Positions 1-38,662 of a stretch of DNA of 38,662 nt are shown here, one piece after another. The stretch is from NCBI GenBank assembly GCA_017430145.1, contig JAFRNP010000011.1, positions 1 to 38,662 of the forward strand, in the 5' to 3' direction. Positions within the stretch are counted from its first letter, which is position 1. Each line of letters begins with the position of its first letter. A model generated the notes under the pieces. The model had not been told where the DNA came from. It saw only the letters and a program-made list of their open reading frames with translations, and did not search any database. The stretch is from Clostridia bacterium. Its GTDB lineage: Bacteria > Bacillota > Clostridia > Oscillospirales > Acutalibacteraceae. A program made the translations under genes and the position numbers.

Positions 1-408
1 CGACGGAATGGAGACAATTTCAGACGTTGATTTTCGTGTTCTGTTGTTTTTACGCATGCAATTGGCTGAAATCAAGAGCCCTTTTGACATCTGGATTATT
101 CAGCCGACTTTTTCAGTGGTTTCGAACCGTCCCCTGATTGATCAGTTTCTGTAAATAATAACCGTCCGATCGTCAATTTGTGACAGAATCCCCTGATAAT
201 TTACAATATGTTCATAAAACCGCGTCGATTCCGATCAGAAGCAAAAAAACCGGCGCCATGAACAGGCGGCGCGTCCCCTACGGAATGCGCCGCTTTGGCT
301 GCTTTTCAGTTCATTCTGCAACTTCTCAACCGTTTTTACCGAACAGCCCCTCAAAACAGGTTGCGATCTTTTCAACGAGCTGAATGAAGAGCTCGTAAAG
401 GTCGGCCT
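1..408. other. Intergenic region with a REP-like fragment, no gene seen
   Basis: No convincing gene. The 67-codon frame near 180-383 has no good ribosome site and no family resemblance. Around 128-145 there is an AACCGTCCCCTGATTGA stretch that resembles the inner arm of the MITE-like elements at 12710 and 13035 (which carry AACCGTCCCCGTGATTGACC), so this may be a degenerate relative of them. The rest is the 3' flank of the minus-strand DHHW gene, including a candidate terminator near 243-273 and an out-of-frame amphipathic frame at 326-412. Confidence 0.4.
243..273 (-). terminator. Candidate terminator of the DHHW gene
   Basis: Read on the minus strand, GCGCC pairs with GGCGC across a 10-nt loop and is followed by CGG and a run of seven T. 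An alternative, stronger stem in the same place (GCGGCGC/GCGCCGC at about 266-293) has no T-run on this strand. It sits about 140 nt past the stop codon of the only upstream minus-strand gene. Confidence 0.45.
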
Positions 409-1854
409 TTAACTGCCGATCCGCTGGATCAGCTGGTCGATCAGCACCTGCGCCCGCGCCATGGAGACGTTGTTGGCAAAGATCACGTCGTCGATCCCTT
501 TTTCCTCCACAAGCGAAACGAGGTCGCCCGTATAGTACCGGTAATCCATCACGTAGGTGGTTTTGTAGCTGCCCGCCACCACCGGCACCAAGGCGTTTCC
601 GAAGCTCTCCTTGATAATAAGGCAGGTCTCCCCTGTCTTTTTCTCCGTATCCTCGATCTCCGTAATGGCGTTGTCGCCGCAGATGAACGCGCCGTACTTG
701 ACGCCCGAAGAGGCGTTGGATTCGTCGTAGATCATCGGCGCGTCCACGACCCCGAGGTTCGGGATATCCATTTCATAGTTGCCGGGCGGCGTGTAGGTAT
801 CCACATAGTCCGGCGTCTTGCCGAGCGCGGGATTCCCGCGGGTCTCGTTGTAGAACGTGCCGAGGAAGTTGTCAAAGGTCTGTTTTTTGCAGTCCTCCAG
901 CTCCACGGGGTCGATCCCCTTCACCGCGCAGAACTCCCGGTAGGCGTAATAGGCCGCAAGACCCGTCCAGTGGTGGTCCGTACGGAAATACAGGTATTCG
1001 TCGCGGTGTTCCATCAGTGCGTCGTAAATGCTCACGCGTTTGACGTCGGGCGACAGGGAGCCCTCGATATAGGCGATCGCCTTTTTCTGGTCGTCGGAGA
1101 TCTCCTCGCGGACCTTCCGGTCCAGCGCGATACCGGTACTGGTGGGGATCAGCATATCGTAGACCGTCGCCTTGCCCTTGAGCTTTTCGGCGGCGGTATT
1201 GATCGCCGCGGCATAGGAATCCGCCGCCGCCTGCGAAAACCGGTAATACTCATACGCGGCGTTCCCGTAAACGAACACGCCGTCAAATTTCTGCACGATG
1301 GGCGCAGGCTCCTGCGAGGTCCCCTCCTGCGGCGCCTCCGTTTCGGCGGGCGCGGAAGGTTCGGTCTCCGTGTCATTGGCGGTCCCCGGTTCCTCTGCCG
1401 TCTCCGGCTCTCCGGCGGCGCCGGTCTCATCGACTGCCTCCTGCTCTGCGGCGGCGGTCGCCGGCTCCCCGGCGTTTTGAAGGACGCCTGCCTCCTTCCT
1501 TCCCTGCCGTTTTCCCGCAAGGAAGGATACGTCGCTGACGGCGATCAGCGCCGCCGCCACAAGCAGGGCGGTGACCACCGTCGCCTTTTTCGGTTTTCGT
1601 CTGCATACAACCGCGCCGTCCGCTTCATCGTCCGCATCGCCCGCAGATGCCTGTGCTTCGTCCGGCGTTTCTGCGGCGTCCGGCGTTTCTGCGGCGTCCG
1701 GCGCTTCTGCAGCGTCCGGCGTTATTATCTCCGTATCGGAGCTTTCTGCCGCCGTATCGGGCGTTTGTTCTGAAGTATCGTCGGCAAGCGCCGCCCCGAC
1801 GGTCTGCGCCGTCTCTTCGGCGGGCGCGTCCGGTTTTGTGAAATCCTTTTCCAT
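409..1854 (-). CDS. Membrane-anchored DHHW-family protein (AlgX/AlgJ-like SGNH fold)
   Basis: 481 residues from the ATG at 1854. A longer reading from a TTG at 1902 is rejected because that TTG is the -35 box of the promoter. The order is: an acidic Ala/Pro/Glu/Thr-rich cytoplasmic tail with a short tandem repeat (units of about 15 nt near 1670-1720), one TM helix near residues 95-115, a second Glu/Thr/Pro-rich linker, then a C-terminal domain. That domain has the R-T-D-H-H-W motif near residue 290 and a K-E-S-F-G-N-A-L-V-P motif near residue 430, matching the Asp-x-His and Ser of the DHHW/AlgX/AlgJ SGNH family, which acts outside the membrane in polysaccharide O-acetylation. No MBOAT partner is seen in the window, so the substrate is unknown. 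The ribosome site GGTGATC lies 6 nt before the start. Transcription is divergent from the operon at 1974. Confidence 0.8.
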   Translation of the reverse strand: MEKDFTKPDAPAEETAQTVGAALADDTSEQTPDTAAESSDTEIITPDAAEAPDAAETPDAAETPDEAQASAGDADDEADGAVVCRRKPKKATVVTALLVAAALIAVSDVSFLAGKRQGRKEAGVLQNAGEPATAAAEQEAVDETGAAGEPETAEEPGTANDTETEPSAPAETEAPQEGTSQEPAPIVQKFDGVFVYGNAAYEYYRFSQAAADSYAAAINTAAEKLKGKATVYDMLIPTSTGIALDRKVREEISDDQKKAIAYIEGSLSPDVKRVSIYDALMEHRDEYLYFRTDHHWTGLAAYYAYREFCAVKGIDPVELEDCKKQTFDNFLGTFYNETRGNPALGKTPDYVDTYTPPGNYEMDIPNLGVVDAPMIYDESNASSGVKYGAFICGDNAITEIEDTEKKTGETCLIIKESFGNALVPVVAGSYKTTYVMDYRYYTGDLVSLVEEKGIDDVIFANNVSMARAQVLIDQLIQRIGS

Positions 1855-1873
1855 GTTCTGATCACCGGTCAAT

Positions 1874-1902
1874 ATTATAAAGCACCGCCTGATTTTTGTC
1901 AA
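1874..1902 (-). promoter_or_regulatory. Consensus sigma-A promoter of the DHHW gene
   Basis: On the minus strand: TTGACA at 1902-1897, 17-nt spacer, TATAAT at 1879-1874. The expected start is near 1867, giving a leader of only about 13 nt before the ATG at 1854. Confidence 0.9.
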
Positions 1903-1910
1903 TCTAAAGC

Positions 1911-1939
1911 TTTACAACCTCAGAAAAAGAAGGTATAAT
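1911..1939 (+). promoter_or_regulatory. Sigma-A promoter of the surface operon
   Basis: TTTACA at 1911-1916, 17-nt spacer, TATAAT at 1934-1939. It is back to back with the minus-strand promoter; the two -35 boxes are separated by only 8 bp (1903-1910). A G-rich ribosome site (AAGGGGG) lies about 12 nt before the ATG at 1974. Confidence 0.85.
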
Positions 1940-1973
1940 AAAAGAAACCGTCTGAAAGGGGGTCGGATCCGCC

Positions 1974-2807
1974 ATGTATCCGATCGGTTTATCAAGCTGC
2001 TCCAAATCGCCCGACGAGGCGTTTTTCGTCTCCTGCCGGGACGCCGGGATCACTGCGGTCGAGATATCCCCGACGCTTGCCGAGTGCCCCGGCCTGCCGT
2101 TTGAAAAAATCAAAGACTATGCCGGAGCGACCGGCGTGCAGCTCTGGTCCTTCCATCTGCCGTTCATGCCCTTTGACGAGATCGACGTCTCTTCAACAGA
2201 CGAAACGCTGCGGCTTTCGTCCGTCTCTTACGACGCGCATCTGATCCGAAAGGCAGCGGCGATCGGGATCCGTATCTTCGTGATCCACGCCAGCGGCGAG
2301 CCGATCGCGGACGCAGAACGCCCCTTGCGTATGGCGGCGGCAAAAAAAAGCCTTGCCGCCCTTGCCGAAGAAGCGGCAAGCTGCGGCGGCGTGCTTGCTG
2401 TGGAAAACCTGCCGCGGACCTGCCTCGGCAAAGATTCTGCAGAAATACTGGAGCTTCTTTCCGCCGACAGACGTCTGGGCGTCTGTTTTGACACGAACCA
2501 CCTGCTCAGTGAGAGCGGCGAAAGCTTCGTACGGGCGGCGGGCAGCAAAATCGTTACGCTGCACGTTTCCGACTACGAAAAAATCGACGAAAAACACTGG
2601 CTGCCGGGCGAAGGCGTTACCGACTGGCAGGCGCTTTATACCGAAATCAGAAACGCCGGTTACGGCGGCGTGTGGATGTACGAGCTCGGCTACGGGCCCA
2701 CGGCGTCCCGCCCGCGGGTGCGCCCGCTGACGCCTTCGGATTTCGTAAAAAACGCCGAAGAGATCTTTAACGGCCGCCCGCTTTCGGTTTTGCCCACGAT
2801 CCGGTAA
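1974..2807 (+). CDS. Sugar phosphate isomerase/epimerase (xylose-isomerase-like TIM barrel)
   Basis: 277 residues, the normal length for a stand-alone AP_endonuc_2/xylose-isomerase-like TIM barrel. The expected metal-site residues are visible: V-E-I-S-P early, V-E-N-L-P mid-protein, C-F-D-T-N-H, L-H-V-S-D, and H-W-L-P-G-E-G followed by Y-E-L-G near the end. The family isomerises or epimerises sugars or polyols, or acts as a hydroxypyruvate or inosose-type enzyme; the substrate cannot be told. It has no signal peptide, so it is cytoplasmic. It is the first gene of the operon and is followed after 28 nt by a membrane-anchored paralogue. Confidence 0.8.
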   Translation: MYPIGLSSCSKSPDEAFFVSCRDAGITAVEISPTLAECPGLPFEKIKDYAGATGVQLWSFHLPFMPFDEIDVSSTDETLRLSSVSYDAHLIRKAAAIGIRIFVIHASGEPIADAERPLRMAAAKKSLAALAEEAASCGGVLAVENLPRTCLGKDSAEILELLSADRRLGVCFDTNHLLSESGESFVRAAGSKIVTLHVSDYEKIDEKHWLPGEGVTDWQALYTEIRNAGYGGVWMYELGYGPTASRPRVRPLTPSDFVKNAEEIFNGRPLSVLPTIR

Positions 2808-2835
2808 CGTCCCCCCTATGCGCTGATTTTTTGAT

Positions 2836-4017
2836 ATGGAAAAGAATTCTTTTGAAAAAACGACTGCCTCCGGCAGGAAAAAAAAGACGGTGATCATCCT
2901 TTCCGTGTGTATCGCCGCCGGGATCCTTGTGACGTCCGCGGGCATTTCGCTGCTGGCAGGTTTTCTGTACAGAATGATCTCAACAGATAAGCCCGGAAGC
3001 GCGCAGACGTCGGTGATCCCCGAAACGCCGACTGCGTTCGAAGCGCCGCCGACGACCGAAGCGCCGCCGACCGAAGCCCCGGGGACGACCGAAGCCCCGG
3101 CAATGACCGAAGCGCCGGCGACCACAGAACCGCCGGCGGAAAACAGTACAGGAGGGCCCTTCCCTCTTGGCATGTCCTCCTGCAACAAGTATATGGGCGA
3201 GGCGTTTTTTGCCTCGCTTGCGAAAAACGGCATCCCTTACGTGGAGATCAGCCCCGGGAAGACGCAGTATTACTCGATCGATTTCACAGGGCTAAGCGTG
3301 CTTGCCGATAAATACGGCGTAACGCTCTGGTCCATCCATCTGCCGTACAGCCCGGTTTCACAGGTGGATATTTCCTCTACAGACGAAGTCAAGCGGCAGA
3401 TGAGCGTCAGCTTTGACGCGGAGATCATCCGCAAGGCGGCCGCCGTGGGGATCCGCGTCATGGTGGTCCATCCGTGCGGGGAAAAGGTCACGGAGGAAGA
3501 GCGTCCCGCCCGCATGGAAGCCGCAAAAAAAAGCCTTGCGTATCTTGCCGAAACGGCGGCGCAATACAACGCGGTGATCGCCGTCGAAAACATGCCGTAT
3601 TCCACGTATCTCGGCTGCAATTCGGAGGATCTTTTGCAGCTTCTGGAAGCGGACAGCCGCCTTTTTATCTGCTACGACACCAACCACCTTCTGCAGGAAG
3701 ACCCCATCCACTTTCTGGAAGCCGTCGGAAACAAGATCGTTACGCTGCACGTTTCCGACTGCAACGGCAAATACGACAACCACTGGCTCCCCGGGGAGGG
3801 CGTCATCGATTGGTACGCCTTGTACGCGGCGCTGCAGAGAACCGGCTACAGAGGGCCGTGGCTGTATGAAGTCAGCTACGAGCCAACGGAATACCGGCCG
3901 CGGATCCGGGCGCTGACTGCTGAAGATTTTGCGCAGAACGCCCGTGAGATCTACGAGGGCCTGCCTTTGACAGTATTGCCGCTGGAAGAAAAAGAAGAAG
4001 AAACGACAACGCAATAA
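2836..4017 (+). CDS. Membrane-anchored xylose-isomerase-like TIM-barrel protein
   Basis: 393 residues. After a Lys-rich start, one hydrophobic helix (about residues 20-45) is followed by a Thr/Glu/Ala/Pro linker with repeated T-E-A-P units (about 55-105). A complete copy of the TIM barrel of the preceding gene follows (about 108-380), with the same metal-site motifs: V-E-I-S-P, V-E-N-M-P, C-Y-D-T-N-H, L-H-V-S-D, H-W-L-P-G-E-G. The positive-inside rule puts the barrel outside the cell, which is unusual for this normally cytoplasmic fold. The C-terminus is short, charged and Glu/Thr-rich. No clear ribosome site precedes the ATG, so translation may depend on coupling to the gene upstream. It probably arose by tandem duplication plus gain of an anchor and linker. 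Confidence 0.8.
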   Translation: MEKNSFEKTTASGRKKKTVIILSVCIAAGILVTSAGISLLAGFLYRMISTDKPGSAQTSVIPETPTAFEAPPTTEAPPTEAPGTTEAPAMTEAPATTEPPAENSTGGPFPLGMSSCNKYMGEAFFASLAKNGIPYVEISPGKTQYYSIDFTGLSVLADKYGVTLWSIHLPYSPVSQVDISSTDEVKRQMSVSFDAEIIRKAAAVGIRVMVVHPCGEKVTEEERPARMEAAKKSLAYLAETAAQYNAVIAVENMPYSTYLGCNSEDLLQLLEADSRLFICYDTNHLLQEDPIHFLEAVGNKIVTLHVSDCNGKYDNHWLPGEGVIDWYALYAALQRTGYRGPWLYEVSYEPTEYRPRIRALTAEDFAQNAREIYEGLPLTVLPLEEKEEETTTQ

Positions 4018-4062
4018 GCAAAGAAAGGAACGCGGCTGCCGCCGGCAGCGCGGAAAGAAAAC

Positions 4063-5643
4063 ATGGTCTGCCCATATTGCAATCAGGAATCCACCAACAC
4101 GATCCGGTTCTGCCCGCACTGCGGCAGAGACGTTACCGTGGCGCCGCCCGGTCCGCCGCCGGCGCCCCCGAGGCCGGCGACCCCCGGCGTGCCCGTGGGA
4201 GCGGTCAAAAAATCGAATACCGGCGTCATTGCGATCGCCGTGATCGGCGCTCTGCTTTTAATCGGCGTGATCGTGCTGATCGTTATACTGCTTGCGTCCC
4301 GCGGCAGCGACGGGGGCTCACAGCCCGTCGGCGGGAACGTCTCCGTTGACGCCGGGGACAAGACCCGGACGCAGCTCCGGTTCGTTACCAGCGACGTGTC
4401 GGATTACCCCACCGTACGTCTCTATTTCAGCGTGGAGGACGACAACGGCGACCCGGTCCTGCTGACCTCCCCCACTGCCGCAATCAAGGAACAGATCAGC
4501 GGCGGGGGCGAGGTGGAACGCACCATCCGCACCGTTGAACAGCTCGATAAAAACCAGGGCCTCGGCATCGATATCCTGATCGACAAATCGGGCAGCATGG
4601 AAACGGACTTCCCGCAGATGCAAAGCATTCTGAGGACCTTTATCAACAGCCTTGACTACGCCTCCGGCGACAAGGCGGAGCTGATCGCCTTTGACGACCT
4701 GATCATGTATATGTGCACGTATACGGACGATCCCTCCCTGCTGCAGGGCGGTATCTCCAATATGACGCCGGACGGCGCTACGGCGCTGTACGACGCGCTG
4801 TACATGGGGATCAACAACGCGGGCAGCCGCCCGGGCGCAAACTGTGTGATCGCCTTTACCGACGGCGAAGACAACGAGAGCATCCACACCTACAGCGAAG
4901 TGATCGCCCTTGCGCAGAACAAGGACGTGCCGGTATACCTGATCGGCACCGACGATGCGGACGCGGGCGTCCTTGAAAGCATTGCGACCGGTACCGGCGG
5001 CAAATACTGGAACGTCGGCGCCATTTCGGACGTCAGCGACATACTGTCCGGGATCTATACGATCCAGAAGGATATGTACTGCATCGAATACGATTCCGAC
5101 CCGGGGGCGGACCCCTATGCAGCCCGAAACGTATCCTGCACCATTACGGACGACTTCTATTTCGGCGATCTGACAGGCGTGCCTTTTACGGCAGTCCCCG
5201 TATTTACCGTACAGCCCCACACCGCCAGATATGAGATCATTGCCGCCGACATCAGCTGGACCGAGGCCAGCGACCTGTGCATCTCCCGCGGCGGACATCT
5301 GGCGACCATCACTTCCCAGGCGGAAATGGAACAGGTCTCCGCGCTGGCGGAGAATTCGGGGCTCAAATACCTGTGGATCGGCGGCTATACCTCCATCCGG
5401 AACAACGCGGCCTACGGGCACTGGATCACGGGCGAAGACTTCAGCTACAGCGCCTGGTATCCGGGAGAGCCCTCCCGCAACGACCGGGACGGCACGCCCG
5501 AGGCCTACCTGATGCTTTGGCGGGTCGAGGGGGTCTGGTCGTGGAACGACCAGCGCAACGACGTGGATACGGCGGCGCGCACGGATACGAGGCTGAAATA
5601 TTTTATCGGAAAAATGGGGTACGTCTGTGAATATGAAGACTGA
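4063..5643 (+). CDS. Zinc-ribbon, TM, von Willebrand A and C-type-lectin domain protein
   Basis: 526 residues in four parts. (1) An N-terminal zinc ribbon with C3-x2-C6 and C-x2-C near 17-20. (2) A Pro-rich stretch and one TM helix near 50-78. (3) A vWA domain (about 95-345) with an intact MIDAS D174-x-S176-x-S178, a T-P-D-G-A-T segment and an F-T-D-G-E-D segment supplying the later metal-site residues. (4) A C-terminal C-type-lectin-like fold (about 385-526) with W-T-E-A, G-G-H-L-A-T-I-T, L-W-I-G-G, a W-x-W-N-D-Q segment and a terminal Y-V-C-E-Y. The zinc ribbon would be cytoplasmic and the adhesive domains outside. It likely binds ligands or carbohydrate at the surface. It overlaps the next gene by 17 nt. 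Confidence 0.8.
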   Translation: MVCPYCNQESTNTIRFCPHCGRDVTVAPPGPPPAPPRPATPGVPVGAVKKSNTGVIAIAVIGALLLIGVIVLIVILLASRGSDGGSQPVGGNVSVDAGDKTRTQLRFVTSDVSDYPTVRLYFSVEDDNGDPVLLTSPTAAIKEQISGGGEVERTIRTVEQLDKNQGLGIDILIDKSGSMETDFPQMQSILRTFINSLDYASGDKAELIAFDDLIMYMCTYTDDPSLLQGGISNMTPDGATALYDALYMGINNAGSRPGANCVIAFTDGEDNESIHTYSEVIALAQNKDVPVYLIGTDDADAGVLESIATGTGGKYWNVGAISDVSDILSGIYTIQKDMYCIEYDSDPGADPYAARNVSCTITDDFYFGDLTGVPFTAVPVFTVQPHTARYEIIAADISWTEASDLCISRGGHLATITSQAEMEQVSALAENSGLKYLWIGGYTSIRNNAAYGHWITGEDFSYSAWYPGEPSRNDRDGTPEAYLMLWRVEGVWSWNDQRNDVDTAARTDTRLKYFIGKMGYVCEYED

Positions 5644-7816
5644 CGCGTTCCCATACCGAACGGGATCCGGGACAAAAAAACGTCTTTGCCTGTTCCTTGC
5701 CCTGATCACGGCGCTGTCCCTGCTGCCTGCGCGTGCGTTTGCACAAACAAACGGGCTGCAGGCGCTCAGCGTCAATCCCTACGGCGGCGCAGCGGACGCG
5801 ATCGACACCGTCTTTTGGTACGCGGACGGGGACGCGCGGTTCCTGTTCCTGCCCGCCGACGCGGACCTGTCAAAGGCGACGCTCTATTACACCGCCGACG
5901 CGCCGCTGTATATCGGCGGCAAAAAGATCGAAAACGGCGCCGTCAATACCGTGATCAAAGCGCCCGGCGTTTACGAACTGAGCTGCGGCGGAAAAAAACA
6001 GACGCTGCAGGTCCTGTGTTCCGAAAACCTGCCGGCGGTATACCTCAGAACCGAATCCGGCAGCCTTGAAAACCTGCACCTGCGTAAGGAAAACAAAGAA
6101 AAGGCGGACATCCGCATCTATGAGAACGGCGAGATCACGGTCGACGAGACCTTAAAGCAGATCAAAGGGCGGGGGAACTCCACTTTCTACTATCCCAAAA
6201 AGCCGTACAACATCAAGTTTGACAAAAAGACCGATCTGTTCGGCATGGGCAAGGCAAAAAAATGGACCATGCTCGCCTCCTATTTCGATACGTCCCTGCT
6301 GCGCAACCCTTACGGCTGGGCCTTTGCGGATGCGTTCGGGCTGGACTTTACCTCCCGGTACCGACACGCGGACGTTTTCATCAACGGCGAGTACCTCGGG
6401 AACTATATCTTCTGCGAGAGCGTGGAGGTCGGCGAAAACCGGGTGGAGATCGCGGACCTTGAAAAAGCCAATGAAGACGCAAACGACGCCGATCCCGATT
6501 CCTGTCCCCTTGCCGGGACCGGCAAAGGCGGGACGGTACAAAGCGGCAGGACGGCAGGATCGCGCAAGTGGGCGCAGCTCCCCGTCGAGCCGGCGGACGT
6601 CTCCGGCGGGTACCTGCTGGAATTCGATTTTGCCGCCCGGTACGACGACGAGCCCTGCGGCTTCGTGACGAAAAGCGGGCAGCCGGTGGTGATCAAATCG
6701 CCGGAATACGCGGGCAAAAAAGAGGTCAATTACATCGCCGACCTGTTTGAGGAGGCGTATGAGGCGCTGGAGTCGCCGACGGGCGTCAACAGCAGGGGCA
6801 GGCACTACAGCGCGTATTTCGACATGGACTCCCTTGTCAATATGTACCTGCTGCAGGAGCTCTCCCTCAACTACGACGCGGGCCTTTCGAGTTTTTACGT
6901 TTACAAAAACGCCGGGCAGGACAAGCTGGTCTTTTCCCCGGTCTGGGATATGGACAACGCCTTTGCCAGCCAAGCGAAGAAATACGGCGCCCATCTCTCC
7001 GACAGCGGGATCTGGTGGGCAAACTGCATCGAGTACCACAGCATCCCCACCGTCCTGACCGCCGCCTATGGGCACGAGGACTTCCGCGCGGCGGCAGCCG
7101 CCCGCTGGGCGGAACTGCAGAAAGATACGGTCAGCGAAAAAGTGAACGCACAAATGGCGGCGCTTGCAGAATCCGTACGCGCCTCCGCCGTGATGAACGG
7201 CATCCGCTGGAACCACTACGAAACAATGGATCCCGAAGCCGCCGCCGGGGCGTGGGCGCAGGAAAAGCAGCGCATCTGTGATTTCGTGACGAACCGGACC
7301 GCGGCGCTCTCCACCGGCTTCGGCGATAAAGGCGTCTGGGTCCGGTACGACAAAAACGGCGCTACGGGAGACAACTGGGGCTTTCCGCACCTGATCAGAA
7401 CGCTCGGGGAAACGCTGCACGTCAAAGACCCCGCAGAGGGGTTAAGCCTTACGCCGCCCACCGGCTACGTTTTCTGCGGCTGGAACACCGAACCGGACGG
7501 CAGCGGAGTTATGTATCAGCCCGGGGATACGCTGCAGCTGACCAAACGGGTGATCTTTCTGTACGCGATCTGGAAAACGCCCGATGAGATCGAACGGGAA
7601 AAACGGGAGCCCTACTGTACCGGCGACGTGAACGGCGACCGGGATATCGGCGCGCTCGACGCGCGGCTGGCGCTCAGGTGCAGCGTGGGGCTGGAAAAAT
7701 TCGCGCGCGGGTCTGCGCAGTTCCGGGCGGCGGACGCAGACGGCAACGGCCGCGTGGAAGCCTTTGACGCGCGCCTGATCTTACGCGCCGGCGTCGGGCT
7801 TGAAAAATTGGCGTAG
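5627..7816 (+). CDS. Secreted CotH-kinase-family protein with C-terminal dockerin
   Basis: 729 residues from a GTG at 5627; an ATG two codons later is equally possible. A GGGG stretch 7 nt upstream favours the GTG. A signal peptide (K-K-R-L-C-L-F-L-A-L-I-T-A-L...A-F-A) opens the protein. The CotH core follows (about 120-560): K-G-R-G-N-S-T, K-P-Y-N-I-K-F, L-F-G-M-G-K-A-K-K-W, S-L-L-R-N, and later V-W-D-M-D-N-A-F, the pattern of this atypical protein-kinase family. Next is a short W-N-T-E-P-D-G-S-G region like cell-surface beta repeats. Last is a type I dockerin (about 660-729) with two Ca-binding loops, D-V-N-G-D...L-D and D-A-D-G-N...F-D. It is therefore likely secreted and docked to a cohesin scaffold; no cohesin is visible here. 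It is the last gene of the operon. Confidence 0.85.
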   Translation: MNMKTDAFPYRTGSGTKKRLCLFLALITALSLLPARAFAQTNGLQALSVNPYGGAADAIDTVFWYADGDARFLFLPADADLSKATLYYTADAPLYIGGKKIENGAVNTVIKAPGVYELSCGGKKQTLQVLCSENLPAVYLRTESGSLENLHLRKENKEKADIRIYENGEITVDETLKQIKGRGNSTFYYPKKPYNIKFDKKTDLFGMGKAKKWTMLASYFDTSLLRNPYGWAFADAFGLDFTSRYRHADVFINGEYLGNYIFCESVEVGENRVEIADLEKANEDANDADPDSCPLAGTGKGGTVQSGRTAGSRKWAQLPVEPADVSGGYLLEFDFAARYDDEPCGFVTKSGQPVVIKSPEYAGKKEVNYIADLFEEAYEALESPTGVNSRGRHYSAYFDMDSLVNMYLLQELSLNYDAGLSSFYVYKNAGQDKLVFSPVWDMDNAFASQAKKYGAHLSDSGIWWANCIEYHSIPTVLTAAYGHEDFRAAAAARWAELQKDTVSEKVNAQMAALAESVRASAVMNGIRWNHYETMDPEAAAGAWAQEKQRICDFVTNRTAALSTGFGDKGVWVRYDKNGATGDNWGFPHLIRTLGETLHVKDPAEGLSLTPPTGYVFCGWNTEPDGSGVMYQPGDTLQLTKRVIFLYAIWKTPDEIEREKREPYCTGDVNGDRDIGALDARLALRCSVGLEKFARGSAQFRAADADGNGRVEAFDARLILRAGVGLEKLA

Positions 7817-7823
7817 CAAACGG

Positions 7824-7852
7824 TTGAAAAACCGATAAAAATCTGCTATACT
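7824..7852 (+). promoter_or_regulatory. Possible promoter overlapping a terminator
   Basis: TTGAAA at 7824-7829, 17-nt spacer, TATACT at 7847-7852. The expected start falls near 7859, inside the left arm of the hairpin at 7854-7887, so promoter and terminator cannot both act independently. Confidence 0.6.
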
Positions 7853-7853
7853 G

Positions 7854-7894
7854 GATCTGCAGGCGGTCTGAAGCGCCGCCGCAGATCTTTTTTT
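7854..7894 (+). terminator. Intrinsic terminator upstream of the S51 gene
   Basis: GATCTGC, a bulged A and GGCGG pair with CCGCC-GCAGATC, followed by seven T (7888-7894). It is well formed and close to the end of the CotH gene, which it most simply terminates. It lies only 16 nt before the start of the next gene, so it could also attenuate read-through into it. Confidence 0.8.
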
Positions 7895-7910
7895 ACGGGA
7901 GGTTACCGGA

Positions 7911-8834
7911 ATGCAAACCATTTTCGGAAAAATCAAAGCTGTTATGCTGCTGTTTTCGGTACTCAGCGGCTTTCTGTTCGGACATGCGCCCGTCGGCGCG
8001 AACCTGTACTACACGGCCGAGGAGATCGAAACCTATACCGCCGCGGCTGGGGCCCAAAACAATAAGGGCATGGTGATCATGATCGGCGGCGGCTTCGACA
8101 CCGAGGCGCTGATCCGGCCGCTGATCGAAAAGAGCTTCCGGCACGTGGGCAAAGCGAATCCGCATATGCTTTTTATCCCCACCGGCGCCATGGACGAGAT
8201 GGACGAGGATTATGAGGCGGTGATCCAATGGTTTGCGAACGCCGGCTGCTCCACCGATCTGCTGCTGGTCACGCAGTCCACCGCCGAAGAGGCGGCCGCC
8301 AAGATCGAAGCCGCCGACATCATATACGAGACCGGCGGGAACCTGAAATTCCTGAACGAACAGTGGGACCTGAAGGGCGTCAAGGACGCGGTCCGGGCGG
8401 CGTACGCCCGCGGCGCGGTCCTGATGGGCCCCAGCACCGGCGCCATGTGCTGGGCGGCGCGCGGCTGGGACAACTTCGGCGAGCCGGTCAGACGCATCGT
8501 GGACGAGTTCCCGTTCATCGGCGTGGAGGGCGCGTACGAATTCTGCGAAAGCACGGGTCTCGTGCCGTTTTGCATCGTCCCGCATTTTGACAACATCGCC
8601 TGGCGCGTGTACGGGTTCACCGGGATCAGCCAGGATTTCCCCACCATCTGCATTGAAAACGGCGCCGCTGTCGCGTGCTGCAACGGCGTATACGAGGTGC
8701 TTTCCGACGCGCGCACGCCTCTCAGGACCGCATACCTGTTTTATCCGGAAAAATCCATTGCAATGATGAACCTGAAAAACCACACGGAGATCCTGACCGT
8801 GATCGACGGGGAACAGAGGGTAAAAGGCGCATGA
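7911..8834 (+). CDS. Peptidase S51 (cyanophycinase/dipeptidase E-like) family protein
   Basis: 307 residues; ribosome site GGGAGGT just upstream. The N-terminus is hydrophobic (about 8-27) and may be a signal peptide or anchor, which most S51 enzymes lack. The core shows the class I glutamine-amidotransferase-like fold of S51: M-V-I-M-I-G-G-G-F, F-I-P-T-G-A, E-T-G-G-N at the strand before the nucleophile, and G-P-S-T-G-A-M-C-W with Ser175 in the place of the usual G-x-S-A-G-A nucleophile elbow. A conserved P-H-F-D motif follows. The family cleaves peptides with acidic residues. The TGA overlaps the ATG of the SGNH gene (ATGA at 8831-8834), so the two are translationally coupled. The substrate is unknown. 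Confidence 0.75.
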   Translation: MQTIFGKIKAVMLLFSVLSGFLFGHAPVGANLYYTAEEIETYTAAAGAQNNKGMVIMIGGGFDTEALIRPLIEKSFRHVGKANPHMLFIPTGAMDEMDEDYEAVIQWFANAGCSTDLLLVTQSTAEEAAAKIEAADIIYETGGNLKFLNEQWDLKGVKDAVRAAYARGAVLMGPSTGAMCWAARGWDNFGEPVRRIVDEFPFIGVEGAYEFCESTGLVPFCIVPHFDNIAWRVYGFTGISQDFPTICIENGAAVACCNGVYEVLSDARTPLRTAYLFYPEKSIAMMNLKNHTEILTVIDGEQRVKGA

Positions 8835-9874
8835 AACGGATATTTGAGATCGACAAAAACTTTCGGGTGGAAACGTCCGTCGCCCGCGAAGACGCGGTCT
8901 TTTACGACCCGCGCAAGGAACCGTTTGCGATCTGCGGCGTTTTTTACGACGGCAGGCGGTTTCGAAGGATCCCCCAAAACGCAGCGAAAGCGACCAACGA
9001 CGGCGTCGCGTTTCTGCACAGCAACACCGCAGGCGGCAGGGTCCGCTTCAAAACGGACAGCCCGTACGTCGTTATCAACGCAAAAATGTCCGGCGTGGAC
9101 CAGATGCCGCACTTCCCGCTGACCGGCTCCGCCGGCTTCGACCTGTACGCCGACGGCAGATACGAACGCTCCTTCGTCCCCGACGCCGCCATGCGTAAAG
9201 GCTATGAAAGCGAAGCGTGGCTCGGCGGAAATCAGATGCGGGAGATCACGATCCACATGCCGCTGTACGCAAACGTGGATTCCCTTTGCATCGGGCTTGC
9301 AGGCGGCGCCGCGGTCCTGCCCGCCGCCCCGTACGAAAACGTTCCGCCGGTCGTTTACTACGGGTCCTCCATCACCCAGGGCGGGTGCGCCTCGCGCCCC
9401 GGCAACGCCTATGAAAACATGCTTTCCCGTATGCTGAACGTCGACCATATCAACCTCGGCTTTTCGGGCAGCGCCAGAGGCGAAGAGGCGATCACGAATT
9501 ATATCGCGGGACTGGAAATGTCGGTATTCGTGCTGGACTACGACCACAACGCGCCGGACGTGCAGCACCTGAAAAACACGCACGAAAAGCTGTTCCTCGC
9601 TGTCCGCAAAGCGCACCCGGAACTGCCGGTCGTAATGCTCTCCCGTCCCAAATACCGGCTGGACGAAGACGAGCAGGCGCGGCGGGAGACCGTGAAACAG
9701 ACCTATGAAAACGCCCTTGCCGCCGGCGACAAAAACGTGTATTTTCTGGACGGCCCGGCGCTGATGGCGCTTGCCGGGGACGACGGGACCGTGGACAACT
9801 GCCACCCGAACGACCTGGGGTTTTATTCCATGGCGAAGGCGCTGGAGCCGGTGCTGCGGGAAATACTGAAATAA
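8831..9874 (+). CDS. SGNH/GDSL-type hydrolase with N-terminal GxDLY domain
   Basis: 347 residues from the ATG at 8831; a frame extending to 8675 runs inside the upstream gene and is rejected. A GAGGG ribosome site precedes the start. The N-terminal half carries G-F-D-L-Y, the signature of the GxDLY beta-sandwich that accompanies GDSL_3 lipases. The catalytic half has Y-G-S-S-I-T-Q-G-G with Ser180 as the likely nucleophile, and D322-N-C-H325 as the Asp/His pair. The family includes acyl and carbohydrate esterases. No signal peptide is seen, so it is probably cytoplasmic, perhaps deacylating imported sugars. It is followed by a repeat and tandem terminators. Confidence 0.85.
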   Translation: MKRIFEIDKNFRVETSVAREDAVFYDPRKEPFAICGVFYDGRRFRRIPQNAAKATNDGVAFLHSNTAGGRVRFKTDSPYVVINAKMSGVDQMPHFPLTGSAGFDLYADGRYERSFVPDAAMRKGYESEAWLGGNQMREITIHMPLYANVDSLCIGLAGGAAVLPAAPYENVPPVVYYGSSITQGGCASRPGNAYENMLSRMLNVDHINLGFSGSARGEEAITNYIAGLEMSVFVLDYDHNAPDVQHLKNTHEKLFLAVRKAHPELPVVMLSRPKYRLDEDEQARRETVKQTYENALAAGDKNVYFLDGPALMALAGDDGTVDNCHPNDLGFYSMAKALEPVLREILK

Positions 9875-9930
9875 AAGTATCAAAGTAAGAAAGTAACAAA
9901 GTAACAAATTCGGAAGGGCTTCGCCCTTGA
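9873..9930 (+). repeat. Intergenic tandem/hairpin repeat, copy 1
   Basis: It starts at the stop codon of the SGNH gene. There are four to five 8-nt units of the type AAAGTAAC, then AAATTCGG, then a hairpin AAGGGC-TTC-GCCCTT (9914-9928). Purine-rich strand forward. Related copies lie near 26449, 26669, 28236, 34507, 36554 and 36780. Confidence 0.75.
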
Positions 9931-9948
9931 TCAATGCTCCCGTTTATG

Positions 9949-10014
9949 GGCTGTGACCAAGGGCGACAGCCTTTTTTTTATTCTTTTGATCGACCGCCGG
10001 TCGGTCTTTTTTTT
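9949..10014 (+). terminator. Tandem intrinsic terminators after the SGNH gene
   Basis: First: GGCTGT (9949-9954) pairs with ACAGCC (9966-9971), followed by eight T. Second: GACCG (9992-9996) pairs with CGGTC (10002-10006), followed by eight T. Between here and the regulatory sites at 10131 nothing coding is seen. Confidence 0.75.
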
Positions 10015-10130
10015 AAAAAAGGTAAAGGATCGTTTTTTAGCTTACGGAAAACGTGATTTTTTCCCTCTAAACGGGATATTCCGTTTTTTATTCTTCCGTG
10101 CTATGACGCGACCGTAAGAATGACAGATCT

Positions 10131-10184
10131 GTCACCGAACAGTCACCGAAAAGTCACCTTGCGGCATTACAATACGAATTGTAA
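10131..10184 (+). promoter_or_regulatory. Regulated promoter: three 11-bp-spaced direct repeats plus a palindrome
   Basis: GTCACC occurs at 10131, 10142 and 10153, exactly 11 bp apart; the first two units are GTCACCGAA. A -10 candidate TACAAT (10168-10173) has no recognisable -35 at the right distance (ACCGAA); the repeats occupy that position. The -10 is also inside an inverted repeat, TTACAAT-ACGA-ATTGTAA (10167-10184). Spacing of 11 bp is typical of OmpR/PhoB-family operator repeats, and replacement of the -35 suggests activator dependence. The palindrome could bind a second regulator. Confidence 0.65.
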
Positions 10185-10260
10185 ACAGAGATCCGGTACG
10201 GATCCGCAAACGGACGGGACGCCGGAAACAAAAGAAGAAAGAAGATAAGGAGCAATCACC

Positions 10261-10527
10261 ATGAAAAAGTTTGCAGTCAGCATCATTACCATCGGGATCG
10301 TCGCAGGCGCCCTGCTTGCCGCCGTTATCCTGAAAGACGGTCAGTTTTCCGCAGCCGAGGCTGCCGCAGGCCTCATCTGCCTGCTGGTCTTCAACGCCGT
10401 CAGCGCCCTGCTCGTCAGCAGAATAAAAAAGAACGCCGCCGAAAAAGTGGCGTCCGGAACCAACAACCTGCGCGTTCTGCCCGCAAGAGAGAGCGGTGCA
10501 AACGCCATCCTCGGCAAGATCGCCTGA
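10261..10527 (+). CDS. Small two-helix membrane protein, first of a tandem pair
   Basis: 88 residues; AAGGAG lies 9 nt before the ATG. It has two hydrophobic segments (about 3-24 and 33-52) separated by K-D-G-Q-F-S-A-A-E, then a basic stretch and a conserved tail N-N-L-R-V-L-P-A-R-E ... L-G-K-I-A. It is not recognised as a named family. The following gene is a clear paralogue sharing G-A-L-L-A-A-V-I-L-K-D-G-Q, the second helix and the same tail. The matching tail, presumably cytoplasmic, suggests a functional motif rather than a random end. A leader of about 80 nt separates it from the predicted start of transcription. Confidence 0.75.
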   Translation: MKKFAVSIITIGIVAGALLAAVILKDGQFSAAEAAAGLICLLVFNAVSALLVSRIKKNAAEKVASGTNNLRVLPARESGANAILGKIA

Positions 10528-10558
10528 GGCTAATAAGAAAAAGAAAGGAAGTATCATC

Positions 10559-10828
10559 ATGAAAAAGATCATTTACGGCATCATCGCCATCGAGATCCTC
10601 TTAGGCGCCCTGCTTGCCGCCGTTATCCTGAAGGACGGCCAGATCTCCGCCGCAGAAGGCGCAGCCGCAATCCTCTTTCTGCTCCAGTCGAACGCCGTCA
10701 GCGCTCTGCTCGTAAGCAGGATTAACAAGAACGACGCCCCGAAAGAGGCGCCAAAAAACAACCTGCGTATCCTGCCGGCAAGAGAGGCCGCCGCGAACGC
10801 GAACGTCGGGCTTGGCAAGATCGCCTGA
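10559..10828 (+). CDS. Small two-helix membrane protein, second of a tandem pair
   Basis: 89 residues from the ATG at 10559, chosen because AAAGGAA lies 8 nt upstream; an earlier in-frame ATG at 10496 lies inside the first gene. It is a paralogue of the gene 31 nt upstream. The first helix, loop (K-D-G-Q-I-S-A-A-E), second helix (N-A-V-S-A-L-L-V-S-R-I) and tail (N-N-L-R-I-L-P-A-R-E ... G-L-G-K-I-A) all match; differences cluster at the N-terminus and in the basic stretch. The two probably act as a hetero-oligomer or as variants of one factor. Function unknown. Confidence 0.75.
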   Translation: MKKIIYGIIAIEILLGALLAAVILKDGQISAAEGAAAILFLLQSNAVSALLVSRINKNDAPKEAPKNNLRILPAREAAANANVGLGKIA

Positions 10829-10847
10829 GACAAAAAAAAGAAACGAA

Positions 10848-10882
10848 GGGCAGGCCGGAACCGATCCGGTCTGCCCCTTGTT
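10848..10882 (+). terminator. Intrinsic terminator between convergent operons
   Basis: GGGCAG (10848-10853) pairs with CTGCCC (10871-10876), with an inner CCGG/CCGG pair, followed by a T-rich tail. Read on the other strand, the stem is followed by a T-rich stretch too, so it may also end the GGGtGRT transcript coming from the right. Confidence 0.75.
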
Positions 10883-10913
10883 TTATTATTATTCGGGATC
10901 GTGGATCCCCGGC

Positions 10914-11909
10914 TTACAGGCTGTTCTGCACCGCGACCGCGACGGCGACCGTTGCGCCGACCATCGGGTTGTTGCCCATGCCGAGGAAGCCCATCATCTC
11001 CACGTGCGCCGGAACGGAGGAGGAACCTGCGAACTGCGCGTCGGAGTGCATACGGCCCATGGTATCGGTCATACCGTAGGAAGCGGGGCCCGCCGCCATG
11101 TTGTCGGGATGCAGCGTTCTGCCCGTGCCGCCGCCGGACGCGACGGAGAAATACTTTTTGCCCTGCTCCACGCATTCCTTCTTGTAGGTGCCCGCCACCG
11201 GATGCTGGAAACGGGTGGGGTTGGTGGAGTTGCCGGTGATGGAGACGTCCACGTGCTCCAGGTGCATGATCGCCACGCCCTCGCGCACGTCGTCCGCGCC
11301 GTAGCAGCGCACGTTGGCGCGCTCGCCCTCGGAATAGCGGATCTCTTTGACGATCGTCACTTCGCCGGTGTAATAATCGAACTGGGTCTGCACGTAGGTG
11401 AAGCCGTTGATGCGGGAGATGATCTGGGCGGCGTCCTTGCCGAGGCCGTTCAGGATCACGCGAAGGGGTTTTTCACGGACCTTGTTCGCGTTGCGCACGA
11501 TACCGATGGCGCCTTCCGCGGCGGCGAAAGACTCATGGCCCGCCAAAAACGCAAAGCACTGGGTCTCGTTGCTCAGCAGCATGGCTGCCAGGTTGCCGTG
11601 CCCGAGGCCGACCTTGCGGTTCTCGGCGACGGAGCCGTCGATGCAGAAGCTCTGCAGGCCGATGCCGATGGCGCGCGCGGCCTCTTCGGCGTTCTTCACG
11701 CCCTTCTTCAGCGCGATAGCGGCGCCCACGCAGTACGCCCAGCATACGTTTTCAAAGCAGATGGGCTGAATGGTTTTGGCGATCTCGTAAGGATCGAAGC
11801 CCGCCTGTTTGCAGATCTCGCGGCTCTCCTCCACAGAGGCGATACCGTACTCCGCGAGGACCTTGTTGATTTTGCCGATCCGGCGATCGTAGTTTTCAAA
11901 TAAAGCCAT
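10914..11909 (-). CDS. GGGtGRT protein
   Basis: 331 residues from the ATG at 11909, chosen because AAGGAGG lies upstream and M-A-L-F-E-N-Y-D begins there; longer readings lie inside the previous gene. The motif that names this family, S-G-G-G-T-G-R-T, is present at about residue 270, together with a Gly/Ala/Val-rich C-terminus and S-I-T-G-N-S-T-N-P-T. I recall the family as a clostridial protein of unknown role usually next to a NifU-like scaffold gene, exactly the arrangement here (14 nt gap). It has no signal or TM segments, so it is cytoplasmic. The glycine-rich motif could bind a nucleotide or phosphate, but that is a guess. Confidence 0.8.
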   Translation of the reverse strand: MALFENYDRRIGKINKVLAEYGIASVEESREICKQAGFDPYEIAKTIQPICFENVCWAYCVGAAIALKKGVKNAEEAARAIGIGLQSFCIDGSVAENRKVGLGHGNLAAMLLSNETQCFAFLAGHESFAAAEGAIGIVRNANKVREKPLRVILNGLGKDAAQIISRINGFTYVQTQFDYYTGEVTIVKEIRYSEGERANVRCYGADDVREGVAIMHLEHVDVSITGNSTNPTRFQHPVAGTYKKECVEQGKKYFSVASGGGTGRTLHPDNMAAGPASYGMTDTMGRMHSDAQFAGSSSVPAHVEMMGFLGMGNNPMVGATVAVAVAVQNSL

Positions 11910-11923
11910 ACTCTGCAACCTCC

Positions 11924-12616
11924 TTACTCCACGCGGGGATCGATATACTTGACGGCGGCGTCCCACTGGCCGTAATGGCCGGTCGCCTTCTTCATCGCCT
12001 CGTTGGCGTCCATGCCGCCCTTGATGAAGTCCATCATCTTGCCGAGGCTGATGAACTCGTAGCCGATGATCTCGTCGTCGGCGTTGAGCGCCATACGGGA
12101 GCAGTAGCCCTCGGTCATTTCAAGGTAACGCGGGCCCTTCTCTTTGGTGGCGAACATGGTGCCCACCTGGGAACGCAGGCCCTTGCCCAGATCCTCAAGA
12201 GACGCGCCCACCAGAAGGCCGTCCTCCGAGAACGCGCTCTGGGTGCGGCCGTACACGATCTGTAAAAACAGCTCGCGCATGGCGGTGTTGATGGCGTCGC
12301 ACACAAGGTCCGTGTTCAGCGCCTCCAGCAGCGTCTTGCCGATCAGGATCTCGGACGCCATGGCGGCGGAATGGGTCATACCGGAGCAGCCCAGCGTTTC
12401 CACCAGCGCCTCCTCAATAATACCGTTCTTGACGTTGAGCGTCAGCTTGCAGGCGCCCTGCTGCGGCGCGCACCAGCCCACGCCGTGCGTAAAGCCGGAG
12501 ATATCCCCGATCTCTTTCGCCTGTACCCATTTTCCCTCTTCCGGGATCGGCGCGGGGCCGTGATAGGCTCCCTTCGCGACAGGACACATGTGCCTGATTT
12601 CTGCAGTGTATTGCAT
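11924..12616 (-). CDS. Iron-sulfur cluster assembly scaffold-like (NifU-like) protein
   Basis: 230 residues from the ATG at 12616, set by AAAGGAGG 8 nt upstream; the longer frame to 12661 has no such site. Cysteines suited to metal binding are seen in H-M-C-P-V-A-K-G, G-W-C-A-P-Q-Q-G-A-C and L-G-C-S-G-M-T. The L-G-C-S-G motif and overall pattern fit the NifU-N/IscU-like scaffold fold. It is the first gene of a two-gene operon with the GGGtGRT protein. The promoter lies beyond a MITE-like insertion, giving a leader of about 250 nt that contains the element. The paired gene suggests a dedicated Fe-S delivery role, not demonstrated. Confidence 0.75.
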   Translation of the reverse strand: MQYTAEIRHMCPVAKGAYHGPAPIPEEGKWVQAKEIGDISGFTHGVGWCAPQQGACKLTLNVKNGIIEEALVETLGCSGMTHSAAMASEILIGKTLLEALNTDLVCDAINTAMRELFLQIVYGRTQSAFSEDGLLVGASLEDLGKGLRSQVGTMFATKEKGPRYLEMTEGYCSRMALNADDEIIGYEFISLGKMMDFIKGGMDANEAMKKATGHYGQWDAAVKYIDPRVE

Positions 12617-12699
12617 AGGCAATTCCTCCTTTGAATAAAAGCTGATCCCTCTCTCCTGCATCCGGAGGCATCAACCGGTATTTGGCGGGCAGGCTTCCC

Positions 12700-12857
12700 G
12701 CAAGAAACCCAATTTCAGCAACTGAAGATAAAGTCCGGAAGCAATCGGACCGCTCGGTCCATCAGAGGACAGTTCTCTGATTACCATCAATCGGGATAAC
12801 CGTCCCCGTGATTGACCTCTCTGCGCTTTCTTCAGTTGCTGACATTGGCAAGAAACC
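12700..12857. mobile_element. MITE-like hairpin element A with 10-bp target duplication
   Basis: The element spans 12710-12847 (138 bp) and encodes nothing. The ends are inverted repeats of 18 bp with one mismatch (CAATTTCAGCAACTGAAG at 12710-12727; its partner at 12830-12847). The flanks are a perfect 10-bp direct repeat, GCAAGAAACC, at 12700-12709 and 12848-12857, which I read as the target-site duplication. The interior is also near-palindromic (GGTCCATCA... against ...TGATTGACC). Copy B at 13035-13169 shares the interior. It sits in the 5' leader of the Fe-S scaffold operon. Confidence 0.85.
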
Positions 12858-12874
12858 TCAGACCACTCATAGCC

Positions 12875-12902
12875 ATTATACCATAGAATGCGGATTTTTC
12901 AA
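12875..12902 (-). promoter_or_regulatory. Promoter of the Fe-S scaffold / GGGtGRT operon
   Basis: On the minus strand: TTGAAA at 12902-12897, 16-nt spacer, TATAAT at 12880-12875. Expected start near 12868. No comparable promoter was seen between MITE A and the gene, so the element would be transcribed within the leader. Confidence 0.75.
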
Positions 12903-13022
12903 TACCTTTTTTACGGTTTTGCGATCGCAGAAACGCGCGGTCCGTTCCCGAAGTCCATTCCGAATGAAGGCCGAAAACGGAATTTCGTGCGGGACCTGCC
13001 GGCAAAACGCGCTCAGATCTTC

Positions 13023-13181
13023 CCCGTGTGCACCAATGTCAACAATTTCAGGAAAGGATAGAAAAGCCCGCTTCGGTCCATCAGGGGACAGTTCCCCGCT
13101 TGACCCAGATCAATCGGGTCAACCGTCCCCGTGATTGACCTTGCTGAGCTTCCTTAAACTGTTGACATTCCCGTGTGCGCC
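13023..13181. mobile_element. MITE-like hairpin element B with target duplication
   Basis: The element spans about 13035-13169 (135 bp). Its ends are AATGTCAACA inverted repeats with an imperfect extension. The flanks are the direct repeat CCCGTGTGC-A-CC (13023-13034) and CCCGTGTGC-G-CC (13170-13181), 11 of 12 identical. The interior shares AACCGTCCCCGTGATTGACC (13121-13140) and CGGTCCATCAGGGGACAGTT with element A, in the same orientation. Its right end supplies the last four codons and stop of the ThuA-like gene. Confidence 0.8.
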
Positions 13182-13888
13182 TTGGGGGGATTGGGGCAGT
13201 CCATGCAGTTTTCCGTTCTGCGTTCGGGCTTCGCCCAGCGCACGGCGTTTCTGATCACGGTTTGCACGTTCGGATCGTAATAGATCGGGTACGTCTCGTG
13301 CCCGGGCTGGAAATAAAACACCTTTCCCCAGCCCCGCTGCCAGGTGCAGCCGGAACGGAACACCTCGCCGCCCGTGAACCAGCCGATCAGGACGGTCTCG
13401 TCGGGCGTGGGGATCCCGAAGGGCTCCCCGTAGGTCTCGTCGGCGGGGATCTCAAAAAAGCGGTCCAGCCCCGCCGCGATCGGGTGGTAAGGGGCGCTGA
13501 CCCAGACGCGCTCCAGATCGTCGCTCTCCCGCCAGATCAGCGAACAGCTTGTGCCCATCAGCCGCATAAAGGGCTTCGATTTGTGGGCGGAATGTAAAAA
13601 TACCGCGCCCATGCCGTTCAATACGGCCTCCTGCACCAGCTCCGCCACTCTGTCCGGCACGTCCGCGTGGTTCATATGCCCCCACCAGATCAAAACGTCC
13701 GTTTCCTTCAGGATCTCTTCCGTGATCCCCTCTGCTACCGTGTCAAGCGTCACGGTGCGCACGCTGATATCCGGCTCCTTTCTGAGAAACCCGGCGATCG
13801 CGCTGTGGATCCCTTCCGGATAGATCTTTCCGGCGGCGCAGCCGGGATCCTGTTCATGCCTGAATTCATTATAGATGAGTACGTTCAT
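13154..13888 (-). CDS. ThuA-like (trehalose utilisation) family protein
   Basis: 244 residues; AAAGGGGA precedes the ATG at 13888. It has the ThuA glutamine-amidotransferase-like fold pattern: an N-terminal L-I-Y-N-E-F strand, V-L-I-W-W-G-H-M-N-H-A, G-M-G-A-V-F-L-H-S-A-H, and near the end G-K-V-F-Y-F-Q-P-G-H-E-T-Y-P. The family acts with dehydrogenases on sugars or polyols; its reaction is not well defined. It lies 16 nt after the Gfo/Idh/MocA gene, a common pairing. Oddity: the last codons (M-S-T-V-stop) come from MITE B. Without the element the frame would read K-I-stop after A-H-T-G, so the core fold is untouched. Confidence 0.8.
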   Translation of the reverse strand: MNVLIYNEFRHEQDPGCAAGKIYPEGIHSAIAGFLRKEPDISVRTVTLDTVAEGITEEILKETDVLIWWGHMNHADVPDRVAELVQEAVLNGMGAVFLHSAHKSKPFMRLMGTSCSLIWRESDDLERVWVSAPYHPIAAGLDRFFEIPADETYGEPFGIPTPDETVLIGWFTGGEVFRSGCTWQRGWGKVFYFQPGHETYPIYYDPNVQTVIRNAVRWAKPERRTENCMDCPNPPKAHTGMSTV

Positions 13889-13904
13889 TTCCGGTCCCCT
13901 TTCT

Positions 13905-14960
13905 TTATAACAGGACTTCCCTGCCCGTTTCGGCAGACTCGTAAACCGCGCGCAGGATCCGGATCATATCGACCCCCTGCTGCGGCGTATAGCAGGGCTC
14001 GCCGCCGCCGGACAGGATATCGATGAACTGCCGCAGGTTGTTCCTGTGGCCGTCGTCTTCCCGCGCCCGGAGGACGGTCGTATCCAGCAGCCTGCCGTTC
14101 TCTTCCGTGTAGATCTCCGCCTGCTCGTCCTCCCATTTGATCCCGGCCGCGGTGCCGCGCAGCTCCACAAAGCGGCGCTCCTGTTTGATGTTGGACGCCC
14201 AGCTGAACTCGATCTGCAGAACGGCGCCGTTGTCAAAGCGGATCATGCCCATGGCCAGGTCCTCCACGTCGAAGGTCCCGGCGGCGTTCTTGTCGCCGAA
14301 ATCGGAATTGACCGAATCGCTGACGTCGTTTTCCGCGAATTTGCAGTAGGTATTGGCGCTCACCGCCACGGGCTTCGGGTTCCCCATCAGCCACACGGCC
14401 AGGTCGATCATATGCACGCCCAGGTCGATCAGCGGGCCGCCGCCGGACTTCGCCTTTGTCGTGAACCAGCCGCCCTTGCCGGGGATGCCGCGCCTTCTCT
14501 GCCAGCCGCAGCGCCCGCAGTAGATCTCCCCCGCTCTGCCGTCTTCGATAAAGCTTTTCAGATACCGGGACGCGGACGTGAAGCGGTTGTTGCGCATCAC
14601 CATCAGCAGTTTGCCGCTCTTTTCGGCGGCGTCCTTCATCGCCTGCGCCTTCCCGACGTCGACGGCGTCCGGTTTTTCGCAGAACACGTGCTTTCCGGCT
14701 TCCAGCGCTGCCACGGCGATCTCGGAATGCATGTCGTTGGGCGTGCAGATATCCACGGCGTCGATGGCCGGGTCTTTGAGCAGCTCCCGGTAGTCCGTAT
14801 ACACCGCAGCCTCCGGGAACCAGGTCTCCTTCAGGTATACGGCGCGTTCCTCAATGATGTCGCATACGGCGACGACTTCGGTGCGCGGGTCGTCCCGGTA
14901 TGCCGGCACGTGCGCGGCTTTGCACATCCCGCCGTTGCCGATCAGAGCGATTTTGATCAT
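13905..14960 (-). CDS. Gfo/Idh/MocA family NAD(P)-dependent oxidoreductase
   Basis: 351 residues from the ATG at 14960, set by a GGGGAGGAT ribosome site; the frame extending to 15059 runs through the promoter. The N-terminal Rossmann fold is clear: K-I-A-L-I-G-N-G-G-M-C-K-A-A-H, then D-I-C-T-P-N-D-M-H and A-G-K-H-V-F-C-E-K-P-D-A, which contains the family's catalytic Lys. In the C-terminal domain, G-G-P-L-I-D-L-G-V-H-M-I-D-L-A-V-W supplies the second conserved motif with its catalytic His. It oxidises or reduces a sugar or inositol-type substrate with NAD(P). It is first in an operon with the ThuA-like gene; the pair suggests a keto-sugar pathway, substrate unknown. Confidence 0.9.
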   Translation of the reverse strand: MIKIALIGNGGMCKAAHVPAYRDDPRTEVVAVCDIIEERAVYLKETWFPEAAVYTDYRELLKDPAIDAVDICTPNDMHSEIAVAALEAGKHVFCEKPDAVDVGKAQAMKDAAEKSGKLLMVMRNNRFTSASRYLKSFIEDGRAGEIYCGRCGWQRRRGIPGKGGWFTTKAKSGGGPLIDLGVHMIDLAVWLMGNPKPVAVSANTYCKFAENDVSDSVNSDFGDKNAAGTFDVEDLAMGMIRFDNGAVLQIEFSWASNIKQERRFVELRGTAAGIKWEDEQAEIYTEENGRLLDTTVLRAREDDGHRNNLRQFIDILSGGGEPCYTPQQGVDMIRILRAVYESAETGREVLL

Positions 14961-14991
14961 GGTGATCCTCCCCTTTCTTTGCTCTGCCATC

Positions 14992-15020
14992 ATTATAAAC
15001 GATTCCGCCGAGAGATGCAA
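14992..15020 (-). promoter_or_regulatory. Promoter of the Gfo/Idh - ThuA operon
   Basis: On the minus strand: TTGCAT at 15020-15015, 17-nt spacer, TATAAT at 14997-14992. Expected start near 14985, leaving a leader of about 25 nt. Confidence 0.8.
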
Positions 15021-15096
15021 CCCCCAGGCGCAAAAACACAGAAATCTGCTGCAACGCAAAAAAAAGAGATCATAACAGCTGACTCAGGAAAACGAC

Positions 15097-15125
15097 TTGC
15101 TTTTTTCGGCCGCATATGTTATAGT
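15097..15125 (+). promoter_or_regulatory. Promoter of the envelope glycan cluster
   Basis: TTGCTT at 15097-15102, 17-nt spacer, TATAGT at 15120-15125, upstream of the acyltransferase gene and divergent from the Gfo/Idh promoter. Confidence 0.65.
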
Positions 15126-15170
15126 TTTTTACGATGTTAATAAGCGGCGTCTTTAATAAATGCCGCCGGA

Positions 15171-16286
15171 ATGAAAGGAATGCTTGAAAGCCACATGAAG
15201 AATCAAAGCTTAGTACAGAGAGAGAGAAGCGCCGCTATACAGATCATGCGCGGCATTGCGATTTTACTGGTCCTTTACCACCACGCGTCCATGCAGGTGG
15301 ATGCGGACGGTTTTCTGAGAGGGCTCAGACTGGTCGTTACCGGTTTTCATATGCCGGTCTTTTTCCTGATCGCTGGATATCTGTTTGAACTGAAAGCGGC
15401 CCGCTATTCGGAAAACAAACCGCGTTTCCTGCTGAACAAGGCGCAGCATCTGCTGATCCCGTACGTATTCTGGACAGTCATTCTGTGGGCGGCAGTCCAG
15501 ATCGCACATATCGTCGCATCGCCGGGGATCCGTGATATGATGGTTCAAAACGGCTTTGACCGCATGAGTCCGCTGAAACTCGGGATTGGGCTGCTGACTT
15601 ATGAATATTATTATACACAGCATCTGTGGTTCCTGTACATTCTGTTCGTGTACTTTTTGCTCCATATCCTGATCGGCAAAGCCGGCAGCAGCGTCCCGTT
15701 CGTGGCCGCCTGCGGCGCCGTGGGCCTGTTTGCCGCAGCCGTGCAGATGCCGCATATGATCACCCGTTTTCTCTGCTGGGCCGTGTTCTTTGCATTCGGC
15801 AGGGCCGTTGGCCGCTATGACGGGCTGCGCCGTACGGTACGCGCCCTCGGCACGAAAAAAGGGCTGCCGTTCCTTCTTTTCGCGTTTGCGGTATTCAGCG
15901 CGGCAAGGATCTATGTGGAAACCGCAGGGCTTGATGGCGTATTCTGGAAATGCGTCCAGCGGTTCGTTTTATACGGCAGCGCCTTCTCCGGATCCGGGGT
16001 CGTTTATGTGATCGCCGAAAAACTCGGCCGCATCAACAAAGGAAAGCTGCTGACGCTCCTCGGGGACCATTCCCTCGATATCTACCTGATGCACAATCCT
16101 TATTTCGTGGCGTTCAGCGCAATGGCGCTGACGAACTTCCTCCACCTGAACGCATATCCGGCGCTGCTTGCGGCGATCGTGATCGGCGTGACGGCCCCGA
16201 CCATTCTCAGCCGCTTTATCATCCGGAAGATTGGCATCTTATCCTTCGTCATGCTGGGGATCAGAAAACCGAAAAAAGCCGCGTAA
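15171..16286 (+). CDS. Acyltransferase 3 family membrane protein (O-acetyltransferase-like)
   Basis: 371 residues from the ATG at 15171. Starts at 15180 and 15195 are also possible because no strong ribosome site decides between them. The family signature is at the first helix: M-R-G-I-A-I-L-L-V-L-Y-H-H-A, with the expected R near the membrane and the His of the H-H pair, then H-M-P-V-F-F-L-I-A-G-Y-L-F and about ten hydrophobic helices. Near the end is L-G-D-H-S-L-D-I-Y-L-M-H-N-P-Y-F, another hallmark. The family transfers acyl groups, mostly acetyl, to surface glycans. No extracellular SGNH domain is fused. Confidence 0.85.
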   Translation: MKGMLESHMKNQSLVQRERSAAIQIMRGIAILLVLYHHASMQVDADGFLRGLRLVVTGFHMPVFFLIAGYLFELKAARYSENKPRFLLNKAQHLLIPYVFWTVILWAAVQIAHIVASPGIRDMMVQNGFDRMSPLKLGIGLLTYEYYYTQHLWFLYILFVYFLLHILIGKAGSSVPFVAACGAVGLFAAAVQMPHMITRFLCWAVFFAFGRAVGRYDGLRRTVRALGTKKGLPFLLFAFAVFSAARIYVETAGLDGVFWKCVQRFVLYGSAFSGSGVVYVIAEKLGRINKGKLLTLLGDHSLDIYLMHNPYFVAFSAMALTNFLHLNAYPALLAAIVIGVTAPTILSRFIIRKIGILSFVMLGIRKPKKAA

Positions 16287-16351
16287 TTCAACACAGAAGG
16301 AAGGGCCGGCACGGGACGGCGCAAGTCTCCCCTGCCGCAAAGGCATCCGCC

Positions 16352-17365
16352 ATGGACGACTACTCTTATTCCGCATACCCTTCATACCCTTCGCCGCCTT
16401 CGCCCGCAAAAAAACGCAGGCGGCAACTGCCGGCGCTGCCGTTCATCATTCTGTCCGCCGTGCTGGCCGTATTACTGGTCGCCGAAACGGTAATCCTGCT
16501 GCCGCCGGCGCTGCGTACGGACCCGGAGTCGGACGCCGTTTCCGTCCCCGCCGCCGTAACGGACGCCCCCACCGAACAGCCTTCCCTGCCGGCTGAACCG
16601 ACGACCGCAGTTCCCGGGGAAACGCCCACCGAACCTGCCGCTTCCCTTTCCGACGTCTACCGCGACCATTTCGCGATGCGGGGGAAAAACCTGGGGCCGT
16701 CGAAGACCCTGACCGGAAAAGTGGAACTTTTGCTGGTGTACGTTTCCACGCCGCAGTGCCCCTGGACGCAGGAACAGAAAGACAAGGTGCACGCCGTCAG
16801 CGCGTCTTCCGTCAGGTATATGCAGCAGGAGGCGGCGCGGTACGGCGCGGACCTTGAGCTGAAAATAGGGGAATTCGACTGCGACATCCCCTTGGAGATC
16901 CCGCCGTTTCAGATGACCGGCATTTCGACCCGGTGGTACGACGCCACCCTTGACGCCCTTTTTCAGATGCATTCGATGGACGACGTACAGCGGCACTATG
17001 AAGCGAAGCTACACATGGACGACACGCCGTTTCTGTTCATGTTCAACAGCTGGGACCGCAGCTTTACCATCAACGCGAAAAATCCCGCGAACGAATCGAA
17101 GGAGGAATATTCGGTCTTTTTCTGCGATACCGATATGCACGACAATTATCTGACCCATGAGCTGCTGCACCAGTACGGCGCTATCGATTACTACGATTAC
17201 GACAATGAGGGCGTGAAAGCGCTTGCAGACAAATACTTCCCCGACAGCCTGATGGACGAGCCCTCGCACACCATCGACCCCCTGACCGCCTACCTGATCG
17301 GCTGGACGGACGAGCTGACGCCCGATTGCATCCGTTTTCTGGATGAATCGCAGGGACTGCGCTGA
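16352..17365 (+). CDS. Membrane-anchored putative metzincin-like metalloprotease
   Basis: 337 residues from the ATG at 16352. A much longer upstream frame overlaps the acyltransferase gene in another frame and is rejected. A short Tyr/Ser/Pro-rich N-terminus with R-R-R precedes one TM helix (about 28-50), then a Thr/Pro/Glu linker, then an extracellular domain. That domain carries H269-E270-L-L-H273-Q-Y-G276-A-I-D279, the extended HExxHxxGxxD zinc motif of metzincin-type proteases whose third ligand is Asp, as in snapalysin. The Met-turn is not obvious, though S-L-M-D-E-P-S-H-T follows at a plausible distance. It lies 65 nt after the acyltransferase. Target unknown; surface protein processing is an inference. 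Confidence 0.7.
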   Translation: MDDYSYSAYPSYPSPPSPAKKRRRQLPALPFIILSAVLAVLLVAETVILLPPALRTDPESDAVSVPAAVTDAPTEQPSLPAEPTTAVPGETPTEPAASLSDVYRDHFAMRGKNLGPSKTLTGKVELLLVYVSTPQCPWTQEQKDKVHAVSASSVRYMQQEAARYGADLELKIGEFDCDIPLEIPPFQMTGISTRWYDATLDALFQMHSMDDVQRHYEAKLHMDDTPFLFMFNSWDRSFTINAKNPANESKEEYSVFFCDTDMHDNYLTHELLHQYGAIDYYDYDNEGVKALADKYFPDSLMDEPSHTIDPLTAYLIGWTDELTPDCIRFLDESQGLR

Positions 17366-17552
17366 AAACCGTCGTTTCCGATCGGCAGCTGTTTATAAAC
17401 ACTGCCCGGACCGAAGCGGATCAGCCGATCATCATCCGCCGGTGTGACGAAAAGGACCGGCGGGAAAGACAGAAGCTATTATACGACAATCAATAACCGG
17501 GAGGACAGTGACGGGACGGCGGGAGACCCGACCGTTTCGCAGAATACGCGCC

Positions 17553-18500
17553 ATGAAAAAACAGATCGATATCAACTTCATCGGTTTCTGGGGCAGCTTT
17601 GACAAACAGGACAACATGCTGTTTAACATTCTGAAAGAGCGGTACGACGTACGCATTTCTGAGAAACCGGATTATCTCTTCGTTTCGCCGCTGGGCAGAA
17701 TGTACAACTATATGCAGTACGACTGCATCCGTATCCTGTACGCGGGGGAGGAGATCACGCCGGATTTCAACTGCTTCGATTATGCGATCGGGTTCGATTT
17801 TCTGGAATTCGGCGACAGATACCTGCGGTATCCGTTCTGCTTCTATTCCGCCAACGGGCCGTGGCACGCGGACGCGCTGACGCGGGACGAGGCGTATGAA
17901 CTGCTCAAAAAGAAGGATATCTTCTGCAACCTGATCTACTGGGAGGATTCCATCGGCGGGAAGCGGACGCAGCTGTTCAACGCCATCTCCGCATACAAGC
18001 CCGTGCGTTCGGACGGCAGGCTGCTGAACACCGTGGGCGGAAACGGGATCTCTTACAGGGAGAAGTGGGAGATCCTCCGGCGGTCAAAGTTTACGATCGC
18101 CTGCGAGGGCTGCAGCTACCCGGGGGTCGTCACGGAAAAAATGACGATGCCGCTGGCCGCGCATTCGGTCCCGGTCTTTTACGGGAACGAACGGATCTGT
18201 GAAGAATTCAACGCCGACGCGTTTGTCAACTGCCACGCGTACCCGGACCCGGACGCCCTTGCGCAACGGATCCGGGAGCTTGACGGCGACGACGAACAGT
18301 ATCTGCAGATGCTCACAAGCGCGCCGCTGGTAAACGACGGGTACGCCGCCGATCTGTACGAACGGCTGAAAGCCTTCCTGTTCCATATCTTTGACCAGGA
18401 CCCGGACGAAGCGAAGCGGCGCGTCGATTCCGTTATCTCAAACAATTATGCGAAAAACTACAAACGGTTCATGAGAATATCAAACATTCTGCATTTCTGA
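17553..18500 (+). CDS. Glycosyltransferase family 10 (fucosyltransferase-like)
   Basis: 315 residues from the ATG at 17553. A GTG at 17508 has GGAGG only 3 nt upstream and would add 15 Arg-rich residues, so it is less likely. GT10 pattern: an acceptor half with E-E-I-T-P-D-F-N-C-F-D-Y-A-I-G-F-D, then the nucleotide-sugar half with K-F-T-I-A-C-E-G, V-V-T-E-K and S-V-P-V-F-Y-G. The usual E-N of the F-E-N motif is E-G here. The family transfers fucose (alpha-1,3/1,4) from GDP-fucose. No GDP-fucose pathway gene is in the window. It probably decorates a surface glycan, possibly in host mimicry. Confidence 0.8.
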   Translation: MKKQIDINFIGFWGSFDKQDNMLFNILKERYDVRISEKPDYLFVSPLGRMYNYMQYDCIRILYAGEEITPDFNCFDYAIGFDFLEFGDRYLRYPFCFYSANGPWHADALTRDEAYELLKKKDIFCNLIYWEDSIGGKRTQLFNAISAYKPVRSDGRLLNTVGGNGISYREKWEILRRSKFTIACEGCSYPGVVTEKMTMPLAAHSVPVFYGNERICEEFNADAFVNCHAYPDPDALAQRIRELDGDDEQYLQMLTSAPLVNDGYAADLYERLKAFLFHIFDQDPDEAKRRVDSVISNNYAKNYKRFMRISNILHF

Positions 18501-18516
18501 AGAAACGGAGTAAACT

Positions 18517-19161
18517 ATGAAAAGCATCCAGAACGTACTGATCGTCGGCGCACATTTCGACGACGCAGAGCTCGGCGCAGGCGGCACGGCCGCAAAATTC
18601 AGCAGGCAGGGAAAAAATGTGTATAAGATCACACTCACGGACAACACCACCCTGTTCCCGCAGAGAAGCGTCCGCGTTGACTATCAGTCCAGCGCCCTGC
18701 AGAGCCGGCAGGCCTGTGAGATCCTCGGTATTCGGCAGCTTGATTTCGAAGCCGAAGAATGCTCCCGTCTGGAATACGGGAAAGACGTGATGCAGCGGGT
18801 GGAAAAAATCATATTCAACTATCAGATCGACACCGTGTTCGTCCACTTCGGCAAGGACATGAACCGGGATCACGTGGAAGCAAACAAGATCTGCCTGACG
18901 GCGGCAAGGCACTGCGCCAACGTGTTTGAATTCCAAAGCAACGGTTACATTCTGGACGACGCGTTCTATCCCACCTTTTTCATCAATATCAGCGACTGTG
19001 TGGAGCTGAAGAAAAAAGCGCTGCGGTGCTACGGCGCGGAGCATAACCGGATGGACCGCCTTTTCGATACGATCCTTGAAAGGAACCACATCTGGGGCTA
19101 CGCCAACGAGGTGGAATACGCCGAGGGGTTCCGTGTCGTCAAAATGATCGACGAATGCTGA
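18517..19161 (+). CDS. PIG-L (LmbE-like) family deacetylase
   Basis: 214 residues, 16 nt after the GT10 gene with a GAAACGGAG ribosome site. The N-terminal zinc-site motif A-H-F-D-D-A-E-L-G-A-G-G is intact, and the second zinc-site segment appears as N-R-D-H-V-E-A-N. The family removes N-acetyl groups from GlcNAc-containing substrates, including sugar intermediates of surface glycans and thiols. The position directly after a fucosyltransferase suggests it modifies the same glycan. No signal peptide; cytoplasmic. Confidence 0.85.
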   Translation: MKSIQNVLIVGAHFDDAELGAGGTAAKFSRQGKNVYKITLTDNTTLFPQRSVRVDYQSSALQSRQACEILGIRQLDFEAEECSRLEYGKDVMQRVEKIIFNYQIDTVFVHFGKDMNRDHVEANKICLTAARHCANVFEFQSNGYILDDAFYPTFFINISDCVELKKKALRCYGAEHNRMDRLFDTILERNHIWGYANEVEYAEGFRVVKMIDEC

Positions 19162-19218
19162 ATACCGGCAACCCTTTGCCTGCGGGATGAAACGGTCGCA
19201 GAAGAACCGTATTTCAGA

Positions 19219-19247
19219 TTGACAGCTGATTGAAAACATGGTATATT
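19219..19247 (+). promoter_or_regulatory. Promoter of the tocopherol-cyclase-like / SDR operon
   Basis: TTGACA at 19219-19224, 17-nt spacer, TATATT at 19242-19247. Expected start near 19254, with a leader of about 65 nt. Confidence 0.8.
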
Positions 19248-19319
19248 AATAATGTTAATAGATTCCGCCGCGCGCCGGAAAGCCGGGGCACGGCGGGCAA
19301 TACGCAAAAGGAGAAAACC

Positions 19320-20456
19320 ATGTCAAATATCAGCGCAATTTCCAGAGACGAGTGGATGCTGCGCGGCCCGCTCGCAAAAAAAGGCTACGACTGGTGGTGG
19401 CACAATTTCACCGCCGAAAACGCGAAGACCGGCGAAAAAAAGCCCTTCTACATCGAGTTTTTCACCTGCAACCCCGCCTTTGCCGAGGATGAACCCGTGA
19501 TCGTATGGAACGATCCCGTCGCCCGCGCCGCCGGCAAACGCCCCTCGTATCTGATGATCAACGTGGGCTTCTGGGGCGAGACCCACGGGCAGCTCCACCG
19601 GTTTATCTCGTTGAAAAAAACCGAGATCCACGCCGACGCCCCTTATTCGGTACGCGCGGCGGACTGCTTTATGAACGAGACCCACACGTTCGGCAGCGTA
19701 AAAATCACGCCCGAAGAGGCCGAGGCGCACCCCGAGTGGATGTGTAACGCCGGCGAAATGACCTGGAACCTGAAGATCGACAAAAAGATCGCCTTCAACG
19801 TCGGCTACGGCGCCAGCCGCTTTTTCCGCAAAATCAACGCTTTTGAAATGTTCTGGCACGCCGAAGGCATGAAAACGGAATTTGAAGGCACCGTGACCCT
19901 CAACGGCGAGGAATACATCGTGCGCCCCGAGACCTGCAACGGCTACGCGGACAAAAACTGGGGCGGCGACTTTACAAGCCCGTGGGTGTGGCTGTCCTCC
20001 AACAATATCCAAAGCGGAATCTCCGGCGACAAGCTGAACAACAGTGTGTTCGAGATCGGCGGCGGCAGGCCGAAGATCTTTTTCCTGGCGCTGAACCGCA
20101 AACTGCTGGGCACCTTCTTCTATGAGGGGCGCGACTACGAATTCAATTTCTCCAAATTCTGGACCGGTTCCAGAACGCAGTTTGAGAGCGGAGAGACCGA
20201 AGACGAGATCTGGTGGCACGTGGAGCAGACCACGTTCAAAGCAAAGATGGTCACCGATATCCGCTGCAAAAAGAGCGAAATGCTGAACATCAATTACGAA
20301 GCGCCCAACGGTACCAAACGGCATAACCGGCTGTGGAACGGCGGCACGGGCTACGGCACGCTGAAGCTCTACGAAAAGAAAAAAGGAAAATATGAGCTGA
20401 TCGACGAAATGACCACCGAGGGCGTCGGCTGCGAATACGGCGAATACGACCGATAA
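19320..20456 (+). CDS. Tocopherol-cyclase-like family protein
   Basis: 378 residues from the ATG at 19320, set by AAAAGGAG; the frame reaching 19230 starts inside the promoter. It is Trp/Phe-rich throughout, with D-W-W-W-H-N-F near residue 26, T-C-N-G-Y-A-D-K-N-W-G-G-D-F mid-protein and several W-x-W segments. This fits the lipocalin-like/tocopherol-cyclase fold (PF14249-type). In plants that enzyme closes the chromanol ring; clostridia make no tocopherol, so a hydrophobic ligand or lipid substrate is more likely. It is followed after 14 nt by an SDR oxidoreductase, suggesting two steps on one substrate. No signal peptide. Confidence 0.7.
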   Translation: MSNISAISRDEWMLRGPLAKKGYDWWWHNFTAENAKTGEKKPFYIEFFTCNPAFAEDEPVIVWNDPVARAAGKRPSYLMINVGFWGETHGQLHRFISLKKTEIHADAPYSVRAADCFMNETHTFGSVKITPEEAEAHPEWMCNAGEMTWNLKIDKKIAFNVGYGASRFFRKINAFEMFWHAEGMKTEFEGTVTLNGEEYIVRPETCNGYADKNWGGDFTSPWVWLSSNNIQSGISGDKLNNSVFEIGGGRPKIFFLALNRKLLGTFFYEGRDYEFNFSKFWTGSRTQFESGETEDEIWWHVEQTTFKAKMVTDIRCKKSEMLNINYEAPNGTKRHNRLWNGGTGYGTLKLYEKKKGKYELIDEMTTEGVGCEYGEYDR

Positions 20457-20470
20457 AGGAGGAAACATAG

Positions 20471-21262
20471 ATGATCCACGATAAAAACATCGTGCTTACC
20501 GGCGCTTCCAGCGGCATCGGCCTGGAAGTATTGAAGCTTCTGTATCCCGGCGAGGGCAACCGGATCCTGGCGGTCTCCCGCCACGCCGAGGACGTGCTGG
20601 CGGATTTCGCCGATAACGTGATCCCGTTCAACTGCGACGTCAGCTCCGCCGCAGGCGTCGACGCGATCTTTGAGAAAGCCGCCGAGGTCTTTGAAGGCAA
20701 AAAGATCGACCTGTTCTACGCGAACGCCGGCTTCCCGTATTATGAAGCCTACGACTATACAGATTGGGGACGGATCCTGAAGATCTTTGAGACCAACACG
20801 ATCTCCCCCATCTATACCTACAGCAAGTATTTACAGCATCTGGACGGCCGCAGCGGGCATCTGGCGTATACGGTCTCCGCCATCGGGCAGATGGCGATGC
20901 CGGGCTACGCCCTGTATTCCGCCACAAAGTTCGCGCTGCACGGCTTCCAGCAGGCCATGCGCGTGGAAAAACCCGCCAACGTCAAAATGACCTGCCTGTA
21001 CCCGATCGCCACCAACACCAATTTCTTTAAAGTGGCGGCGCCCATCGACTTTGAAAAGCCCTTCCCGGTGCAGGAACCGGACGTGGTCGCGAGAAAAATG
21101 GTGGCAGGGCTGGAATCCGGCAAAAAATACGTGTTCCCGAGCGGCCTGTTCACGTTCGCCAAGGGGCTGATGGCAGTGGTCCCGCCCGTACGCACCGTTT
21201 ACTGGAAGCTGGAAAACAACAAACTGGACCGGTTCAAGGAAAATCTCAGAAACGTGCAGTAA
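20471..21262 (+). CDS. Short-chain dehydrogenase/reductase (SDR)
   Basis: 263 residues with AAAGGAGG just upstream. Classical SDR motifs: I-V-L-T-G-A-S-S-G-I-G (T-G-x3-G-x-G cofactor loop), Y-A-N-A-G in place of N-N-A-G, and Y-S-A-T-K (Y-x3-K active site). The C-terminal region beyond residue 220 (P-S-G-L-F-T-F-A-K-G-L-M-A-V-V-P-P-V-R) is hydrophobic and may contact the membrane or a lipid. NAD(P)-dependent oxidation or reduction of a small or lipidic substrate is expected; coupled to the tocopherol-cyclase-like gene. Confidence 0.9.
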   Translation: MIHDKNIVLTGASSGIGLEVLKLLYPGEGNRILAVSRHAEDVLADFADNVIPFNCDVSSAAGVDAIFEKAAEVFEGKKIDLFYANAGFPYYEAYDYTDWGRILKIFETNTISPIYTYSKYLQHLDGRSGHLAYTVSAIGQMAMPGYALYSATKFALHGFQQAMRVEKPANVKMTCLYPIATNTNFFKVAAPIDFEKPFPVQEPDVVARKMVAGLESGKKYVFPSGLFTFAKGLMAVVPPVRTVYWKLENNKLDRFKENLRNVQ

Positions 21263-21305
21263 ACCATACCGCGCCTGCCGGGATCGCGGTCTGGACATGA
21301 AAACG

Positions 21306-21343
21306 CCGGGGCTCACCGTACGGATGGGCCCCGGATGTTTTTA
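21306..21343 (+). terminator. Bidirectional intrinsic terminator
   Basis: CCGGGGC (21306-21312) pairs with GCCCCGG (21328-21334), followed by ATGTTTTTA. It lies between convergent genes, and the other strand has CGTTTTC after the stem, so it probably also ends the GH16 transcript. Confidence 0.75.
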
Positions 21344-21353
21344 TGCCGTATGC

Positions 21354-22178
21354 TTATTTATACTGATACGCCCGCACGTAGTCCACGACAAATTCGCTGC
21401 TGTCCACGCCCTTGAGGTAGTCCGTGGAGGGAACGCCGTTTGTACCGCCGACCTCGACCGACAGGATCAGGAACTCCGGCACCGTGCTCACGCCGCCCCA
21501 GCTTGTGGAAAAGCTTTTGACGCCGTTGATGTAGAAGGTATAGCCCTCCGGGTTCCATTCCATCCCGTAGGTATTGAACTCCGAATACGGATCGCCCTTG
21601 ACCAGATACTTATGCGCGCCGAGCGCCTGATGCTTGTCGCCGTAGCCGTCGATATGGATATTGGAGCTGACGGTATTGGGCCTGCGCGAATCGTAATACG
21701 GGCTCTCGAACACGTCGAGCTCCGCGCCGTTCACGCCGAGGTCCGAAAGATCCGCCACGCCGTCGCAGTACAGCCAGAACGCCCCCCACAGGTCATGTCC
21801 CTTCGGCAGGATGCAGCTGACCTCAAAATAGCCGTAGGTCTGCTCCACGACGCCGCGGGTATCCATGCCGTAGGTATAATACCCTGCGGGCCCGCCGTCC
21901 AGGCCTTCGGGCATGTATTCGGTGCGGATGGTCAGCTTGCCGTCGCCGACGGTCGCCATCTTTTTGTTCCAGTAGCCGCCCCGGCGAACGGTGTTGGTCT
22001 CCCACGCGAAATGGCCGGACCAGGTATCCCAGTCGACTTCGTCGCCGTCGAAGCTATCCTCCCACACCAACTCAAATTTGTCCATGTCCAGTTTGTCGCC
22101 CACCGCGTAATAGGGGATGCCGAATACCCCGCAGAACGCCGCCACCAGCGACATGAAAAATGCGATTAACTTGTTCAT
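21354..22178 (-). CDS. Secreted glycoside hydrolase family 16 (beta-glucanase-like)
   Basis: 274 residues from the ATG at 22178 (AGGAGG 6 nt upstream; the adjacent ATG at 22181 is too close to it). A signal peptide (L-I-A-F-F-M-S-L-V-A-A-F-C-G-V-F-G) is followed by the GH16 jelly roll: F-D-G-D-E-V-D-W-D-T-W, Y-G-Y-F-E-V-S, W-G-A-F-W-L, and the catalytic E153-L-D155-V-F-E158 (ExDxxE). It ends with V-D-Y-V-R-A-Y-Q, the usual family end. It cleaves beta-1,3 or beta-1,3-1,4 glucans or related galactans outside the cell. It lies 34 nt after the CorA gene and may be co-transcribed. Confidence 0.9.
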   Translation of the reverse strand: MNKLIAFFMSLVAAFCGVFGIPYYAVGDKLDMDKFELVWEDSFDGDEVDWDTWSGHFAWETNTVRRGGYWNKKMATVGDGKLTIRTEYMPEGLDGGPAGYYTYGMDTRGVVEQTYGYFEVSCILPKGHDLWGAFWLYCDGVADLSDLGVNGAELDVFESPYYDSRRPNTVSSNIHIDGYGDKHQALGAHKYLVKGDPYSEFNTYGMEWNPEGYTFYINGVKSFSTSWGGVSTVPEFLILSVEVGGTNGVPSTDYLKGVDSSEFVVDYVRAYQYK

Positions 22179-22212
22179 CATGCGCCTCCTATTTTTTTTA
22201 TTTATATAGTTC

Positions 22213-23148
22213 TCAGAACCATTTTTTCTTTTTGGCAAGCAGCAGCAATCCCCCGACCAGCACCGCCGAAAGCGCGATCACAAAGAGATAGCCGTATTTC
22301 CAGTGGAATTCCGGCATGCTGTCAAAATTCATACCGTACCAGCCCACGATGATCGTCAGCGGAAAAAAGACGGTGGTGATCACCGTAAAGATCTTCATGG
22401 AATTGTTGAGCTTCAGGTCCAGATGCGCCGAATACGCGTCCTGCAGATGGACCACGGCGCTGGACAGCGTATCGATATCCTCCTTCAGACGGCGGATCTT
22501 ATTCGTCACGTTCGTGATATAGATCAGCCTGTCCTCGTCAAGGATGTCGTTGTCGTTCTCCTCCAGCGCCTCGGTGATATCCAGAAGCTGCTCGTAAAAA
22601 TTATGCTGCTTGAGCAGGCTGCGCTTCATGGTCAGCAGTTCCTCGGTAAATTCCTTGCCCTCGCTGTCGCTCAGTACGTCCTTCTCAAGCTCCGCCACGG
22701 CGATGCCGGTATCTTCGATATATTTGATATCGCTGCCGACGAGGTTGTCCAGAAACGCGCCGATGACCTTTTCGGTGTTGACTTTTGAAGCGGAGAAACG
22801 GCGCAGGGCGGCAAAAAATTTGGACTTTGTGGAACCGTCGAAATCCTCCACGTCCACCACCAGCACCAGATTCCTGCGGAAATACAGCGCCACGCAGTCC
22901 TCCCGCAGGTCGTTTTCGGATACGGCGGCGATCCTGAGCTCCGTGAACGTGTAGCTGTCGTGGATCTCCACGCCCGAACGGAAATAGCGGCTCGCCTGCC
23001 GGCAGCTTTCCACCGTCGATTCATCAAAACCGAAGCAGTCCGCCACCTGCGAAAGCTCTTCGCCGGTAACGTAGCCGACCGTCAGCGTATCCGCGGAGAC
23101 CTCCGGCAGAGAGACCTCCGTCAGCTTCTCCCGAAATTGAAACAGCAT
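22213..23148 (-). CDS. CorA-family divalent metal transporter
   Basis: 311 residues. A long soluble N-terminal part, a long charged helix region (about 170-240), then two C-terminal TM helices with the Y-G-M-N-F signature between them, and a basic end (K-K-K-K-W-F). This is the usual CorA layout, forming pentameric Mg/Co channels. The gap to the citrate synthase stop codon is only 4 nt, and the ribosome site lies in the end of that gene, so the two are coupled. The functional link to citrate synthase is unclear beyond possible metal need. Confidence 0.9.
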   Translation of the reverse strand: MLFQFREKLTEVSLPEVSADTLTVGYVTGEELSQVADCFGFDESTVESCRQASRYFRSGVEIHDSYTFTELRIAAVSENDLREDCVALYFRRNLVLVVDVEDFDGSTKSKFFAALRRFSASKVNTEKVIGAFLDNLVGSDIKYIEDTGIAVAELEKDVLSDSEGKEFTEELLTMKRSLLKQHNFYEQLLDITEALEENDNDILDEDRLIYITNVTNKIRRLKEDIDTLSSAVVHLQDAYSAHLDLKLNNSMKIFTVITTVFFPLTIIVGWYGMNFDSMPEFHWKYGYLFVIALSAVLVGGLLLLAKKKKWF

Positions 23149-23152
23149 GCCG

Positions 23153-24517
23153 TCACGCCCTTTCCTTTAGTGGGGTATACGCCCGGTCGTCCTTGACGCT
23201 GAGATACGCCGGGCGGATGATCTTGCCGTTGTTCTGGATCTCCTCGATCCGGTGGGCGCTCCATCCCACAATGCGCGCCACGGCAAAGATCGGCGTAAAG
23301 AGCTCGTTGGGCAGGCGCAGCATCCGGTAAACGAGTCCCGAATAAAAGTCCACGTTGGCGCTGACGCCCTTGTAGACGCGCCGCTTTTCGGCGATGGCCT
23401 CGGGGGCGAGGCGCGCCACCCGGCGGTAAAGCGCCAGCTCCTCTTCGCAGTCGTTTTCCCGCGCCAGCTCCGCGGCGCAGTCCTTGAGGATCTCCGCCCG
23501 CGGGTCGGAGACGGAATATACCGCGTGTCCCATGCCGTAGATGAGCCCCGAACGGTCGAACGCCTCCTTTTGCAGCAGCTTGATCAGGTATTCCCGGATG
23601 GAAGCGTCGGAGGACGTGTCGCAGTGCGCCTTCATGTCGTCGAACATCTGCACGACCTTGACGTTGGCGCCGCCGTGCCGGGGGCCTTTCAGAGAGCCCA
23701 GCGCCGCGGCGACGGCGGAGTAAGTATCGGTCCCGGAGGAGGTCACCACGTGCGTCGTAAAGGTAGAGTTGTTGCCGCCGCCGTGCTCCGCGTGCAGAAC
23801 CAGCGCCAAATCCAGCACCCGCGCCTCCATTTCGGTGAATTTGCCGTCCTTACGCAAAATATGCAGGATGTTCTCCGCCGTGGAGAGCCACGGCTTCGGG
23901 TTGCGGATCAGAAGCGTCTTGCCCAGATGGTAATGCCGGTACGCATGGTAGCCGTATACCGCCAGCAGCGGGAACATGGCAATCAGCTGCAGGCTCTGCC
24001 GCAGCACGTTCTCAACAGAGATATCGTCGGGATTGTCATCGTAGGAATAAAGCGCCAGAACGCTGCGCGAAAGCAGGTTCATGATGTCCCTTGACGAGGC
24101 CTTCATGATGATATCCCGCACAAAGGACGGCGGCAGGGAACGGTAGTCGCTGACCGTCGCCGAAAACGTCCGCAGCTCCTCCGCCGTCGGCAGCTCCGAG
24201 GACAGCAGCAGATAGGTCAGTTCCTCAAAGCCGAAACGCCCTTCCCGCCAGAAGCCGTTCACAAAATCGCGCACGTCGATCCCGCGGTAATACAGCCTGC
24301 CCTCACAGGGCCTGACAGTCCCGTCCGGCTGCTTCTGTTTGGATATGATCTTTGAAATTTCGGTCAGGCCCGTAACGACGCCGTTGCCGTCCAGGTCCCT
24401 GAGCCCGCGTTTGACGTCGTGCGCCAGATACATTTCGGGCTCGATACGGTTGTTCCCTGAGGATTTCGCCGCCAGCGACCGGATGTACGGCGTGATCTCG
24501 GAATAGGAACGGTCCAT
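23153..24517 (-). CDS. Citrate synthase
   Basis: 454 residues from the ATG at 24517 (AAAGGAGA 9 nt upstream); the longer frame to 24595 begins in the -35 box. Family motifs: H-A-E-H-G-G-G-N-N-S-T-F, G-S-L-K-G-P-R-H-G-G-A-N, and G-M-G-H-A-V-Y carrying the second active-site His. It condenses acetyl-CoA and oxaloacetate. In anaerobic clostridia it usually feeds glutamate synthesis through a partial TCA branch; no other TCA gene is nearby. It is first gene of a three-gene minus-strand run with CorA and GH16. Confidence 0.92.
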   Translation of the reverse strand: MDRSYSEITPYIRSLAAKSSGNNRIEPEMYLAHDVKRGLRDLDGNGVVTGLTEISKIISKQKQPDGTVRPCEGRLYYRGIDVRDFVNGFWREGRFGFEELTYLLLSSELPTAEELRTFSATVSDYRSLPPSFVRDIIMKASSRDIMNLLSRSVLALYSYDDNPDDISVENVLRQSLQLIAMFPLLAVYGYHAYRHYHLGKTLLIRNPKPWLSTAENILHILRKDGKFTEMEARVLDLALVLHAEHGGGNNSTFTTHVVTSSGTDTYSAVAAALGSLKGPRHGGANVKVVQMFDDMKAHCDTSSDASIREYLIKLLQKEAFDRSGLIYGMGHAVYSVSDPRAEILKDCAAELARENDCEEELALYRRVARLAPEAIAEKRRVYKGVSANVDFYSGLVYRMLRLPNELFTPIFAVARIVGWSAHRIEEIQNNGKIIRPAYLSVKDDRAYTPLKERA

Positions 24518-24566
24518 GTTCGTCTCTCCTTTCTGAAACGCTTCTCTTTCCCCCTGCAGATGATTT

Positions 24567-24595
24567 ATTATATCAAAACCGCCGTCGTTTGTCAA
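24567..24595 (-). promoter_or_regulatory. Consensus promoter of citrate synthase
   Basis: On the minus strand: TTGACA at 24595-24590, 17-nt spacer, TATAAT at 24572-24567, a perfect consensus. Confidence 0.9.
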
Positions 24596-24704
24596 ATCTG
24601 CGATTTGAGGAAGAACGGTTTTTTACCGTGTGCATAACATTTTCAATCAAAATCGTCTTTTGTGTAAATTTTCTGTGAAATCCGTTTTTTTCATCAATTC
24701 TTTA

Positions 24705-24733
24705 TTGAAATCCACGAAAATGCGGCGTATAAT
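24705..24733 (+). promoter_or_regulatory. Promoter of the 45-residue peptide gene
   Basis: TTGAAA at 24705-24710, 17-nt spacer, TATAAT at 24728-24733. Expected start near 24740, about 30 nt before the ATG. Confidence 0.8.
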
Positions 24734-24770
24734 GAAGCCGTAAACAAAATCAGAAAAGGAGTTGTGAATT

Positions 24771-24908
24771 ATGGAATTTTTACAGGGCTTTATTGATTTC
24801 ATCCTTTCGTTCGTCAAATATATCCAGGAACTGGTCAAATACATCCGTAAAAAGAACGACGGCGACGATTCCGCCACCCAGCCCGCATTCCCGTCCATCG
24901 GCGGTTAA
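24771..24908 (+). CDS. 45-residue amphipathic peptide, unknown function
   Basis: AAAAGGAG lies 9 nt before the ATG; the gene has its own promoter and terminator, so it is a full cistron. Residues 1-26 form a likely amphipathic or membrane-seeking helix rich in Phe, Ile, Leu, Val and Tyr with few charges (M-E-F-L-Q-G-F-I-D-F-I-L then S-F-V-K-Y-I-Q-E-L-V-K-Y-I). Next come a basic and acidic stretch (R-K-K-N-D-G-D-D) and a Pro/Gly tail. It has no cysteines and no leader cleavage motif. Possible roles: phenol-soluble-modulin-like peptide, type I toxin, or small membrane regulator. No antisense RNA promoter was identified. No family recognised. Confidence 0.7.
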   Translation: MEFLQGFIDFILSFVKYIQELVKYIRKKNDGDDSATQPAFPSIGG

Positions 24909-24928
24909 GCCGGGCATAAGAAAAACAA

Positions 24929-24958
24929 GCCGTGAAGCGATTCACGGCATTTCTTTTT
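24929..24958 (+). terminator. Terminator of the peptide gene
   Basis: GCCGTGAA (24929-24936) pairs with TTCACGGC (24941-24948) around a GCGA loop, followed by ATTTCTTTTT. It is 20 nt past the stop codon. Confidence 0.85.
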
Positions 24959-24978
24959 CGTGAACAAAGGAGCACTGT

Positions 24979-26454
24979 ATGCAAACGGCCCAACCGATAC
25001 TGACAAAAAGAAAAAAGCTCGGCTACGCGCTCGGGATCGCAAGCGAGTCGATGCTTTATAATATGTATTACACCTATTTCCTGACGTTTCTTGTCCAGAT
25101 CGTACACATCCGGCCGAATATCGCGGGCGTTGTGATCTTTATCTCGATCGGGTGGGACGCGGTCACGGATTCCGTCATCGGGGAGCTGTCGGACCGTCCG
25201 GGGGTCGACAAACGGAAACTGATGGCAAAATCCATTCTGCCGCTGTGTATCTTTTTCGTGCTGGCGTGGAGCGGACTCGGAAACACGCTGTTCGGGGAAA
25301 ACGAGGCGCCGAAGGTGATCTTTTATACGCTGATCTCCGTCGCGATCTGGCTGTTTTACACCACCTATACGATCCCCTATTACGCGGTGATCGCGGAAAT
25401 GACGGAGGATTACGACGAACGCACCGAGATCCGGGGACTTTCATCCTTTATCAACGCCTTTTGCATCGGTCTCGGCAACGTCCTGCCGGCGCTGGTCGGC
25501 ATCGCGTTTATCGGCTACATCCATATCGCTTTCCTGATCGCCGTGCTTGCGACCGCAGCGGGCGCCGTGTGCGTGACCTCCCTGAAGGGCGTCTACACAC
25601 CAAAGCCCGTTCCGGAGAACTTCGTGAAAGAGAAGGGGCTCGGGATCGGGAAGACCATTGCGATCTCCGGGGAACTGATGAAGCTTCCGCCGGTCAAATA
25701 CTTCCTGCTGTTCGTGTTTTTCTTCCTGGCGGGAAACTCCATGCTGCAAAGCAACCTCTCTTACATGGTGGTAAACTGCATCGATATGGATTACAACACG
25801 GGGATCGCGATCGTGATCGGCGTGCTGGTGGTGACCATGGCGGCCTTTGTGCCGGTGGTGACCAGGGTCTGCGAAAAGACGGACCGCCGCACGGCGTGCC
25901 TGATCTTTATCACTGTCTCGGCGGCAGGGCTGGCAGTCATGAAATTCTTCGGGCTTGACGTGACGGTGGGATCCTTCAAGATCGCCGTGGTGCTGACGCC
26001 CTTCCTGCTGGGACTCGGCCTTTCGACCTTCTGGACGGTGTTTTACTCCATGTCCTACGACATCGTGGAGCTGGATGAATTCGTGAACGGATCAAACGGC
26101 GAACGGCGGGAAAGCATGATCACGGCGCTGCCGCAGTTCGTGCAGAAATTCGGCTCCGCCACGGGGATCCTGGCGCAGGGGCTGATCCTCGGGGCGTACG
26201 GATACAACGCAGCAGGCGACTCCGGCGCGGACGCGGCGACCTTTGTGCGCCCGGCGGAAGAGATCGTAAAGGGGATGGAAAACATCTCCACGGTGATCCC
26301 GGCGGCCGTCGTCACCGTCGCCCTGATCTTCCTGCTTCTCTATCCCATGACCCGCAAACGGTACAATATCCTGACCGAACAGCTGAAGGCGAAACGCGCA
26401 GGAGAAAGCTACGGTACGGAAGGACTCGGGAGACTGATCGGAAAATCAAAGTAA
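24979..26454 (+). CDS. GPH-family (MelB-like) sugar:cation symporter, MFS
   Basis: 491 residues with AAAGGAG upstream. About twelve TM helices. Hallmarks of the glycoside-pentoside-hexuronide:cation family: L-G-Y-A-L-G-I-A-S-E near the start, G-W-D-A-V-T-D-S-V-I-G-E-L-S-D-R in the first intracellular loop, and Y-D-I-V-E-L-D-E-F...R-R-E-S-M late. The helix-2 aspartates of the cation site are present. It imports an oligosaccharide or glycoside with Na or H; the nearby GH36 gene makes an alpha-galactoside plausible, but this is inference. The repeat at 26449 overlaps its stop codon. Confidence 0.88.
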   Translation: MQTAQPILTKRKKLGYALGIASESMLYNMYYTYFLTFLVQIVHIRPNIAGVVIFISIGWDAVTDSVIGELSDRPGVDKRKLMAKSILPLCIFFVLAWSGLGNTLFGENEAPKVIFYTLISVAIWLFYTTYTIPYYAVIAEMTEDYDERTEIRGLSSFINAFCIGLGNVLPALVGIAFIGYIHIAFLIAVLATAAGAVCVTSLKGVYTPKPVPENFVKEKGLGIGKTIAISGELMKLPPVKYFLLFVFFFLAGNSMLQSNLSYMVVNCIDMDYNTGIAIVIGVLVVTMAAFVPVVTRVCEKTDRRTACLIFITVSAAGLAVMKFFGLDVTVGSFKIAVVLTPFLLGLGLSTFWTVFYSMSYDIVELDEFVNGSNGERRESMITALPQFVQKFGSATGILAQGLILGAYGYNAAGDSGADAATFVRPAEEIVKGMENISTVIPAAVVTVALIFLLLYPMTRKRYNILTEQLKAKRAGESYGTEGLGRLIGKSK

Positions 26455-26528
26455 TAAAGTAACAGAGATACAAAGTTATAAATTCGCCACGCCGCGCAGC
26501 GTATTGAAGTACCGCTGCGCGGCGTGGC
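26449..26528 (+). repeat. Intergenic tandem/hairpin repeat, copy 2
   Basis: It starts over the TAA of the symporter gene with units of 8 nt (AAAGTAAT, AAAGTAAC, AGAGATAC, AAAGTTAT), then AAATTCG and a perfect 16-bp stem (26486-26501 with 26513-26528, 11-nt loop). Purine strand forward. Confidence 0.75.
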
Positions 26529-26530
26529 GT

Positions 26531-26614
26531 TCGCCTGCCGGCGAGTGATGTACCCGACCTGGTCGGGAATGACGTTCGCCTGCGGCGAGTGATGTTTTTC
26601 GGCTGCGCCGAAAA
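26531..26614. repeat. Cluster of short hairpins in the 26455-26787 gap
   Basis: Four successive small palindromes: TCGCC-TGCC-GGCGA, CCCGA-CCTGG-TCGGG, TCGCC-TGC-GGCGA, and TTTTCGGC-TGC-GCCGAAAA. They are separated by GTGATGT- or AATGACGT-type linkers, so the first and third units are near-direct repeats. No reading frame of interest covers them. Confidence 0.7.
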
Positions 26615-26668
26615 GTGTCGGGGTCTGCGGCCGGCATTATAGAAGATCAGACCTTAAAGCCTGCTGCT

Positions 26669-26738
26669 CTATAATCGGGTGCGGGCGAAGCCCGCCCTCA
26701 TTTGTAACTTTGTATCTTTTTTTACTTTTATAACTTTT
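26669..26738 (-). repeat. Intergenic tandem/hairpin repeat, copy 3 (inverted)
   Basis: Plus strand: CTATAATC, then GCGGGC-GAA-GCCCGC (26681-26695), then a pyrimidine tract that on the minus strand reads as AAAGTTAY-like units of 8-9 nt. It is about 50 nt past the stop of the minus-strand gene at 26788 and forms an inverted pair with copy 2. Confidence 0.75.
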
Positions 26739-26787
26739 CCGAAGGACCCGCCCGCATCCGATCCTTCGTTCCTGTTATTCGTTCCTT

Positions 26788-28149
26788 TTACTTGTTCGTA
26801 ACGATAAACATCATCCGTTCCATCAGCGTGTCCCCGCCGTGGCCGCGCACGTAGCCGCCGTGGTCAGAGGAGATCAGGATCAGCCAGTCCTCCGTGTCGT
26901 AGGTCGGCCGCGCCTTTACGGCGTTGATCAGCTGCGCACCCGTTTCGTTGGAACGCCGGAACGCTTCGACGTATTCGGGCGTCTCTCCCCAGAAACCGTA
27001 GGTGTGGCCGTAGTAATCACAGTATTCAAAGATCGTGAACAGCAGATCGGGGCAGTCGGGCTTCTGAAGTTCCCCCATCGCCTTTTCAAAGGTGCCGTCG
27101 TCCCCTTCGCCGCCTTCTTCGCCTTCGCTGAACAGCCACGCGGCGTTGATATTGTTCGCCTTGTCGTAGGCGATCTCGTCCTTGTAGGTCTCCAGATGTC
27201 CGGACCAGGAGAAGCAGAACGCGGAGGAATCGATCAGCCCGTCCTCGATGGCGGTGGTAAAGAAACCGTTCACCTTCGAGGTCCGCACGTTTTTATCAAA
27301 GCCCGTCACGCCGTGGCCGTCGACGCCCCACATGCCGGTGAACATCGTGGTCCAGCCCTCCATGGTGGCGGTCTCCTGCGTGATGGGCGCCGGGTAATTC
27401 GCCCCGCCGCAGTAGGCGACGTACGCCTTGCCGCCGTCTGCCAGCAGCATATCCACCGCCCGGCGCTGCTGAGTCAAAGCCATCGCGTCGGCGCGGCAGC
27501 CGTCCCAGCCCAGTACCAGCACCTTTTTCTCCGTTTTCCCTTCGGGCAGCGGCGCCTTCAGGTGGTCCATGATCCGGTCGTAAACCTCGGTCTGCGGCAC
27601 GGCGGTTTCCATCGTATTTTCGTAAATATCAATGGTCTGCATGCGCGCGGCATAGTTTTTCGGCGTATCGAGCACGATAAAGCCGGTGGCCTTTACGTTG
27701 GGGGCGGTGGTGAGCACCGTCACCGGGAAGCCGATCAGAACCAGCAGCAGACAGATCAGCGGTTTCCATTTAAGGCCTGCCCCCGACGCCTTGCGGATCA
27801 GCCGCAGCATCACGAGCCAGAACGCAAGCATCAGCACGGCGTTGGTCAATACGCTGCCCCAGGGCGCCACCGCGCCGAAGATCACGTTGTTCACAAGCGG
27901 CGTTATGCCCATCAGCACGGCGGTAAAAACGGCGCAGCCGATCAGCGCCTTTGCGACTGGCTTTTGCGCCTCTTTTGCGGTAAACAGCGCAGAAAACAGC
28001 AGAAACGCGATCCCCGCCGCCAGCAGGACGCACACGGCGTACAGCGGCACGATCCATTTGATGAACACCGTGGGATACACGCACTGGAATATAAGCGCCA
28101 GCGCGCTTGCCGCCAAAGCAGAAACCGAAACCTTTTTGTTCTTTTCCAT
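26788..28149 (-). CDS. Membrane protein with alkaline-phosphatase-superfamily domain
   Basis: 453 residues. Four hydrophobic helices fill about residues 10-150, then a soluble domain of the alkaline phosphatase/type I phosphodiesterase/sulfatase superfamily. Its metal-site motifs are V-L-G-W-D-G-C-R-A-D-A-M near the domain start and S-S-D-H-G-G-Y-V-R-G-H-G-G at the end; Thr residues in E-T-A-T-M-E-G-W-T-T-M-F-T-G are candidate nucleophiles. The topology resembles lipoteichoic-acid synthase-like enzymes (N-terminal TM, C-terminal phosphatase fold), although the family branch is uncertain. The ribosome site is weak. Confidence 0.72.
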   Translation of the reverse strand: MEKNKKVSVSALAASALALIFQCVYPTVFIKWIVPLYAVCVLLAAGIAFLLFSALFTAKEAQKPVAKALIGCAVFTAVLMGITPLVNNVIFGAVAPWGSVLTNAVLMLAFWLVMLRLIRKASGAGLKWKPLICLLLVLIGFPVTVLTTAPNVKATGFIVLDTPKNYAARMQTIDIYENTMETAVPQTEVYDRIMDHLKAPLPEGKTEKKVLVLGWDGCRADAMALTQQRRAVDMLLADGGKAYVAYCGGANYPAPITQETATMEGWTTMFTGMWGVDGHGVTGFDKNVRTSKVNGFFTTAIEDGLIDSSAFCFSWSGHLETYKDEIAYDKANNINAAWLFSEGEEGGEGDDGTFEKAMGELQKPDCPDLLFTIFEYCDYYGHTYGFWGETPEYVEAFRRSNETGAQLINAVKARPTYDTEDWLILISSDHGGYVRGHGGDTLMERMMFIVTNK

Positions 28150-28235
28150 ATTTCTCTCTCTTTACGGATTTTTTTCCTCTAAAACGTATTCCTGCGTAAC
28201 ACAGATCCCCGAACCCCCGTTTCCGGACCCGCAAT

Positions 28236-28303
28236 ATTATAATCAAGCGCGTCGGCGCTTCCTCATTTGTTGCTTTTTTACTTTATTACTTTGATTCTTT
28301 TTC
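28236..28303 (-). repeat. Intergenic tandem/hairpin repeat, copy 4 (inverted)
   Basis: Plus strand: TTATAATC, AAGCGC-GTCG-GCGCTT (28245-28260), then a pyrimidine tract ending exactly at the stop codon of the minus-strand gene at 28304. Read on the minus strand it begins at that stop codon with AAAGTAAT- and AAAGTAAA-type 8-nt units, then AAATGAGG, then the hairpin. Confidence 0.75.
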
Positions 28304-29668
28304 TTACGTCTCTCTGCCGAAAAAGCGGTTCCGATATCGTTTGACTCTGCCGCAAAGCTGCCCGATCAGGGCATTTGCCTCTTCGTCGCCGAGATAGGCG
28401 TCGCGCATCAGGCGGCCCTCCTCAAAGCAGAGCTCGTCGTGGAACGGAAAATACCGGTCCAGCAAAAAGCACACGTATTTCGTCAGGCGGTAGGTGGCCG
28501 CCACGTGCTCCCTTACCTCTTCATAGGTCTCCACCGCAGCGGTGAACCCGTTTTTCAGCGCTTCCCTGAAGCCTTCCAGCGTGTCCTCCCGCATGAAGGC
28601 CACGGAATACACCTTGTTGAAGCTGCACTCGTAATCCCAGCGGTAGTTCCTGCGGTGCGCGTCGTCCGCCCCCAAAGGCGACACCCGGATCCCATCGGCG
28701 CGCAGGTCGTTCCAAAAGGCAAACTGCAGGTCGGAATCCCGGCAGCCGGGCTCCTGCCCGTGGAAGATCTCCGCCGCGTCGTAGAACCCTTCCTTCGCAA
28801 AATACCGGAACACGTCGTCCGGCGTGTTGTGGGCGTCCCACTCCCAGAACGGGTGGGCAAGGATCGCGATCCCGCCCCGGTCGTGGATCTGCTGAGAGAT
28901 CCATCTGCGCCAGGCGTAGTCCATCGGCTCCACGCCCGCGGGCAAACCGGCGGCGTCCCGTTCGGCGATCCGTTGGACCTCGGCAAGGCATGCCTCCTCG
29001 TTTTCATGGTACCAGCGGTCCAGCCCCACACCGCCGGGGAACACCGCGCCCACGTTCACCGCATGGATATAGGCGTTCGGCACGTGGACCTCCTCGCCGT
29101 AATAGAGCCTGAGGCCGTTCGGGATCCGACCGGCGGCCTCAAGGGCAAGCTTTGACCCGTCGATCAGATGGTGGTCGGTGATCGCCAGGAAATCAAAGCC
29201 CGCCTTGCGGTACAAGGCGGCGGCAAGAAAGGGATCCTCATGGCCGTCCACGGAGGTGCACACGTGGCAGTGGGTATTGCCCCGCAGGGGCGTGCGGCAG
29301 TACAGATCTTCGGCCGCGCAGAACACCCGGAAATCGGTCAGGCGTGTGAGCTCCCCGTTTTCTTCCCGTTTCGCCAGCCGCAGGGTATAGATCTGCTCCC
29401 GGCGGAAGGTATACTGAAAACAAAGCGTTCCCTTTTCGTCCGCCGTCGCGTCGATCCCGTCGTACAGGGTCCAGTCGCTGATGCGTAGGATCTTTGCCGA
29501 GTTGTTCTCCTCCTGCCCGATCACGCGCAGGGTATACTGCGCCCCGGGCGTCAGGGCCGTCTCGATCCCGAGCCCGCGCGCCGTAAAACGCGTGGGGACG
29601 TCCTTTTGCACCACCTGCGGAAAGATCTCATACGCGCAGACGGAAGGGTCCATATTCTGCAGCTTCAT
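28304..29668 (-). CDS. PHP-domain metallohydrolase, CehA/McbA family
   Basis: 454 residues from the ATG at 29668 (AAAGGAGGAG 5-6 nt upstream; the frame at 29692 is upstream of it). An N-terminal beta-rich region (about 1-135) precedes the PHP domain: N-T-H-C-H-V-C-T-S-V-D-G-H, F-D-F-L-A-I-T-D-H-H, G-E-E-V-H-V, A-I-L-A-H-P-F-W-E-W-D and G-A-D-D-A-H-R-R. These are the metal-binding His/Asp/Glu sets of PHP phosphoesterases. CehA/McbA members cleave phosphoester or carbamate-type bonds; the natural substrate here is unknown. No signal peptide. Confidence 0.8.
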   Translation of the reverse strand: MKLQNMDPSVCAYEIFPQVVQKDVPTRFTARGLGIETALTPGAQYTLRVIGQEENNSAKILRISDWTLYDGIDATADEKGTLCFQYTFRREQIYTLRLAKREENGELTRLTDFRVFCAAEDLYCRTPLRGNTHCHVCTSVDGHEDPFLAAALYRKAGFDFLAITDHHLIDGSKLALEAAGRIPNGLRLYYGEEVHVPNAYIHAVNVGAVFPGGVGLDRWYHENEEACLAEVQRIAERDAAGLPAGVEPMDYAWRRWISQQIHDRGGIAILAHPFWEWDAHNTPDDVFRYFAKEGFYDAAEIFHGQEPGCRDSDLQFAFWNDLRADGIRVSPLGADDAHRRNYRWDYECSFNKVYSVAFMREDTLEGFREALKNGFTAAVETYEEVREHVAATYRLTKYVCFLLDRYFPFHDELCFEEGRLMRDAYLGDEEANALIGQLCGRVKRYRNRFFGRET

Positions 29669-29770
29669 CCCGCTCCTCCTTTTTTTCAACACGGTCCTGC
29701 CCGTGCGTCGGCTTGTAACGTTTCTGTTTTTACTATACCACCTTAAAAAAGAAAAATCAATGTATTCTTC

Positions 29771-29799
29771 TTGACTTTCCCGCGTTCTTTTGCTATTCT
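29771..29799 (+). promoter_or_regulatory. Promoter of the E2-like acyltransferase gene
   Basis: TTGACT at 29771-29776, 17-nt spacer, TATTCT at 29794-29799. Confidence 0.7.
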
Positions 29800-29880
29800 A
29801 TTACAGTAACGCGGTCCCGCGGGCCGCATGATCCCCGCGCCTTTTCGGGAAGCAGTTTATCAGGAAACGGAGCAAAGAGC

Positions 29881-30795
29881 ATGGCGAAAAGAGAACGCAA
29901 CGTGCTGCGGTTCAACATCCAGCGCAAAATCGTGGCGAATATGACCACCGCAAGCTGGCGGCATATCCCGCACGTCAGTTTCATCTACGATGCGGACGTG
30001 ACCGACTTTCTGGCGGCCTACAACAAGTTCAACGAGGAGACCCCCTATTATATCACCTTCAACACCGTCATGCTCAAGGCGCTTTCCGAAGGCATCAAGG
30101 CGGCGCCGCGCATCAACGCGCATATGCATTTTGAGCCGCGGCTCGTGCGCGGCAAGCTGACGTTTTTTGACAACATCGATATCTCCGTGCCCTGGATGCT
30201 GCCCGACGGCAATATGATGACCATCACCATGAAGGACATGGGCAACAAGACGCTCAAAGAAATGAGCGAGTATACGGTCGATATCAACCGCCGCTTAAAA
30301 AACACGAACCTGACCGAGGCGCTGTATTCCGTTTCCATCAACGACACGATCGAAACGCTCAAATCCGGGCATATCATGCGGGCGCTCTTACGGCTTTACG
30401 GCTCCAAAACCAACCCCCGCCACAAGGTCACGCCCTTAAAGGGGCGCGAAAAGGAGGCGTACGAAAGCATCCCCGAAACCGACCGCATCACCATTGACGA
30501 CTTAAAGCAGGGCACCATCACCATCTCGAACATCGGCGCCGCCGCCAAGGGGATCAACGGGGCGCTGGATATGCTGATGATCATCCCGCCGCAGATCTGC
30601 GCCATCGGCATCAGCTCCATGCAGCGCCGACCCACCGTCGTCACAGACGAGGACGGCAATGAAAAGATCGAGATCCGCACGATCCTGCCCATGTGCATCT
30701 GCTTTGACCACCGGGCGCTGGATTTCGGCGAGGTCAGCCCCTTTATCCGCAAGATGGAGGAGATCTTCAAAAATCCCTGGTCCGTTATGAACTGA
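29881..30795 (+). CDS. Stand-alone 2-oxo acid dehydrogenase E2-type acyltransferase domain
   Basis: 304 residues covering only the catalytic domain of E2 enzymes; the lipoyl and E1/E3-binding domains are absent and no E1 or E3 gene is near. Motifs: R-K-I-V-A-N-M at the start, I-T-F-N-T-V-M-L-K-A, G-T-I-T-I-S-N-I-G-A-A near the end, and the C-terminal F-D-H-R-A-L-D-F-G. The catalytic His and Asp of H-x3-D are present, but the Gly after Asp is Phe. It probably transfers acyl groups from CoA to an acceptor other than a lipoyl domain in cis. The radical SAM gene follows after 120 nt. Confidence 0.8.
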   Translation: MAKRERNVLRFNIQRKIVANMTTASWRHIPHVSFIYDADVTDFLAAYNKFNEETPYYITFNTVMLKALSEGIKAAPRINAHMHFEPRLVRGKLTFFDNIDISVPWMLPDGNMMTITMKDMGNKTLKEMSEYTVDINRRLKNTNLTEALYSVSINDTIETLKSGHIMRALLRLYGSKTNPRHKVTPLKGREKEAYESIPETDRITIDDLKQGTITISNIGAAAKGINGALDMLMIIPPQICAIGISSMQRRPTVVTDEDGNEKIEIRTILPMCICFDHRALDFGEVSPFIRKMEEIFKNPWSVMN

Positions 30796-30847
30796 CCGGC
30801 GCCGGGCGCGGCTCCCACGCTTCGCCCCGCCGAAAAAGCGGCTGTGT

Positions 30848-30887
30848 AAAAACGGCCGTTTTTTGATCCCGAAATTATAATAAGGAG
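30848..30887 (+). promoter_or_regulatory. Palindrome, -10 box and ribosome site before the radical SAM gene
   Basis: A palindrome AAAACGGCCGTTTT with extra T (about 30848-30864) could terminate the E2 transcript. TATAAT at 30876-30881 lacks a good -35. AAGGAG at 30882-30887 immediately follows, 28 nt before the ATG, too far unless the intervening hairpin folds. Confidence 0.45.
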
Positions 30888-30890
30888 CCT

Positions 30891-30905
30891 GCCGCCGCCG
30901 GCGGC
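30891..30905 (+). promoter_or_regulatory. GC hairpin between the ribosome site and start codon
   Basis: GCCGCC-GCC-GGCGGC forms a 6-bp stem with a triloop. Folding would shorten the distance from AAGGAG to the ATG at 30916 from 28 to about 13 nt. Confidence 0.6.
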
Positions 30906-30915
30906 GACTGATCAT

Positions 30916-32514
30916 ATGGAAACTGAAAAAACCGGATCCTACCCGCTGTACACGCTGCTGATCGAAGTCACGCAAAAGTGCAACGCCGCCTGCGACCAGT
31001 GCGGCAGCCGTTGCGATATCCGCTCGGAGGAACTGCTTTCCAAAGAGCAGATCCTTGCGGCGCTCAGGGATATCAAAGAAAACATCGGCACCTACACCAT
31101 GCTCAACATCACGGGCGGGGAGCCGCTTTTGCGCCGCGACCTGTTTGAGATGATGCGGGAAGCCTCCGATATGGGCTTTGAGTGGGGAATGGTGACGAAC
31201 GGCTCGCTGATCACCGACGACGTGATCGAAAGCATGCGCAGCGCCGGCATGAAGACCGCGACCGTGAGCCTGGACGGACTGCAGGAGACCCACGATTCCC
31301 TGCGCCACCTGCCCGGAAGCTGGAAGCATATCCTCGAAGCCCTTAAAAAACTGAAAAAGGCGGCGTTTCTCGACCACCTGCAAGTCACCTTCACGGCAAA
31401 CCGGCGCAACGTATACGAATTTGAGGCGCTGTACCGGATCCTCGGCCCCATCGGGCTCGATTCGATCCGCGTCAGCTTCATGGACCCCATCGGGCGCGCG
31501 CTGGACAACGCCGACCTGCTTCTGACAAGAGAGGAGATCCTGTATTTTACGGGGGTCGTGAACGCCTGCAACCGCAGGGAACACGGCACAAAGGTCATCT
31601 GGGGCTGCCCGCATTACCTCGGCACGCTGCTGGAAAACCGCCGGTTTTCTTGCTTTGCGGGCAAATATACCGCGTCCATCCTCGTAAACGGCGATATCTT
31701 CGTCTGCCCGAACGTGGAAAGACGCCCGGAATTCGTGCAGGGAAACATTCTGAACGACAGCTTCAGCGAGGTCTGGAAAAACGGCTTCGGCGTTTTCCGT
31801 CAAAGAAAGCTGCCGGAGAAATGCGCGGGATGCAAATATGAAAAGCAGTGCGCCGGCGACTCGGTGCATACCATGGATTTTGAAAAGAACGAGCCGAAGT
31901 TCTGTTTTCTCGATCATATGGAAGCGCCCTCCCCGGCGGCATATAAAGAAAACCTGTTCCGGCAATACCCCGGTCTCAGCTTTTACGAGATCTCCGCAGA
32001 AGAGAACGACGCCGTCGAGGTGCTGATCGAGCCGGAGGCGTGGCAGGATATCGCCAGGTATTTCCATATCGGGAAAAAGCATCCCCAGTCCATGTATGAG
32101 CAGCAGATGGCGCTGATCGGCTTTTATATCGGGAACACCGCGGCAATCCGGTACGTCGTCCCCTGCGACGGGGCGCTCAGGGCGGAGGACAACGCGGTCT
32201 TTACCGGCCGGATCACGAAAAAAGCAGAAAAGGAACTGCAGATCATCAACGCCAATTATTATAAAAGTGACGACCGTTCCCTTTGCGGCAGCGAATTAAG
32301 CGCATCCGAACCCATGCGGTTTCTGGGCTTCATCCACAGCCACCCCACCCAAAGCGAGCTGCAGTATTCCACGGGCGACGAGGCGATCCATGAACGGATG
32401 CTGAAAAAATACGGCGCGTATATCGGCATTCTCGTCAACCCCGCCGAAGGCGCCGTCGGCGCATATTCCGGGAAGGATCTGCGGCAGGCAAAACTGATCG
32501 TCCCGGATATGTAA
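30916..32514 (+). CDS. Radical SAM-SPASM protein fused to a C-terminal JAMM/Mov34-like domain
   Basis: 532 residues. Radical SAM part: C22-x3-C26-x2-C29 (the [4Fe-4S]/SAM cluster), then N-I-T-G-G-E-P-L-L as the SAM-binding GGEP motif. A SPASM-type region (about 240-335) has C residues in F-S-C-F-A-G, I-F-V-C-P-N and E-K-C-A-G-C-K-Y-E-K-Q-C, plus C-F-L-D, enough for auxiliary Fe-S clusters. C-terminal domain (about 370-532): H474-S-H476-P then S485-T-G-D488, the zinc-binding half of the JAMM motif of JAB/Mov34 isopeptidases. The usual upstream Glu is not in its expected place (A399-L-I-G by my alignment; E395 is near). SPASM enzymes often modify peptides and JAMM domains cleave them, so a maturase-peptidase is plausible; no precursor peptide was found nearby. 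Confidence 0.82.
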   Translation: METEKTGSYPLYTLLIEVTQKCNAACDQCGSRCDIRSEELLSKEQILAALRDIKENIGTYTMLNITGGEPLLRRDLFEMMREASDMGFEWGMVTNGSLITDDVIESMRSAGMKTATVSLDGLQETHDSLRHLPGSWKHILEALKKLKKAAFLDHLQVTFTANRRNVYEFEALYRILGPIGLDSIRVSFMDPIGRALDNADLLLTREEILYFTGVVNACNRREHGTKVIWGCPHYLGTLLENRRFSCFAGKYTASILVNGDIFVCPNVERRPEFVQGNILNDSFSEVWKNGFGVFRQRKLPEKCAGCKYEKQCAGDSVHTMDFEKNEPKFCFLDHMEAPSPAAYKENLFRQYPGLSFYEISAEENDAVEVLIEPEAWQDIARYFHIGKKHPQSMYEQQMALIGFYIGNTAAIRYVVPCDGALRAEDNAVFTGRITKKAEKELQIINANYYKSDDRSLCGSELSASEPMRFLGFIHSHPTQSELQYSTGDEAIHERMLKKYGAYIGILVNPAEGAVGAYSGKDLRQAKLIVPDM

Positions 32515-32541
32515 CACCCCTCATCCTATATATCGCCTGAA

Positions 32542-32570
32542 AAAACCGGTTGCAATGAGCCGGTTTTCGT
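32542..32570 (+). terminator. Terminator after the radical SAM gene
   Basis: AAAACCGG (32542-32549) pairs with CCGGTTTT (32560-32567), 10-nt loop. The T-run is short and partly in the stem. It overlaps the next promoter. Confidence 0.65.
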
Positions 32571-32578
32571 ATTATACT
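32550..32578 (+). promoter_or_regulatory. Promoter of the GH36 gene, nested in the terminator
   Basis: TTGCAA at 32550-32555 (in the terminator loop), 17-nt spacer, TATACT at 32573-32578. Expected start near 32585, which places the GTG at 32583 outside the transcript and supports the ATG at 32613. Confidence 0.75.
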
Positions 32579-32612
32579 AACGGTGAAGACAAAGATCGAC
32601 GAGGTGACCGAT

Positions 32613-34490
32613 ATGTTCTCTGCCGACGGGGTTGCCGCATCCTTTCTGTATAACGGTGCTTATGTGGAGCTGAACCCGTCCGAAATGCCTGAGACCGCGC
32701 CCGGTGTTTTTGAAAAACAGACGCCGGACGGACTGACGGCGATATTGTCCTTTGAAAAGATCGAAGAAGACGCTTTCACGCAGCTATTGCGTTTTGAAAA
32801 CCGGGGAGAAAAAAACAGCGGCGTAATCAGCGCCATTCGCAGCTTCGACCGCCGCTTGCCCGCCCCGGGCGGCACCACATATGAGAGCCTTTTCGGCGAC
32901 GACTGCGGCGCCTTCAGCTTTGCGCCGCGCAAAGGGACCCTTTTCGAAGGAGACTGCTTAGGCGTCGAACCAAAATTCGGCAGACCCTCGGATACCTGGG
33001 CGTTCCCATTTTTTGACATTGAAGCCGGAGACGGCGCTTTTACATTCGGAATCGGCTGGAGTGGGCAGTGGGTTTTGGAACTGGCGGCTGAAGCCGGAAC
33101 GCTGCGGGTCGCGGCTGGCCTTTCGGAGACGAAAACCTTTCTGTATCCGGGCGAGTCCATCCGTACTGCGTCCATGTTCTGGGTAAAGGCGGCGGATATT
33201 CCCGCCGCGCGCCGGAAATTCCGTCGGCTGATGCTGGACCGTTTTGCGCCGCGAGACCCGAAGACCGGCGGTTATGCCGTGCTGCCCATTGCGGAAACGA
33301 ACTTTGACCGCTATTTCCGTAAGCGGGCGGACTGGGACACGGCTGCGGGGCAGAAGCGCTGCGCCGACGTTGCGGCCGCCTGCCATATGGATACCCTGTG
33401 GCTTGACGCCGCATGGTTTCGAGAGGGATTTCCGGGCGGCGTCGGGAACAACGATTTTGCCCCCGGCTTTCCGAACGGGACCGGGGAGGTCTCCGCTTAC
33501 GCCCACAAAAAGGGGCTGCGGTACGTCCAGTGGTTTGAGCCGGAGCGCGCCAACGCCTACAGCGACACCGTGCGGTACCACCGGGACGACGTGATTATTC
33601 TGGAAGGGCATAACAGCGTCAACTGCCTTGTGAATATCGGGGACGAGCAGGTGCGCCGCCGCGTCACCGACGAGATCAAGACCCACATCCGGGAGGACGG
33701 AATCGATATCTACCGGCAGGATTTTAACATATGTCCTTCTGGGTACTGGCGCACCGCCGACGCGCCCGGCAGGCGCGGCATGACGGAGATCCGCTTTGTG
33801 GAGGGGCATTACGCCATGTGGGACGAGATCCGCGCCGAATTTCCGGAGGTGCTGATCGACAACTGTGCAAGCGGCGGCAGACGGCTTGACTTTGAAACGT
33901 GCCGACGCGCCGTGCCGCTGTGGCGCAGCGATACGGGCTGCTCTGACGAAACGGATGACAGACGCGCTTCGGTTTGGAGCCAGAACCAGATCCTCGGGCT
34001 CACCCGCTACCTGCCCTACCACAGCTCCGGCTGCTGGCGGAGCGAAGCGTATTTCGTACGCTCGGCGGCGGCAGGCGGCGTTGCCATGAATCTGGACGTA
34101 TTCGCCGACGACTTTGACCCGGCGGCGGTGATCCCCATCGTGGAGGAGACCCGGCGGCTGCGGGCGTACTGGGCGGGCGACTTTTACCCGCTGACCGCGC
34201 CCACGAACGCCGAAGACGTTTTCGCTGCTTGGCAGCTCAGCCTCGGAGACAGGGGCGCGGTGTATGCGTTCCGCCGCAAGGACTGCCCGCAAAGTGTCTT
34301 CACGGCAGCCCTCTCCGCCATCGACCCAAACAAAACGTACCGCGTTGCCGTTACGGACGAGCACATGAACGTAACCGAAAAGATCCTGCCCGGCCGGGCG
34401 CTCGTCTCCCTTACGCTGACGCTGGATGAGAAAAGAAGCAGCCTGGTGGCGGAATACGGACCTGCGGATGACGGACGGACTTTTCATTAG
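32613..34490 (+). CDS. Alpha-galactosidase, glycoside hydrolase family 36
   Basis: 625 residues from the ATG at 32613, preceded by GAGGTGA at the right distance; the frame could be read from a GTG at 32583, which lies before the predicted transcript start. An N-terminal beta-sandwich (about 1-220) precedes the catalytic barrel: W-F-E-P-E-R, Y-R-Q-D370-F-N with the nucleophile Asp, D-N-C-A-S-G-G-R-R-L-D, and W-R-S-D440-T as acid/base. It is shorter than many GH36 enzymes (about 700). It releases alpha-galactosyl residues, e.g. from raffinose-type sugars or host glycans. No signal peptide: it works on imported substrates, consistent with the GPH symporter upstream. Confidence 0.9.
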   Translation: MFSADGVAASFLYNGAYVELNPSEMPETAPGVFEKQTPDGLTAILSFEKIEEDAFTQLLRFENRGEKNSGVISAIRSFDRRLPAPGGTTYESLFGDDCGAFSFAPRKGTLFEGDCLGVEPKFGRPSDTWAFPFFDIEAGDGAFTFGIGWSGQWVLELAAEAGTLRVAAGLSETKTFLYPGESIRTASMFWVKAADIPAARRKFRRLMLDRFAPRDPKTGGYAVLPIAETNFDRYFRKRADWDTAAGQKRCADVAAACHMDTLWLDAAWFREGFPGGVGNNDFAPGFPNGTGEVSAYAHKKGLRYVQWFEPERANAYSDTVRYHRDDVIILEGHNSVNCLVNIGDEQVRRRVTDEIKTHIREDGIDIYRQDFNICPSGYWRTADAPGRRGMTEIRFVEGHYAMWDEIRAEFPEVLIDNCASGGRRLDFETCRRAVPLWRSDTGCSDETDDRRASVWSQNQILGLTRYLPYHSSGCWRSEAYFVRSAAAGGVAMNLDVFADDFDPAAVIPIVEETRRLRAYWAGDFYPLTAPTNAEDVFAAWQLSLGDRGAVYAFRRKDCPQSVFTAALSAIDPNKTYRVAVTDEHMNVTEKILPGRALVSLTLTLDEKRSSLVAEYGPADDGRTFH

Positions 34491-34506
34491 AAATCAGGAA
34501 TTTTAA

Positions 34507-34558
34507 TCATCAACGTCGCATTGCGGCGTTCCTTTTGATTACTTTTTTTGCTTTTTTC
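34507..34558 (-). repeat. Intergenic tandem/hairpin repeat, copy 5 (inverted, degenerate)
   Basis: Hairpin AACGTCGC/GCGGCGTT (34512-34530, one G-T pair) followed by a pyrimidine tract with TTACTTTTTTTG. The hairpin flanks match those of copy 6 read on the other strand (GGAACGCCGC...CGTTGAT). With copy 6 it brackets the gene at 34576-36555 as inverted repeats. Confidence 0.6.
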
Positions 34559-34575
34559 ATGTGGAGGGCTATTAA

Positions 34576-36555
34576 ATGGATAAAATCCTGAACGCCATCC
34601 GCGTCTCCGTCCCGAACTGGCTGGATGAGGACGCGTTTTCAAAACTTCTTGCGTTTTTGGGCGAATACCGGGACATGGTCCAGCAGGTCGCCTTTTTCTC
34701 CTCCGATTTCCATCCCCCGCAGCCGCTGGAAACAGCCCGGCGGCACGCCGACGTGCTGAAGGACCGGATCGCCCGGGTAAAAGCGGCGGGGTTTTCGTGC
34801 GGGATCAATATCCTTTCGACGATCGGGCACCATCCGGAGCGAACGGACGAGATGCTGCAGGGCGACTGGCGGCGGATGACCGGCATTGACGGCGACGTGT
34901 GCGCGGGCTCCTTCTGTCCCGGCGACGTTCGGTACATCGAAGAATACGTAAAGCCGCTGTACCGGATCTACTGTGAAGCCGCGCCTGATTTTATCTGGGT
35001 GGACGACGACGTGCGGTACGGGCACATCCCCGTCGGCAACGGCTGCTTCTGCGACGGCTGCATAAACGCCTTTAACCTTCGCTGCGGCTGCTGCTTTACC
35101 CGTGAGACGCTCAAAGCCGCCCTAACGGCTCCCGGAAACACGGCGCTGAAAAAGCAGTGGCTGACTTCACAAAGCGACAAGCTCGCTTCCCTTCTTGCGG
35201 CCATCCGTGAGATCGTTGCGGCATACGGCCCAAGTATCACGCTGGGCTTTATGACCGGAGAGCGGTATTTTGAGGGCTACGATTTTGAAAAGTGGGCCCG
35301 CTCTCTTTCCGGCGACGGACAAAAAGAGATATTCTGGCGGCCGGGCGGCGGCGCGTACACCGACCGCCCCCTGGATGGCCTGCTGGAAAAGGCGCGGCAG
35401 ATCGGCAGGCAGTGCGCACGGCTGCCGGACTACGTGACGTCCGTCCAGTCTGAGATCGAAAATTTCCCCTACCGGGTCCTGCAGAAAAGCCCCCGGGCGA
35501 CGGCGCTGGAGGTGCTGCTGCACACCGCCGCCGGGTGCACCGGCGCCGCGCTCAACGTCCTGCCCGACGCCCCGCGCGGAGAAGAGATCGAAGTCATGCG
35601 CCCCCACTTTGAAGCGCTCAGAAGCATCGTCCCCTTTGAGAGGCTCCTGTCAGAGACCCTCTCCCGGGCGCCGACGGCGGGCATATACGACGGGTGGCAT
35701 ATCCACGGGCAGGCGGCGCTGGACGGCGACTTTCTGACCGGCAGCGGCGGGCGGTTCCCGGCGGCAGCCGAGGAGCTATGGTCGCTGGGGCTGCCGGTCT
35801 GCCACGATCCTGAACATGCCGCGGCATTCGTCCTTACGGGAAAATCGCCGCTCGCCTTTTCGGACGAAGAGCGCCGCCATATGCTGTCATCCGGCGTTTT
35901 TCTGGACGCCGAAGCGCTTGATACGCTCAACGCCCTCGGGTATTCGGAACTCACGGGGTTCCTCTCCGGCCCCGCTTTGCCGGAAGACAGCGTGGAGGTC
36001 TGCGCGCAGCATCCGCTTAACGACGGCTTTGCCGGCAAAACGCGGCTGTGCCCGCAGGTATTCATGCACGGGACATCCCGCGCGCTGATCCCCCGCCCCG
36101 GCGCCGAAACCCTCTGTTTCCCGGAGGACCATCACGGCAAAACGAAAGCCGCTTGTTCCATGGGGCTGTATCAAAACCGCCTCGGCGGACGGGTGTGCGC
36201 CGCCGCCCACTACGCGCTGACGGGCCTCGCGGACACCCATAAATCTTTGCAGATAAAACGGGTATTCCGCTTCCTTTCCGGCGATACGCTGCCGTTCCTC
36301 CCGGTCGGCTGCACCCGCCTGCAGGCGGTCGCACGTCGCACCGCCCGCGGGGACGCCACGGTGATATTTAATCCCAACCTCGATACGCTTTATAATACGG
36401 AGATCCTTGTCGGCGGCAGCCCCGACACGCTTGTCTTTACGTCGGAGACCGGCTTTACAGCAACTCTTTCTCCCACGCGCCGGGACGGGAACATGACGGC
36501 GTTTCTTTTGCCGGAACTTGCGCCGTTTTCGGTTGCGCTTATTAAAAGTGAATGA
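34576..36555 (+). CDS. Large putative carbohydrate-active protein (TIM-barrel glycosidase-like), unassigned
   Basis: 659 residues with GGAGG 8 nt before the ATG. No family named with confidence. Residues about 1-330 have the strand/helix rhythm of a TIM barrel: V-Q-Q-V-A-F-F-S-S-D, F-S-C-G-I-N-I-L-S-T-I-G-H-H, P-D-F-I-W-V-D-D-D-V-R-Y, a Cys-rich segment N-G-C-F-C-D-G-C with further C-G-C-C, then T-L-G-F-M-T-G-E-R-Y and S-V-Q-S-E-I-E-N-F-P. The W-V-D-D-D and Q-S-E-I-E segments are candidate catalytic acids. The middle (about 370-500) resembles the amidotransferase-like domain that follows the barrel in GH42-type enzymes. The end is beta-rich. Context (GH36, propeller glycosidase) supports a sugar role. 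Confidence 0.6.
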   Translation: MDKILNAIRVSVPNWLDEDAFSKLLAFLGEYRDMVQQVAFFSSDFHPPQPLETARRHADVLKDRIARVKAAGFSCGINILSTIGHHPERTDEMLQGDWRRMTGIDGDVCAGSFCPGDVRYIEEYVKPLYRIYCEAAPDFIWVDDDVRYGHIPVGNGCFCDGCINAFNLRCGCCFTRETLKAALTAPGNTALKKQWLTSQSDKLASLLAAIREIVAAYGPSITLGFMTGERYFEGYDFEKWARSLSGDGQKEIFWRPGGGAYTDRPLDGLLEKARQIGRQCARLPDYVTSVQSEIENFPYRVLQKSPRATALEVLLHTAAGCTGAALNVLPDAPRGEEIEVMRPHFEALRSIVPFERLLSETLSRAPTAGIYDGWHIHGQAALDGDFLTGSGGRFPAAAEELWSLGLPVCHDPEHAAAFVLTGKSPLAFSDEERRHMLSSGVFLDAEALDTLNALGYSELTGFLSGPALPEDSVEVCAQHPLNDGFAGKTRLCPQVFMHGTSRALIPRPGAETLCFPEDHHGKTKAACSMGLYQNRLGGRVCAAAHYALTGLADTHKSLQIKRVFRFLSGDTLPFLPVGCTRLQAVARRTARGDATVIFNPNLDTLYNTEILVGGSPDTLVFTSETGFTATLSPTRRDGNMTAFLLPELAPFSVALIKSE

Positions 36556-36645
36556 AAGACAGAAAAGCTATAAAAGTTATGAAAGATATGAAAGTTATGA
36601 AAGTTATAAAATGAGGAACGCCGCTTTGGCGCGGCGTTGATCATA
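36554..36645 (+). repeat. Intergenic tandem/hairpin repeat, copy 6
   Basis: It starts at the TGA of the preceding gene. About six units of 8-9 nt (GAAAGTTAT-type), then AAAATGAGG and a perfect 8-bp stem AACGCCGC/GCGGCGTT (36617-36638). This copy has the longest and most regular tract. Confidence 0.8.
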
Positions 36646-36779
36646 AAAGGTTTTTTCTTACAACCAATCTTTATTCTTATTTAGGGTTAAAAAACGCTGA
36701 CAGAATCTGACTTTGTATCTTTCCCATCTTTTTAACTATCGATTATCACGCTTCTCTCTGAGGCGCAAGCGTAAAGTCG
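36646..36779. other. AT-rich spacer between inverted repeat copies 6 and 7
   Basis: No gene or promoter of note. A partial pyrimidine tract of the same family (ACTTTGTATCTTTCCC...) occurs near 36710-36740, probably a decayed copy. Confidence 0.5.
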
Positions 36780-36850
36780 GCTATAATCAGGTGCGGGCGG
36801 AGCCCGCCCGCATTTGTAACTTTGTATCTTTTTAACTTTTATAACTTTAA
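36780..36850 (-). repeat. Intergenic tandem/hairpin repeat, copy 7 (inverted)
   Basis: CTATAATC, then GCGGGC-GGA-GCCCGC (36793-36807), then ATTTGTAACTTTGTATC and further T-rich units. It matches copy 3 almost base for base over about 60 nt. It lies 5' of the gene at 36868, with the AAGAAGGTG ribosome site just beyond. Confidence 0.8.
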
Positions 36851-36867
36851 AAGAAGGTGTCCGGTAT

Positions 36868-37851
36868 ATGTCAGAATTCTACTATTCCCTCCGCCAGCGC
36901 ACGGGACCTGCGCCCGTGATCAGAAAACTCGGCGCCACCCGGCGCGGTATGGAACAGACCCCCGTCGTCTGGAACGGGCGGGTATACCTTGTCGAAAGCA
37001 TGGAGCCCGACGCGGTCTGCGACCGGCAGTATATCCGGGTGCGGGACGAAAAAACCGGCGCCGTCACGGCGCCCTTCGGGCAGGATCTCTATTTCGCCTC
37101 CGCCTTTGCCGAGGGCGAAAAGCTGTACGTTTTCGCCACCTCCCGCTTTGACGATCAGCCCCTGACCATGTACCAATCCGAAGACGCTGGCACCTGGCAC
37201 GACCCGAGAGGCGGGCATACGGTCCGGATGTTCACGACTGCGGACCTGAGAACGTGGGAGGCGCGGGATATCCTTTATTGCCCCGATAAACGGCTGTGGA
37301 ACACCTCCGTCTGCAAGGGAGAAGACGGCTACCGCATGGCGCTGGAGGCCAGCGCCAACCCGGGAGAAACTAACCCTGCCGTCGGCGTGCCCTTTACCTG
37401 CTTTTTTGCCCGCTCCGACGACCTTCTGCACTGGGAGATGCTGCCGGACAGCTGCGCTTATACCCCCGCCCGCTACAACGCCTGCCCCGCCATGCGTTAC
37501 GCGAACGGGTACTACTATATGATCTGCCTTGAGGCGCTGCCCTGCCAGCGTTACGCCCCCTATATCTACCGGACCGAAAACTTTTCGGACTGGCAGGTGG
37601 GCTTCCATAACCCCGTCATGATGTACGGCGACGACGACCGCAAAATAAAGCCCGGCTGCACCCTGACGCCCGAAGAGACCGACCTGCTCCTTCACGGGCT
37701 CAATATCAATTGCAGCGACCTGGACCTGTGCGAATTTGAGGGAAAAACCCGCATTTTTTACGCCAACGGCGACCAGATGAGTTACTCCTTTTTGTGCGAA
37801 GCGGAATTTGACGGCCCCCTCGAAACGTTTTTGGAGGCGTTTTTTCACTGA
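36868..37851 (+). CDS. Beta-propeller glycosidase-like protein (GH43/GH32/GH130-like)
   Basis: 327 residues with AAGAAGGTG upstream. Repeating blades show F-x-T-x-D-L-x-x-W-E (M-F-T-T-A-D-L-R-T-W-E), F-F-A-R-S-D-D-L-L-H-W-E and Y-R-T-E-N-F-S-D-W-Q, the S/T-x-D-L-x-x-W signature of five-bladed glycoside hydrolase and phosphorylase propellers. An early M-E-Q-T-P-V-V-W-N-G-R-V-Y and a late N-I-N-C-S-D-L-D-L-C-E-F-E complete the fold. The exact family is not determined. No signal peptide, so it acts on imported sugars with the GH36 enzyme. The end is compact (F-L-E-A-F-F-H). Confidence 0.72.
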   Translation: MSEFYYSLRQRTGPAPVIRKLGATRRGMEQTPVVWNGRVYLVESMEPDAVCDRQYIRVRDEKTGAVTAPFGQDLYFASAFAEGEKLYVFATSRFDDQPLTMYQSEDAGTWHDPRGGHTVRMFTTADLRTWEARDILYCPDKRLWNTSVCKGEDGYRMALEASANPGETNPAVGVPFTCFFARSDDLLHWEMLPDSCAYTPARYNACPAMRYANGYYYMICLEALPCQRYAPYIYRTENFSDWQVGFHNPVMMYGDDDRKIKPGCTLTPEETDLLLHGLNINCSDLDLCEFEGKTRIFYANGDQMSYSFLCEAEFDGPLETFLEAFFH

Positions 37852-37887
37852 TACCGCATTCTCTTTTATCCCCACAAATGTTCCCTC

Positions 37888-37923
37888 TTGACAAATCTGT
37901 CGAAATATGGTAATATATTACCA
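37888..37923 (+). promoter_or_regulatory. AbrB-type gene promoter with 16-bp palindrome over the -10
   Basis: TTGACA at 37888-37893, 17-nt spacer, TAATAT at 37911-37916. The -10 is the core of a perfect palindrome TGGTAATATATTACCA (37908-37923), a likely operator, possibly for autoregulation. Confidence 0.8.
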
Positions 37924-37977
37924 ACGAACGGGAAACCGAAGCGAGCCCGTCGTAATAACCGGAAAGAAGTGAAAGAA

Positions 37978-38232
37978 ATGAAAGCTACGGGAATCGTCAG
38001 AAAATTTGATGAAAACGGCAGATTCGTCATTCCTATGGAGCTGCGCAAAAAACTGCACCTGACAGACGTCAACGACGCGCTGGAGATCTTTGTGGAGGGC
38101 GACAGCATCATCCTGAAAAAATATGAGCCCGCCTGCGTGTTCTGCGGCGGCCTGGAGGACGTGCTGCTGTACAAGGACAAAAAGATCTGCCGCGCCTGCG
38201 CGCAGAAGATCGGGCTGCTGTTCGACGTCTGA
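37978..38232 (+). CDS. AbrB/SpoVT-type transcriptional regulator with C-terminal Cys4 motif
   Basis: 84 residues from the ATG at 37978; the longer frame begins with the TTG of the -35 box. The N-terminal swapped-hairpin DNA-binding domain is textbook: K-A-T-G-I-V-R-K-F-D-E-N-G-R-F-V-I-P-M-E-L-R, then D-A-L-E-I-F-V-E-G-D-S-I-I-L-K-K-Y. The C-terminus has C53-x2-C56 and C71-x2-C74, probably a zinc ribbon, where B. subtilis AbrB has an unrelated domain. AbrB-family proteins act as transition-state repressors at AT-rich sites. The promoter palindrome suggests self-control. Confidence 0.9.
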   Translation: MKATGIVRKFDENGRFVIPMELRKKLHLTDVNDALEIFVEGDSIILKKYEPACVFCGGLEDVLLYKDKKICRACAQKIGLLFDV

Positions 38233-38308
38233 GCCGTATGGACGGCCCTGCCGTGGGGCAGCGCCGATACCTTTTGCGCATGTAAGGCTGTCGCGCGGCC
38301 TATGATCA

Positions 38309-38358
38309 AAAACCGAACGCACGCCGACGGCTGCAGCAGCAGCCGCCGGCGTGCGTTC
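38309..38358 (-). terminator. Strong hairpin with T-run on the minus strand
   Basis: A 19-bp stem with one mismatch: 38315-38326 pairs with 38347-38358, and CGGCTGC pairs with GCAGCCG inside, AGCA loop. On the minus strand the stem is followed by GGTTTTTG. It terminates the lipoprotein remnant transcript. Confidence 0.75.
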
Positions 38359-38522
38359 GCGTCGATGCCCTCTTTTCCGAACGCCTCGCGAAGCTTCTTC
38401 AGCAGATCGTCCTTTTCGCCCGCGCTCTCCGTCTTCGGCGGATCCGCGTCGTTTTGGGAGGAACAGGCGAATAACGTCACCGAAAGGAAAACCGCCAACA
38501 GAACCGATATTATTTTTTTCAT
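38359..38522 (-). pseudogene. Lipoprotein remnant (signal peptide plus short segment)
   Basis: From the ATG at 38522 there is a clear lipoprotein signal: K-K-I-I-S-V-L-L-A-V-F-L-S-V-T-L-F-A-C-S-S. The lipobox is L-F-A-C, so Cys at about 20 would be lipidated. About 35 hydrophilic residues follow (S-S-Q-N-D-A-D-P-P-K-T-E-S-A-G-E-K-D-D-L-L-K-K-L-R-E-A-F-G-K-E-G-I-D in short), then the frame runs directly into the terminator hairpin and on antisense through the AbrB gene without a sensible end. There is no ribosome site; the repeat element begins two bases upstream of the ATG. Best read as a gene with its body deleted. Confidence 0.55.
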
Positions 38523-38662
38523 GTTAAGGCAACACCGCACAATTCGCGGCGCACGCCTTGCTTGATCTTTATTCCGTCATCCTGCACAGATTTTCCTTGC
38601 CAACCGCCAGGTTGACGGCGTCAAATCTGTACAATCTGACGAAAAAATCTACTGCGCAATCC
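38523..38662. mobile_element. Edge of a noncoding inverted-repeat element (partial)
   Basis: From about 38524 (TTAAGGCAACACCGCAC) to the window end nothing codes. An imperfect long hairpin spans 38572-38643: TTCCGTCA...TGCACAGATTT on the left and AAATCTGTAC...TGACGAA on the right. Its abrupt start next to the lipoprotein ATG suggests an inserted MITE-like element continuing past the window. The other end is not visible. Confidence 0.5.

Follow-up and report, generated by a model that had tools for sequence, protein, structure and literature searches.

The window, meaning the whole 38,662-nucleotide stretch that was analyzed, encodes a 532-residue protein that unites a radical SAM/SPASM enzyme with a JAMM domain in which every residue of the JAMM motif is present. 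The gene and its parts are:

30916..32514, +, radical SAM/SPASM–JAMM fusion gene, 532 aa
30961..31374, +, radical SAM core, residues 16–153 (PF04055, E 2.6e-23; SuiB/SkfB/PqqE fold)
30979..31002, +, C22-x3-C26-x2-C29, the radical SAM [4Fe-4S] ligands, then GSRC (invariant in the 44/44 alignment rows that reach it)
31651..31836, +, SPASM auxiliary-cluster domain, residues 246–307 (PF13186, E 1.1e-9)
32011..32511, +, JAMM/MPN+ metallopeptidase domain, residues 366–532
32098..32100, +, E395, the JAMM Glu (46/46 rows)
32335..32379, +, H474-S-H476-P-x7-S485-x2-D488, the JAMM zinc motif (H, H, P, S and D in 46/46 rows)

The N-terminal half carries CxxxCxxC and the SPASM cysteines (C231, C246, C264, C303, C306, C312 and C330), and both Pfam models score above cut-off, which places it in the radical SAM/SPASM class. 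GGEP lies at residues 67–70. A preliminary description of this DNA had read C-x3-C-x2-C, GGEP, a SPASM Cys set, and H-S-H-P-x7-S-x2-D in one chain, and all are present in the 532-aa open reading frame. Among NCBIfam models, TIGR04133 (rSAM_w_lipo) scores highest for the protein, yet its 223.6 bits fall far short of the required 425. TIGR04103, the nif11-class peptide radical SAM maturase 3 that we take to be the PlpX class of spliceases, scores 112.1 bits, far under its 725-bit cut-off, and is outscored by two heme-enzyme models, TIGR04545 (124.5 bits) and TIGR04055 (121.9 bits). Pairwise comparison of the radical SAM part gave 179 bits with TIGR04133, 118 with a Nostoc enzyme, 89 with MftC, and 84 with PqqE. 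In a tree of 34 radical SAM domains, the 16 fusions form a single clade (support 92/86) that is united with standalone relatives and TIGR04133 in a well-supported clade (97/96); the PlpX-like Nostoc row joins next, weakly (84/56) and on a long branch. Structural matches of this half include SuiB, SkfB, PqqE, and 5wgg, among them thioether-forming and other RiPP maturases. Judged by sequence and phylogeny, the radical SAM half belongs with the TIGR04133 enzymes, with an associated X-Y-G motif as in spliceases.

Sequence searches with the JAMM half returned weak matches. Querying the PDB with the C-terminal 177 residues as a single sequence gave no chain at E up to 10. With a profile of nine fusions, 18 of the 19 listed rows were JAMM/MPN proteins (AMSH, Prp8, BRCC36, Rpn11), the best at a weak E of 0.017, and the top row (E 0.011) was an unrelated engineered protein. 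At E up to 10, the Pfam JAB model PF01398 matched 9/9 fusion members (best 6.8e-5) and PF14464 (Prok-JAB) matched 7/9 (best 0.0073); the window domain lies below the curated cut-off of PF01398 (E 0.041, 14.1 vs 22.5 bits needed) and that of PF14464 (14.1 vs 25 bits). The fold comparison settles the JAMM identity: the whole-protein model contains an MPN fold near those of BRCC36 and Rpn11, which are active JAMM deubiquitinases, so the JAB fold proposed earlier from the sequence is indeed there.

Residue conservation was read from an alignment of 46 rows, comprising 44 public contigs, the window, and the genome G295. E395, G402, H474, H476, P477, S485, and D488 are invariant in all 46, so the His, Pro, Ser, and Asp residues singled out in the preliminary description are conserved among homologues; S475 is Ser in 45 rows and Thr in one. 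The same description had taken the JAMM Glu to be shifted or missing, which was mistaken, since E395 occupies the expected place (YEQQMALIGF). Of the two positions it had proposed to compare, only E395 is fixed; A399 varies (Ala in 33 rows, Gly in 12, Cys in one). C22, C26, and C29 are invariant in 44/44 rows, the other two of the 46 ending before them, and the SPASM cysteines are invariant in every row long enough to reach them. Because the Glu occupies its usual JAMM position, the domain ought to be active; the suggestion that it only binds zinc finds no support in the invariant catalytic residues or in a fold shared with active deubiquitinases.

The fusion is not a chance joining, because relatives occur in 8 of the 26 genomes of the window's genus, its own genome counted, each with the full fusion, and in 44 public contigs. 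Among 300 genomes of the family, seven matches were obtained (the window's own gene, five other strong matches, and one weak one); the 394 sampled genomes of the order yielded the window's own gene, a second full fusion (G295), and a weak match interrupted by stops. All 44 loci from the scan of public contigs are named as Clostridia or as families or genera within it, and many are rumen assemblies. The radical SAM part is visible in 42 of these contigs, and the remaining two end within the gene.

Relatives of the fusion have a consistent companion. At 43 of the 44 loci, a neighboring gene encodes a protein with an X-Y-G-[C/A]-P tail, and the exception (L111) begins inside the fusion gene at a contig end. 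Within 1.5 kb of the fusions we counted 69 motifs in open reading frames of up to 260 aa; farther away, the same filter found 5 in about 355 kb. Tyr, Gly, and the later Pro are fixed by the search pattern, and therefore only X and the residue after Gly are unbiased: X is Tyr in 54/69 motifs, and Gly is followed by Cys in 66/69 and Ala in 3/69, never by Pro. Loci have one to about six tail genes, and in the close group the motif continues as NSKKAxKLQLxKKLYR. Within the genus, YGCPNS tails occur in 7/8 genomes with the fusion versus 0/18 others.

The proteins that carry these tails are diverse. Amphipathic peptides of roughly 45–100 aa form one type, and together the short amphipathic and the lipoprotein-like carriers are in the majority; lipoprotein-like carriers, judged by eye, occur at most of ten loci (L097–L106), with other types elsewhere and none in the window. 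A carrier family of about 150 aa is found at L107–L110, L112, and L113, and two of these loci encode a second, shorter member of 112–114 aa near the fusion (L110, 9748-10086; L112, 5777-6121). Further carriers are an FHA protein at locus L038 of G295 (PF00498, E 2e-6), a possible zinc ribbon below the Pfam cut-off at L114, and a weakly ubiquitin-like protein at L116 (Pfam E 0.024), whose best PDB match is a redesigned ubiquitin (E 0.0029; other rows above 0.09). A profile search with the six ~150-aa carriers gave no ubiquitin match. These sequences point to a C-terminal tail, borne by quite different carrier proteins, as the likely substrate, which the preliminary description had not foreseen.

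Clustering of the neighbors at 20 loci revealed no third gene common to all groups; small or unlinked partners could escape detection there. Protein kinases are encoded near the fusions at L115 (4004-6463; Pkinase E 2e-35) and L116 (9827-12507; E 8.9e-12), in surroundings that also contain a vWA-like protein below cut-off; together with the FHA carrier, they make a link to phospho-signaling possible. At L109, a distant radical SAM protein with weak NCBIfam matches (3988-5140, +) lies about 1.7 kb before the fusion and adjoins an 81-aa peptide with many CGG motifs; the two may form a RiPP system of their own.

The window's own locus departs from this pattern. The splicease-type X-Y-G neighbor of 43/44 relatives is absent there and was not found in the window's genome. 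Searches for the YGCP form of the tail detected no such gene at the locus or in the 3.03-Mb, 86.6% complete assembly; a YYGCP search of the genome returned no tail gene, and a YGCPN search of the 26 genus genomes likewise left it without one. Ten YGCP pattern matches in the genome lack the conserved tail, and a tail-peptide profile matched just two long frames, both weakly (E 0.47 and 0.97). The assembly may lack the tail gene, the gene may have a different motif, or it may have been lost. A RiPP-type maturase, as first suggested, is well supported by the conserved tailed neighbors of the relatives, although the small open reading frame it implied is absent at the window. Immediately downstream, 68 bases after the fusion, is a melibiase-like gene (PF02065, E 1.6e-17). 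A 45-aa peptide (24771-24908, +; MEFLQGFIDFILSFVKYIQELVKYIRKKND...PSIGG), preceded by purine-rich DNA resembling a ribosome site, was considered as a substrate and rejected: though amphipathic in appearance, it lacks a YG tail, and none of the compared loci contains a relative. Elsewhere in the window are a 2-oxoacid dehydrogenase acyltransferase catalytic domain (29881-30795, +; PF00198, E 3.6e-34), encoded as a stand-alone 304-aa protein lacking a recognized lipoyl domain, and a 659-aa protein (34576-36555, +) with no Pfam match up to E 1.

Members of the clade that lack the JAMM domain have a related neighbor. An X-Y-G-x-P protein is encoded at 21 of 22 standalone loci, a count that combines seven loci (L044–L050) with 15 of 17 further ones, L142 and L144 being dropped as duplicate own-genome copies and the short stretches L012 and L013 left out; the single locus without the motif (L131) has AYGID. 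With Tyr, Gly, and Pro again fixed by the pattern, 56 motifs lie within 0.9 kb in open reading frames of up to 300 aa, 53 of them XYGPP and up to five in one protein, and in the seven longer loci about 74 kb of more distant sequence contains only four such motifs. Gly is followed by Pro in 53/56 and by Cys in 0/56, whereas beside the fusions Cys or Ala always follows. Fisher's test on this contrast gives p 4e-32 but ignores kinship and therefore overstates the number of independent events; since the sequences are related, independent Gly-Pro to Gly-Cys/Ala changes are few. Plasmid-borne TIGR04133-like enzymes from Parabacteroides, Treponema, and Phocaeicola adjoin lipoprotein-like proteins with EYGSP, CYGMP, and EYGTP; at the Phocaeicola locus (L120), the motif protein is just downstream. 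Near standalone TIGR04133-like enzymes, membrane-type proteins that look DUF805-like by eye (L046, 9977-10591, −; L049, 3077-3814, +; and L013) bear three VYGPP motifs in the C-terminal part and constitute another carrier type; the L046 protein has no NCBIfam match.

TIGR04133, with its "radical SAM-associated putative lipoprotein", is the closest family by score and shares both the clade and an XYGxP neighbor with the fusions, but it has no JAMM domain, and in Clostridia its motif is usually XYGPP and often repeated. The X-Y-G element is also that of a proven splicease: as described in PMC10533398 and PMC11002830, PlpXY excises tyramine (C8H9NO, 135.0757 Da) at X-Y-G, leaving a ketoamide, and its natural sites are MYG and LYG, with the PlpX class designated IPR026482 (PMC11002830). 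A PlpX-class enzyme from Nostoc (C057) adjoins a Nif11 precursor ending in LYGLPPELF, XYG being present in one of three precursor-like genes of that stretch. The PlpX class resembles the fusion in its radical SAM/SPASM architecture, its X-Y-G-x-P substrate motif, and the 118 bits between fusion and Nostoc member. It differs in lacking a JAMM domain, in using Nif11/proteusin-type precursors, in having a small PlpY partner (no PlpY-like gene recurs in the 20 clustered fusion loci), and in its sites, where X is Met or Leu rather than mostly Tyr.

We propose, with about an even chance of being right, that the fusion is a self-contained two-step tail-editing enzyme. The tail proteins are very probably its substrates. 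In the first step, the radical SAM half would recognize the tail and act at X-Y-G as the splicease PlpX does, so that a tyramine unit leaves from Tyr and X becomes joined to Gly through an α-keto-β-amino (ketoamide) residue; such tyramine excision seems reasonably likely, splicease-type chemistry being suggested mainly by the shared motif and clade. In the second step, the JAMM half would remove the follower tail, a cleavage we hold to be likely. Cleavage after Gly is common among JAMM enzymes, one of which, Mec+, cuts the Gly-Cys bond of CysO-cysteine. The most likely site lies between Gly and the following Cys or Ala: a Gly|Cys cut would require just such a swap of Gly-Pro for Gly-Cys/Ala, confined to systems with the JAMM domain. 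A cut at exactly this bond nonetheless stands at even odds, the alternative being one elsewhere in the conserved tail. Mec+ would share the predicted Gly|Cys cut but is a separate cysteine-synthesis enzyme without a radical SAM part. The JAMM/MPN+ deubiquitinases (BRCC36, Rpn11, AMSH) share the fold and E...HSHP-x7-S-x2-D with the fusion, which differs in having a radical SAM part and in that it would act on a short C-terminal tail instead of ubiquitin. The resulting carrier (a membrane-bound amphipathic peptide, a lipoprotein, an FHA protein, perhaps a ubiquitin-like protein) would bear a reactive ketoamide at its C-terminal end or close to it. Ketoamides are a group used for protease inhibition.

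The radical SAM half might instead perform other tail chemistry, such as a Cys- or Tyr-centered crosslink of the ranthipeptide or sactipeptide kind, before the JAMM half cuts the follower. Structural matches to thioether-forming and other RiPP maturases (SkfB, SuiB, 5wgg) and the Cys after YG in 66/69 fusion motifs fit such a reaction; the replacement of that Cys by Ala in 3/69, its absence from 56/56 standalone motifs, and the persistence of X-Y-G-x-P as the common element, as beside the PlpX-class enzyme, make us consider it unlikely, though the strongest of the alternatives.

The remaining two readings concern the JAMM half. If JAMM cleavage were the principal function and served to free a Gly at the carrier's C-terminus for later attachment or recognition, with the radical SAM step as a mark or regulator, the system would parallel the processing of ubiquitin-like precursors by JAMM enzymes, and the L116 carrier does resemble ubiquitin (Pfam E 0.024; redesigned ubiquitin, E 0.0029). 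Most carriers, however, are short amphipathic or lipoprotein-like, the six ~150-aa carriers have no ubiquitin match, no E1/E2-like gene was recognized among the few neighbors scanned with Pfam, and JAMM-less sister systems retain the XYG motif, so we regard this reading as improbable. Least probable is a non-catalytic JAMM module for zinc binding or peptide docking: inactive MPN− domains exist and the window domain falls under the Pfam JAB cut-off, yet Glu, both His, Ser, and Asp are invariant (46/46) and the fold is close to BRCC36 and Rpn11.

To our knowledge, the radical SAM/SPASM and JAMM classes have not been reported in one polypeptide; if the predicted two-step enzyme is real, we know of no earlier JAMM peptidase that takes part in ribosomal peptide maturation and of no other splicease that includes its own protease. 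Lipoprotein spliceases may already be treated by Scott (2022). A search for JAMM or Mov34 together with radical SAM/SPASM, over mostly openly accessible texts, found no report of such a fusion. The comparison drew on PMC10885120, PMC11778925, and PMC8305020, and a 2023 review of RiPP proteases lists metalloproteases M1, M16, M61, M103, and M50 with no occurrence of "JAMM". What would be new is the combination of splicease-like maturation with an integral JAMM peptidase and with C-terminal tails borne by varied proteins.

Taken with the YGCP-tailed neighbors of its relatives, the fusion suggests a single machine that would rewrite and then trim a tail. More tentatively, and at somewhat less than even probability, the bifunctional splicease-JAMM enzyme may define a C-terminal protein-tagging system in which unrelated carriers (membrane peptides, lipoproteins, FHA and perhaps ubiquitin-like proteins) share a portable X-Y-G-[C/A]-P tail; its conversion to a ketoamide and cleavage at Gly would give otherwise ordinary proteins a reactive, electrophilic C-terminus. 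XYGxP, observed in Bacillota, two Bacteroidota, and a single Spirochaetota example, would serve as a sequence code for predicting substrates of TIGR04133-like enzymes, and the fusion could perhaps become a one-gene tool for installing and exposing a ketoamide at a protein C-terminus.
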